Both the position numbers and the translations under genes were made by a program. A DNA stretch of 47,664 bases, taken from Acholeplasmatales bacterium (lineage in GTDB: Bacteria; Bacillota_I; Bacilli_A; Acholeplasmatales; Anaeroplasmataceae). Below the pieces are notes generated by a model that saw nothing but the letters and a program-made list of their open reading frames with translations, was not told the DNA's origin and did not search any database. Shown here one piece after another: positions 1 to 47,664 of this stretch. The stretch is from the NCBI GenBank assembly GCA_016288855.1, contig JAEELJ010000065.1, positions 1 to 47,664 of the forward strand, read 5' to 3'. Position 1 is the stretch's first letter. Every line of letters starts with the position of its first letter.

Positions 1-10
1 CCATTTATAT

Positions 11-87
<77 letters not shown>

Positions 88-124
88 AATAAATTAATAA
101 TATAAGTTCATCTTATATAAAGAT

Positions 125-200
125 GGTCCGGTGGTGTAGTGGTTAACATGCTTGCCTGTCACGCAGGAGATCACGGGTTCAAGTCCCGTCCGGACCGCCA
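125..200 (+). tRNA. tRNA-Asp (GTC)
   Basis: Full cloverleaf: acceptor GGTCCGG/CCGGACC, anticodon GTC at 158-160 in loop CTGTCAC, T arm ACGGG-TTCAAGT-CCCGT, discriminator G and encoded CCA. It follows the fMet gene by 37 bases, with no terminator between, so the cluster is probably cotranscribed. Confidence 0.97.
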
Positions 201-215
201 TTTTTTTGTTTAAAT

Positions 216-291
216 GCTTCGGTAGCTCAGTTGGTAGAGCACAGGACTGAAAATCCTGGTGTCGCCGGTTCAATCCCGGCCTGGAGCACCA
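216..291 (+). tRNA. tRNA-Phe (GAA)
   Basis: Full cloverleaf: acceptor GCTTCGG/CTGGAGC with G-T wobbles, anticodon GAA at 249-251 in loop CTGAAAA, T arm GCCGG-TTCAATC-CCGGC and encoded CCA. Last gene of the tRNA cluster; a terminator follows 31 bases later. Confidence 0.97.
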
Positions 292-322
292 TTTTTATTT
301 TCAAACTTACCTTTCTTATCTT

Positions 323-350
323 AAAAGACATCCTAATGGATGCCTTTTTT
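323..350 (+). terminator. Terminator of the tRNA cluster
   Basis: AAAAG-A-CATCC, loop TAAT, GGATG-C-CTTTT with one internal mismatch, running into a T tract. Confidence 0.75.
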
Positions 351-402
351 CTTTATATATGTTTTTTAATATAAAATGCTTTAATAATTTATTATTAAAA
401 GG

Positions 403-431
403 TTTAAGAAATTATCTAAATAGTGTATAAT
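403..431 (+). promoter_or_regulatory. Probable promoter of the cdaA operon
   Basis: TATAAT at 426-431 with a weak -35 TTTAAG at 403-408, spacing 17. It lies between the tRNA terminator and cdaA. Confidence 0.45.
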
Positions 432-482
432 AATTGTTAGAATGTATTATTATTTCATTTTTTTGTTTGGAGGTATAAAAAC

Positions 483-1280
483 ATGTTTTTAACACAACCT
501 GAAACTTTTGTTGAGCAACTATGTAGAATGCTAGACGAAGCGCCTCAAGTAATACGTATTATAATTGATTGCTATTTAGCTTTAATTGTTATTACTGCAG
601 TTGTATATACTGCTATAAAATATAAAAAGGCCCTAAATTTGTTTATTGTTGGACTTTTATTGTTATCAATATATTTTGTCTCATCTTGGTTAGATTTTGA
701 AATATCTAAAGCAATTTATGGTGCTATATTACCTTCATACATTGTTATATGCTTTATTCTATTAGCACCAGAATTAAGACGTTCTATGGAATATCATAAA
801 AAAGAAGACTTAAAAAAGACTGAAATGATGCTAACACCAACACAAGCAACAAAGGATGCAATTTGTGATGCAGTATTTGATATGTCTAGTGAAAAGGTTG
901 GAGCATTAATCACTATAGAATTACAAATGTCTTTGGATCAATATGCAGAAAGAGCTATTACATTAAACTCAGATATATCTAAAGAATTACTTGAACAAAT
1001 ATTCATTAAAGATTCACCTCTTCATGATGGTGGTGTTATCATTCGTGGTAATAAGATTATTTGTGCAGCCGCATATTATACATTAACAGAAGACCAATCA
1101 TTAGACAAAACAGTTGGTTCTCGTCACCGTGCAGGTGTAGGTATTTCTGAATTAACTGACTCAGTTACAATTATTGTTTCAGAAGAAACTGGTGATGTAC
1201 ATGTTGCAACATCAGGATTTATGAAACCTATGGAATCTAAAGCAGAACTTGCTGATTATCTAAATATGACATTAAATTAA
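483..1280 (+). CDS. cdaA: Diadenylate cyclase CdaA (c-di-AMP synthase)
   Basis: Makes the second messenger c-di-AMP from two ATP at the cytoplasmic membrane. The 265-residue protein has three membrane helices (about 25-45, 52-69, 79-96) followed by a DisA_N-type cyclase domain. The active-site blocks are visible: HDGG at 181-184 and RHR at 214-216. The first block normally reads DGA, so Ala to Gly is a small departure. GGAGG sits 8 bases before the ATG. First gene of a close-packed operon. The usual partner, the regulator CdaR with YbbR repeats, is absent; a 58-residue membrane protein and a degenerate GGDEF protein follow instead. Family assignment is secure; full activity is inferred. Confidence 0.95.
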   Translation: MFLTQPETFVEQLCRMLDEAPQVIRIIIDCYLALIVITAVVYTAIKYKKALNLFIVGLLLLSIYFVSSWLDFEISKAIYGAILPSYIVICFILLAPELRRSMEYHKKEDLKKTEMMLTPTQATKDAICDAVFDMSSEKVGALITIELQMSLDQYAERAITLNSDISKELLEQIFIKDSPLHDGGVIIRGNKIICAAAYYTLTEDQSLDKTVGSRHRAGVGISELTDSVTIIVSEETGDVHVATSGFMKPMESKAELADYLNMTLN

Positions 1281-1295
1281 AAGGAGGAAGCTTAT

Positions 1296-1472
1296 ATGAA
1301 AGTTTTAAAAATGATTGCACAAATACTTTTAGCACCATTTGTTCTTTTAGTTAGAGCTAATGCTAAGCCTTCTCCTAACAAGAAAGTAAGCGTACTTCTT
1401 GTAGCATTAGTATCAGCATTACTAATTGCGGTTTTAGTTTTAATTTACTATCATCAGTATATTATAGGTTAA
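1296..1472 (+). CDS. Small single-span membrane protein, 58 aa
   Basis: Short frame with a strong ribosome binding site (AAGGAGG at 1281-1287) opening 15 bases after the cdaA stop, with AAGGAG for the next gene overlapping its end. The product begins MKVLKMIAQILLAPF, has a basic turn (KPSPNKK) and then one hydrophobic helix (about 34-53) ending YYHQYIIG. The first segment is also amphipathic/hydrophobic, so two membrane contacts are possible. I do not recognise a family. Its place between the c-di-AMP synthase and a membrane signalling protein suggests a small accessory subunit, which is inference only. Confidence 0.7.
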   Translation: MKVLKMIAQILLAPFVLLVRANAKPSPNKKVSVLLVALVSALLIAVLVLIYYHQYIIG

Positions 1473-1486
1473 GGAGAATAAATAAT

Positions 1487-3073
1487 ATGGTGTTAGAGGG
1501 ATTTAATATTTGGGAATTTATTAACCAAAGTCCAATAATTCCACTTGTAATATCAGCTATAATATTTATCATTATTTTGGTACAATGTTTTGTTAGACAT
1601 ATATTTTATAAAGCTAGATTCATAATAACTTCTGCAGTAGTTTTTGCTGCAGCATTATTATTTATCTTCTACGATAAAATTAAGAATAGTGAAAATGGAT
1701 TATGGCTTAATATAGCAAATGTTTCATTTATTTCTTTAGAATTAATATCTTTATTAACATTATTCTTTACAGTTGATTTTTCATTATCTAATGAAAGAAT
1801 ATCAAGAGAATTAACAAAGTCTTTAAATGAAACAAAATATTATGTTTTACTTGATAAGAAGGATAGAGTTAAGGAAATGTCTAGTCTATTAGAAAAGGAT
1901 TTAGATTATCAGGATGGAACATATTATAAAAAGAATTTCTTTGATGTCTTAGAAAAGAAATATAGAATTATTGGAATGAACGATGAAGAAGCTTATAAGG
2001 CTGATTTAAAAAAGTTCTATAATCATTATGGTAATAAAGTAGAAGAAGGCAAGGTTAATAAGGTTATATTTAATCTTGAGGATGATAATGCAGTACATTC
2101 TGCAATGTATTTTAATGAGACAACAATATTTGTTAGTGGCAAATATAAAGGAAGAATACTTATTGGCGATAAAAAAGATAAGAATTCTTTAATTGGAGTA
2201 GAATCTGAGCTTGCAGAAACAAAGGAAAACTTAGATTTAATTTCTGAAAGATTTATTGTTGTATTAAATAATTCTAGTGATGGCATATTCTTTAATACAT
2301 TATCAAGTAAGCAAATATGGTTTAATGATGTTTTAGTTAAAAAACTAAATTTAGATGGTAATACAATGTCTTCAAATGAATTCTATAAAAACATTGCGCC
2401 TGAGAATTTATCGTTATATCAAGAACAAATGTCTAGCTTAACAAATGAAGAATATTCTATAACATATAAATATAACACAGGTGGTGGTTATGTTTATATT
2501 AAGGAATTCGGTAAAAAAATAGTTACAGATAATGTAGTTGAGCTTTGCGGTATTATGCAGGTATTTGGAGATTATGGTTACCAAAAAACTGATTCTCCAC
2601 TTGATCAGGTTGGAGACGAAATGAAAATGAAGCTTCAGCTAAGAAAGCTTATTAATGAAGGTAAAACATTTGAGGTTGTATATTTCAAGTGTGAATCTAT
2701 TCCTGAAATAAATGAAGCATATGGTCGTGCAATTGGAAATGAAATGCTATCACAATATGTAAAAGTAATTCATGAAAACTTTGTATCTGATGATATGATT
2801 TATAGAGTTACAGGATTAGAGTTTGTAGCATTTATCACTAATTACAATAGAATGGAAGCATTAAAGGCTGGTTTAAATAATGAAGAAAAGCTATTACATG
2901 TTTCTGCAACATTTGGTGATAAGAAGATAACATCTGAAATTAAGATGGGAATTTCATTTACTAATGATACTATGAATCCTTCTGATGTAATTACAAATGC
3001 TTATCAAGCTTTAAAGATTGCATCTAATGAACAATATGCTGCATCATTTGCATATTATAAGGATATTAAATAA
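1487..3073 (+). CDS. Membrane protein with degenerate GGDEF domain
   Basis: A 528-residue protein with three predicted membrane helices (about 17-36, 45-62, 73-95), a long middle region that may hold a PAS-like fold (about 250-360), and a C-terminal GGDEF-like domain (about 395-510). The catalytic GGDEF signature reads TGLEF at 442-446, so diguanylate cyclase activity is unlikely. The layout (membrane helices, PAS-like part, degenerate GGDEF) resembles GdpP, the c-di-AMP phosphodiesterase, but the DHH/DHHA1 catalytic half is missing. Position in the cdaA operon points to a c-di-AMP-related sensor or regulator; that is inference. Its stop overlaps the next start by one base (TAATG). Confidence 0.75.
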   Translation: MVLEGFNIWEFINQSPIIPLVISAIIFIIILVQCFVRHIFYKARFIITSAVVFAAALLFIFYDKIKNSENGLWLNIANVSFISLELISLLTLFFTVDFSLSNERISRELTKSLNETKYYVLLDKKDRVKEMSSLLEKDLDYQDGTYYKKNFFDVLEKKYRIIGMNDEEAYKADLKKFYNHYGNKVEEGKVNKVIFNLEDDNAVHSAMYFNETTIFVSGKYKGRILIGDKKDKNSLIGVESELAETKENLDLISERFIVVLNNSSDGIFFNTLSSKQIWFNDVLVKKLNLDGNTMSSNEFYKNIAPENLSLYQEQMSSLTNEEYSITYKYNTGGGYVYIKEFGKKIVTDNVVELCGIMQVFGDYGYQKTDSPLDQVGDEMKMKLQLRKLINEGKTFEVVYFKCESIPEINEAYGRAIGNEMLSQYVKVIHENFVSDDMIYRVTGLEFVAFITNYNRMEALKAGLNNEEKLLHVSATFGDKKITSEIKMGISFTNDTMNPSDVITNAYQALKIASNEQYAASFAYYKDIK

Positions 3074-3582
3074 TGGATAAGAATTATGTAAGAAAAGAAG
3101 CATTAGAAAAAAGAAATAGCTTAAATAAAAATATAGCTAGTTCTAATGTTATATCTGAAATTATAAATTCAAATATTTTAAATAATCATAATAATATAGG
3201 TATTTATTATCCAATAGGTAATGAAATAGATATTATGAGATTGCAAGAATTATATCCAAATAAGAATTTCTTTTTACCTATAACAAGGGATGAAATACAT
3301 TTTGTAAGATATAGAAGGAATGATATTCTATTAGAAGCAAAATTTCATACTAAAGAGCCAATAGGTGAAATCGTAAAAAGAGATTCAATAACTTGCTTTC
3401 TAATTCCTTGTGTTGCAATATCAAAGGATAATAAAAGAATTGGTTATGGCAAGGGATATTATGATAGATATTTAGCATCATATAATGGATTAAAGGTAGG
3501 AATATGCTATAAAGAGTTATCCGAATATGATGTTATACTTGATGAACATGATATTAAATTAGATTTAGTAATTAAAGGGTGA
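3073..3582 (+). CDS. 5-formyltetrahydrofolate cyclo-ligase
   Basis: Converts 5-formyl-THF to 5,10-methenyl-THF with ATP, recycling a folate storage form. The 169-residue product is a little short for the family (about 180-200) but keeps the C-terminal signature GYGKGYYDRYL at 124-134, the most diagnostic block, and an N-terminal KxxxRxxRN-like basic helix (KEALEKRNSL). Translation is probably coupled to the upstream gene through the one-base overlap. The next gene starts four bases after its TGA stop. This gene is one place where TGA clearly acts as a stop. Confidence 0.9.
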   Translation: MDKNYVRKEALEKRNSLNKNIASSNVISEIINSNILNNHNNIGIYYPIGNEIDIMRLQELYPNKNFFLPITRDEIHFVRYRRNDILLEAKFHTKEPIGEIVKRDSITCFLIPCVAISKDNKRIGYGKGYYDRYLASYNGLKVGICYKELSEYDVILDEHDIKLDLVIKG

Positions 3583-3586
3583 TAAT

Positions 3587-4237
3587 GTGACAAGTTGTAT
3601 CATCGTTGCGGCAGGTGTTGGCGCAAGAATGGGACTAAATGTTAATAAGGCTTTAATAAAATTAGGTAATAAAAGAGTACTTATGTATTCTATAGATACA
3701 TTTTTAAAGTATGTAGATGAGGTTATTGTTGTTTTAAATGAAAATGATAGTGATATCATTAAGGAATTGCCTAGTAAAGTAATATATACATTTGGCGGTA
3801 GCACTAGAGGTGAATCAGTATATAATGGAATAACTAAGGCCAAAGGTGATTATATTTTAATTCATGATGCGGCTCGTCCTTTTATATCAGGTGATGTTAT
3901 TAATGAAATAGTTAATAATATTAATCATGATGAAGCAGTATTAACCTATTTAGAATCTGTAGATACTATAAGATATCAAAATAACTCTAAATTAGAGCTT
4001 TTAGATAGAAATAAGGTTATTAAGGCAGTAACACCACAATGTGCTCCAAAAAAGTTAATTTTAGAAGCATATAAGAAATCATTTGATGAGAATAAAACAT
4101 TTACCGATGATATTGCAGTATTAACTAATTATTGTGATATTAAAGTTAATTTAGTTAAAGCAAATCCTGAAGCTTTTAAAATCACATATCCAATAGATTT
4201 AAAGCTCGCAGAAGTTTTATGGAGGGATTATGATTAG
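3587..4237 (+). CDS. ispD: IspD, MEP cytidylyltransferase
   Basis: Joins CTP to 2-C-methyl-D-erythritol 4-phosphate, the third step of the MEP isoprenoid route. The 216-residue protein has the N-terminal nucleotide-binding loop AAGVGARMG with a downstream Lys, and the IspD signature HDAARPF. The start is GTG: the only ATG nearby (3585) runs straight into TGA, and AAAGGG lies upstream. It overlaps ispF by 8 bases, so the two consecutive-pathway enzymes are translationally coupled. Confidence 0.95.
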   Translation: MTSCIIVAAGVGARMGLNVNKALIKLGNKRVLMYSIDTFLKYVDEVIVVLNENDSDIIKELPSKVIYTFGGSTRGESVYNGITKAKGDYILIHDAARPFISGDVINEIVNNINHDEAVLTYLESVDTIRYQNNSKLELLDRNKVIKAVTPQCAPKKLILEAYKKSFDENKTFTDDIAVLTNYCDIKVNLVKANPEAFKITYPIDLKLAEVLWRDYD

Positions 4238-4706
4238 AATAGGCCATAGCTGGGATACTCATAAATTAGTCCCAGGAAGAAAATTAATATTAGGTGGTAT
4301 TTTAGTAGAATCTGAGGTAGGACTATTAGGACATAGCGACGCTGATGTTATATTGCATGCGATTGCAGAATCATTATTAGGTTCACTTGCTTTAGGTGAT
4401 TTAGGAACATTTTATCCTGATAATTCAAATGAAACATTAGGAATGGATTCAAAGATTATATTAAAGGAATGCTATAAAAGAGTATTAGATAAGGGATATC
4501 ATTTAAATAATTTAGATGTTATGATTTATTCCCAAAATATAAAAATAAAGCCTATAAGAGAAAAAATTCAAGAGTCAGTTAGTTCCCTACTTAATGTTAG
4601 ATTAGATCAAGTATCAATTAAGGCAACTACTCATGAAGGAATGGGCTTTATAGGAAGAGGAGAAGCAATTGCTTGTGAAGCAGTTTGCTTAGTAGAAAAT
4701 GACTAA
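4230..4706 (+). CDS. ispF: IspF, MECDP synthase
   Basis: Cyclises CDP-ME 2-phosphate to 2-C-methyl-erythritol 2,4-cyclodiphosphate with release of CMP. The 158-residue length is typical. Metal ligands D9, H11 and H43 are in place (DTH near the start; ILHA later), as is the GHSDADV loop. GGAGG lies five bases before the ATG, inside ispD. IspE, which acts between IspD and IspF, is not in this window. It overlaps the following phosphatase gene by 8 bases. Confidence 0.96.
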   Translation: MIRIGHSWDTHKLVPGRKLILGGILVESEVGLLGHSDADVILHAIAESLLGSLALGDLGTFYPDNSNETLGMDSKIILKECYKRVLDKGYHLNNLDVMIYSQNIKIKPIREKIQESVSSLLNVRLDQVSIKATTHEGMGFIGRGEAIACEAVCLVEND

Positions 4707-5148
4707 AATATTATTTATATGTCATGGTTCTATATGCCGTTCTCCAATGGCAAGATTTATATTTCAAAATGAAATTGATAAGTTAGGATTACATGATAAA
4801 TATATTGTAGATGCAAAAGCTGTTTCAAGGGAAGAAATAGGAAATGACATGTATCCTCCTGCAAAAAGATGTCTAGATAAGCATAATATTCCATATGTTA
4901 AAACTAGCTCATCTCAGGTTACAAGAAGCGATTATGATTATTACGATTATTTAATTATTATGGATGAGCATAATAGATATCTTCTTGAAAGAATTGTAGG
5001 AAATGATAAAGATAAAAAGGTTTATACATTATTAAGCTTTGCTGGATTACAAAGCGATATTTCAGATCCTTGGTATACTGGTGATTTTGAAGAATGCTAT
5101 AAAGATATAGTAAAAGGTGTTAATGGACTATTAACAAAAATATTATAA
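4699..5148 (+). CDS. Low-molecular-weight protein-tyrosine phosphatase
   Basis: A 149-residue LMW-PTP fold enzyme. The phosphate-binding loop CHGSICRS gives nucleophile C8 and R14 (C-x5-R-S), and the general-acid motif appears as DPW near residue 122. Members dephosphorylate protein tyrosine or, in some bacteria, protein arginine (YwlE); the sequence alone does not decide between them. The third residue of the loop (Gly-Ser versus the more usual Gly-Asn) is a small variation. Last gene of the cdaA operon; about 48 bases and a new promoter separate it from yutD. Confidence 0.9.
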   Translation: MTKILFICHGSICRSPMARFIFQNEIDKLGLHDKYIVDAKAVSREEIGNDMYPPAKRCLDKHNIPYVKTSSSQVTRSDYDYYDYLIIMDEHNRYLLERIVGNDKDKKVYTLLSFAGLQSDISDPWYTGDFEECYKDIVKGVNGLLTKIL

Positions 5149-5173
5149 TCTTTTTTAAGCTAGATATTTGTAT

Positions 5174-5179
5174 TATAAT
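5174..5179 (+). promoter_or_regulatory. Candidate -10 box for the yutD unit
   Basis: TATAAT at 5174-5179 in the short gap before yutD. Only a T-run (5151-5156) stands at the -35 position, so this is a weak call. Confidence 0.35.
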
Positions 5180-5196
5180 TTAGTGGGTGGTTATTT

Positions 5197-5997
5197 ATGG
5201 TTATTAATTGTGAAAAGGGAATGTATCTTTTAGAAAGAAATTATAGAGATGCATTTAATCTTGAAGAATTCCAAAGAAAATACTTTGAAGAATTCTTTGA
5301 TAAATATGAATATATTGTTGGTGATATTTCATCTTCAATACTAAGATTAAAAGGTTTTGATACTAATCCAAAAAGTAAAAACTATTTTAAGCTTATTGAT
5401 GAATATTTAGATAAGTCTTGTGCTTTTGGTTGCCCTTTTTTCGTTTTAAAAAGGATACATACACAAGAAGAATATAAAAAGCTTGAAAATATTGAAATGA
5501 ACAATGAAGTTCCTAGAATTATTGTTAAGGATATGCCAAAGGAAAACTTTGATAAGGAATCATTAATCTTAGATACTAATCCTGCATCAAATCCACATAT
5601 AGTAATTGATCCGGAGAAGCTTCAAAAGATTAATCTTGGTACATTACCACAGGATTTAAAGGACGATAAGGGTGATTTAGGTTATAATAAATCATTTGGT
5701 AAGCCAAATGGCAAAAAGCCAGAAGAAAAGGTATTAGAAAATGTTGAAACATATGTTTCTGCATCTCCTGATTTTGATCCTTCTAAAAAGCAAAATTCTA
5801 AGAAGAACAATAATAGACAAAACCAAAACAATAGAAATCAAAACAACAATAATAATAAACAAAATCAAAATAATAATAACAATAATAAGCAAAATCAAAA
5901 TAATAGAAATAATAACAACAATAATAAGCAATTTAATAAAAATAATAACCAAAATAATAATAAGAATAAAGAAAACAAACAAAATAGAGGTAAATAA
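5197..5997 (+). CDS. yutD: YutD family protein with Asn-rich tail
   Basis: The first 92 or so residues match the YutD (DUF1027) family: the block DKYEYIVGD, then LRLKGF, and CAFGCPFFVLKRI near 78-90. B. subtilis YutD is little more than this domain and its function is not settled. Here the protein is 266 residues: a linker (about 93-195) and then a tail of about 70 residues (from about 197) made almost only of Asn, Gln and Lys with a few Arg. The tail is in frame and ends at a normal stop two bases before the next open frame, so it is probably real, but its DNA is a low-complexity AAT/AAC/CAA tract. The tail may bind RNA or be intrinsically disordered; that is a guess. Confidence 0.85.
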   Translation: MVINCEKGMYLLERNYRDAFNLEEFQRKYFEEFFDKYEYIVGDISSSILRLKGFDTNPKSKNYFKLIDEYLDKSCAFGCPFFVLKRIHTQEEYKKLENIEMNNEVPRIIVKDMPKENFDKESLILDTNPASNPHIVIDPEKLQKINLGTLPQDLKDDKGDLGYNKSFGKPNGKKPEEKVLENVETYVSASPDFDPSKKQNSKKNNNRQNQNNRNQNNNNNKQNQNNNNNNKQNQNNRNNNNNNKQFNKNNNQNNNKNKENKQNRGK

Positions 5998-6038
5998 TTA
6001 TGTCAGAAGTTAAAAATGAAAGAAGCAAGGGAGACATA

Positions 6039-6257
6039 ATGCTAGATATATCTAATGTTCTTAGCAAGATTAGACCATATTTAAATAGTGAAGGTGGAGA
6101 TATCGAATTCATTGATTTTGAAGATGGTATAGTAGTTGTAAGATTATTAGGAGCTTGTACAAATTGTGGAGTACAGGATTCAACTTTATATGATGGTATT
6201 GAGGAATTATTAAAAGAATATATTCCTGAAGTAGTTGGAGTTAAAAATATTCAATAA
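6039..6257 (+). CDS. NifU-like C-terminal domain protein (Fe-S scaffold/carrier)
   Basis: About 72 residues forming one NifU C-terminal domain: the helix VLSKIRPYL, then GGDIEF, LLGACTNC with the CxxC cluster ligands, and a closing helix and strand. Such proteins assemble or deliver [4Fe-4S] clusters. I place the start at 6039 because GGGAG lies five bases upstream and the domain begins there in relatives. An in-frame ATG at 6000, two bases after the yutD stop with GAGG nine bases upstream, would add 13 polar residues and cannot be excluded. Usual members read CSGCPSS; here CTNCGVQ. Confidence 0.88.
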   Translation: MLDISNVLSKIRPYLNSEGGDIEFIDFEDGIVVVRLLGACTNCGVQDSTLYDGIEELLKEYIPEVVGVKNIQ

Positions 6258-6285
6258 TAGTTAAATAGTAGGGAGTGGTTATGCT

Positions 6286-7947
6286 ATGGAAAAAGCATTT
6301 GAAGCTATAACATGGCGTGTAATAGCAATCATTATTATAGCCTTTGCAGGTTTAATAATTGCACAACTTGTAAAGTTTATAATATATTCAATTTCATATC
6401 GTAAGCCAATGTGGAAGATGTTGTATCAAACTGGTGGATCTCCATCATCTCATACGTCAATGATTGTTGCATTTCTAGTCTCAATGTTTTTGATTCAATT
6501 ACTTGAATTAGGATATTTAGATTGGAGTTTTGCAGTTGCAATAGTATTTGGAATTATTGTAATTCATGATGTAAAGGGATTGGGCTATGAGTCTTCAAGA
6601 CATGCCATATTAATCAATAAGATTGTTGATGGTATGGACGAAGATAAGAAAAATGATTTAGGATTAGATAATGAACCAAAATTATCTACAGATATTGGTA
6701 ACAATAGTACGCACGTAAAAATAGGTGCAATTATTGGTGCAATTGTTGGTGCAATAGGTACTTTAATTATTGAACAAATGTCTAAATCATCAATTAGAGA
6801 GCTAAAGATTTTTACAGGTAATATTAAATCAATTAATAGTATGCTTCAAGAGCGTACTATGGTTGTTTTCATCTTAGGTGTTATTGCGATGGTATTTGCT
6901 CAATTATTGAAATTTATTATTCATTCAATAGTTGAAAAGAAGCCTATGTGGAAAATGTTATATAGTAGTGGTGGTTTCCCATCTAGTAATGTAGCATTTA
7001 TACTAGCTTTTACAGTTGCAATGTTTTTAATTCAATTTAAAGAATTAAATTATTTAGATTGGAGCTTTGGTGTTGCAATAGTATTAGGATTTATATCTAT
7101 TCATGATGCTTTAGGTGTTAGATATCAAACATCAAGACAGGCTAAGGTGTTGAATAAGGTTTTAATGGATATGACCCCTGAAAAGAAGCAGGAGCTAGGT
7201 ATTAAAGATGATAACCTAAGAGAACTTTTAGGTCATAGACCTGGTGAAGTTTTAGTTGGTGCTTTAATAGGTATTACAATTGGTATTATTGGCTTTTTCA
7301 TAATGGAGCAAATTTTAGGTAGTACAGTTACTATTAATATTGCTCCTCAGCAGCAAAATGTTAATAATTTAGTTCAATTTATTACAATGCGAGCAATGCT
7401 AATATTCATTATTGCAACATTTGGTATGCTAGCAGCTCAATTTATGAAATTAGGAATATATTCATATATCTATAAGAAGCCTGCATGGGATATGTTACAT
7501 TCAACAGGAGGCTTCCCATCAAGTCATACATCATTTGTTGTATCATTGATTACAGCATTAGGTATGATTCAATTTAGAGATATGGGATATTTAGATTGGT
7601 CATTTAGTGTATCTTTAACATTTGGTATTTTAACATTACATGATGCAATGGGGGTTAGATATGAGGCAACAAAGCATGCAATAATATTAAATAAGCTAGT
7701 TAAAACATTACCTGATGAGAAAAAGGAAGCATTAGGATTAGTTAATCAACCTATATTAAAAGAATTATTAGGACATAAAAAATATGAAGTGTTTGCCGGA
7801 GCTATATTAGGGGTAGCTGTTGGTATGTTAGGATTTGTTATTGCTATAACTTGTTTCTGTGGATATGTTAATACACCAAATCCAGAAAACATTCCAGTAA
7901 TGACAACTACTGAAATATTTAAAAACTTTGTTTTCTATTTAAAATAA
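6286..7947 (+). CDS. Triplicated divergent PAP2 (DUF212) membrane protein
   Basis: A 553-residue membrane protein built from three copies of the divergent-PAP2 family domain (YuiD/DUF212), normally a single-domain protein of about 150-160 residues. Copies span roughly 10-165, 190-343 and 367-520, each with KKPxWxMLxxxGG, PSSxx, YLDWSF and HDxxGxxY blocks. Copies 1 and 3 keep PSSHT (H56 and H414) and RHA/KHA; copy 2 reads PSSN (N235) and RQA, so it has probably lost any acid phosphatase-type chemistry. The substrate is unknown; PAP2-type enzymes act on lipid phosphates. Strong GGGAGTGG ribosome binding site. Sits between the NifU-like gene and pgi. Confidence 0.9.
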   Translation: MEKAFEAITWRVIAIIIIAFAGLIIAQLVKFIIYSISYRKPMWKMLYQTGGSPSSHTSMIVAFLVSMFLIQLLELGYLDWSFAVAIVFGIIVIHDVKGLGYESSRHAILINKIVDGMDEDKKNDLGLDNEPKLSTDIGNNSTHVKIGAIIGAIVGAIGTLIIEQMSKSSIRELKIFTGNIKSINSMLQERTMVVFILGVIAMVFAQLLKFIIHSIVEKKPMWKMLYSSGGFPSSNVAFILAFTVAMFLIQFKELNYLDWSFGVAIVLGFISIHDALGVRYQTSRQAKVLNKVLMDMTPEKKQELGIKDDNLRELLGHRPGEVLVGALIGITIGIIGFFIMEQILGSTVTINIAPQQQNVNNLVQFITMRAMLIFIIATFGMLAAQFMKLGIYSYIYKKPAWDMLHSTGGFPSSHTSFVVSLITALGMIQFRDMGYLDWSFSVSLTFGILTLHDAMGVRYEATKHAIILNKLVKTLPDEKKEALGLVNQPILKELLGHKKYEVFAGAILGVAVGMLGFVIAITCFCGYVNTPNPENIPVMTTTEIFKNFVFYLK

Positions 7948-7973
7948 TATAAATAAATTAATTGGAGGAAGTT

Positions 7974-9308
7974 ATGAGTAATTATTTAACATTAGATGTA
8001 TCTAAGACAAAGGGATTTTATGATGAAAAATTATATGATGAATTAGCTAAAAAGGTTAAGGTATCATATGAAACATTAAGAAATAAGAATGGGAAAGGTA
8101 ATGATTTCTTAGGATGGTTAGACTTACCTTTTGAATATGATAAAGAAGAATTTAAAAGAATTAAGGATGCTGCAAAGAAAATTAAGTCTGATTCAGATGT
8201 TTTATTAGCAATCGGTATTGGTGGTTCTTATTTAGGAGCTAAGTCAGCAGTTGAAATGCTAAAGCCATATTTTAAAACAAATGATAATGGTGTAGAGGTT
8301 ATTTTTGTTGGTAATCATATATCATCAACATATATTAAGGATTTAATTGACTATCTTGCTGATAAGGATTTCTCAATTAATGTTATTTCTAAGTCAGGAA
8401 CAACAACTGAGCCATCTATTGCATTCCGTATTTTTAAAGATTTAGCAATAAAAAAATATGGCAATAAAGCTAGCGAAAGAATTTATGCAACAACTGATAA
8501 GAAGAAGGGCGCTTTAAAAACAGAAGCAGATGCATTAGGATATCAAGAATTTGTTGTACCTGATGATGTAGGAGGAAGATATTCAGTATTAACTGCAGTA
8601 GGCTTATTACCAATTGCAGCAGCTGGTATTGATATTGACCAAATGATGGAAGGTGCAAGAAAAGCACATGAGGATTATAAAGAAAATGATGTTGATTCTA
8701 ATGATGCAATGAAATATGCATTATTAAGAAATGTTTTATATAATTCTAATAAAAAGATTGAAATGCTTGTAAATTATGAACCAAAGCTTTGCTTCTTTGC
8801 AGAATGGTGGAAGCAACTATTTGGAGAATCTGAAGGTAAAGAAAATAAGGGTATTTGGATTACATCAGCTTCATTCTCAACAGATCTACATAGCTTAGGA
8901 CAAATGATTCAGCAAGGTGAAAGAACATTATTTGAAACTGTTATTTCAGTAGAAAAGCCTGAAAGAGAAATTCAAATTAATGAAGAAGAAGGAAACCTAG
9001 ATGGTCTTAATTTCTTAGCTCATAAGAATGTAAGCTACGTTAATAAGATGGCTATGGAAGGTACAATGCTTGCACATGTTGAAGGTGGCGTACCAAATAT
9101 TAGAATTACAGTACCAGAAATTAATCCATTTACTTATGGATATATGGTTTATTTCTTTGAATTAGCATGTGGTATTTCTGCATATACATTAGGGGTTAAT
9201 CCATTCGACCAACCTGGTGTAGAATCTTATAAGAAAAATATGTTTGCTTTACTTGGTAAGCCTGGATATGAAGCAATGCATGATGAATTATTAAAAAAGT
9301 TAAAATAA
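7974..9308 (+). CDS. pgi: Glucose-6-phosphate isomerase
   Basis: Interconverts glucose 6-phosphate and fructose 6-phosphate. The 444-residue product has the SIS-fold blocks of Pgi: [10 protein letters not shown], the sugar-phosphate loop SKSGTTTE, the signature [14 protein letters not shown] and the C-terminal NPFDQPGVE. The start is the ATG at 7974, five bases after GGAGG; the frame stays open for four codons upstream to a TTG that lies over the ribosome binding site and should be ignored. It shares fructose 6-phosphate with glmS further along. Confidence 0.97.
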
Positions 9309-9322
9309 AAAAGGATAATTAT

Positions 9323-9832
9323 ATGAGTGAATTTAAAAGAGTAGCAAAATTTGAAAAAGTATCTTTCGATGAATATAAGAAAGCTTTTGATGATATGGAT
9401 TTAGAAGAAATAAAAGGAATCTACGATTCAATAAAGCTTCCTAAAAGAGCAACAAAGGGATCTGCAGGATATGATTTTTATTCACCAATTGATATAACAT
9501 TAAAGCCAGGTGAAACAGTAAAGATTCCAACTGGAATTAGATGTAAGATGGAAGATAATTATGTTTTAAAATTATATCCAAGAAGTGGATTAGGCTTTAA
9601 GTATCGTCTTCAACTAAATAATACAGTAGGAATTATTGATTCTGATTATTATAATTCTGATAATGAAGGTCATATTTTTGCGAAAATCACTAATGATTCA
9701 AACGAGGGAAAAGTAGTTGAAATTAAAGCGTCTACAGGTTTTATGCAAGGTATTTTTGTAGAATACGGTATAACATTTGATGATGATGCAGATGGCGTTA
9801 GAAATGGTGGATTTGGTTCTACTACAAAATAA
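9323..9832 (+). CDS. dut: dUTPase (trimeric type)
   Basis: Hydrolyses dUTP to dUMP and PPi, keeping uracil out of DNA. All five trimeric-dUTPase motifs can be read in the 169-residue protein: AGYDFYS (48-54), PRSGLG (86-91), GIIDSDYYN (103-111) with the catalytic Asp, a fourth block near 140-150, and the C-terminal RNGGFGSTT (160-168). It has about 40 extra N-terminal residues before the core. Fourteen bases after pgi, followed at once by a strong terminator. Confidence 0.93.
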   Translation: MSEFKRVAKFEKVSFDEYKKAFDDMDLEEIKGIYDSIKLPKRATKGSAGYDFYSPIDITLKPGETVKIPTGIRCKMEDNYVLKLYPRSGLGFKYRLQLNNTVGIIDSDYYNSDNEGHIFAKITNDSNEGKVVEIKASTGFMQGIFVEYGITFDDDADGVRNGGFGSTTK

Positions 9833-9838
9833 GATTTT

Positions 9839-9877
9839 AAAAGGAGAAAAAATTGATTTTTTCTCCTTTTTATTTTT
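9839..9877 (+). terminator. Terminator after dut
   Basis: Perfect 14-bp stem AAAAGGAGAAAAAA / TTTTTTCTCCTTTT around loop TTGA, then TATTTTT. Confidence 0.9.
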
Positions 9878-9901
9878 ACAAAATTTCACATAATTTTGAG
9901 T

Positions 9902-9940
9902 GGAAATTTCCTTTACTTTATGGTTCTTTATTCATATAAT
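9902..9940 (+). promoter_or_regulatory. gntR-GH28 promoter with upstream palindrome
   Basis: TTTACT (9912-9917), 17 bases, TATAAT (9935-9940). The 10-bp palindrome GGAAATTTCC (9902-9911) abuts the -35 box. Confidence 0.7.
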
Positions 9941-9957
9941 ATACAATTGATATATAA

Positions 9958-9969
9958 CTGATATATCAG
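9958..9969 (+). promoter_or_regulatory. Candidate operator CTGATATATCAG
   Basis: Perfect 12-bp palindrome about 11 bases past the expected transcription start, touching the GGAGG of gntR. A partial direct copy (TGATATAT) begins at 9948-9950. Position suits autorepression by the GntR/FCD protein encoded next; that is inference. Confidence 0.5.
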
Positions 9970-9980
9970 GAGGAATTATT

Positions 9981-10598
9981 ATGAATTGGTACGGAATTAT
10001 AAAAGAAGAAATTATTACAAATAAGCGTAAGCAAGGAGAAGTTTTCGATGAGAAGGCTTTTGCTTTAGAGCATAATATTTCAAGAACACCTGTAAGAGAG
10101 GCTGTATTAAAATTAGCTGACGAAGGTTATTTAATTGTTATGCCAAGACGTGCAACAATTGTTTCTACTATATCAATTAATGATATTAAAAAAATATATG
10201 AATTAAGAATGATATTAGAATTAGGTATTATTCATCATATTTTTAGTAAGAATATCTATTTTGATCCTGAAGAAATTATGAAGGACTATAATTCTGAATC
10301 TATTTCTCGTTTTGATGCGATGGATATTGAATTCCATATGTCTTTAGCTAAACTAACAGGAAATCAATATATAGAAAAAACTATGAGAGAATTAATGGAT
10401 AAGTGCCAAAGATTTATGTATATTCAAAATGCAAACTCTGTAGAAAGATTAAGAACTGCAATTAATGAACATTATGAGGTTATGAATGCTATTGCAATTC
10501 GTAATGAGGCTTTAGCAACTAAACTCATGAGATCACATCTAGAAAATTCTATGTATGCTTATATCACTACAAGAGAAAACTTATTCAAAATAAATTAG
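9981..10598 (+). CDS. GntR-family regulator, FadR/FCD type
   Basis: A 205-residue one-component regulator: winged helix-turn-helix in the first 65 residues (NISRTPVREAVLKLADEGYL is the recognition region) and an all-helical FCD effector domain (about 75-200) carrying the metal/ligand-site acidic and His residues (ELR, DIEFH, NEHYEV, RSHL). FCD regulators often sense uronates or other organic acids. Located 11 bases before a GH28 galacturonase and transcribed with it, so a galacturonate- or oligogalacturonide-derived effector is likely but unproven. The palindromes around its promoter suggest self-control. Confidence 0.9.
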   Translation: MNWYGIIKEEIITNKRKQGEVFDEKAFALEHNISRTPVREAVLKLADEGYLIVMPRRATIVSTISINDIKKIYELRMILELGIIHHIFSKNIYFDPEEIMKDYNSESISRFDAMDIEFHMSLAKLTGNQYIEKTMRELMDKCQRFMYIQNANSVERLRTAINEHYEVMNAIAIRNEALATKLMRSHLENSMYAYITTRENLFKIN

Positions 10599-10609
10599 AG
10601 GAGTTAAAA

Positions 10610-12001
10610 ATGAATATTAAAGTTGAATTACCAGTTATTAAAAAAGAAGAATATAATGTCTTAGATTTTGGAGCAAAATCAGATTTAACATTTAATAATA
10701 GAGAATCATTCCAGAATGCAATCGATTTATGTAGCAAAAATGGTGGTGGTAGAGTTACTATTCCATCAGGCTTCTTCCTTACAGGACCCTTAAATATAAA
10801 GAGTAATGTAGAATTACATTTAGAAGGAGATGCCTTTGTACAATTTACTAAATCAAAAGAAGAGTATCCTTTAATATTCACTGATTACGAAGGTATTAGA
10901 AGAATTAGAGCGATTTCTCCAATAACAATTGAAAATGCTTCTAATGTAGCAATTACAGGCGAAGGTGTATTAGATGGTGCAGGTCATCTTTGGAGAGGTG
11001 TTAAGCATTTTAAGGTTACTGAAAGACAGTGGGCACAAATGCTTAAGAAAAGCGAATATATTATTAAGACTGGTGAAACAGAAATTTGGTGTCCAACAAA
11101 GTCATACTTTGATGGTGTAAATCAAGGTGAGCCTGATTATAATAATGAAAATGTATTAAATGAAGCAAGAGAAGTATTTGATGTATTTCGTCCTGTTTTT
11201 GTATCTATAAAGAATTGTGATAAGGTATTATTAAAAGGAGTGACATTCCAAAATTCTCCAGCATGGAATGTACATCCACTTTTTACAACAAATTTAACTG
11301 TTGATTCATGTAATATTAAGAATCCAGCATATGCTCAAAATGGTGATGGAATTGATGTTGAATCTTGTGAAAATGTTGAAATTAAAAATACAGTATTCTC
11401 TGTTGGAGATGATGGTATTTGTATAAAGAGTGGAAAGAATAAGGAAGCAAGAAAGATTAAGAAGCCTACAAAGAATGTTTGGATTCATGATTGTAAGGTT
11501 TTTGATGCACATGGTGGATTTGTTATCGGGTCTGAAATGTCTAGAGGTATTAATAATGTACTAATTGAAAATTGTACATTCTCTGGAACAGAGGTTGGTA
11601 TTCGTTATAAATCAGCATTAGGTAGAGGCGGTTTAATTAATGACATTGTAATGAGAAATATAACAATGTCTAATATCGTTAATGAAGCATTTATTTTTGA
11701 TATGGGATATAAGCTAGTAAATATTGAGGATACAGGCGAAAGTAATATGGAAGTTGATAAGGATGATATTCCATATTTTAAGGATTTATTAATGGAAAAT
11801 ATTATTTGTAACCATGCAAAAACTGGTATTAAGATCAATGGTATAAATAAGGATACAATAACAAATCTAACATTTAAAAATGTTAGCGTTGGCTGTGATA
11901 AAGCCTTAGATTTAAATAACTATAGTAATATTAAATTTAATAATGTTACATTAATTGAAAAAGGCGAATGTAAGCATTATGATGAAGAAATCTTAAATTA
12001 A
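10610..12001 (+). CDS. GH28 polygalacturonase, probably cytosolic exo-acting
   Basis: A 463-residue right-handed beta-helix glycoside hydrolase of family 28. The conserved acid residues are seen in NGDGID (D246) and VGDDGICIKSG (D267, D268); His follows in HGGF (H301), and the substrate-binding R-Y-K appears at 332-334. No signal peptide is visible: the start MNIKVELPVIKKEEYNV goes straight into the pectate-lyase-like first coil. It therefore probably trims imported oligogalacturonides inside the cell. Cotranscribed with the GntR/FCD gene. A rhamnogalacturonan or other substrate is possible, since GH28 covers several. Confidence 0.92.
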   Translation: MNIKVELPVIKKEEYNVLDFGAKSDLTFNNRESFQNAIDLCSKNGGGRVTIPSGFFLTGPLNIKSNVELHLEGDAFVQFTKSKEEYPLIFTDYEGIRRIRAISPITIENASNVAITGEGVLDGAGHLWRGVKHFKVTERQWAQMLKKSEYIIKTGETEIWCPTKSYFDGVNQGEPDYNNENVLNEAREVFDVFRPVFVSIKNCDKVLLKGVTFQNSPAWNVHPLFTTNLTVDSCNIKNPAYAQNGDGIDVESCENVEIKNTVFSVGDDGICIKSGKNKEARKIKKPTKNVWIHDCKVFDAHGGFVIGSEMSRGINNVLIENCTFSGTEVGIRYKSALGRGGLINDIVMRNITMSNIVNEAFIFDMGYKLVNIEDTGESNMEVDKDDIPYFKDLLMENIICNHAKTGIKINGINKDTITNLTFKNVSVGCDKALDLNNYSNIKFNNVTLIEKGECKHYDEEILN

Positions 12002-12008
12002 GCGCTTA
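11999..12008. promoter_or_regulatory. Palindrome TAAGCGCTTA over the GH28 stop
   Basis: Ten-base perfect palindrome that contains the TAA stop. Its AAGCGCTT core resembles LacI/CcpA-type half sites, but it lies at a gene end just before a terminator, so function is doubtful. Confidence 0.25.
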
Positions 12009-12046
12009 CACACTGTAATACTATGTTAATAATTAATAATATTAAA

Positions 12047-12078
12047 GGTCCAAATTGTTGAATTTGGACTCTTATTAT
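12047..12078 (+). terminator. Terminator after GH28
   Basis: GTCCAAATT, loop GTTG, AATTTGGAC plus a G-T closing pair, followed by a weak T-rich tail (CTTATTATTCT). Confidence 0.6.
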
Positions 12079-12086
12079 TCTATAAT
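12058..12086 (+). promoter_or_regulatory. Promoter of the small membrane protein pair
   Basis: TTGAAT (12058-12063), 17 bases, TATAAT (12081-12086). The -35 box overlaps the loop and 3' arm of the preceding terminator. Confidence 0.6.
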
Positions 12087-12114
12087 TTAATTAGTTTTTT
12101 CAGGGAGGTTAAAT

Positions 12115-12387
12115 ATGGGATTTGCTAAATGGTTTGACAGCCAAGATAAGGTTATTAAAATCTTATTAATGATTCCATTCATTGGATGGGCTATTGGTGC
12201 TGTCTATAGAGTTTTTAAGTTCATTGAAACAAAGGATACAGCTACATTAGTTGGAGCAATTTTAGATATTATCTTTGTTACAGGATTTATCTTATCAATT
12301 ATTGATTTTGTTACTGTAATAATGGACGGAAAGCTTAAGGTTTTAGTTCCAGCAGAAGATTCTTCAAAAGAAGATACTGCTGAATAA
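12115..12387 (+). CDS. Small two-helix membrane protein, 90 aa
   Basis: Two hydrophobic helices (about 14-34 and 43-68) joined by a short basic turn (YRVFKFIETKD), with a charged C-terminal tail (EDSSKEDTAE). No family recognised. It is a clear paralog of the next gene: both share W(Y/F)D near the start, IGWAIGAVYRVFKF versus GYPLAIVIRVLRF, and TLVxAIL. Good ribosome binding site (GGGAGG). Function unknown; a pore, a signal or a stress peptide are all possible. Confidence 0.7.
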   Translation: MGFAKWFDSQDKVIKILLMIPFIGWAIGAVYRVFKFIETKDTATLVGAILDIIFVTGFILSIIDFVTVIMDGKLKVLVPAEDSSKEDTAE

Positions 12388-12414
12388 AATAAAAAAATAA
12401 TAAGGAGAAATGAA

Positions 12415-12639
12415 ATGACAAAGTGGTATGATAATTTACCTTGGATTTTAAGATTAATTATGGCTATCTTCTTAGGATATCCTCTTGCAATCGTAATCCG
12501 TGTATTAAGATTCGTTGATAGCAAAAATGTTGTTACATTAGTTGCAGCAATATTAGCTATTCCATTTGGATTCGTTTTCTGGTTAATTGATTTAATTACA
12601 ACAATTATTGGCCAGGGAATTTGCGTATTAGCAGCTTAA
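12415..12639 (+). CDS. Small two-helix membrane protein, 74 aa (paralog)
   Basis: Tandem paralog of the preceding gene, 27 bases downstream with its own AAGGAGA site. Helices at about 11-32 and 39-66. It keeps the R-V-x-(R/K)-F turn and the TLVAAIL block but lacks the charged tail, ending IGQGICVLAA. Cotranscribed with its partner, ending at a strong terminator. Unknown function; the two may form a heteromer. Confidence 0.7.
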   Translation: MTKWYDNLPWILRLIMAIFLGYPLAIVIRVLRFVDSKNVVTLVAAILAIPFGFVFWLIDLITTIIGQGICVLAA

Positions 12640-12650
12640 TTAAGATAAAT

Positions 12651-12682
12651 GCTTTTCTTATAATAAGAAAGGCTTTTATTTT
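12651..12682 (+). terminator. Terminator after the small membrane pair
   Basis: GCTTTTCTTA, loop TAA, TAAGAAAGGC (one G-T pair) followed by TTTTATTTTT. Confidence 0.85.
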
Positions 12683-12696
12683 TGGAAAAATAATAC

Positions 12697-12725
12697 TTGC
12701 AATAGAATAATAAGTGTGATATTAT
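12697..12725 (+). promoter_or_regulatory. rplS promoter
   Basis: TTGCAA (12697-12702), 17 bases, TATTAT (12720-12725) with extended -10 TGA. Confidence 0.75.
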
Positions 12726-12730
12726 TTTAA

Positions 12731-12811
12731 TGCTGTCAATTCAGCAAAGCACATTCTCCGCTGGCAAATTGGATATTTATGGCTATGAGAAAGTTATATA
12801 GGAGATACATT
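12731..12811 (+). ncRNA. Candidate L19 leader
   Basis: About 80 bases between the promoter and rplS. Hairpin TGCTG-TCAATT-CAGCA (12731-12746) is followed by ACATTCTCCGCTGG; CAGC of the hairpin could also pair with GCTG at 12760-12763. Low-GC Gram-positives commonly carry an L19 leader element in this place. I recognise it from position and layout, not from a model search. Confidence 0.55.
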
Positions 12812-13168
12812 ATGGCAAACGTTAAAGGACAAGCATTAATTAATGAAATTACTGCTGAATACTTAAAAGAACGCCCTGAGTTCCGTCCCGGTGATTCTGT
12901 TAAGGTTTATGTTAACATCGTTGAAGGCGATAATAAGAGAATCCAAGTATTCGAAGGCTTAGTTATTAAGCGTCAAGGTGCTGGAATTTCTGAAACTTTC
13001 ACTGTAAGAAAGATTTCTTATGGTGTTGGTGTTGAACGTACTTTCCCAGTACATACACCATCTATCGACCATATCGAAGTAACTAGACATGGTAAGGTTC
13101 GTCGTAGCAAGTTAAACTACATTCGTTCATTATCTGCTAAGGCTGCTCGTATTAAGGAACGTCGTTAA
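12812..13168 (+). CDS. rplS: Ribosomal protein L19
   Basis: A 118-residue 50S protein at the subunit interface. The L19 blocks are clear: [40 protein letters not shown] and the basic end RSKLNYIR. The ATG at 12812 follows AGGAGA; an in-frame ATG at 12779 would add 11 residues from within the leader and has no ribosome binding site. Here rplS stands alone with its own promoter and terminator rather than after trmD. Its codons (many CGT, AAC, TTC) indicate high expression. Confidence 0.97.
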
Positions 13169-13174
13169 TTTAAG

Positions 13175-13207
13175 GACTAGGTTAGAAATTAACCTAGTCT
13201 TTTTTTG
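13175..13207 (+). terminator. Terminator after rplS
   Basis: GACTAGGTTA, loop GAAAT, TAACCTAGTC followed by seven T. Confidence 0.92.
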
Positions 13208-13314
13208 CTTTTTATCACATTTTTATTTGGGATTTTTATATATAAAAAGTATTTTTTTCTTTATTATTATATAGTATAATAATAGAGTACTATTGAAAAA
13301 GGAAGGTTTTGTTT

Positions 13315-14736
13315 ATGGGCGGCTTTTTTGGCGTTGCGTCAAAGCATGATTGTGTGTTTGATTTGTTTTATGGAATAGATTATCATTCACATTTAGGAAC
13401 TCGTCGTGGTGGTATGGCTGTTTTTGATAAGAACAATGGTTTCAATCGTTCTATTCATAACATTGAAAATTCACCATTTAGAACAAAGTTTGAGTTTGAT
13501 GTAGATAAAATGAAAGGCGAATATGGTATTGGTTGTATATCAGATTATGAACCACAGCCTTTAATTGTTAAATCACATCATGGAACATATGCGATAACAA
13601 CTGTAGGAAAGATTAATAATGCAGAAGAAATTGAAAAGATGATGTTTGAGCATGGTACTTCACATTTCTTAGAAATGAGTGGTGGAGATATTAATCCGAC
13701 TGAACTCGTAGCTTCAATTATTAATCAAAAGGATAATTTAATTGATGGCCTTAGATATGTTCAAGAATTAGTAGATGGATCAATTACATTACTATTAATG
13801 AATGAAAAGGGCTTATATGTAATGAGAGATAAATATGGTAGAACCCCTGCTGTAATTGGTCACAAGGAAGGCGAAGGCTTTGCTGTATCATTTGAATCTT
13901 TTGCATATTTAAATTTAGGCTATACTGATTATAGAGAATTAGGACCTGGTGAAATTGATTTTGTCAATGAAAACGAAGTAAAGATGCTAGTTGCTCCAGG
14001 CAATAAGATGAGAATTTGTGCATTCTTATGGGTATATTATGGTTATCCTTGTTCATCATATGAAGGCTTATCTGTTGAAAAGATGCGTTATAGATGTGGT
14101 GAATGGATTGCCAAAAGAGATATGGAAAGAGGAGATATCCACCCTGATTCAGTTGCAGGTGTTCCTGACTCAGGAACAGCACATGCTGTAGGTTATTCTA
14201 ATGAATCTGGTATCCCATTCGAAAGACCATTTATTAAATATACTCCAACTTGGCCAAGAAGCTTTATGCCAACAAGCCAAAAAACAAGAAATCATATTGC
14301 TCATATGAAACTTATACCAGTTCATGATTTAATTAAGGGTAAGAAGCTTTTATTAATTGATGATTCAATTGTAAGAGGTACTCAAATGAGAAATACAACT
14401 CAATTCTTATATGAATCAGGAGCTAAAGAAGTTCATATTAGAAGTGCATGTCCACCATTATTATATGGATGTAAATATTTAAATTTCTCACGTTCAAATT
14501 CTGAAATGGAATTAATTACAAGAAATGTAATTAATAAATTAGAAGGAAATACAAACGAAGAAACAATTAAAGAATATATAAATCCAGATGGAGACAAATA
14601 TAAAGCAATGGTTGAAGAAATTAGAAAAGAATTAAATTTCACTTCATTAGGATTCAACCGTTTAGATGATTTGAAAAAAGCATGTGGTATTGATGAAGAT
14701 AAATTATGTACTTATTGTTGGGATGGTAGAGAGTAA
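13315..14736 (+). CDS. PurF-like protein lacking glutaminase residues
   Basis: A 473-residue relative of glutamine PRPP amidotransferase. The C-terminal phosphoribosyltransferase half is intact: VPDSGTAHAVGY, and the PRPP loop IDDSIVRGTQ (D349, D350). Cysteines suited to the PurF [4Fe-4S] cluster remain at C235, C379/C386, C465 and C468. The N-terminal Ntn-hydrolase half is altered: the start reads MGGFFGV where PurF has a catalytic Cys1 before GIFGI, and the oxyanion-hole HNGN block reads TVGK. Glutamine hydrolysis is therefore unlikely; ammonia use or a non-purine role is possible. The ATG at 13315 follows GGAAGG; no other purine gene is near. It overlaps the next start by one base. Confidence 0.85.
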   Translation: MGGFFGVASKHDCVFDLFYGIDYHSHLGTRRGGMAVFDKNNGFNRSIHNIENSPFRTKFEFDVDKMKGEYGIGCISDYEPQPLIVKSHHGTYAITTVGKINNAEEIEKMMFEHGTSHFLEMSGGDINPTELVASIINQKDNLIDGLRYVQELVDGSITLLLMNEKGLYVMRDKYGRTPAVIGHKEGEGFAVSFESFAYLNLGYTDYRELGPGEIDFVNENEVKMLVAPGNKMRICAFLWVYYGYPCSSYEGLSVEKMRYRCGEWIAKRDMERGDIHPDSVAGVPDSGTAHAVGYSNESGIPFERPFIKYTPTWPRSFMPTSQKTRNHIAHMKLIPVHDLIKGKKLLLIDDSIVRGTQMRNTTQFLYESGAKEVHIRSACPPLLYGCKYLNFSRSNSEMELITRNVINKLEGNTNEETIKEYINPDGDKYKAMVEEIRKELNFTSLGFNRLDDLKKACGIDEDKLCTYCWDGRE

Positions 14737-15257
14737 TGTTAGAGAAAATTAAAAAGAATTTTTATCCAATTGCATTAGTCCTTGCGGGTATTGGTTTAAT
14801 CTTAATGACACTAATACTAATCGGTACTTTAGGTTATCAATTTACTGAAGCAACAGCAATTGATTTTGTTGAAAATATTGCAATTATTATTGCTTTAGTG
14901 CTTATTGTAGTAGGAGCTATAAGTAAGCGAGCAAAACCTTTTTTACCAATTGCATTTGGACTATATTCAACTGCAAATATTTTAATTAATGTTTATTCAC
15001 TTGTAAGATTAGAAAGCTATAGTTCAATAGGATATATTTTATTGTATGTTGCAGCTATCGTTTTCTATTATATAACTAGCAAAGATAAGACTATTGAAAT
15101 CATTAGATGGGTTACATTAGGCACATTATTTGTTATTAGATTATTACAAGTATTTGATGGTTCTTTATATGGATTTGCATGCCTTATTATAATTGCAATA
15201 ATCTTATTAGAATTACTATTAAATAGAAATAAAAATGTAGAAGAAACAAATGATTAG
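14736..15257 (+). CDS. Integral membrane protein, 173 aa
   Basis: Five or six hydrophobic helices fill almost the whole length (about 10-30, 45-63, 68-88, 97-112, 122-138, 142-162), with short basic ends and a polar C-terminus. No family recognised and no catalytic motif seen. Start overlaps the PurF-like stop (TAATG), so the two are translationally coupled. The following gene is of similar style, possibly a divergent partner. Confidence 0.7.
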   Translation: MLEKIKKNFYPIALVLAGIGLILMTLILIGTLGYQFTEATAIDFVENIAIIIALVLIVVGAISKRAKPFLPIAFGLYSTANILINVYSLVRLESYSSIGYILLYVAAIVFYYITSKDKTIEIIRWVTLGTLFVIRLLQVFDGSLYGFACLIIIAIILLELLLNRNKNVEETND

Positions 15258-15270
15258 GGAGGAAATTTTA

Positions 15271-16035
15271 ATGAAAAAGTTAGTTACATTATTAACATCT
15301 ATTCTTGCTACACTTATTTTTATAATTGCAGTTTCAATTGCAGTTATAAATATGACTTCAACAAAGACACTTAATGTTCAAACAAATCAAGTCGCTTTAG
15401 TAAGCGTTGGTCTTGCTACATCAATTGTTGCAATTATTTTATCAGCTGTTAATAAAAAGACTTTAAGTGTTTTAATTCCTGTAATTGCAATTGTTATTTT
15501 AGGAATTTATGCAACAAATAGAGTATTTAGAAATACTGATGAGTTCGCATTATTATCTGCAGTTTTAATTTTATTAGTTGGTGCTGGTACAGCATTAGGC
15601 GAAATTAAGAAAGAATATTATTTTGCATCAATCATTGCAGCAGTTTCTGCATCAATATTATTCGTATTCTATTTATTTGATGCATTACAAATAATGTTTA
15701 ATTTTGATAATCCATTTATGGCATTTACTACATTTGGTATTTGTGTATTATATGCATATGTTATTGCATTTAATGGATTAAACATTGTTAAGACTAATTC
15801 TTTAGCTAAGGAAGAAGTTAAAGTTGATACAACTGAAACAAAGGTTGAAGATACTGAAGTATCAGAAGAAGCTTCAGTAGAAACTGAAGAAACTTCAGTA
15901 GAAGCTGAAGAGGCTCCAGTAGAAGCAACTGAAACATTAGAAACTCAAAATAAGGAAGAAGCAGTTTCACAAGAAATTAAAGAAGAAAATAAGGAAGAAG
16001 CTCCTTATGATAATTCTTCATTAATTAATGAATAA
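15271..16035 (+). CDS. Membrane protein with acidic repeat tail
   Basis: A 254-residue protein with about six membrane helices (first at 5-27, last at 150-170) and a C-terminal tail of about 75 residues that is very rich in Glu, Thr and Val, with short repeats of the type VETEE, VEAEEAP. The tail is probably disordered. AGGGAGG precedes the ATG at 15271 by eight bases; an in-frame ATG at 15250 overlaps the previous gene and has no ribosome binding site. Unknown function. Third gene of the PurF-like unit, which ends at the terminator just downstream. Confidence 0.7.
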   Translation: MKKLVTLLTSILATLIFIIAVSIAVINMTSTKTLNVQTNQVALVSVGLATSIVAIILSAVNKKTLSVLIPVIAIVILGIYATNRVFRNTDEFALLSAVLILLVGAGTALGEIKKEYYFASIIAAVSASILFVFYLFDALQIMFNFDNPFMAFTTFGICVLYAYVIAFNGLNIVKTNSLAKEEVKVDTTETKVEDTEVSEEASVETEETSVEAEEAPVEATETLETQNKEEAVSQEIKEENKEEAPYDNSSLINE

Positions 16036-16048
16036 TTGATATAATAAT

Positions 16049-16078
16049 ACAACCTTGATTTAGTTCAAGGTTGTTTTT
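16049..16078 (+). terminator. Terminator before glmS
   Basis: ACAACCTTGA, loop TTTAGT, TCAAGGTTGT then TTTTT. It ends 15 bases before glmS. Confidence 0.85.
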
Positions 16079-16092
16079 AAAAAGGAGGAAAT

Positions 16093-17871
16093 ATGTGCGG
16101 TATAATCGGTTATATTGGTCCTAAAGCAAGTGATGTAGTTATGGATGGATTATATAAGCTTGAATATAGAGGCTATGATTCAGCTGGAATTGCTGAATAT
16201 AATCCTAATACTTTATCATTTGATATTTTTAAAGAAATCGGTAGAGTTGAAGATTTAAGAAAAACAATAGATAAGTCTTATGAAACAAATTTAGCCATTG
16301 GACATACAAGATGGGCAACACATGGTGAGGTTAATAAAATTAATTCTCATCCACATATTTCTAAAGATAAAAGATTTATTATTGTACATAATGGAATAAT
16401 AGAGAATTATAAAAGAATTAAATATGAATATTTAAAGGATTATAATTTCTATTCTAAAACTGATACAGAAGTAATTGTTAATCTAATAGAGCATTTTTCT
16501 TATGAATATTCAGTCTTAGATTCAATAAGAAAATCAATGACAATACTTGAAGGTACTTATGCAATCTTAGTAATTGATACAAAGGATAATAATACTATTT
16601 ATTTCGCTAAGAAGCAGTCTCCTTTATTAATTGGAATTGATAATAAGGGTTCTGTTTTATCAAGTGATTTATTATCATTTGTTGGGGTATGTGATGAATA
16701 TTTTTCACTAGAGGATAATACATTAGGTTATGTTAGAGGAAAAGAATTAGTAATCCTAGATATCCTTGGAAATGAAATAAAGCCGAATTATTTAAAGCTT
16801 GGCATCAAAGAAGAAGATATTAATAAGGGCGCTTTTAATCATTATATGCTAAAAGAAATATATGAGACTCCTTTCGTTATAAGAAATCTAATCTCTAAGT
16901 ATTTTGATAATGATGATATTGTTTTAAATGATGATTTAGTTAAAACAATAAAAGAAGCATCAAAGGTATACATTGTTGCCTCAGGCACATCTTATAATGC
17001 TGGAATGATTGCCAAATATTATTTTGAATCATTTGGTCATAAAGAGGTTTCACTTCATTATGCCTCAGAATTATTTTATGATAATACATATATTAAGCCT
17101 GGATCAATATTTTTAATGTTTTCTCAGTCTGGTGAGACTTTAGATTCTATTAATGTAATTAATAAATATAAAGGACTATTTAAGATAATATCTATTACTA
17201 ATCAAGAAGAATCAAGTATTAAAAGATTATCAGACTTCTCAATAAATTTATATGCAGGTAGAGAGATTGCGGTAGCATCAACTAAAACATATGTTGCAGA
17301 AATTGTAATGTCATTAATATTAGCTTTTTCTATTTGTGATAAGAAAAATGAATTAAGACAAGAATTAACTAATGTTGCATTAGCAGTAGATAAGGTTTTA
17401 ATTAAGGCTCCAATTTGTAATGCAATAGCTAAGGAATTAGCAAAGTCATCTTATTTATTTTATATAGGTAGAGGTCTTGATTATTATGTTGCAATTGAAG
17501 CATCTTTAAAACTTAAAGAGGTTTCTTATATAGTATCTCAAGCATATCCATCTGGTGAGCTAAAGCATGGCCCTATTGCAGTTATAGATGATAATACACC
17601 TGTAATTGCATTAATAACTAACGAGGCAACTAATGCGATTACTAGAGTTAATCTAAAAGAAGCAAAAACAAGAAATGCAAAATGTTTTGTTATTTCATCT
17701 GAAGCATTTGCGCATGATAATGATGCATTATCATTACCTAATGTTGTTCAGCATTTATCACCTGTTGTTTTAGGTGTTGCAGTTCAATTGATTGCATATT
17801 TTACAGCAAAAGAGAAGAACTGTGATATTGATAAGCCAAAGAATTTAGCTAAATGTGTAACAGTAGCATAA
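16093..17871 (+). CDS. glmS: Glutamine-fructose-6-phosphate aminotransferase GlmS
   Basis: Makes glucosamine 6-phosphate for peptidoglycan. The 592 residues fit the family: N-terminal Ntn glutaminase with nucleophile C2 (MCGIIGYIG), RGYDSAG and HNGII, then two SIS sugar-phosphate domains with ASGTSYNAG, SQSGETLDS, ASTKTYVAE and KHGPIAV, ending DKPKNLAKCVTV. The glmS ribozyme of many Bacillota is absent; only 57 bases separate it from the upstream stop, and a terminator fills them. An extended -10 (TGATATAAT, 16037-16045) precedes that hairpin, so a glmS transcript could begin in the stem, or the gene may depend on read-through. Confidence 0.98.
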   Translation: MCGIIGYIGPKASDVVMDGLYKLEYRGYDSAGIAEYNPNTLSFDIFKEIGRVEDLRKTIDKSYETNLAIGHTRWATHGEVNKINSHPHISKDKRFIIVHNGIIENYKRIKYEYLKDYNFYSKTDTEVIVNLIEHFSYEYSVLDSIRKSMTILEGTYAILVIDTKDNNTIYFAKKQSPLLIGIDNKGSVLSSDLLSFVGVCDEYFSLEDNTLGYVRGKELVILDILGNEIKPNYLKLGIKEEDINKGAFNHYMLKEIYETPFVIRNLISKYFDNDDIVLNDDLVKTIKEASKVYIVASGTSYNAGMIAKYYFESFGHKEVSLHYASELFYDNTYIKPGSIFLMFSQSGETLDSINVINKYKGLFKIISITNQEESSIKRLSDFSINLYAGREIAVASTKTYVAEIVMSLILAFSICDKKNELRQELTNVALAVDKVLIKAPICNAIAKELAKSSYLFYIGRGLDYYVAIEASLKLKEVSYIVSQAYPSGELKHGPIAVIDDNTPVIALITNEATNAITRVNLKEAKTRNAKCFVISSEAFAHDNDALSLPNVVQHLSPVVLGVAVQLIAYFTAKEKNCDIDKPKNLAKCVTVA

Positions 17872-17879
17872 AATATTTA

Positions 17880-17907
17880 TTGATTTAATAAAACTATATG
17901 TTAAAAT
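17880..17907 (+). promoter_or_regulatory. mntP promoter
   Basis: TTGATT (17880-17885), 16 bases, TAAAAT (17902-17907) with extended -10 TGT. Confidence 0.65.
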
Positions 17908-17965
17908 AACAATGTTTTATTAATTATAGCTTTAATAATTATTGCTAAAAATTATGGAGTTTATT

Positions 17966-18646
17966 ATGTTTTTAAATAACATTTATATAGGACAAAATGC
18001 GGTAGTTGCACAGTTAATAATTCAAGGATTATTATTAGGTCTTGGTTTAACTATGGATGCATGTGCTGTTTCTATGGCTAATGGATTGCAAGAACCCAAA
18101 ATGTCTTTAAAAAAGATATTATTTATTGCAGGTATATTTTCGTTATTCCAAGGTGTGATGCCATTAATTGGTTATCTATTTGGTAATGTTATATATGAGA
18201 ATTTTTCATTCGTTGAAAAATACCATGTGATTCCAATCTTATCTCTTATAATATTATTATTTTTAGGTGGTAAGATGGTGCTTGATGGAATAAAGGAAAT
18301 AAAAGAAATTAAAAATCTTAATATAGAAAATTCTTTAGAAACAGTAGAAGAAATGGATAAGAATAAAGAGGTTTTAAAGAATTTGACATTTAAGGTTGTA
18401 TTCCTTCAAGCTATTGCAACATCAATTGACGCATTGTCATCTGGATTAACATTTTCTTCATTTAATATATTAGAAGCATTATTAGTAATTGCTTTAATAA
18501 TGATTGTTACATTAGTAATGTGTATAATAGCTTTATTTATAGGAAAGAAATTTGGAGATAAATTAGGACCTAAGGCAATATTAATTGGTGGAATTGTTTT
18601 AATATTGATTGGTATAGAAATATTCATTACAGGTATTTGGTTTTAA
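17966..18646 (+). CDS. mntP: MntP-type manganese efflux pump
   Basis: A 226-residue, six-helix membrane protein of the MntP (YebN) family, which exports Mn2+. Both internal repeats keep the signature Asp: TMDACAVS (D31) in the first half and TSIDALSSG in the second. The start is the ATG at 17966, six bases after TGGAG; the frame continues upstream to other codons without a ribosome binding site. The leader (about 50 bases) shows no yybP-ykoY manganese riboswitch. The closing terminator overlaps its last codons. Confidence 0.88.
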   Translation: MFLNNIYIGQNAVVAQLIIQGLLLGLGLTMDACAVSMANGLQEPKMSLKKILFIAGIFSLFQGVMPLIGYLFGNVIYENFSFVEKYHVIPILSLIILLFLGGKMVLDGIKEIKEIKNLNIENSLETVEEMDKNKEVLKNLTFKVVFLQAIATSIDALSSGLTFSSFNILEALLVIALIMIVTLVMCIIALFIGKKFGDKLGPKAILIGGIVLILIGIEIFITGIWF

Positions 18647-18666
18647 ACTAAATGCCTGTTTTTGTT
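18629..18666 (+). terminator. Terminator overlapping the mntP stop
   Basis: ACAGG-T-ATTT pairs with AAAT-G-CCTGT across a loop holding the TAA stop, then TTTTTG. Confidence 0.75.
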
Positions 18667-18727
18667 TTGAATAGATAGAAATGATAATAATTATATAAAG
18701 AAGATATTATTATTTAAAAGTAAAGTC

Positions 18728-18756
18728 TTGAAAGAAAAAAAGTTATATTTTATAAT
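18728..18756 (+). promoter_or_regulatory. Pectate lyase promoter
   Basis: TTGAAA (18728-18733), 17 bases, TATAAT (18751-18756): close to the sigma-A consensus. Confidence 0.8.
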
Positions 18757-18769
18757 GTAAGCGTTTTAG
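18756..18769 (+). promoter_or_regulatory. cre-like site (CcpA)
   Basis: TGTAAGCGTTTTAG agrees with the cre pattern TGNAARCGNWWWCA except for the last two bases. It begins at the last base of the -10 box and covers the start site, a placement that would block initiation. Confidence 0.5.
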
Positions 18770-18787
18770 AAACGAGGTTGATATGAA

Positions 18788-21181
18788 GTGAAAAAAAGAA
18801 TTATATTATTAAGCGCATTAGGACTTTTAACTTTAAGCGCTTGTCAATCAAATGATGCAACAACAACTAAACTAACAACTAGCTCAACTGTTGAAACAAG
18901 TTCTACGGTTGAAACTACAAGTAATGATGTTGCAACAACAACTATTAATACAACAACTGATGCAGCAACAACTACAGTTCAAACTACTACAGATATTTTT
19001 ACAACTACAGGAGAAACATCTAGTATTCCTGCAACTACATCAGTTCCACTTACTACAACAGAAGATACGACAACTGATGTGGTTACAACAACTTCAGATG
19101 TAGCAACAGGTACTATTACTTTATATGATAATGATAAAACTACTATTTTAGATACTGTTACTTATCAGGTTGGTCAAACATTAGCTGAGGTGTTACCTAC
19201 ATATACAAAAACAGGATATTCATTTGCCGGATGGACAATGGTAAATGGAAAGGCAGTACCTACAAATAGAGCAATGACTAATGCTACTGATATGAACTTA
19301 TATGCATCATATACAAAGCTTTCATTAAATTTAGGTGAAATTTTAAATTATACTCCTGAAGCATCAATAGGATTAACTGGAAAAGCTTATTTAAATTCAG
19401 GAAATCAATATCAACAGGCTGGATTCTATGATCAAGGATATGCAGCAGGTTATATTAGAGATTATACTCAGTACGAGAATACAAGTGCTTATGTTAAGGT
19501 ATCTAATGCTGATGAATTGATTAATGCATTAGCAAATGCACAAACAGATTATGAGTCAACATTCGTATATGACAATGTAGATGCGACTAAACAAGCAAAT
19601 ATTGATGAATATAATACATTAATGGCAGAACGTGCTGCAAGTCCACAGGGTAAATCTTCAAATGAACCAAGAAGACTTGAACTTGAATCAATAGTAAATG
19701 GATATGAAGGACATTTAGAGCAAACTTTAAATAGTGAGCAGCAGGTTCATGTAATTGAAATTACCGAAGATATTAATTTAGGATATAATAAGTTATCTAA
19801 TACTGCAAAGGAATCAGGTGTCGTTGAAGATTGGAACTCAACTAGAAAGAATTATCCTAATATGTCAAATGGCTTTACTGTTTCATCTCATGTAGAAGAA
19901 AACGGTGTTTCAAAAATAAAGGTTTCAAAAACTAATGGTTTATTAATCTATTCAAAGAATTCAGCTAAATTAACTAACGCAGGATTTTTAGTATCATCAT
20001 CTGATGATGTTGCATTTAGAAATCTTGATATGGATGAAATTTGGCAATGGGAGGACTCTTGCTCATCAAGTGCAGCAGATACAATTGGTAATATGGATGC
20101 TCAAGGCTGGGCATATTTTAAGATTTCAAATTGTGCCCATGTTTGGATTGACCATTGCTCATTTGGTAAATCTTATGATGGACAAATAGATATTTCAAAT
20201 CCATATTTCTATAATCGTGCCAACGGTGAATATGCACCTTATGGTGTATCATCTACATTAAATGATGAATCAACTGGATATCATATTTCAAATTGTAATT
20301 TTCATGCTGGATCTGATGATAAAGATGGATATTTATATAAGATGATGGAAGAAGTAGAAGCTGATTATCAAACTAATGGTTCTAATACAATGTATAGCTA
20401 CTATAAGCTATTAAGAGATACATATGGCCTATCATTTGATGATATTCTATATGGTATTGCGATTCCACAAAAGAAGGCATTCTTAGATGGAGATGCATCA
20501 AACACTTGGTATAATGATTGCTTAAAGGTTTCTTATGCTAATAATATTTTCACAAATATTGAGGATAGAATTCCAAATGTTCGTGGTGGTATAGCTTATA
20601 TGTATAACTGTATTGTTGATAATAGACAATATTATGAATATAGAACTAAGCTAGTTGCAGCTGGTGTTAAGAATATTAGTGGATATGGCAAATATAAGTG
20701 TGGTATGGTTTCACAATGTATTGTTGCAGGATATGGTGGATCTGTTGCGGCTGAAAACTGTGTATTTTTAGGAGTATCTGATTTATATAAGAATAATAAT
20801 ACTTCATCAGATACTATAAGTTCATATACTTCAAAATATAATCCAAAAACAGGAACTAATTTTACAACTGATGATATAGATGCAGGTGTTAATATTAAGA
20901 ATTGTATTTGGAAGAATAGTGGATATGATGATACAACAACTGATATTTCAGAAGACTTACTTAATTTAACTGGTGAAAAGATTCAATCAGTAGAAGATAC
21001 TGTTGATATTTCTACAGTTAAATTCAATTGGCATAATACTAATGATGAAAAGCCATTTGAACCAGTTTTATATCTTGGCAATAATAATTACTTAAGCGAC
21101 TTATATTCTAATTTATTAGGTAGCTTAAGCATTGGTGCTAATCCATATTTCCAAGAATTATATTTAGAAACAACAAAATAA
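18788..21181 (+). CDS. Lipoprotein pectate lyase, PL1 family
   Basis: A 797-residue surface enzyme. It has a lipoprotein signal (MKKRIILLSALG..., lipobox LSAC with C19), a Thr-rich stalk (about 24-105), one Listeria-Bacteroides (InlB B-type) repeat at about 107-178 ending GYSFAGWT...LYASY, then a parallel beta-helix pectate lyase. PL1 motifs are VWIDHCSF (452-459) and EDRIPNVRGG (592-601). It should cleave polygalacturonate by beta-elimination outside the membrane, feeding oligomers to the cell. GTG start: the ATG five bases upstream hits TGA at once. The promoter carries a cre-like site. Alone in its transcription unit. Confidence 0.92.
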   Translation: MKKRIILLSALGLLTLSACQSNDATTTKLTTSSTVETSSTVETTSNDVATTTINTTTDAATTTVQTTTDIFTTTGETSSIPATTSVPLTTTEDTTTDVVTTTSDVATGTITLYDNDKTTILDTVTYQVGQTLAEVLPTYTKTGYSFAGWTMVNGKAVPTNRAMTNATDMNLYASYTKLSLNLGEILNYTPEASIGLTGKAYLNSGNQYQQAGFYDQGYAAGYIRDYTQYENTSAYVKVSNADELINALANAQTDYESTFVYDNVDATKQANIDEYNTLMAERAASPQGKSSNEPRRLELESIVNGYEGHLEQTLNSEQQVHVIEITEDINLGYNKLSNTAKESGVVEDWNSTRKNYPNMSNGFTVSSHVEENGVSKIKVSKTNGLLIYSKNSAKLTNAGFLVSSSDDVAFRNLDMDEIWQWEDSCSSSAADTIGNMDAQGWAYFKISNCAHVWIDHCSFGKSYDGQIDISNPYFYNRANGEYAPYGVSSTLNDESTGYHISNCNFHAGSDDKDGYLYKMMEEVEADYQTNGSNTMYSYYKLLRDTYGLSFDDILYGIAIPQKKAFLDGDASNTWYNDCLKVSYANNIFTNIEDRIPNVRGGIAYMYNCIVDNRQYYEYRTKLVAAGVKNISGYGKYKCGMVSQCIVAGYGGSVAAENCVFLGVSDLYKNNNTSSDTISSYTSKYNPKTGTNFTTDDIDAGVNIKNCIWKNSGYDDTTTDISEDLLNLTGEKIQSVEDTVDISTVKFNWHNTNDEKPFEPVLYLGNNNYLSDLYSNLLGSLSIGANPYFQELYLETTK

Positions 21182-21186
21182 GATAG

Positions 21187-21216
21187 AAGGATGGGAAGAT
21201 TCCCATCCTTTTCTTT
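21187..21216 (+). terminator. Terminator after pectate lyase
   Basis: AAGGATGGGA, loop AGAT, TCCCATCCTT then TTCTTT. Confidence 0.85.
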
Positions 21217-21220
21217 GGCA

Positions 21221-21255
21221 TAAAAAAAGAACTCACAAATTGTGAGCTCTTTTGA
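21221..21255 (-). terminator. Terminator of gdhA
   Basis: On the minus strand GAGCTCACAATTTGTGAGTTC (one mismatch near the base) is followed by seven T. Confidence 0.8.
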
Positions 21256-21264
21256 TTTTTAATC

Positions 21265-22632
21265 TTATAAGCCTTGAGCTAACATAGCTTCAGCAACCTT
21301 CTTGAAGCCGCCGATATTAGCACCAGTCATTAAATCGTACTTGTTCTTGCCGAATTCCTTAGAATTTTCATAGCAGTTGTAGAAGATGTTAACCATGATG
21401 TCATGTAACTTCTTATCAACTTCTTCAAATGTCCATGATAATCTTTCAGAGTTTTGAGACATTTCTAGACCTGAAGTTGCAACACCACCAGCGTTTGCAG
21501 CCTTTGCAGGACCATATAATACGTTATTATTAATGAAGTATTCCTGAGCTTCTGGAGTAGAAGGCATGTTTGCACCTTCACAAACAGCGATAACACCATT
21601 AGCAACTAAAGCCTTAGCTGAATCTAAGTTGATTTCGTTTTGAGTAGCACAAGGTAAAGCAATATCAGCCTTTACAGTCCAAATGCCCTTTGAACCATTC
21701 TTGTCTTCGAAGTACTTACCACGGCCAGCCTTAGCAACATAATCCTTGATACGACCTCTTTCAACTTCCTTAATTTGCTTAACTACATCAAGCTTAATAC
21801 CTTCTTCATCAACGATATATCCGTTTGAATCAGATAATGCGATAACCTTAGCACCTAATTGAGTAGCCTTTTCTGTAGCGTAGATTGCAACGTTACCAGA
21901 ACCAGAGATAATAACTGTCTTACCCTTGAAAGAAGTATTTAGGATAACCTTTAAAGCTTCTTCAGTATAGTAGCATAGACCATAACCTGTAGCTTCTGTA
22001 CGAGCAAGAGAACCACCGAATGTTAAGCCCTTACCAGTTAATACACCAGTATGTTCATCACGAATTCTCTTATATTGACCGAACATGTAACCAACTTCAC
22101 GTCCACCAACACCGATATCACCAGCTGGAACGTCTGTATCTGGTCCGATATGGCGATATAATTCAGTCATGAATGATTGACAGAATCTCATGATTTCAAC
22201 ATCGCTCTTTCCCTTAGGGTCGAAATCAGAACCACCCTTTCCACCACCCATAGGTAGAGTAGTTAAAGAGTTCTTTAAAGTTTGTTCAAGACCTAAGAAC
22301 TTAATGATAGAAGCATTAACAGATGGGTGGAATCTTAAACCTCCCTTGTAAGGTCCGATTGCAGAATTGTATTGGCAACGGAATCCTCTGTTTACTTGAA
22401 TCTTGCCCTTGTCATCTGTCCAAACAACCTTGAACTGGATGAATCTTTCAGGTTCTAAGAATCTTTCTAATAACTTTTGTTCTTCATACTTAGGATTCTT
22501 AGCAACGAACTGTTCAATAGATAATAAAATACCTTGAGCAGCTTCAGCATATTCAGGCTGATTAGGATTCTTTGCTAAAAATTCATCGAACACTCTTGCA
22601 GCATAAGCTGTCTTAAATTCAACTTTTGACAT
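21265..22632 (-). CDS. gdhA: Glutamate dehydrogenase, hexameric (NADP type)
   Basis: Reductive amination of 2-oxoglutarate to glutamate, the likely ammonia entry point. The 455-residue product has the S50-I family features: NSAIGPYKGGLRFHP, the catalytic block LPMGGGKGGSDF (126-137) with Lys, DVPAGDIGVGGREVG, and a Rossmann fold near IISGSGNVAIYA. The NADP preference is inferred from similarity. Codons are biased to AAG, AAC and TTC, as in highly expressed genes. AGAGG lies before its ATG. It is the first of two single minus-strand units; the third minus gene is rpsD. Confidence 0.96.
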   Translation of the reverse strand: MSKVEFKTAYAARVFDEFLAKNPNQPEYAEAAQGILLSIEQFVAKNPKYEEQKLLERFLEPERFIQFKVVWTDDKGKIQVNRGFRCQYNSAIGPYKGGLRFHPSVNASIIKFLGLEQTLKNSLTTLPMGGGKGGSDFDPKGKSDVEIMRFCQSFMTELYRHIGPDTDVPAGDIGVGGREVGYMFGQYKRIRDEHTGVLTGKGLTFGGSLARTEATGYGLCYYTEEALKVILNTSFKGKTVIISGSGNVAIYATEKATQLGAKVIALSDSNGYIVDEEGIKLDVVKQIKEVERGRIKDYVAKAGRGKYFEDKNGSKGIWTVKADIALPCATQNEINLDSAKALVANGVIAVCEGANMPSTPEAQEYFINNNVLYGPAKAANAGGVATSGLEMSQNSERLSWTFEEVDKKLHDIMVNIFYNCYENSKEFGKNKYDLMTGANIGGFKKVAEAMLAQGL

Positions 22633-22678
22633 AATTTATATAACCTCTTTCTTAATCTTAAAAATTAATACATTTCGT

Positions 22679-22707
22679 ATTTTATACAAAAAAATATAAA
22701 AATACAA
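22679..22707 (-). promoter_or_regulatory. gdhA promoter
   Basis: On the minus strand TTGTAT (22702-22707), 17 bases, TAAAAT (22679-22684). Confidence 0.5.
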
Positions 22708-22799
22708 TACTTTTCGATAAAAATTTTAAAAAAAGTGTAAAAACACGAATTTTAATCTTTATTTTTTAAAAAGTGCCGAATTGTACCCTAGAAAATTCT

Positions 22800-22842
22800 A
22801 ATATTATTCGATATTCTATATTCGGATTGAATAATATTCGAC
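22800..22842. promoter_or_regulatory. Inverted repeat with ATTCGA motifs
   Basis: AATATTATTC (22800-22809) and GAATAATATT (22829-22838) are perfect inverted arms 19 bases apart; ATTCGA, ATTCGG and ATTCGA recur inside. Lies in the 276-base gap between divergent gdhA and the HAD gene; the rest of the gap holds only the two promoters. Could bind a regulator. Confidence 0.35.
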
Positions 22843-22857
22843 ACATTTTTATGCTGT

Positions 22858-22886
22858 TTTAAAATTACTGCTTTTTAGTGTATACT
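22858..22886 (+). promoter_or_regulatory. HAD phosphatase promoter
   Basis: TTTAAA (22858-22863), 17 bases, TATACT (22881-22886). Confidence 0.5.
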
Positions 22887-22908
22887 AGTGTAGTAATGAG
22901 GTGATATT

Positions 22909-23544
22909 ATGACAATAATATTTGATCTTGATGGTACATTACTATACACCTTAGAAGATTTAAGGGATGCATTAAATCATACCTTAAAACAATTTGGATA
23001 TAATGAAGTATCACTAGATACTACAAAAAAATTAGTTGGTAATGGCATTAAAAACTTAATTTTAGATGCTTCTCATGATAAACAACATATTGATTTAATG
23101 TTTGAAGAATTCAAAAGGTATTATGAAATACATTGCATAGATAAAACATTACCATATGTTGGAATGGTCAAATTGATTTATTCATTAAAAAATGATGGTC
23201 ATACATTAGTATGTATATCTAATAAACATTATATAACTTTAACTAAGTTAATTGAATACTTTTTTCCAAATCAATTTGATTTAATTTTAGGAGATGGCAT
23301 GGGTTATCCTAAAAAGCCTAATCCTAATATAATATACGCGTGTATGGAAAAGCTTAATAAAAAATCAGATGATTTAGTATATATTGGGGATTCAGATGTT
23401 GATGCTAACACAATCATAAATGCTTCTATAAAAGGAATACTAGTAAGTTATGGTTATAGAGATAAGGGACTATTATTGAAATTTGGATTACCTATTGTAG
23501 ATAATGTTTCTGAACTTGAAGAGATGATTAATAGAATTAAATAA
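22909..23544 (+). CDS. HAD hydrolase, phosphoglycolate phosphatase-like
   Basis: A 211-residue haloacid-dehalogenase phosphatase. Motif I is FDLDGTLL with nucleophile D6 and acid D8; motif II is the Ser in CISNKH; motif III Lys lies in KKPNP; motif IV is GDSDVDA (160-166). A helical cap sits between motif I and II (about residues 15-75). Closest to the phosphoglycolate phosphatase / PpaX group, but this superfamily is promiscuous and the substrate cannot be read from sequence. GAGGTG ribosome binding site. Confidence 0.85.
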   Translation: MTIIFDLDGTLLYTLEDLRDALNHTLKQFGYNEVSLDTTKKLVGNGIKNLILDASHDKQHIDLMFEEFKRYYEIHCIDKTLPYVGMVKLIYSLKNDGHTLVCISNKHYITLTKLIEYFFPNQFDLILGDGMGYPKKPNPNIIYACMEKLNKKSDDLVYIGDSDVDANTIINASIKGILVSYGYRDKGLLLKFGLPIVDNVSELEEMINRIK

Positions 23545-23556
23545 AATTAATATTTA

Positions 23557-23585
23557 TTTACATAAATTTTTAATTTTGGTATAAT
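23557..23585 (+). promoter_or_regulatory. ytxK-ackA promoter
   Basis: TTTACA (23557-23562), 17 bases, TATAAT (23580-23585) with extended -10 TGG. Confidence 0.8.
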
Positions 23586-23603
23586 AACAAAGGTGATAAT
23601 TTT

Positions 23604-24548
23604 ATGCAAGATGTTAAACTCAGCAATTTAGAGTTATTCTATGACATTATAGTAGAATCAAATGAGATTTTATTTGAGGAATTTCACAAGCCATATTTTG
23701 ATTTGTTAGAAATGACAATTAACAATATGCTAGAAGAAAAAGTTTTACAGGATGTTGAAGAAGAAACTGAAGAGAAACTTACAAATTGTTATCATAAGCT
23801 AGAAGGTATTGATTTTACATCAGAAGATATTAGAAAGGCAATGCAATCAGTTATATTATTAGGATTTAAAGAAATAGGAATCCCTAATGGATATACAACG
23901 CCTGATACATTAGGTATATTTATTGCATATTTAATATCTAAAATGATTAATAAAAAGGTAATCAATATTCTAGACCCAATGTGTGGTACAGGTAATTTAT
24001 TATTTACTATATCTAATTATCTAGATAAGGATATGAATTTATTTGCGGTAGATAAGGATGAAGAAATGGTTCGTCTAACTAAGCTTACAGCTGATATTTT
24101 ATCTAGACAAACTGAAATATATCTTGAGGATATGTTTTCATATGATCAAATAGGTAATGATGTAGTAGTATTAGATATGCCACATGAAACAAATAAGGAC
24201 AATGAATATTTCCCTTATAAGGTAATGACTCATTTGAAGGATTTAGTTAATAAGGATGGCGCATTAATTGCAATTCTAGAAAATGATTTCTTCAATTATG
24301 ATCAAAACCAAGAATTCAAAAATGAATTATTAAAGGATATGTCTATTGTTGGACTTGTTGAATTACCTGATGAGATGTTTAAAACAGGTAAACCAAAGAT
24401 TATCTTAGTTTTACAAAAATGTAAAATAGATAATCCATGCTTTATGGTCAAACTACCAAATTTCACAGATGCAAATGCATTTGGCAATGTTTTAAGACAA
24501 ATTGAAATGTGGTTTGAGAAAAATAAAAAGGAAGATAAAAATAATTAA
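23604..24548 (+). CDS. ytxK: YtxK-like N6-adenine-type methyltransferase
   Basis: A 314-residue class I SAM-dependent methyltransferase: helical N-terminus (1-100), SAM-binding loop LDPMCGTGNLL (123-133), an acidic ribose-binding residue in AVDKD, and the position of the NPPY catalytic motif occupied by LDMPH (190-194). B. subtilis YtxK sits directly before ackA, and the same pairing is seen here with a 14-base gap. NPPY is degenerate, so DNA methylation is doubtful; the biological substrate is not known. No restriction enzyme or specificity subunit is near. Confidence 0.85.
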   Translation: MQDVKLSNLELFYDIIVESNEILFEEFHKPYFDLLEMTINNMLEEKVLQDVEEETEEKLTNCYHKLEGIDFTSEDIRKAMQSVILLGFKEIGIPNGYTTPDTLGIFIAYLISKMINKKVINILDPMCGTGNLLFTISNYLDKDMNLFAVDKDEEMVRLTKLTADILSRQTEIYLEDMFSYDQIGNDVVVLDMPHETNKDNEYFPYKVMTHLKDLVNKDGALIAILENDFFNYDQNQEFKNELLKDMSIVGLVELPDEMFKTGKPKIILVLQKCKIDNPCFMVKLPNFTDANAFGNVLRQIEMWFEKNKKEDKNN

Positions 24549-24562
24549 GGAGATTAGACGAA

Positions 24563-25786
24563 ATGAAAATTATGGCAGTTAACGCTGGTAGCTCATCAAT
24601 TAAGTTCCAATTACTTGAGATGCCAGAAGAAAAGCTTATTGCTTCAGGTGTTGTTGAAAAGATTGGTTCAGTAGATGGTTCTGGCAAGCCTTTAAATGGC
24701 ATCGTAACATTAAAGTATAATGGAAAGAAGGAAGAAACTAATCCAGTTATTCCTACACATGCAGAAGGAGTTCAATTAATCCTTGATGCATTAATTGATA
24801 AGGGTATCTTAAAGAGCCTTGATGAAATTTCAGGTGTTGGTCATCGTATCGTTCAAGGTGGAGAATATTTCAAGGATTCAACTTTAGTTGATGGTCCTAA
24901 CGGAACTGTAGTTAAGAAGATTGCTGATTTAGCTGATTTAGCTCCACTTCATAACCCAGCTCATATCATTGGTATTAAGGCTTTCTATAAGGCTTTACCT
25001 TCTGTACCAGAAGTAGTAGTATTCGATACAGTATTCCACCAGACTATGCCAGAAGAAGCATATATGTATGCTACACCATATGAATGGTATGAAAAGTATG
25101 GTATCCGTAAGTATGGTGCTCATGGTACTTCTCATAAGTATGTATCTCAAAGAATTGCTGAATTAATCAACAAGCCATTAGAAGATACTAATACAATCGT
25201 TTGTCACTTAGGAAATGGTGCATCTATTTCTGCAGTTAAGGGTGGCAAGTGTGTTGATACTTCAATGGGTTTAACACCATTAGAAGGTATTCCAATGGGA
25301 ACACGTTCTGGTAACGTTGACCCAACAGTTGTTTCATACATCTGCAAGAAGGAAGGAAAGACTGCTGAAGAAGTAGTTAATATCTTAAATAAGAAGTCAG
25401 GCTACTTAGGAATGTCTGGTCGTTCAAATGATGCACGTGATGTTACTGCTGGTATGAACGAAGGAGATCATAAGTGCAAGCTTACTTTCGACGTACAAGC
25501 TAAGAGAATTTGTGATTATATAGCATCTTACTGGTTATATTTAGGTGGTAAGGTAGATGCAATCTGCTTCACAGCTGGTATGGGTGAAAACTTAAAGCAC
25601 TTAAGAAAGAATATCGTTGATAGATTAGCACCATTTGGCGTTAAGCTTGACGAAAAGTTAAATGATACTTTCTCAGATGAAAGAATTATTTCTACACCAG
25701 ATTCTAAGATTCAGGTATGGATTGTTCCTACAAATGAAGAAGTTATGATTGCTCGTGACACTGTAAGAGTTGCAGGTTTAAAGTAA
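24563..25786 (+). CDS. ackA: Acetate kinase
   Basis: Converts acetyl phosphate and ADP to acetate and ATP, the energy-yielding end of mixed-acid fermentation. The 407 residues hold all family landmarks: VNAGSSSIKF with N7, GHRIVQGG (R95), FDTVFH (D155), GAHGTSHKYV (H187), CHLGNGAS and GTRSGNVDP (R248). AAGGAGA precedes the ATG. Strong codon bias suggests high expression. The phosphotransacetylase partner (pta) is not in this window. Ends at a UUCG-capped terminator. Confidence 0.98.
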   Translation: MKIMAVNAGSSSIKFQLLEMPEEKLIASGVVEKIGSVDGSGKPLNGIVTLKYNGKKEETNPVIPTHAEGVQLILDALIDKGILKSLDEISGVGHRIVQGGEYFKDSTLVDGPNGTVVKKIADLADLAPLHNPAHIIGIKAFYKALPSVPEVVVFDTVFHQTMPEEAYMYATPYEWYEKYGIRKYGAHGTSHKYVSQRIAELINKPLEDTNTIVCHLGNGASISAVKGGKCVDTSMGLTPLEGIPMGTRSGNVDPTVVSYICKKEGKTAEEVVNILNKKSGYLGMSGRSNDARDVTAGMNEGDHKCKLTFDVQAKRICDYIASYWLYLGGKVDAICFTAGMGENLKHLRKNIVDRLAPFGVKLDEKLNDTFSDERIISTPDSKIQVWIVPTNEEVMIARDTVRVAGLK

Positions 25787-25813
25787 TAATCTAATTAATT
25801 ATCCAAATATATT

Positions 25814-25839
25814 GGGATTACTTCGGTAATCCCTTTTTT
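25814..25839 (+). terminator. Terminator after ackA (UUCG loop)
   Basis: GGGATTAC, stable TTCG tetraloop, GTAATCCC, six T. Confidence 0.93.
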
Positions 25840-25841
25840 AT

Positions 25842-25870
25842 TTGACAATTACCCCTTTCTTGCTTATAAT
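25842..25870 (+). promoter_or_regulatory. Consensus sigma-A promoter
   Basis: TTGACA (25842-25847), 17 bases, TATAAT (25865-25870): exact consensus. Initiation near 25877 means translation cannot start before it. Confidence 0.9.
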
Positions 25871-25895
25871 TCTTATATGTTTAGAAGGTGGTATT

Positions 25896-26777
25896 TTGAA
25901 AAAAAGAGTAATTATAATTTTAATATCTATCCTATCTACCATTTTACTAATAGGTATTATTTTTGGGATTATTATTTTAGTTAATATAAATAAGCCTGTT
26001 GCATCCATTGAATTAGATGGTACTATATATGAAACAGATAAAAAAGAGATAACAAGTGAAACTAAGGCGCCAAATAATTATGATGCTAAAACTGTAGTAG
26101 CATATACTATGTGGAGAATGGAAAATATTAATTTTGAATGTACTACTAAGGGTTCATCTAATGCCTTAGGTATAACTCAAAATATTAATAACCATAGAGT
26201 TGTTATTAATAATGAAGCAATAATTTCAACTGTATCAACTTCATCATTTGTTAAGGTCGCAAAGGAAAGATTTTTCTTTTCAGATAAAAAGGTTTTATTA
26301 TCTGATGCATCAAGTATAGATTCATCTAATACAACTGCAATATTTTCAACTGAAGATCCAAAAATTGCTACAAAAGAAGAATATATTAAAATGTATGGTT
26401 GGATGCCTTATCAATTAACAGGATATATTATTGCAGAAGAAACATATTTAGAAGAACCTACTATGACTATTAATAAAGATAATACATATACAATAAAAAT
26501 GAAACTAAATCCAGAGGATACAAAGGCTCCTTATTGGTATAGACAAGAAATATTACAAAACTCAAAATCTACAATAGTACCTGAATTTAGTAAAATTAAT
26601 ATTGAAATGACTATAGATTCAAATTATAGAGCACTTAATGTTAAATATCAGGAATCATATAAGGTTGAAGTTATGTTTAAGGTTTCAACTACAACAGAAT
26701 GTGTAGATATATTTAATTATGATAATCTATCATTTGATCAAGATAGATATAATTTTTATAAACAATATGAATTTTAA
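25896..26777 (+). CDS. Membrane-anchored protein of unknown function
   Basis: A 293-residue protein with a short basic N-terminus (KKR), one long hydrophobic helix (about 5-30) without a lipobox Cys, and a polar, beta-rich extracellular part. The frame stays open upstream, but a perfect promoter lies there, so the start is the TTG at 25896, behind GAAGGTGG. I recognise no domain. Its layout (anchor, then Ser/Thr-rich folded part) resembles Gram-positive surface proteins. It forms a single-gene unit with its own promoter and terminator. Confidence 0.65.
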   Translation: MKKRVIIILISILSTILLIGIIFGIIILVNINKPVASIELDGTIYETDKKEITSETKAPNNYDAKTVVAYTMWRMENINFECTTKGSSNALGITQNINNHRVVINNEAIISTVSTSSFVKVAKERFFFSDKKVLLSDASSIDSSNTTAIFSTEDPKIATKEEYIKMYGWMPYQLTGYIIAEETYLEEPTMTINKDNTYTIKMKLNPEDTKAPYWYRQEILQNSKSTIVPEFSKINIEMTIDSNYRALNVKYQESYKVEVMFKVSTTTECVDIFNYDNLSFDQDRYNFYKQYEF

Positions 26778-26790
26778 TAATATTTAATTT

Positions 26791-26826
26791 AAAAAGAGTA
26801 AAACTAAATGTTTTTACTCTTTTTTA
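26791..26826 (+). terminator. Terminator after the anchored protein
   Basis: AAAAAGAGTAAAA, loop CTAAATGT, TTTTACTCTTTTT and further T. Confidence 0.85.
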
Positions 26827-26828
26827 TA

Positions 26829-26837
26829 TGCTATAAT
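26829..26837 (+). promoter_or_regulatory. degV extended -10 promoter
   Basis: TGCTATAAT at 26829-26837, with only a weak -35 inside the preceding terminator. Confidence 0.55.
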
Positions 26838-26863
26838 TTATTTAGTTAGTTAGGAGTGATTAT

Positions 26864-27709
26864 ATGAAGGCTAAAATATATGTTTCATCATCTACATCAT
26901 TAGAACAGGTTCAGCATTCATATTCAATTTCAGTTATTCCAGATATTATTGAAATTAATGGGGAAGTTTATGAGGACGCAAAGCAAATATCACCTGAGTC
27001 TTTTTGTGTTAGATTGAAATTTGAAGATAATCCTAATGTAAAGATTTATCATAAGCAATATGAAGAATTAAAGGCTTTATATAAGCAAGCTAAAACACAA
27101 GGATACACTGATGTATTATATCTACTTTCACCATATGAATATGATATGGAAATGGATTTAATTAAATTACAAAATGAATTTAAAGATGATTCTATTATAA
27201 TATATAAAGCATCTGTTTGTTCATACCTATTAGGTATGATTGCACTTGAGGCGGATAAGCAATTAAGATTGCAATTACCAATGAATAAGGTCATAGATAT
27301 GATTGAAAGAATGTCATTAGAAAGAAATTCAGGAATTAGAATTTTTAAGCAAGGTGAGGATGAGGCAGTTACACCTTTTACACTTGACCTACTTAACACA
27401 AGAAGTATTGGGGATTCATATGTATGGACTAATGGGCAGTTTATAATGATAGGAAAGCCTAGTAAGAAAAGAAATAGTTTAGAAAATCCTTTTAGGACTT
27501 TTATAAAAACATATTTTGAATATACTGAGGGAATGAATTTAACTCCAGTAATATTATATTCATTTAGAAATTCGGTTTACCTGGACTATTTTAGAGAGAC
27601 AATAAAAACTATTTATCCAAAACTTAGAACAATAAAAGAAATAGCATTAGCTCCAAGAATTGAGCTAGATATTAACTATGGGTTAGGAATAACTTACTTA
27701 TGCAAATAG
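26864..27709 (+). CDS. DegV family protein (fatty-acid-binding type)
   Basis: The 281-residue length and two-lobed plan fit DegV/FakB-like proteins, which bind a fatty acid and can present it to a FakA kinase. Signals: the strand-loop VSSSTSLEQV at the usual TDSTSDL position, INGEVYEDAKQISPESF matching the G-x-x-Y-x-D-x-x-x-I block, and the later KASVCSYLLGMIALEA in place of IDS...G..G. Motifs are weaker than in typical members, so ligand binding is uncertain. GGAGTG ribosome binding site. No fakA homologue is in this window. Confidence 0.65.
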   Translation: MKAKIYVSSSTSLEQVQHSYSISVIPDIIEINGEVYEDAKQISPESFCVRLKFEDNPNVKIYHKQYEELKALYKQAKTQGYTDVLYLLSPYEYDMEMDLIKLQNEFKDDSIIIYKASVCSYLLGMIALEADKQLRLQLPMNKVIDMIERMSLERNSGIRIFKQGEDEAVTPFTLDLLNTRSIGDSYVWTNGQFIMIGKPSKKRNSLENPFRTFIKTYFEYTEGMNLTPVILYSFRNSVYLDYFRETIKTIYPKLRTIKEIALAPRIELDINYGLGITYLCK

Positions 27710-27727
27710 CTAATGCATAATTTTATT
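27698..27727 (+). terminator. Probable degV terminator
   Basis: TTATGCA, a nine-base loop holding the TAG stop, TGCATAA then TTTTATT. Short stem, so moderate. Confidence 0.5.
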
Positions 27728-27754
27728 GAAAAAAAGCCTTGTTTGTGTTAAAAT
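27726..27754 (+). promoter_or_regulatory. Promoter of the aromatic operon
   Basis: TTGAAA (27726-27731), 17 bases, TAAAAT (27749-27754) with extended -10 TGT. Confidence 0.85.
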
Positions 27755-27773
27755 ATCAATACATATCGGCTTT

Positions 27774-27796
27774 CTTGAATGTTATTCAAGATTTTT
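27774..27796 (+). promoter_or_regulatory. Hairpin plus T-run in the tyrA leader
   Basis: CTTGAAT-GTT-ATTCAAG followed by ATTTTT, about 13 bases after the expected start. It resembles a small attenuator or a 5'-end stabilising hairpin; the stem is AT-rich and short. Confidence 0.35.
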
Positions 27797-27837
27797 GCGC
27801 TAATATGAAATGTTTAACGGAGAGAACATCTATTATT

Positions 27838-28656
27838 ATGAATATATTAATTGTTGGTTTAGGCCTCATTGGAGGGGCATATGCTAACCTTTTATCTAAG
27901 AAGCATAATGTTTATGGTTCTGATATTGATATAAAGGCAATTAGCTATGCGAAAAATAAAAAATACATATTAGATGGTTCTATAAACCCTAGTGATTATA
28001 TTAAAGATTCTGATTTAATTATTTTAGCAACTTATCCTAAAGCAATCATCGAATTTTTAAAAAAATATAATCATATGCTAAATAGTAATCAGATTGTAAC
28101 AGATGTATGTGGCGTTAAAGCTAAGTATATTTTAGAAGCAACTAAGCTTGCAGAACCTGCAACATATTTAGCACACCATCCTATGAGTGGATGTGAAAAG
28201 AATGGAATTGAATATTCTGAGTCTTTTTCATTTAAGGGAAAGAATTTTATTATTACTACAACAAATAATAATAGTAGTAAGGGAATAGATATGCTAACTC
28301 AAATTGGTAATGATTTAGAAATGAATGTATCAGTTTGTGACTATTTAAAGCATGATCAAATGATTGCATATACATCAGATTTAACTCATGCAGTTGCAGT
28401 TTCTCTAATGAATTCTAATAGAGATCCTAAGCTTATTGATTTTGCAGGAAGAAGCTTCTTAGAAATGACAAGAATTGCAAATATTAATGAAAGCTTATGG
28501 AGTGAAATATTTATTGAAAATAGAGATTTCTTATTAGAAGAAATTAATGTTTTTATGAATGAAATGAACAAGATGAAAGAAGCTTTAGAAAATAATGATG
28601 ATAAGAAATTAAAAGAATTATTTTTATCATCTACTAAAATAAGGAAAGAGATGTGA
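27838..28656 (+). CDS. tyrA: Prephenate dehydrogenase TyrA
   Basis: Oxidative decarboxylation of prephenate to 4-hydroxyphenylpyruvate for tyrosine. The 272-residue protein opens with an NAD-binding loop GLGLIGG (7-13), has an acidic residue after the second strand (SDID), and keeps the catalytic HHPMSG (H113/H114) block; the helical C-terminal dimer domain follows. No ACT domain is present. The start is the ATG at 27838 behind GGAGAG; the frame reads through the promoter upstream but cannot be translated there. First gene of the aromatic operon. Confidence 0.92.
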   Translation: MNILIVGLGLIGGAYANLLSKKHNVYGSDIDIKAISYAKNKKYILDGSINPSDYIKDSDLIILATYPKAIIEFLKKYNHMLNSNQIVTDVCGVKAKYILEATKLAEPATYLAHHPMSGCEKNGIEYSESFSFKGKNFIITTTNNNSSKGIDMLTQIGNDLEMNVSVCDYLKHDQMIAYTSDLTHAVAVSLMNSNRDPKLIDFAGRSFLEMTRIANINESLWSEIFIENRDFLLEEINVFMNEMNKMKEALENNDDKKLKELFLSSTKIRKEM

Positions 28657-28660
28657 TTAT

Positions 28661-29689
28661 ATGAAAACTCTAGATATTAATTTAGGTATAGATTCCTATA
28701 AGATATTAATTGAAGATGACATATTATCGCGTCTTTCTTTTTATATTAAGGAAGTCTATAAGAATAAGAAAGTTTATATTATTACAGATGATACTGTAAA
28801 GGATTTATATTTAGATAAAGTAATAAATTCATTAAAGGATGATTATCAAATTGATTATGTTGTAGTCCCTCATGGAGAGCAATCTAAATCAATCGAAATG
28901 TTTATTCATGTTTGTGAAGAATTACTAGAAAAGAATATTAGAAGAAATGAATTATTAATTGGCTTAGGTGGAGGAGTAATTGGTGATTTAACTGGATTTG
29001 TTGCATCATCATTATATAGAGGAATCCCTTATGTTAATGTTCCTACATCCCTACTTTCACAAATGGATTCATCTATTGGTGGTAAGACTGGTATAGATTT
29101 TTATGGAAGAAAGAATATTTTAGGTGCTTTTAAGCAGCCTAAGATGGTTTTAATAGATCCATTAACTTTAAACACATTACCAAAAAGAGAATTCAATAAT
29201 GGTATGGGTGAATTGATTAAGCATGGAGCTATTGGTAATAAGAAATTATTAGATTTATTATTTGATAAACCAAGAATTGATGAAAATATAATTGCGGAAT
29301 CATTAAAGGTAAAAAGAAAAGTAGTAGAAATTGATCCATTTGATCAAGGCTTAAGAATGACATTGAATTTTGGTCATACATTTGGACATGCTATTGAATT
29401 AAAATATGGATATAAGCATGGTGAAGCTGTTGCAATAGGCATGCTTATGGCTATTAAGATGGGCGAGGATTTAGGAGTTACATCTAAGGAATGCTATGAG
29501 CCTATTTTAAAAATATTAAAATTATATGAGTTACCTGTTGATAATTATGATTATCATGATTATCTATTAGATGTTTTAAATGATAAGAAGAATTTAGCTG
29601 GTGTTGTTAATTTCATTTTCTTAACTAAGCTAGGAGAATGCACAATTACAAAGATAAGCGAAAAAGAAATTAAGGAGAATTTATTATAA
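28661..29689 (+). CDS. aroB: 3-dehydroquinate synthase
   Basis: Cyclises DAHP to 3-dehydroquinate with NAD and a divalent metal. The 342-residue protein has GGGVIGDLTGF, the phosphate-binding SSIGGKTGID loop and the metal-binding HTFGHAIE and HGEAVAIGM blocks, all in order. It begins four bases after tyrA and ends overlapping aroA by one base, so translation is coupled along the operon. Confidence 0.97.
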   Translation: MKTLDINLGIDSYKILIEDDILSRLSFYIKEVYKNKKVYIITDDTVKDLYLDKVINSLKDDYQIDYVVVPHGEQSKSIEMFIHVCEELLEKNIRRNELLIGLGGGVIGDLTGFVASSLYRGIPYVNVPTSLLSQMDSSIGGKTGIDFYGRKNILGAFKQPKMVLIDPLTLNTLPKREFNNGMGELIKHGAIGNKKLLDLLFDKPRIDENIIAESLKVKRKVVEIDPFDQGLRMTLNFGHTFGHAIELKYGYKHGEAVAIGMLMAIKMGEDLGVTSKECYEPILKILKLYELPVDNYDYHDYLLDVLNDKKNLAGVVNFIFLTKLGECTITKISEKEIKENLL

Positions 29690-30960
29690 TGAATGTAACC
29701 ATCAAACCTAATAAATTACATGGTGAAGTCACAATTCCACCTTCAAAAAGCTTATCTCATAGAGCTATTATTGGTGCAGCGTTAGCAGAAGGTACATCAA
29801 CTATTTCAAATGTCATGTTTTCTAAGGATATTTTAGCAACAATTGATGCAGTAAGAGCTATTGGTGCAACAGTTAATGTGTTTGATGATACAATAGAAGT
29901 AATTGGTACTGGTGGAGTTAGAAGAGCAATAGATGTTATTGATGCAAATGAATCTGGCTCTACAATAAGATTTATGATACCAATTGCTTTAGTGTCAAAG
30001 GAACCAATAAAATTTATTGGAAGAAATAATTTAGTTAAAAGACCATTAGATATATTCTATGAAATATTTGATGAGCAAGGTATATCATATCATCATGAAA
30101 AGGATTCATATCTACCTTTAGAGGTTAGTGGTGGAATTAAACCTGGTATATTTAATATTAGAGGTGATATTTCTAGTCAGTTTATTACTGGTTTATTATA
30201 TGCACTACCACTACTAGATAAGGATTCTAAAATTGTTATTACAACTGAAATGGAATCAAAAGGTTATATTGATTTAACCTTAGATATGTTAAGTAATTTT
30301 GGTATAGAAATTATTAATAATGATTATAAAGAATTTGTTATAAAAGGGAATCAACAATATAAGCCTTTCGATTATGTAATCGAAGGTGATTATTCACAAA
30401 GTGCATTTTTCTTAGTTGCAGATATGCTTGGTGCTGATATTACATTAAAAGCAATGAGTAAGGAATCATACCAAGGAGATAAGAAAATCTTAGATGATAT
30501 TACTTCATTTGGTGGAGAAATTTCATTTGTTGGTGATAAGCTTAATTGTAAATTAAAGGATCCAAAGGGTGCAATAATTGATTTAGGACAATCCCCTGAT
30601 TTAGGACCTGCACTTGCAGTACTTGCAGGATTAACATTAGGAGAGTCTAAGCTTATTAATGCTGAAAGATTAAGAATTAAGGAATGTGATAGAATCACAT
30701 GCGTTAAAGAAGAGCTAAATAAGCTTGGTATGAATGTTTCTGAAACAAAGGATAGTATGTCTTTTGTAGGCGTAAAAAAGATTCATGGTGGTGTTGTTTC
30801 ATCACATAATGATCATAGAGTTGCTATGGCACTTGCTATGGCTTCTTTAAAATGTGATGAGGAAATAACTATAACAGGTGCTGAATGTGTTTCAAAATCA
30901 TATCCAACATTCTGGAATGTATATGAATCACTTGGAGGTATAATTTCATATGAAAAGTAA
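29689..30960 (+). CDS. aroA: EPSP synthase
   Basis: Transfers enolpyruvate from PEP to shikimate 3-phosphate. The 423-residue protein has PSKSLSHRA near the start, NESGSTIRF, DISSQFITGLL, KECDRI and HNDHRVAMA, the canonical blocks of the two-domain fold. In the first glycine-rich block the usual N-A-G-T reads N-E-S-G-S-T, which occurs in the class II, glyphosate-tolerant type; that link is inference from family knowledge. AAGGAG precedes its ATG. Overlaps the chorismate mutase start by 11 bases. Confidence 0.96.
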   Translation: MNVTIKPNKLHGEVTIPPSKSLSHRAIIGAALAEGTSTISNVMFSKDILATIDAVRAIGATVNVFDDTIEVIGTGGVRRAIDVIDANESGSTIRFMIPIALVSKEPIKFIGRNNLVKRPLDIFYEIFDEQGISYHHEKDSYLPLEVSGGIKPGIFNIRGDISSQFITGLLYALPLLDKDSKIVITTEMESKGYIDLTLDMLSNFGIEIINNDYKEFVIKGNQQYKPFDYVIEGDYSQSAFFLVADMLGADITLKAMSKESYQGDKKILDDITSFGGEISFVGDKLNCKLKDPKGAIIDLGQSPDLGPALAVLAGLTLGESKLINAERLRIKECDRITCVKEELNKLGMNVSETKDSMSFVGVKKIHGGVVSSHNDHRVAMALAMASLKCDEEITITGAECVSKSYPTFWNVYESLGGIISYEK

Positions 30961-31240
30961 GATAGATGAAGCAAGAGAAACTATTAATGCAGTTGATAAG
31001 GAAATGATTTCTTTATTCCTTAAGAGAATGGCTGCAGCTCAAATGGTTGCTGAATATAAAATTGAAAATGGCCTTCCAGTCTTAGATTCATCTAGGGAGG
31101 ATGTTTTAAGACAAAATAATCTTGATGAGCTTTCAAACAAGGTATTAGAAAAATATTATAATGTATTTTTCGATGGTGTATTAAAGGCTTCTAAGATGTA
31201 TCAGGAAGATTTATTAAATAGTAAAAAGGGAAATAAGTAA
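30950..31240 (+). CDS. Chorismate mutase, AroQ type
   Basis: A 96-residue all-helical mutase domain that turns chorismate into prephenate, the substrate of TyrA encoded at the head of the operon. Key features: KIDEAR at the start (R9), NAVDKEMISLFLKRM, the AEYK lysine (K37), and the SSRE arginine before the second helix. It stands alone rather than being fused to prephenate dehydratase or DAHP synthase. One base separates its stop from aroE. Confidence 0.92.
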   Translation: MKSKIDEARETINAVDKEMISLFLKRMAAAQMVAEYKIENGLPVLDSSREDVLRQNNLDELSNKVLEKYYNVFFDGVLKASKMYQEDLLNSKKGNK

Positions 31241-31241
31241 T

Positions 31242-32006
31242 ATGAAGTTCGCACTTCTTGGGGAAAAGCTTTCCCACAGCTATTCTCCACAAATTCATTC
31301 TGAAATTTTTAAAGATTTTAATATTGATGCAACATATGAGCTTATGGAATTAAAAAAAGAAGAGCTTAAGGGTGCAATTGATGAATTAAGAAGAGGGGAA
31401 TATAGTGGCTATAATGTTACTATTCCTTATAAAAAAGAGGTTATGCAGTATCTAGATGAAATATCTGATGAGGCTTTATCTATTGGTGCTGTTAATACAA
31501 TAGCTTTAAAAAATGGTAAGGTTATTGGATATAATACTGATTATTATGGCTTCTTTAACGAACTTAAATATTTTAATGTTCCTGTAAAAAATAAGAATTG
31601 TTATATCCTTGGTACTGGAGGAGCATCTTTAGCAGTTTATAAAGCATTAAAAGATATGGGTGGTATTATTAAATACGTATCTAGAACTCCAAAGGGAGAT
31701 AATCAAATATCTTATGATGATTTAAAGCTTACTAAGGATGATATAGTCGTTAATACTACTCCTGTTGGAATGTATCCTAATGTAGGTAAATCTCCATTGA
31801 GTGATATTGATGCTAAAAATGCAGGTTATGTTTTAGATATAATATTTAACCCAAGACATACGAAGCTTTTACTTGATGCTAATTCAGATATGGATGGATT
31901 ATATATGCTTGTTGGACAGGCTATTAAGGCAGAAGAGATTTGGCATGAAAGAAAGTATGAGTATAAGATAGATGAATTATTAAAAAGAATTGAGGCGATA
32001 ATATGA
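31242..32006 (+). CDS. aroE: Shikimate dehydrogenase
   Basis: Reduces 3-dehydroshikimate to shikimate with NADPH. The 254-residue enzyme has the substrate-binding SHSYSP (11-16), NVTIPYK with catalytic K64, NTD with D100, and the nucleotide loop GTGGAS (124-129). Slightly short (usual 265-285), mainly through a reduced nucleotide domain. It overlaps aroC by four bases (ATGA/ TAA arrangement). Confidence 0.95.
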   Translation: MKFALLGEKLSHSYSPQIHSEIFKDFNIDATYELMELKKEELKGAIDELRRGEYSGYNVTIPYKKEVMQYLDEISDEALSIGAVNTIALKNGKVIGYNTDYYGFFNELKYFNVPVKNKNCYILGTGGASLAVYKALKDMGGIIKYVSRTPKGDNQISYDDLKLTKDDIVVNTTPVGMYPNVGKSPLSDIDAKNAGYVLDIIFNPRHTKLLLDANSDMDGLYMLVGQAIKAEEIWHERKYEYKIDELLKRIEAII

Positions 32007-32995
32007 ACCATTTCGGTAGATTATTTCAAGTGAGTATATTTGGTGAATCACATGGCAATGCTGTTGGTATTGTTGTTGATGGTGTTAAGCCTGGTATTCC
32101 ACTAACTGAAGAAGATTTTATTTCTGATTTACAAAGAAGAAAATCAGGTGGTCTTGGAACAACACCTAGAGTAGAGGCTGATGAGGTTTTAATTGAATCT
32201 GGTGTTTTCAATGGTTATACTACAGGTGCCCCAATTTTATTAAGATTTACAAATAATAATACTAGAAGTAAGGATTATACAAATCTAGTAAATCAACCTC
32301 GTCCATCACATGCTGATTATACAGCTCATGTAAAATATAATGGCTATAATGATTATAGAGGCGGTGGACATTTTTCAGGTAGAATTACTCTTGGAATTGT
32401 TTCTGCAGGTGTAATTGCAAAAAAGATGCTTAAGGGTGTTTCTTTTGAAACAAAAATAAGCAATCTTAATGGAGAAAAGGATCCTTCTAAATTCCAAGAT
32501 ATTTTAGTTGAAACTGTTAAAAACAAAGATTCTATTGGTGGTATAATTAATATAAAGGCTACTGGAGTTCCAATGGGATTAGGTGAGCCATATTTTGATT
32601 CACTAGAATCTACTATTTCACATTTGATGTTCTCAATTGGTGGCGTTAAAGGAATTGAATTCGGTCTTGGATTTGATGGTGTTTCTTTAAAGGGAAGTCA
32701 ATTTAATGATGAGATAATTGATGAGAATGGTACTACTAGAACAAATAACGCTGGTGGTATTTGTGGTGGTATTTCTAACGGAAATCCAATTGAGGTAAAG
32801 GTTTTTGTAAAACCTACAGCATCTATAGGCTTGCCACAGCAAACTTACAACTTCCGTGATAAGAAGGTTTCTGAGCTTGTTATTGAGGGAAGACATGATG
32901 CTGCAATCATTTTACGTGCAATGGTTGTTTGTGAAGCTGCATTAGCTATTGCATTATGTGATAGCTATTTAGTTAATAATGCTTATAAAAAATAA
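32003..32995 (+). CDS. aroC: Chorismate synthase
   Basis: Last common step: removes phosphate from EPSP to give chorismate, using reduced FMN. The 330-residue protein carries GESHGNAVG (14-22), RPSHADYT, the GGGHFSGR block and the C-terminal GRHDAAIILRA. It is shorter than the usual 350-390 residues, but the core is complete. Operon context is decisive. A 32-base gap leads to the GltD-like gene, with no terminator between. Confidence 0.96.
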   Translation: MNHFGRLFQVSIFGESHGNAVGIVVDGVKPGIPLTEEDFISDLQRRKSGGLGTTPRVEADEVLIESGVFNGYTTGAPILLRFTNNNTRSKDYTNLVNQPRPSHADYTAHVKYNGYNDYRGGGHFSGRITLGIVSAGVIAKKMLKGVSFETKISNLNGEKDPSKFQDILVETVKNKDSIGGIINIKATGVPMGLGEPYFDSLESTISHLMFSIGGVKGIEFGLGFDGVSLKGSQFNDEIIDENGTTRTNNAGGICGGISNGNPIEVKVFVKPTASIGLPQQTYNFRDKKVSELVIEGRHDAAIILRAMVVCEAALAIALCDSYLVNNAYKK

Positions 32996-33027
32996 AAAGA
33001 GAGATTAAGAAAAGAGGAAAAAAGGAA

Positions 33028-33990
33028 ATGGCAGAAATTAAAGTTGCAATCGTTGGAGCAGGTCCTGCTGGCCTTGCTGCAGCAAAGGAATTATTAGGAA
33101 AGGGAGTAAAGGTTGATATCTACGACCGCGAAAACTTTGGTGGTGGAGTTATGTCATTTGGTATTCCATCATTTAGAATTAAGATGGAAGCAATCGCAAA
33201 GCAAACTCAACCAGTTATTGATTTAGGTGGTAATTTTATTTTTGGTAAGGATTTAAAGGAATCTGATTTCTTAGAGCTTGCTACAAAATATGATTATGTA
33301 TATTTAGCATTTGGTTTAACTAAGGTTAGACATTTAGGAATTCCTGGTGATAACTTAGATGGAGTATTAAATGCATTAGAATTCTTAAGACAATATAATT
33401 TTGATGAAAAGCTTGGTCTTACTACAAATCGTCCAAAGCTAAATGGTACTGCAGTTGTTGTTGGTGCTGGTAATGTTGCAATGGATGGTGCAAGAGTTGC
33501 TGTTAGATGTGGCGCTGAAAAGACTATTATTGCTTATCGTCGTAGTAGAGAAGAAGCACCTTGTACTGCAGCTGAAATGAAGCAAGCTGAAGATGATGGT
33601 GTAGTATTAAAGTTCTTAACAAACCCTGTTGAAGTTTACGGAAAAGACGGTAAGGTTTGTGGTGTTAAGTGTGAAGTGATGGAATTAGGTGAACCTGATG
33701 AATCAGGAAGAAGAAGACCTGTTGGTACAGGAAAATTTGAAGATATTGCATGTGATTATGTAATTTCTGCAATTGGTCAAATTCCTGATATGGATGTATG
33801 GAATGTTGGTAAGATTGCAACAGACCATGGTTATATTAAGGCAGTTGCTAATGAAGGTGAATCTTTCCAAACATCAGTTGAAAACATCTATACAGGTGGA
33901 GACATCGTTAAGGGCGCAAAGACTATTGGTGTTGCAGTTAAGTGCGGAAAAGATTTCGCTAAGATGATTATTACAAAGCATCAACTATAA
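33028..33990 (+). CDS. GltD-like NAD(P)-dependent flavin oxidoreductase
   Basis: A 320-residue FAD/NADPH oxidoreductase core as in glutamate synthase small subunit and NfnB. The FAD loop is GAGPAG (10-15), then GIPSFR, the NADPH loop GAGNVAMD (146-153) with YRRSREEAP (NADPH-preferring), and a final GGDIVKGAKT. The N-terminal domain with two [4Fe-4S] clusters that GltD and NfnB use for electron transfer is missing, so its electron partner is unclear. No gltB lies nearby. It follows aroC by 32 bases and probably belongs to that transcript; whether it supplies reduced flavin for chorismate synthase is a guess worth testing. Confidence 0.85.
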   Translation: MAEIKVAIVGAGPAGLAAAKELLGKGVKVDIYDRENFGGGVMSFGIPSFRIKMEAIAKQTQPVIDLGGNFIFGKDLKESDFLELATKYDYVYLAFGLTKVRHLGIPGDNLDGVLNALEFLRQYNFDEKLGLTTNRPKLNGTAVVVGAGNVAMDGARVAVRCGAEKTIIAYRRSREEAPCTAAEMKQAEDDGVVLKFLTNPVEVYGKDGKVCGVKCEVMELGEPDESGRRRPVGTGKFEDIACDYVISAIGQIPDMDVWNVGKIATDHGYIKAVANEGESFQTSVENIYTGGDIVKGAKTIGVAVKCGKDFAKMIITKHQL

Positions 33991-34015
33991 AATTTAAAAG
34001 AAAAGAAAAAACATT

Positions 34016-34711
34016 ATGGAAGAAAAATATACAGAGACTGAATTATCAAAAGTAATGATGGCAAAAAGATTGATTTTTGCATTAAGCGCAGTATTTTTAT
34101 CATTAATACTTGGATTAATTTCATTTATTATTGTTAAAAATATTCCATCAACATCATCAAGATTAATTAAATATTACATATATTTAGGTGTATCAGTTGT
34201 AAATATAATTACCGCTCTTATATTCCAATATCTAATTGGAAATATAAAAAAATTAGTCGAGGTAAAAAGAATTATATCTAATATAATTACAGGTATATTC
34301 TTTGGCTCCTTCTTTGCAGTTATATTTTGCTTGATTCCACTTGCTCTAAATTTATATCCATTTGGATACTCATTAACATTAGATGCATTAGATGTTATGA
34401 TAGTATCATTCCATTATTTATGCTTAGGATTAAGTTTTTCATTAATATATATATCTTTATTACAAGATAGCCTTGAAATAGTTTTAAATAAGTATAAATT
34501 TTATTTACCTATTATAACTGGATTATTATATGCAATAATGGCATTCTTCTTTACCGGAAGCTTTGGAATTTATATGCTGTTTGTATTTATATTAGGATTA
34601 GCTCATGGATATCAAAGATTATTATTTAAAACTCAAAATGTAATTTCTTATACTTTAGGTGTATTTGCTTTCTTTATTTTCATAATGATTATTAGATTAG
34701 TATTAATATAA
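34016..34711 (+). CDS. Integral membrane protein, 231 aa
   Basis: About six hydrophobic helices (roughly 18-43, 54-73, 87-112, 126-147, 161-185, 210-230) with few charged residues; no recognised family, no catalytic motif. Located 25 bases after the GltD-like gene and before a terminator, it ends the aromatic transcript. Weak, A-rich ribosome binding region (AAAAGAAAAG). Function unknown. Confidence 0.65.
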   Translation: MEEKYTETELSKVMMAKRLIFALSAVFLSLILGLISFIIVKNIPSTSSRLIKYYIYLGVSVVNIITALIFQYLIGNIKKLVEVKRIISNIITGIFFGSFFAVIFCLIPLALNLYPFGYSLTLDALDVMIVSFHYLCLGLSFSLIYISLLQDSLEIVLNKYKFYLPIITGLLYAIMAFFFTGSFGIYMLFVFILGLAHGYQRLLFKTQNVISYTLGVFAFFIFIMIIRLVLI

Positions 34712-34718
34712 AAAATAT

Positions 34719-34751
34719 AGGCACGATGTTTAAAACATTGTGCCTTTTTTT
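34719..34751. terminator. Bidirectional terminator
   Basis: AGGCACGATGTT, loop TAA, AACATTGTGCCT with T runs on both strands. Serves the aromatic transcript and the convergent esterase gene. Confidence 0.9.
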
Positions 34752-35541
34752 ATAGTCTATATGTAATTTTTTCTTCGTATATATAAGATATAAAATCATC
34801 AAATACTAAATCCCATGACTTTTCATTATGTTTGCCAGTTTTAGATATTAATAGTTTTACATTATTACCCTTTTCTTTTAAATAATTATATAATTCTAAA
34901 GAAGTTTTTAAGTATAGGGTAGTATCATTTATAGAATCAGAAATTTCATTTTTTCCAACATATAAAAATATTTTTGCGTCCTTATTTTTTCTTTTATCTA
35001 AGAATTGATAAAATTCATCATGATATAAGAATAGCGCGGTTGAAAAACAACCAACTATATTAAATAGCCTATCATTCTTAAATGCTAAAAATAATGCGGT
35101 TGTTGCTGCAAGAGAAGAACCATATAAAAATCTATGTTCTATTCCTTTATTAACATTAAAATTATTTTCTATGTATGGAATTATAATATTAGAAAAATCT
35201 TTAATGAATTTCTTAAATTTTGATGTTTTATTTTCCTTTAGTGAATCTATATATGAATATGTTACTTTAAATGGTGCATATTCATTTGTTCTATCAATTT
35301 CATTTGATGGACTATAAATTGAAACACCTAATATATTTTTATTCATTTCTTCATATGCAAAATCTAAATGCTTTTTCATTCTTAATGATCTACCGAATGT
35401 TGCATTTTTATCTTTAAAAGCATTTTGACCATCAAGTAAATATAATATATCTAGCTTTGATTTAGTATCAAAGGGGATATATATTTCTAATGTTACATAT
35501 TTTTTAGATTCTATTAAATATAATTCTTTTTTTAAAAGCAT
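34750..35541 (-). CDS. Alpha/beta hydrolase, esterase family
   Basis: A 263-residue cytosolic hydrolase similar to the putative-esterase (PF00756/Fes) group: ILYLLDGQNAF early in the fold, nucleophile elbow YGSSLAA (S143; the usual Gly after the x is replaced by Ala), acid region YVGKNEISDS (E199/D202) and catalytic His in GKHNEKSW (H238). No signal peptide. Substrate unknown; carbohydrate or siderophore ester cleavage is typical for the family. Convergent with the aromatic operon and divergent from the flavodoxin-like gene. Confidence 0.78.
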   Translation of the reverse strand: MLLKKELYLIESKKYVTLEIYIPFDTKSKLDILYLLDGQNAFKDKNATFGRSLRMKKHLDFAYEEMNKNILGVSIYSPSNEIDRTNEYAPFKVTYSYIDSLKENKTSKFKKFIKDFSNIIIPYIENNFNVNKGIEHRFLYGSSLAATTALFLAFKNDRLFNIVGCFSTALFLYHDEFYQFLDKRKNKDAKIFLYVGKNEISDSINDTTLYLKTSLELYNYLKEKGNNVKLLISKTGKHNEKSWDLVFDDFISYIYEEKITYRL

Positions 35542-35585
35542 ATAATCACCAAGTTGATTATAGAATAAATATGGGCAAAATACAA

Positions 35586-35614
35586 TTTACAAACATAAAA
35601 TATTATTATAAAAT
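35586..35614 (+). promoter_or_regulatory. Promoter of the flavodoxin-like gene
   Basis: TTTACA (35586-35591), 17 bases, TAAAAT (35609-35614). Initiation near 35621 falls after the ATG at 35620, which excludes that start. Confidence 0.65.
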
Positions 35615-35631
35615 TATTAATGGTGATGTTC

Positions 35632-36141
35632 ATGGTAAAAGCAATTATTTATCAATCTCATACAGGCTTTAGTAGACAATTTGCATACCATTTTGCAATT
35701 AAGGTTGGTGTGCCTGTATATTCACTTAAGGAAGCCCAAAAGCTAAAGGATAATATGCCTGTTATTTATTTTTCTTGGATTAAGAATGGCAAAATTGTTG
35801 ATTTGAAAAAGGCTTCACGTTTTAATATTTCTTATGTATGTGCAGTAGGGGCATTATATTACAGTGAAGAGATAGTAAAAAAGCTTAAAGAAGAAAATAA
35901 TATAGATAAATTATATTATTTACAAGGTGGAATAAGATATTATAAGCTTAATATGTTTGAACGTCATTTTATGAATTCACTTAAGAAGAGTATTATTAAA
36001 AAACAAAAAACTACTAAATTAAGTGATATTGAGAAAGAATTATTAATAAAGCTTGAGAAAGGATATGAGGAAATAGATTTAGAATCATTAAATGCACTTA
36101 TTGAATGGTGTATTAATGAAAATACTAATATCGTTTCTTAG
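35632..36141 (+). CDS. Flavodoxin-like domain protein
   Basis: A 169-residue protein whose start, KAIIYQSHTGFSRQFAYHFA, is a flavodoxin phosphate-binding loop (T/S-x-T-G-x-S/T) of the flavodoxin_5 type. The second half (PVIYFSWIKNGKI, YVCAVGALYY) follows the alternating strand/helix order, but the aromatic residues that usually stack on FMN are not obvious. Start at 35632 behind GGTGAT. Possibly a regulatory or electron-carrying flavodoxin; partner unknown. The lipoprotein gene 12 bases downstream shares its transcript. Confidence 0.7.
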   Translation: MVKAIIYQSHTGFSRQFAYHFAIKVGVPVYSLKEAQKLKDNMPVIYFSWIKNGKIVDLKKASRFNISYVCAVGALYYSEEIVKKLKEENNIDKLYYLQGGIRYYKLNMFERHFMNSLKKSIIKKQKTTKLSDIEKELLIKLEKGYEEIDLESLNALIEWCINENTNIVS

Positions 36142-36152
36142 CTGGAGGTATA

Positions 36153-37097
36153 ATGAGAAGTATTTTTAAAAGATTTTTAATTGGAGCAGCTTTAGTTTTA
36201 ACTCTTACTTCATGTAGTTCACTTACTTCATATGATCGAGAAAGACAATCATTTCAATATTTAACTACTGAAAATGTAATTGATTCTGGTTCTAGTAATG
36301 GAGTATCCTATGAAGTATTTTTAGGTGACCCTGAAAGAAAATCAAGAAAAGTATATTATTTTGCAGAAAGTGAAGATACATATGAATGTATATTACAAAC
36401 TTCATTTATGAATGAATATGTATTAACTGGTCTTTCTGGCTCTAATAATGAAATACCATCAGATATAACATCTGAAAGTGATACATATTCTAAATATTAT
36501 CATTTAAATAAGAATTCTATTTTTACATTAAGTAGAATGGAAAGATTTAAAATGCTTTATATTGATATTTCATATACTAAAGGTGATGAATATATATATA
36601 TTAATAATGTTCAGCTACCAACAAAAGAATTAACTTATGATACATTTAAGGAATATGTTTCAAATAATTATAATGATTCATTTGTAACAATAGGTCACGC
36701 ATTTGCAACAATGCTACAGTCTATTGGTAAATATGGAACAATAGAAAATTTAGCTGGTACAAGTGTTGTTGGCGTTACTGCTAGTATATCAAGAATTAAT
36801 ATGGAAAAGGATATGGAAAATACTGGTACAACAACTATATTCCTAGATTTTTATAAATCATATTTAACAGAAGAAGAATATGAAACATTTGTTTCTTGGA
36901 ATGAAGAGTATGTTATTGACTGGAGTTTTGGTGCTCCTGGTGCATATAAGGTTCCTTTATTTATGAAGCCAGGATTAACTAAATGTTATCCATATATATC
37001 TGTTTTACCTTATTTCCAAAATAAGGTTGGGCAATTAGATTATTATAGAGAATTATTTTATTTAGATTTATATTATACATTCTTATTAGAAGAATAG
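36153..37097 (+). CDS. Lipoprotein of unknown function
   Basis: A 314-residue protein with a clear lipoprotein signal: basic MRSIFKRF, hydrophobic stretch and lipobox LTSC (C21), followed by a Ser-rich start to the mature protein. The remainder is a mixed, folded domain with many aromatic residues and no known motif. GGAGG lies just before the ATG. Secreted and anchored to the outer face of the membrane. Function unknown; cotranscribed with the flavodoxin-like gene. Confidence 0.8.
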   Translation: MRSIFKRFLIGAALVLTLTSCSSLTSYDRERQSFQYLTTENVIDSGSSNGVSYEVFLGDPERKSRKVYYFAESEDTYECILQTSFMNEYVLTGLSGSNNEIPSDITSESDTYSKYYHLNKNSIFTLSRMERFKMLYIDISYTKGDEYIYINNVQLPTKELTYDTFKEYVSNNYNDSFVTIGHAFATMLQSIGKYGTIENLAGTSVVGVTASISRINMEKDMENTGTTTIFLDFYKSYLTEEEYETFVSWNEEYVIDWSFGAPGAYKVPLFMKPGLTKCYPYISVLPYFQNKVGQLDYYRELFYLDLYYTFLLEE

Positions 37098-37106
37098 ACT
37101 CTTAAG

Positions 37107-37138
37107 TAAATGCGTTAAGACACGCATTTATTTTTTTT
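37107..37138 (+). terminator. Terminator after the lipoprotein
   Basis: TAAATGCGT, loop TAAGAC, ACGCATTTA and eight T. Confidence 0.9.
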
Positions 37139-37144
37139 AATAAC

Positions 37145-37172
37145 AAAAAAAGGATACCAATTCGGTATCCTT
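37145..37172 (-). terminator. rpsD terminator
   Basis: On the minus strand GGATACC-GAATT-GGTATCC is followed by a T run. Confidence 0.85.
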
Positions 37173-37188
37173 AATTGACTTAATATAA

Positions 37189-37791
37189 TTAAGCTCTGTT
37201 GTAGAATTCGACAATTAACTGTTCGTTGATGTCAGTTAAGAATTCATCTCTTTCAGGAATTCTTACTAAAGAACCAACATTCTTGTCAGCATCGAAAGAA
37301 ACATAAGCTGGACGAGCAACCTTAGCTTCTAATGCAGCCTTAACAACAACTAAATCCTTTGAAGCTTCCTTCATAGCAATAGTCTGGCCTGGCTTAACTC
37401 TATAAGAAGCGATATCTACCTTCTTGCCATCAACTACGATGTGGCCATGGTTAACTAACTGTCTAGCTTGAGCTCTAGTAGAAGCGAAACCTAATCTATA
37501 AACTAGGTTATCAAGACGGCATTCTAATAACTTTAAGAAGTTAACACCTGTCTTACCTTCCATCTTAGCTGCTTCAGCGAAAACCTTAGTGAATTGCTTT
37601 TCAGACATACCATATGTATATCTTACCTTTTGCTTTTCAGCCTGCTGTGCACCATATTCCTTTAATTTGCCTCTCTTGGCACCATGCTGTCCTGGAGCAT
37701 AGTTTCTCTTGATTAATTCTTTACCAGTTTCAGAAATAGAATAACCTAATCTACGAGAAACCTTCCAAGTTGAACCTGTAAATCTTGACAT
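37189..37791 (-). CDS. rpsD: Ribosomal protein S4
   Basis: A 200-residue 30S assembly protein that also represses its own mRNA in Bacillota. The start [18 protein letters not shown], the RxYxPGQHG block (NYAPGQHG) and the S4 RNA-binding domain ([20 protein letters not shown]...[11 protein letters not shown]) are clear. It lacks the zinc-binding Cys set of some S4 proteins. Strong GGAGG ribosome binding site (minus strand, near 37800). Monocistronic, with a 168-base leader and near-consensus promoter. Confidence 0.98.
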
Positions 37792-37960
37792 TTCTAATGT
37801 CCTCCTATATAAAAATTTTTTTGGGGAGTAAAAATGTCGTTCCTTGACCTCATAGGATATCTTGAATTAAACGTTCACCAGAAGTAGCTAAGGTTACTAG
37901 CTAAGCTAATGTGCTTCAAGATATTTACTATTTATTCATGGATGCTACTTTTACCCACGC
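37792..37960 (-). ncRNA. Candidate S4 leader (autoregulatory mRNA element)
   Basis: Long rpsD leader with two nested pairings: ATATCTTGAA (37857-37866) with TTCAAGATAT (37915-37924), and the 5' GGGTAAAA with TTTTTACTCCC near 37823-37834, the latter ending just before the ribosome binding site. TAGCTA repeats fill the apex. In Bacillus, S4 binds such a leader and blocks translation. No covariance search was possible. Confidence 0.6.
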
Positions 37961-37966
37961 TCAAAT

Positions 37967-37995
37967 ATTTTATCAAATTCATTGTTCCTTGTCAA
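37967..37995 (-). promoter_or_regulatory. rpsD promoter
   Basis: Minus strand TTGACA (37990-37995), 17 bases, TAAAAT (37967-37972) with TGA before it. Confidence 0.88.
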
Positions 37996-38042
37996 TGATA
38001 ATTTTTTTAGGTTATATTATAATATAAGAGTTAGATAATAAG

Positions 38043-38067
38043 GCGTTATGTTCATAACGCTTTTTTT
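38043..38067 (+). terminator. Orphan terminator between rpsD and thiI
   Basis: GCGTTATG-TT-CATAACGC (7-8 bp stem) followed by seven T. No gene lies upstream on the plus strand; a TATAAT at 38018-38023 could start a very short transcript. The remainder of the 322-base gap is the S4 leader and promoters. Confidence 0.75.
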
Positions 38068-38080
38068 CTTATTTTAAAAA

Positions 38081-38089
38081 TGGTATAAT
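38081..38089 (+). promoter_or_regulatory. thiI extended -10 promoter
   Basis: TGGTATAAT at 38081-38089, with the T-run of the orphan terminator at the -35 position. Confidence 0.6.
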
Positions 38090-38113
38090 TGTTTTTGTAT
38101 ACGGAGGTTCATA

Positions 38114-39388
38114 ATGATATACAACGAGATATTAGTTAGATTTGGAGATTTAACTTTAAAAGGAAAAAATCAAAATACATTCTTAAGATCACTATTTAAA
38201 TTAGTAGATAAGAAGATGGAAGGATTAGATGGTATTTTAGTTGAACACACTCATGATAGAATATTTATTCATTTAAATGGCGTTGATCACAATTTAGTCT
38301 TAGAAAGATTAGATAGAGTATCAGGTCTTTCAAGTTATTCTTTAGTAGTTGAATGTAATGATGATATCGAAACAATTAAGACTACTGCATTACAGTTAAT
38401 GCAAGAAGTTGTTTCAGATAAGCCAGTTACCTTTAAGGTGGATACAAAGCGTGCAAATAAGCAATATCCACTACATTCAATGGAAATTACAAAAATTGTT
38501 TCAGGATATGTTTTATCACATCATAATTTATTGAAAGTTGATGTTCATAATCCAGAAGTAGAGCTTTTCTTAGAGGTTAGAGGAGGGAAGTGCTATTTAT
38601 ACAATACTACAATAAGAGCTATGGGTGGATACCCAGTAGGTATTGCAGGAAAGGGATTATTAATGCTATCAGGTGGAATTGATTCTCCTGTTGCTGGATA
38701 TATGGCAATGAAGCAGGGAATTCAAATTGAAGCAATCCACTTTGAATCAACACCATTAACTTCAATTGAATCTGCACAAAAGGTTGTTGATTTAGTTAAA
38801 AAGATGGCATTATATGCACCTAATAATAAGATTATGGTACATATGATTCCTTTTAAAGAATTACATCAAGCTATTTTAGAATATGTAGATGATTCATATA
38901 TTATAACTATTATGAGAAGAATGATGTATAGAATTGCGACTAAAATGGCTGAAAAGCAAAAATGCTTATGCTTAATTAATGGTGAATCTGTAGGACAGGT
39001 TGCATCACAAACATTAGGCTCTATGTACTGTATTAATTCTGTTACAAACATTCCAGTTTTAAGACCACTTGTAACATTCGATAAGCAAGATATTATATCT
39101 ATTTCAAAAAAGATTGATTGCTATGATTTATCTATAAAGCCATTCCAGGATTGCTGTACTGTTTATTTACCAAAGAATCCTACAACAAATCCTCATGAAG
39201 GAAAGGCAAAGCATTACGAAGGTACATTTAACTTTGAAGAAATGGTTGATTGGGCTGTTGAAAACTCTAATGATATAGTTATTGATGCATCATCAGATCT
39301 TGATTTAGCTATGTATGGATTAGAGGTAAGAGATGTACTAAAGGAATATTGGGAGGAAAGAAGTAAGAATGAAGGCAACAAGTTCTAA
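38114..39388 (+). CDS. thiI: tRNA 4-thiouridine synthase ThiI
   Basis: Adds sulfur to U8 of tRNA and can supply the thiazole sulfur of thiamine. The 424 residues comprise an N-terminal ferredoxin-like region, THUMP domain (about 60-165), and a PP-loop adenylation domain with LSGGIDSPVAGYM (185-197). The C-terminal rhodanese domain of E. coli ThiI is absent, as is usual in Bacillota. CxxC-like Cys remain in the DCC block near 350. It overlaps the RDD gene by 20 bases. A cysteine desulfurase is not in the window. Confidence 0.96.
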   Translation: MIYNEILVRFGDLTLKGKNQNTFLRSLFKLVDKKMEGLDGILVEHTHDRIFIHLNGVDHNLVLERLDRVSGLSSYSLVVECNDDIETIKTTALQLMQEVVSDKPVTFKVDTKRANKQYPLHSMEITKIVSGYVLSHHNLLKVDVHNPEVELFLEVRGGKCYLYNTTIRAMGGYPVGIAGKGLLMLSGGIDSPVAGYMAMKQGIQIEAIHFESTPLTSIESAQKVVDLVKKMALYAPNNKIMVHMIPFKELHQAILEYVDDSYIITIMRRMMYRIATKMAEKQKCLCLINGESVGQVASQTLGSMYCINSVTNIPVLRPLVTFDKQDIISISKKIDCYDLSIKPFQDCCTVYLPKNPTTNPHEGKAKHYEGTFNFEEMVDWAVENSNDIVIDASSDLDLAMYGLEVRDVLKEYWEERSKNEGNKF

Positions 39389-40103
39389 AAGATTATTAGC
39401 TTTTATAATTGATTTCTTTATTTTGTCTTTAGTAACTTCATTACTTTCAATTGCTGCATATTATATGCTAAATATTCCATCATTTGCTACAGATTATAGT
39501 AATGCTCAATCTAATTTTTTAGAAGCATTATCTAATTATTATGCATCTAATACAAATAGTAATTATGATGCATTAATGCAATCATTTGAAACTTTTGGTA
39601 AATATTTCTTAGTTAATCATATAATTGATATGTGCATTCAAGTAATCCTAATTCCTACATATTTCATCTTAATTCCAATGTTTTGGGAGAAGCAAACTAT
39701 TGGTAGATTTGCATTAGGATTAAAGGTTGTTAGAAATGATAATGAATTATCTAAGGTTACTATAAAGAATTTATTATTAAGAGAGCTTTTAGGTACTCTA
39801 TTACTTTATGGTATTATTGGAGGTCCTTTAATTTTAGTTTCTGGTATTATATCTATTTTTACAGGTAGAAGTCTTGTTGACTATATAGGTAAAACTAATT
39901 TAATTGATAAGAGATTAACTAATTATTTTATGGAAAATAATATTGATCCTAATAATATTAATGATTATATTAATAGAATGAATAACCAAGATACTTATAA
40001 CGATTATAGTAATCATGATGACGCTATTGATGCTGATATTAATGATCAAGTAACATCTAATAAAGATACAAACGATAATGACGATGATTATACAGTAATA
40101 TAA
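39369..40103 (+). CDS. RDD family membrane protein
   Basis: A 244-residue protein with the RDD signature at its first helix (KRLLAFIIDFFIL), three hydrophobic segments (about 9-30, 80-100, 130-160), an R-D-x-x-G turn (IGRFALGLKVV) and a 60-residue cytosolic tail rich in Asn, Asp and Thr. The tail is low-complexity. Function of RDD proteins is mostly unknown. Its start lies inside thiI, so the two are translationally linked. A poly-G ribosome binding site for the next gene follows. Confidence 0.82.
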   Translation: MKATSSKRLLAFIIDFFILSLVTSLLSIAAYYMLNIPSFATDYSNAQSNFLEALSNYYASNTNSNYDALMQSFETFGKYFLVNHIIDMCIQVILIPTYFILIPMFWEKQTIGRFALGLKVVRNDNELSKVTIKNLLLRELLGTLLLYGIIGGPLILVSGIISIFTGRSLVDYIGKTNLIDKRLTNYFMENNIDPNNINDYINRMNNQDTYNDYSNHDDAIDADINDQVTSNKDTNDNDDDYTVI

Positions 40104-40115
40104 GGGGGGATTTAT

Positions 40116-40670
40116 ATGCTTTTTACTCTTATAAGAAAAACATATCCTGTTGAGGATATTATTTTAAGAGTTTTAAAGGATTTAACTCATGAAGAACTTA
40201 AGATAAAAGAAGATAATGAATATTTAATTATCTTCCATAATTATAATGATAAGGAAGCAATTAAATCCTCATTAGATACATTAAGTAATGATATGATGTT
40301 TCCTTTATATGCATATACATCACTTGATTCTTTTGAAAGAAGATTAAATGAAGAAATAGAAATTGCTAAAATATTATTAAAGGGCATTCCTATTGGATGC
40401 TATGATATAAAAACTGCATTATTAAAAAATCCTCCATTAGAGGATAAGAAATATATCTTAGATTTTATTTTAGAAGGAACAGGTATTACTGAATCATTTA
40501 TTATGGGATTTGCAGATGCTAATTTAAATGTTAGCTTAGCTGCAAAGGTTTTGATATTCCATAGAAATACAATGCTATATAAGTTAAATAAGCTAAAGGA
40601 ATTAACAGGATTTGATTTAAGAGAGTTTAAAGATACTTATATATTATATGGATTAGTATCTAATAAGTGA
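40116..40670 (+). CDS. PucR-type HTH regulator
   Basis: A 184-residue probable DNA-binding protein. The last 50 residues match the PucR C-terminal HTH: ADANLNVSLAAKVLIFHRNT, then YKLNKLKELTGFDL. The N-terminal part (1-125) is of no recognised family and may be the sensor. GGGGGG precedes the ATG. It lies directly before the sugar-ABC ATPase gene, separated by a palindrome and promoter, so it may control that gene; this is inference from position. Confidence 0.75.
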   Translation: MLFTLIRKTYPVEDIILRVLKDLTHEELKIKEDNEYLIIFHNYNDKEAIKSSLDTLSNDMMFPLYAYTSLDSFERRLNEEIEIAKILLKGIPIGCYDIKTALLKNPPLEDKKYILDFILEGTGITESFIMGFADANLNVSLAAKVLIFHRNTMLYKLNKLKELTGFDLREFKDTYILYGLVSNK

Positions 40671-40674
40671 TTTT

Positions 40675-40689
40675 TGTGCATATTGCACA
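40675..40689. promoter_or_regulatory. Palindrome TGTGCA-TAT-TGCACA
   Basis: Perfect 6+3+6 inverted repeat one base upstream of the -35 box of the ATPase gene. It could be an activator or repressor site; the T-rich sequence after it also allows a weak terminator for the HTH gene. Confidence 0.5.
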
Positions 40690-40690
40690 T

Positions 40691-40719
40691 TTGATTTTTT
40701 ATATTAAAGATTGTATAAT
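40691..40719 (+). promoter_or_regulatory. Promoter of the sugar-ABC ATPase
   Basis: TTGATT (40691-40696), 17 bases, TATAAT (40714-40719). Confidence 0.8.
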
Positions 40720-40751
40720 AAAGTTAAGCTATTTTAAGGAGGATTTATTAA

Positions 40752-41912
40752 ATGGCACAGGTAGATTTAATAAACGTCAATAAGGTTTATCCAAATGGTG
40801 TTCAAGCCGTTTTTGATTTCAACTTACACATTGACGATAAGGAATTCATAATTTTAGTAGGCCCATCTGGATGTGGTAAATCAACTACACTTCGTATGAT
40901 TGCAGGTCTAGAAGATATTACATCTGGTGATCTAATTATAAATGGAAAAAGAATGAACGATGTATCTCCTAAGGACAGAGGTATTGCGATGGTATTCCAG
41001 TCTTATGCGTTATATCCACATATGACAGTTTATGATAACATGGCATTCGGTCTTCAGATTCGTCGTATGAAGAAGGAAGATATTCAAATTAGAGTTCGTG
41101 AAGCATCAAAGATCCTAGGTCTTGAACCATTCCTTTCAAGATATCCAAGACAGTTATCAGGTGGTCAGAACCAGCGTGTTGCTTTAGGACGTGCTATTGT
41201 TCAACAAGCTCCAGTATTCTTACTAGACGAACCACTTTCTAACCTAGATGCAAAGCTACGTGTAACAATGCGTGGAGAATTAACTAAGTTACATAAGAGA
41301 TTAGGTGGTACTACAATTTATGTAACACATGACCAAATTGAAGCCATGACAATGGCATCAAGAATCGTTGTTATGAAGGACGGTAGAATCCAACAAGTTG
41401 GTGCTCCAAGACAAATTTATTCTACACCAGCTAACGTATTCGTAGGTGGATTCATCGGTACACCTCCAATGAACTTCTTACATGGTCAATTAAAGGATGA
41501 TGGAACATTCGTTTCTGCAAAGGGTAATTTCGTATTAAGAATTCCTGAAGGAAAGTTAAGAATCCCTCGTGAATTAGGATATGAAAATAGAGATGTAATT
41601 TTAGGTATTAGACCAGAAAACATCTATGATGAAAGAAATGAATTAATGATGGCTACATGGCCAAATGGTGTTGTAGATATTACAGTTGAAATGTCAGAAT
41701 TATTAGGTGCTGAAACAAACATCTATACTAATATTGATGGTGACCCTGTAATTGCTGCAGTTAACTCAAGAGACGATTTAGCTCCAGGACAGCCTTTAAA
41801 GCTTGTTATTGATATGAATCAGATCCATTTCTTCGATGAAGAAACTGAAGAAATCATTAACGAAAACACAAAGAAGAAAGATCCTCTTGCTGACGACGAT
41901 TTAGATATCTAA
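40752..41912 (+). CDS. Sugar ABC importer ATPase, MsmX/UgpC type
   Basis: A 386-residue ATPase of the CUT1 carbohydrate importer type. Walker A GPSGCGKST (37-45), Q-loop Q83, signature LSGGQ (135-139), Walker B FLLDE (156-160), H-loop in VTHDQ, then TOBE/regulatory domain (about 240-370). The signature is followed by NQRVALG rather than RQRVALG. No permease or binding protein is near, as in MsmX-type shared ATPases that energise several sugar importers, including pectin-oligomer ones. Own promoter and terminator. Confidence 0.93.
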   Translation: MAQVDLINVNKVYPNGVQAVFDFNLHIDDKEFIILVGPSGCGKSTTLRMIAGLEDITSGDLIINGKRMNDVSPKDRGIAMVFQSYALYPHMTVYDNMAFGLQIRRMKKEDIQIRVREASKILGLEPFLSRYPRQLSGGQNQRVALGRAIVQQAPVFLLDEPLSNLDAKLRVTMRGELTKLHKRLGGTTIYVTHDQIEAMTMASRIVVMKDGRIQQVGAPRQIYSTPANVFVGGFIGTPPMNFLHGQLKDDGTFVSAKGNFVLRIPEGKLRIPRELGYENRDVILGIRPENIYDERNELMMATWPNGVVDITVEMSELLGAETNIYTNIDGDPVIAAVNSRDDLAPGQPLKLVIDMNQIHFFDEETEEIINENTKKKDPLADDDLDI

Positions 41913-41925
41913 AAATTTGATTTTT

Positions 41926-41958
41926 AAACCAGTGTATTGTTCACTGGTTTATTTTTAT
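41926..41958 (+). terminator. Terminator after the ABC ATPase
   Basis: AAACCAGTG, loop TATTGTT, CACTGGTTT, then ATTTTTATT. Confidence 0.88.
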
Positions 41959-42004
41959 TACTTTATAAAATTAAATTTTGTGAAATTATGTTTTATACAA
42001 TTTA

Positions 42005-42035
42005 TTGTCAAAAAATTAATTTTGTATAGTATAAT
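42005..42035 (+). promoter_or_regulatory. Possible promoter of the fused ABC exporter
   Basis: TTGTCA (42005-42010) and TATAAT (42030-42035) are 19 bases apart, wider than ideal. Confidence 0.4.
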
Positions 42036-42067
42036 TAGAAATGTACAATTTATGGGAGGATTAGGGC

Positions 42068-45000
42068 ATGTTAAAATTAAAAAATATTGTAAAACATTAT
42101 TATGTTGGCGACATGACTGTTGAGGCCTTAAAAGGAATAAATTTAAATTTTAGAAAAAACGAATTCGTTTCTATTTTAGGTCCATCTGGTTGCGGAAAGA
42201 CAACAACCTTAAATATTATTGGTGGATTAGACCAATATACATCTGGTGATTTAGTTATCAATGGCGTTTCAACAAAGAATTATAAAGACCATGATTGGGA
42301 CGTTTATAGAAATCATAGAATTGGTTTCATTTTCCAAAGCTATAATTTGATACCTCACCAAACTGTATTAGGTAATGTTGAACTTGCATTAACTATTTCT
42401 GGTATTTCTAAGCAAGAAAGAACAGAACGTGCAAAGAAAGCATTAGATAGAGTTGGTCTTCAAGGTCAATATAAAAAGCATCCTAACCAGTTATCTGGCG
42501 GTCAGTGTCAAAGAGTTGCGATTGCTCGTGCTTTAGTAAATGAACCTGATATTTTACTTGCTGATGAACCTACTGGTGCATTAGATACAGAAACATCAGT
42601 ACAAATCATGGATTTAATTAAAGAAATATCTAATGAAAAATTAGTTATTATGGTTACACATAATCCTGATTTAGCATACAAGTATTCTACAAGAATTGTT
42701 AAGTTCATTGATGGCGAAATAATTGATGATTCTAATCCTTTCAGTGAAGAAGATGAGGCCAGCGAAGTTGCTTTATCTAAGGCTTGTGAAGAAGAAAAGG
42801 TTAAAGAAGGATTACAAGCTATTCCTGAAGATGATATAAATGAAAGAAAGAAATATCAAAAGAATCTTCATGCTAAAGAAAAGGCTAAGATGTCTTTATG
42901 GACTGCATTTAAGCTTTCAGCAAGAAATCTATGGACTAAACGTGCAAGAACATTCATGATTGGAATTGCAGGTTCTATAGGTATTATTGGTGTTTCTACA
43001 GTTTTAGGCGTATCTCAAGGTGTTAATGATTATATTAAGGTAATGCAAGATGATATGCTTTCTGGTAACCCAATTAGTGTTTCAAGAATATCATACGATT
43101 ATTCTTTATTAACTGGTGGTACAACATTATCTGCTGTAAAAAGTGCAGCTGAAAGAGCTGGTGGAATCGTATATACAAGACAAGTATTAGATATGCTAGT
43201 GAATAATGAAGCTGCATTATTAAATATGGTTCATCAAAATGAAATAACAAATGATTATGTTTCATATATAAAAACAATGCCTACTGATTATTATAATGAT
43301 ATATCAATTAATTATGGTATTGATATTGCAAAATCAATTTATACTGATTTTAAATTGATAACTGATGATGAATTAGAAGGAATAAATGGTACTACTGAAT
43401 ATGAAAAATATCAAGGATATGATTCTTATAATAGAAATATGTCTGTATCTGCAATAACAGATACATATTCACAAGCTATTTCATTTTTAACTGATAGTTA
43501 TGAATATGCACCATTCTCATCATTAATTACAGGTCTTACTACTCCAGTAAGTCAATTATTAAATAATAAGGATTATGTTTTATCTCAATATGACATGATT
43601 GATAATGGCCATTGGCCAGAAAAAGCTAATGAAGTATTATTAGTATTAAATAAGGATCAATCATTAGAGGATTTATCTTTAGCTCAATTAGGTTATTATT
43701 CTCAAAAAGGATTCTATGATTTAGTATCTTCATCTTTATTCCCTAATGGAGATGTAACTTCTAAAACTGAATTTAGCTTTAATGAAATATATTCTAGGAA
43801 CTTTACTTGGTATCCTAATAATTTAATTTATTCAGTAAATGAAGATGGTACAATTACATATAATTATGAAAAGCAAGATTCTTGGAAGACTGTAGATGTA
43901 TCAAATGAAAGCTATCTACAAAATCCTTCTAATGAAAAAGGTGTTCCTCTAAAGATATCTGGTATTTTAAGAATTAAAGATGATGTATCTTATGGATGTC
44001 TTAATTCAGGCTTAGCTTATACTGAGGATTTTGCAAGATATATAACTTATGCAAACCAAAAGGATGCTTTAAAGCCTTATTATCAAATTATGATTAGTGA
44101 TATTTTAAGTACTGGTCAATTTGAATCAAAGGCTTCAATTATTCAGTCTCCATTACAAATCACAGAAGAAGAGTTTAATACTGGAGAATATTATGAAAAG
44201 ATTTCTTCAAGCTTAACTCCTTTATATGTTAAAGCTGAATCTTATTCTTCTGAAAATTATTATTATCAAATGAAGAAGCAAGGCTGTGTATATGACCTGG
44301 ACTTTGTATGGATGCAATATAATAATTCTGGTGCATTAAAGACAAGTGGCACTCATGTTGCAACATTAGCTTTAACTGCATCAAGCGACCTACAGTCAAC
44401 TGCAGCATCTTATTTCAGTGGTAAGACTGCTACATCTAGTATGACAGCATTTGATTTAGGTATTACTGATGCTGTATATGAAATTAATGTTTATCCAAAG
44501 AACTTTGAAGAAAAAGATAAAGTAACTAATTATATGGATGCTTGGAATTCAGTTAATGATGTTACTGTTGGTAATTTTGATGAAGATTTAGCTTATAATT
44601 ATTATAATAATATGACTAGTACAAAGACTTTAGCTTCAACTGACAGATTAACATCAGGTGAAATTAAATATACTGATTCAGTTGGTTTAATCATTAATCT
44701 TATTTCTACTATGATTAATATTGTAACTTACGCATTAGTTGCATTCACTGCATTATCACTTGTTGTATCAAGTGTTATGATTGCGATTATTACTTATGTT
44801 TCAGTAATGGAACGTATTAAAGAAATTGGTGTTATTCGTTCACTTGGTGGTAGAAAGAAGGATGTATCTCATTTATTCAATGCAGAAACATTAATTATTG
44901 GCTTCACATCAGGTGTATTAGGTGTTGCTATATCATATTTATTATGTTTATTAATTAATCTAATAGTAAATGGATTATCTAATGGTACAGTATCTACAAT

Positions 45001-45130
45001 AGCTAATTTAACTCCATTAACAGCATTAATTATGATTTTAATTTCTGTTTTATTAACTGTTATTGCAGGATTTGTTCCATCAAGAAGTGCTGCTAAGAAG
45101 GATCCAGTTGTTGCATTAAGAACTGAATAG
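42068..45130 (+). CDS. ABC transporter, ATPase fused to FtsX-type permease
   Basis: A 1020-residue MacB/LolD-like ABC protein in one chain. ATPase: Walker A GPSGCGKTT (38-46), signature LSGGQ (142-146), Walker B ILLADE (162-167). After a charged linker comes a first helix (about 296-315), an extracellular region of about 550 residues, and three helices at the end (about 872-900, 940-965, 985-1005) with the FtsX-type RSLGGRKKD loop. Such systems export peptides or lipids or transmit force to the cell wall. The large outer region is unlike short MacB periplasmic domains; substrate unknown. GGGAGG before the ATG. Confidence 0.92.
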   Translation: MLKLKNIVKHYYVGDMTVEALKGINLNFRKNEFVSILGPSGCGKTTTLNIIGGLDQYTSGDLVINGVSTKNYKDHDWDVYRNHRIGFIFQSYNLIPHQTVLGNVELALTISGISKQERTERAKKALDRVGLQGQYKKHPNQLSGGQCQRVAIARALVNEPDILLADEPTGALDTETSVQIMDLIKEISNEKLVIMVTHNPDLAYKYSTRIVKFIDGEIIDDSNPFSEEDEASEVALSKACEEEKVKEGLQAIPEDDINERKKYQKNLHAKEKAKMSLWTAFKLSARNLWTKRARTFMIGIAGSIGIIGVSTVLGVSQGVNDYIKVMQDDMLSGNPISVSRISYDYSLLTGGTTLSAVKSAAERAGGIVYTRQVLDMLVNNEAALLNMVHQNEITNDYVSYIKTMPTDYYNDISINYGIDIAKSIYTDFKLITDDELEGINGTTEYEKYQGYDSYNRNMSVSAITDTYSQAISFLTDSYEYAPFSSLITGLTTPVSQLLNNKDYVLSQYDMIDNGHWPEKANEVLLVLNKDQSLEDLSLAQLGYYSQKGFYDLVSSSLFPNGDVTSKTEFSFNEIYSRNFTWYPNNLIYSVNEDGTITYNYEKQDSWKTVDVSNESYLQNPSNEKGVPLKISGILRIKDDVSYGCLNSGLAYTEDFARYITYANQKDALKPYYQIMISDILSTGQFESKASIIQSPLQITEEEFNTGEYYEKISSSLTPLYVKAESYSSENYYYQMKKQGCVYDLDFVWMQYNNSGALKTSGTHVATLALTASSDLQSTAASYFSGKTATSSMTAFDLGITDAVYEINVYPKNFEEKDKVTNYMDAWNSVNDVTVGNFDEDLAYNYYNNMTSTKTLASTDRLTSGEIKYTDSVGLIINLISTMINIVTYALVAFTALSLVVSSVMIAIITYVSVMERIKEIGVIRSLGGRKKDVSHLFNAETLIIGFTSGVLGVAISYLLCLLINLIVNGLSNGTVSTIANLTPLTALIMILISVLLTVIAGFVPSRSAAKKDPVVALRTE

Positions 45131-45138
45131 AAAAATAC

Positions 45139-45165
45139 GGAATGAGACTTTCTCATTCCTTTTTT
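45139..45165 (+). terminator. Terminator after the ABC fusion
   Basis: GGAATGAGA, loop CTT, TCTCATTCC and six T. Confidence 0.92.
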
Positions 45166-45166
45166 C

Positions 45167-45196
45167 TTTACAAAGCATTTTTAATTGTGCTATAAT
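45167..45196 (+). promoter_or_regulatory. fucO promoter
   Basis: TTTACA (45167-45172), 18 bases, TATAAT (45191-45196) with extended -10 TGC. Confidence 0.75.
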
Positions 45197-45248
45197 TAAG
45201 AATGTAGAGAGCGATTATAAATTAATATTATTGATAAGGAGTGATTAT

Positions 45249-46397
45249 ATGGCAAATCGTTTCGTTTTAAATGAAGTAGCTTATCACGGCGCAGGAGCAA
45301 TTGAAAATATTGTTCCAGAATTAGAAAGAAGAGGGCTAAAGTTCCCTATGGTTGTAACAGATCCTTCTCTTATTACTTTTGGAGTTGCACAACATGTAAC
45401 AGATTACTTGGATAGAGCAAATATTAAATTTACTCTAAATACTAATGTAAAAGCAAATCCAACTGTAGAAAATGTTAAAGCCGGGGTAAAGATGTTCAAG
45501 CAGGCTGGTAATGATTCAATCATTGCAGTTGGTGGTGGTTCATCAATTGATACTGCTAAGGCAATTGGTATTATTATTACTAACCCTGAATTTGAGGATG
45601 TGGTTTCTTTAGAAGGTGTTGCCCCAACAAAGAATCCTTGTGTTCCTACAATTGCAGTTCCTACAACAGCAGGTACTGCAGCTGAGGTAACAATTAATTA
45701 TGTAATTACAGATGAAGAGAAAAACCGTAAGATGGTATGTGTTGACGTACATGATATTCCACAGGTTGCAATCGTTGATCCAGAAATGATGGAATCAATG
45801 CCAAAGAGCTTAACAGCTGCAACAGGAATGGATGCATTAACACATGCAATTGAAGGTTATATAACAAAAGGTGCATGGGAATTGTCAGACATGTTCCATA
45901 TTAAAGCAATTGAGATTATAGGCAAGTGGTTACCTGAGGCAGTATTGAATACTGAAAAGGGTCGTGAAGAAATGGCTTTAGGTCAATACATTGCTGGTAT
46001 GGGATTTAGTAATGTCGGTTTAGGTCTTGTACATTCAATGGCTCACCCTTTAGGAGCTTTATATGATACTCCTCATGGTGTTGCAAATGCAATCTTACTT
46101 CCTACTATTATGGAGTGGAATGCTCCAGCTACTGGTGAAAAGTATAGAGACATTGCAAAAGCTTTAGGTGTTAAGGGTGTTGATGAAATGTCAATTGAGG
46201 ATGCTAGAAAGGCATGCGTTAATGCCGTATATGAATTAGCACGAAAGGTTGGCATACCAAAAGATTTAAAGGCAATTGTAAAAGAAAAAGATTTAGATTT
46301 CTTAGCGCAATCAGCAGTTGATGACGCTTGCTTCCCTGGTAATCCAAGGGAAACAACAAAGGAAGAGGTTATTGCGTTATACAAGAAATTGTTATAG
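45249..46397 (+). CDS. fucO: Lactaldehyde reductase FucO (iron alcohol dehydrogenase)
   Basis: Reduces L-lactaldehyde to 1,2-propanediol with NADH, the anaerobic end of fucose and rhamnose use. The 382 residues follow E. coli FucO closely along their whole length: MANRFVLNE, GGGSSIDTAKAIG, PTTAGTAAEVTINYVITDEE, and metal ligands D195, H199, H262 and H276, one less than the E. coli numbers. The start is the ATG at 45249 behind AAGGAGTGAT. No fucose or rhamnose genes are next to it; it stands as a single-gene unit. Other short aldehydes remain possible substrates. Confidence 0.92.
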   Translation: MANRFVLNEVAYHGAGAIENIVPELERRGLKFPMVVTDPSLITFGVAQHVTDYLDRANIKFTLNTNVKANPTVENVKAGVKMFKQAGNDSIIAVGGGSSIDTAKAIGIIITNPEFEDVVSLEGVAPTKNPCVPTIAVPTTAGTAAEVTINYVITDEEKNRKMVCVDVHDIPQVAIVDPEMMESMPKSLTAATGMDALTHAIEGYITKGAWELSDMFHIKAIEIIGKWLPEAVLNTEKGREEMALGQYIAGMGFSNVGLGLVHSMAHPLGALYDTPHGVANAILLPTIMEWNAPATGEKYRDIAKALGVKGVDEMSIEDARKACVNAVYELARKVGIPKDLKAIVKEKDLDFLAQSAVDDACFPGNPRETTKEEVIALYKKLL

Positions 46398-46428
46398 TTA
46401 GCAATGTCACATTGTTACTATCTCCTTT

Positions 46429-46464
46429 AAGGATGCACTAATGTTGTGCGTCCTTTTATTTTTT
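46429..46464 (+). terminator. Terminator after fucO
   Basis: AAGGATGCAC pairs with GTGCGTCCTT (one T-G pair), then TTATTTTTT. A smaller imperfect hairpin precedes it at about 46399-46419. Confidence 0.85.
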
Positions 46465-46529
46465 GATATAATGAATAAGGTTTTAATAAAATAAGAAAGA
46501 ATCAATATTTTATAGTATCAATGCACCTT

Positions 46530-46559
46530 TTGATTTTATAGGTAGCCTTTTGTTATAAT
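46530..46559 (+). promoter_or_regulatory. Pseudouridine synthase promoter
   Basis: TTGATT (46530-46535), 18 bases, TATAAT (46554-46559) with extended -10 TGT. Confidence 0.7.
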
Positions 46560-46617
46560 TATTTATTTTATAAGTTGTTCTTTCTATTAGCCATATAATT
46601 AAATGAGGTATTAATTT

Positions 46618-47319
46618 ATGATGAGATTAGATAAGCTCTTAGCCCATTCTGGGTATGGAACAAGAAAAGACGTAAAAGAAATAATTAGAAAAGGTTACGT
46701 AATTGTTAATGGTGATGTCATCCGAGATGATGATTTTAAGGTTGATGAAGATAATGACGAGGTTATTGTTCAAGGTAGTTCAGTAAATTATGAAAAAATG
46801 ATTTATTTAATGTTGAATAAGCCTGACGGTTATATCTCAGCAACTTACGATAGACATGATCCCATTGTAATGGATTTAATTGAAGGATATGAGAATAGAG
46901 GGTTATTTCCTGTTGGTAGACTAGATAAGGATAGTGAAGGCTTATTATTAATAACTAATGATGGACTATTAGCTCATAAGATGCTAGCACCAAAGTATCA
47001 TGTTGATAAGAAATATTATATTAAATATGATGGGATTGTAACTTCAGATAAAAAGAATATGTTTGAGGGTGGCATTACTATTGACGATGGATACAAATGT
47101 AAGGAAGCTAAGTTCATACCGTTATCATCAAACGAAGCATATGTTGTGATTAGTGAAGGCAAGTTCCACCAGGTAAAAAGAATGATGGAAGCAATAGGCT
47201 GTAAAGTAACCTATTTAAGAAGAGTGGAATTTGGACCTTTGAAAATGGATGATACGTTAGGACTTGGCGAATACAGACATCTTACAGAAGATGAGGTAAA
47301 GTCATTAAAAATCGAATAA
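46618..47319 (+). CDS. RsuA/RluB-family pseudouridine synthase
   Basis: A 233-residue rRNA pseudouridine synthase: an N-terminal S4 RNA-binding domain (about 1-48, MRLDKLLAHSGYGTRK...) and a catalytic domain with VGRLDKDSEGLLL, whose Asp (D103 from 46618) is the catalytic residue. Length and S4 domain fit RsuA (16S U516) or RluB-type enzymes; the target cannot be fixed. A second ATG lies at 46621, one codon on. GAGGT ribosome binding site. Its position just before the 16S gene is noteworthy but may be chance. Confidence 0.92.
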   Translation: MMRLDKLLAHSGYGTRKDVKEIIRKGYVIVNGDVIRDDDFKVDEDNDEVIVQGSSVNYEKMIYLMLNKPDGYISATYDRHDPIVMDLIEGYENRGLFPVGRLDKDSEGLLLITNDGLLAHKMLAPKYHVDKKYYIKYDGIVTSDKKNMFEGGITIDDGYKCKEAKFIPLSSNEAYVVISEGKFHQVKRMMEAIGCKVTYLRRVEFGPLKMDDTLGLGEYRHLTEDEVKSLKIE

Positions 47320-47359
47320 ATTAAGACTATTTTATTCGATAAATCCGCAATATATAATA

Positions 47360-47389
47360 TTGCAAAAAAATTCATAAATTTGTTAAAAT
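47360..47389 (+). promoter_or_regulatory. rRNA promoter P1
   Basis: TTGCAA (47360-47365), 18 bases, TAAAAT (47384-47389) with extended -10 TGT. Confidence 0.6.
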
Positions 47390-47394
47390 TGTTG

Positions 47395-47423
47395 TTGACA
47401 ATGTTTTTAGAAAATGATATTAT
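47395..47423 (+). promoter_or_regulatory. rRNA promoter P2
   Basis: TTGACA (47395-47400), 17 bases, TATTAT (47418-47423) with extended -10 TGA. Tandem promoters are usual for rrn operons. Confidence 0.85.
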
Positions 47424-47456
47424 ATAGAGGCACACGCTGTTGTGCAAAACAAATTG

Positions 47457-47469
47457 AGTCTTTGAAAAC
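47457..47469 (+). promoter_or_regulatory. boxA-like antitermination site in the rrn leader
   Basis: GAGTCTTTGAAAA resembles the TGCTCTTTGAAAA boxA found in rrn leaders. The rest of the leader (to 47584) is AT-rich with no gene. Confidence 0.5.
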
Positions 47470-47584
47470 TGTATATGACAAACATTAAACGTAAAATTGA
47501 ATTACAAACAATGATCAATTCAAATAGTTTAATAAACTAGAAATATGAATGAGCAAAAAGAATTAAAATTCTAAAAAATAATTT

Positions 47585-47664
47585 TTTTTGGAGAGTTTGA
47601 TCCTGGCTCAGGATTAACGCTGGCGGCATGCCTAATACATGCAAGTCGAATGGGTAGCTTGCTA
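47585..47664 (+). rRNA. 16S rRNA, 5' end (partial)
   Basis: The conserved AGAGTTTGATCCTGGCTCAG starts at 47592, which is E. coli position 8, so the mature end is near 47585. GGATTAACGCTGGCGGCATG and TACATGCAAGTCGAA follow. The gene runs off the window end. GATTAACGC rather than GATGAACGC points to Mollicutes-like or neighbouring Bacilli lines. Confidence 0.97.

Follow-up and report, generated by a model that had tools for sequence, protein, structure and literature searches.

One gene of a rumen bacterium encodes three DUF212 domains in a single membrane protein. To judge from the residues kept and lost, probably only the C-terminal domain is catalytic, and the two domains before it are pseudoenzymes that have been maintained. 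The gene is the product of an in-place triplication of DUF212, restricted to one lineage, in which one copy is complete and the other two are degenerate yet conserved. DUF212 is a common membrane family that is functionally uncharacterised, and here two of three linked copies are changed at the expected catalytic residues.

Domain composition of the triple gene

The gene lies at positions 6286..7947 of the forward strand of the window, by which we mean the whole stretch of 47,664 nucleotides that was analysed, and forms an open frame from ATG to stop with 553 amino acids. A profile search with PF02681 gives three matches in the same frame, all above the family's gathering cut-off of 26.5 bits: copy 1 at 6328-6747 (86.9 bits), copy 2 at 6865-7281 (106.7 bits) and copy 3 at 7402-7821 (115.7 bits), all on the forward strand. 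For the whole 553-residue protein the E-value is 2.5e-87. The reading of the earlier note, three recognisable DUF212 copies in one chain, is thus borne out by the profile search. The usual, though not obligatory, form of DUF212 is a single domain of about 150-180 residues. GGxPSS[HN] motifs start at residues 50, 229 and 408, i.e., with a period of 179 residues, and the period is identical in the second genome that carries the triple. Within this genome the copies share 40-45% identity at the protein level and about 63-65% at the DNA level. Twelve membrane helices are predicted, four per copy. No convincing internal translation start that would release copy 3 alone was found in the open reading frame.

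Distribution and origin

The triple is present in two related rumen bacteria, the one analysed here and G004, which are metagenome-assembled genomes (MAGs) of different species of one genus. The two triple proteins are 83% identical; carried by two MAGs of different species at this distance, the gene is not an assembly artefact. DUF212 occurs in 16 of the 27 genomes of the genus, 14 with one single-domain gene and two with the triple. The surveys covered four overlapping sets, namely 120 relatives and draws of 160, 395 and 392 genomes from the order, the class and the phylum; no other frame with at least two DUF212 matches was found in these several hundred related genomes. As the phylum set gave no DUF212 matches outside the class, this result speaks for the class and not for distant phyla. 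Scans of genome contigs for the triple returned only the same second MAG, viral contigs had none, and matches in plasmid records reached at most about half of the triple query. The survey of relatives for the fusion that had been proposed with the first reading of the gene ends with one other species carrying the triple, and with DUF212 as a single-domain gene elsewhere in the genomes searched. A separate observation concerns G191, where two DUF212 genes lie about 1.3 kb apart (G191:C1:1462562-1464701), the second one weak (59.9 bits); these are possibly an unfused tandem pair.

The neighbourhood of the triple (yutD-like, NifU, DUF212, pgi) is the slot of the single gene in relatives. There, the single gene lies 3' of a NifU-like gene, which itself follows a YutD-like gene; within the genus ispF and ispD usually precede it as well, and on contigs long enough to show it, pgi mostly comes next. 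In the tree, all six domains of the two triples group in a single clade (support 100/97) within the single genes of the genus, with copy 1 and copy 2 as sister groups (96/85). Two successive in-frame duplications of the resident gene at its own locus, before the two species split, explain both tree and synteny. Each unit of the triple resembles an ordinary DUF212 member such as YuiD of B. subtilis in being full-length, and the triple occupies the slot of the single gene. The triple differs in that three units share one chain and two of them lack invariant residues, whereas the other members in the searched genomes are single.

Two features of the same neighbourhood are recorded here in their own right. 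The YutD-like protein (window 5197-5997) consists of a YutD-like domain (residues 7-85) and, after it, a long low-complexity tail rich in Asn, Lys and Gln, which is shorter in G004. Directly upstream of the folate/ispD/ispF cluster, a diadenylate cyclase (DAC) gene is followed by a gene for a GGDEF protein (window 483-3073).

Alignment to PAP2 phosphatases

The PAP2 signature reads K(X6)RP-(X12-54)-PSGH-(X31-54)-SR(X5)H(X3)D, with the His of motif C3 as the nucleophile (PMC7413402). The PAP2 model PF01569 scores 10.3 bits against the triple protein, below its cut-off of 27.2, and homology to PAP2 is seen only via profile-profile alignment. We compared the DUF212 singles with PAP2 proteins from the same genus using HHalign, whose E-values here are those of pairwise comparisons: 5.9e-5 against all PAP2 proteins and 2.2e-5 against one subfamily, with 0.13 for a reversed-sequence control. 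Two smaller PAP2 subsets gave weak values (0.007-0.018) with the same motif pairing where covered, and the outgroup subset alone placed HKPKEVLAG on HYFSDVIAG, again weakly (E 0.0017). The alignment pairs PSSH with PSGH of motif C2, the Arg of MGVR with the C3 Arg, and LGHxxxEVxGG with xHxxxDVxAG. The KHA block lies after the C3 Arg and ahead of the C3 His, in an insertion specific to DUF212. An assignment of C3 to an R-X5-H pattern of the KHA block was tried and dropped, as HHalign puts the C3 His-X3-acid on LGHxxxE.

In comparison with PAP2 lipid phosphatases such as PgpB, BcrC and YodM (PF01569), DUF212 shares an aligned C2, the C3 Arg, the C3 His-X3-acid and a similar four-helix core. It differs in that its C3 Arg and C3 His lie about 33 residues further apart, a stretch to which the KHA block belongs, and in having Glu in place of Asp, a loosely matched C1, and four helices versus six. 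Together with the losses in the copies, the alignment names a candidate for the phosphohistidine site, LGHxxxE rather than KHA.

Residues kept and lost in the three copies

As a reference we used 43 single-domain DUF212 relatives, in which 22 alignment columns are invariant. None of these 22 residues is lost in copy 3. Its motif 2 is PSSH (7516..7527, forward strand as for all sites below; residues 411-414), its C3 site LGHKKYE (7768..7788; residues 495-501) with both the His and the acid, and its KHA block lies at 7672..7680 (residues 463-465). Of the three copies, only copy 3 has the complete set of C2 His, C3 Arg and C3 His-X3-acid, where 33 inserted residues separate Arg and His. We presume copy 3 to be the catalytic domain.

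Copy 1 keeps 15 of the 22 residues and has lost seven (Arg to G100, Ala to S103, Leu to I110, Lys to S134, Leu to I137, His to N139, Glu to H143). It retains the C2 His in PSSH (6442..6453; residues 53-56) and an RHA block (6598..6606; residues 105-107), which belongs to the DUF212-specific insert. The site corresponding to LGHxxxE reads IGNNSTH (6694..6714; residues 137-143), and both C3 His and acid are gone. The missing Arg, His and Glu, which align to motif C3, are invariant in 43 of 43 singles. With the C3 His-X3-acid mapped to LGHxxxE, copy 1 lacks nucleophile, acid partner and Arg, and is predicted to be inactive.

Copy 2 keeps 18 of the 22 residues. Its four losses are His to N235, Ala to T282, His to Q285 and Lys to R312, so that motif 2 reads PSSN (6979..6990; residues 232-235) and the KHA block RQA (7135..7143; residues 284-286). 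The C3 residues Arg279, His317 and Glu321 are present, the latter two within LGHRPGE (7228..7248; residues 315-321). We predict this copy to be impaired or inactive.

Every loss in copies 1 and 2 is the identical replacement in both triple-bearing genomes; outside these losses, copy 1 of the second genome has PSTHT where this genome has PSSHT. The earlier note had read PSSHT and an R/K-H-A block in the outer copies, and PSSN and RQA in the middle one, correctly for this genome, where the blocks along the chain are SRHA, SRQA and TKHA. The asymmetry drawn from these readings holds for the changes of the middle copy; it overlooked the seven losses of the first copy and relied on the KHA block, which is not the C3 motif of PAP2.

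Selection on the copies

Between the two species, dN/dS is 0.098 for copy 1, 0.166 for copy 2 and 0.081 for copy 3, by simple counting with Jukes-Cantor correction at a dS of about 0.6-1.1. By this measure copy 2 diverges faster than copy 3. The values are comparable to those of the neighbouring genes (0.08-0.29). Looser parts of the triple are the C-terminal tail (0.52) and the second linker (0.43). The low ratios of copies 1 and 2 indicate that both are maintained. The proposal of an internal duplication followed by specialisation is hence sustained by tree, synteny and dN/dS alike.

Proposed mechanism and alternative explanations

We propose that a gene for a single DUF212 domain, similar to YuiD of B. 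subtilis, was duplicated twice to give a chain of three parallel four-helix domains. Copy 3 would be a phosphohydrolase of PAP2 type acting on a lipid phosphate or diphosphate. In its site, His497 would be the nucleophile and Glu501 its partner, His414 would serve as acid/base, and Arg458 would contact the phosphate. The other two copies would be pseudoenzyme domains retained as structural or regulatory partners. They probably stand in for subunits of an ancestral homo-oligomer, where ancestral oligomerisation is our assumption. If copy 3 turned out to need both of them as partners, it would follow that DUF212 proteins work as oligomers. A partial parallel exists in the diverged FITM duplicates of the PAP2 superfamily (PMC5798408), where after a duplication, too, one copy diverged at its catalytic residues. 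The FITM duplicates are separate genes, whereas in the triple the diverged copies and the intact one share a chain.

Copy 2 may still have some activity. It keeps the C3 residues, and the H163A mutant of PgpB, which lacks the C2 His, retains 27% activity on C55-PP against 0.09% on PGP (PMC7413402). These observations, and the purifying selection on copy 2, are what an enzyme of two specificities would lead one to expect, in which copy 3 is complete, copy 2 acts on pyrophosphates that need no protonation of the leaving group, and copy 1 is dead. Yet copy 2 is without the family-invariant His of the KHA block and, in part, the residues next to it, and it diverges faster than copy 3. We regard two specificities as unlikely, if the best of the alternatives.

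The earlier note had placed two possible active sites in copies 1 and 3, with copy 2 as a structural spacer. PSSH together with an R/K-H-A block in the outer copies, and the lack of either His in copy 2, agree with this. Against it speaks copy 1, where the C3 Arg (G100), His (N139) and Glu (H143), invariant in all singles, are replaced. In PgpB the C3 His is indispensable, as its mutant has undetectable activity, and the mutant of the C3 Asp retains about 0.1% (PMC7413402). Two outer sites are therefore quite improbable.

To a similar degree we doubt a composite second site, to which copy 1 would contribute the C2 side (PSSH, RHA) and copy 2 the C3 side (Arg, LGH, Glu). If true, it would be a covalent pseudo-hetero-oligomer with complementary degeneration readable inside one chain. 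Its appeal is that the two copies have their losses in different motifs, with the exception of alignment columns 128 and 160, which are changed in both. As a statistical case, complementary loss was rejected, the overlap being no smaller than expected by chance (P 0.92 in a hypergeometric test for an overlap of at most this size). Moreover, C2 and C3 share one helix bundle in PAP2 folds, so a helix swap would be required. A recent, non-functional expansion, of which copies 1 and 2 would be remnants in decay, would account for the lost invariant residues, but it is very improbable and largely refuted by purifying selection (dN/dS 0.10 and 0.17 at dS 0.7-1.1); in addition, both species have preserved the frame, the spacing and the length of the domains.

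Fold and membrane topology

The fold of the presumed catalytic domain is predicted well: AlphaFold models copy 3 alone as four long helices (pLDDT 90.6, pTM 0.83). When this model was compared with viral models by Foldseek, a PAP2 superfamily protein came out on top (probability 1.00, E 0.17) and a dolichyldiphosphatase in fourth place (0.98, E 0.31); against the PDB, PgpB is matched weakly (probability 0.38, E 2.6). The full-length model, made to see whether the repeats pack as a pseudo-trimer around a common pseudo-symmetry axis, has a pLDDT of 70 and a pTM of 0.56. Its low confidence arises because MAFFT puts the single-domain relatives on copy 3 only, and across copies 1 and 2 the alignment holds just two sequences. 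Foldseek returned nothing usable for the full-length model, and neither sequence nor profile search found a solved DUF212 structure.

With four helices per copy, all three copies should have the same, i.e., parallel, orientation. In the singles, the motif side carries on average 12.0 Lys and Arg residues versus 1.3 on the opposite side, in the same direction in 43 of 43 proteins; in length, too, the motif side exceeds the other (about 71 versus 22 residues). By the positive-inside rule this suggests that the motifs face the cytoplasm, opposite to PgpB-type enzymes.

Function and genomic setting

No tested activity of any DUF212 protein was found in the literature searched; the sole mentions of DUF212/YuiD function there are insertions in Listeria yuiD that appear in two transposon screens. 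The genome analysed here has a UppS homologue (PF01255) and three PAP2 genes. Neither the MraY/WecA family (PF00953) nor BacA (PF02673) has a match in this genome, which is rated 100% complete. With UppS present and the MraY family and BacA absent, we are likely dealing with a wall-less cell that still makes polyprenyl diphosphate. Across the genus, PF00953 is found in 5 of 27 genomes and BacA in 6 of 27, and loss of the cell wall seems to vary within this one genus. A role of DUF212 as a lipid phosphatase or diphosphatase at the cytosolic face would fit, with no substrate specifically tied to the family. A link to undecaprenyl recycling was considered and dropped as unspecific: G018 and several other genomes of the genus have neither BacA nor DUF212. 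Among the PAP2 proteins, one locus (L089, G023:C12:9000-11500) encodes a protein of 618 amino acids in which the PAP2 domain forms the end, after a large N-terminal extension.
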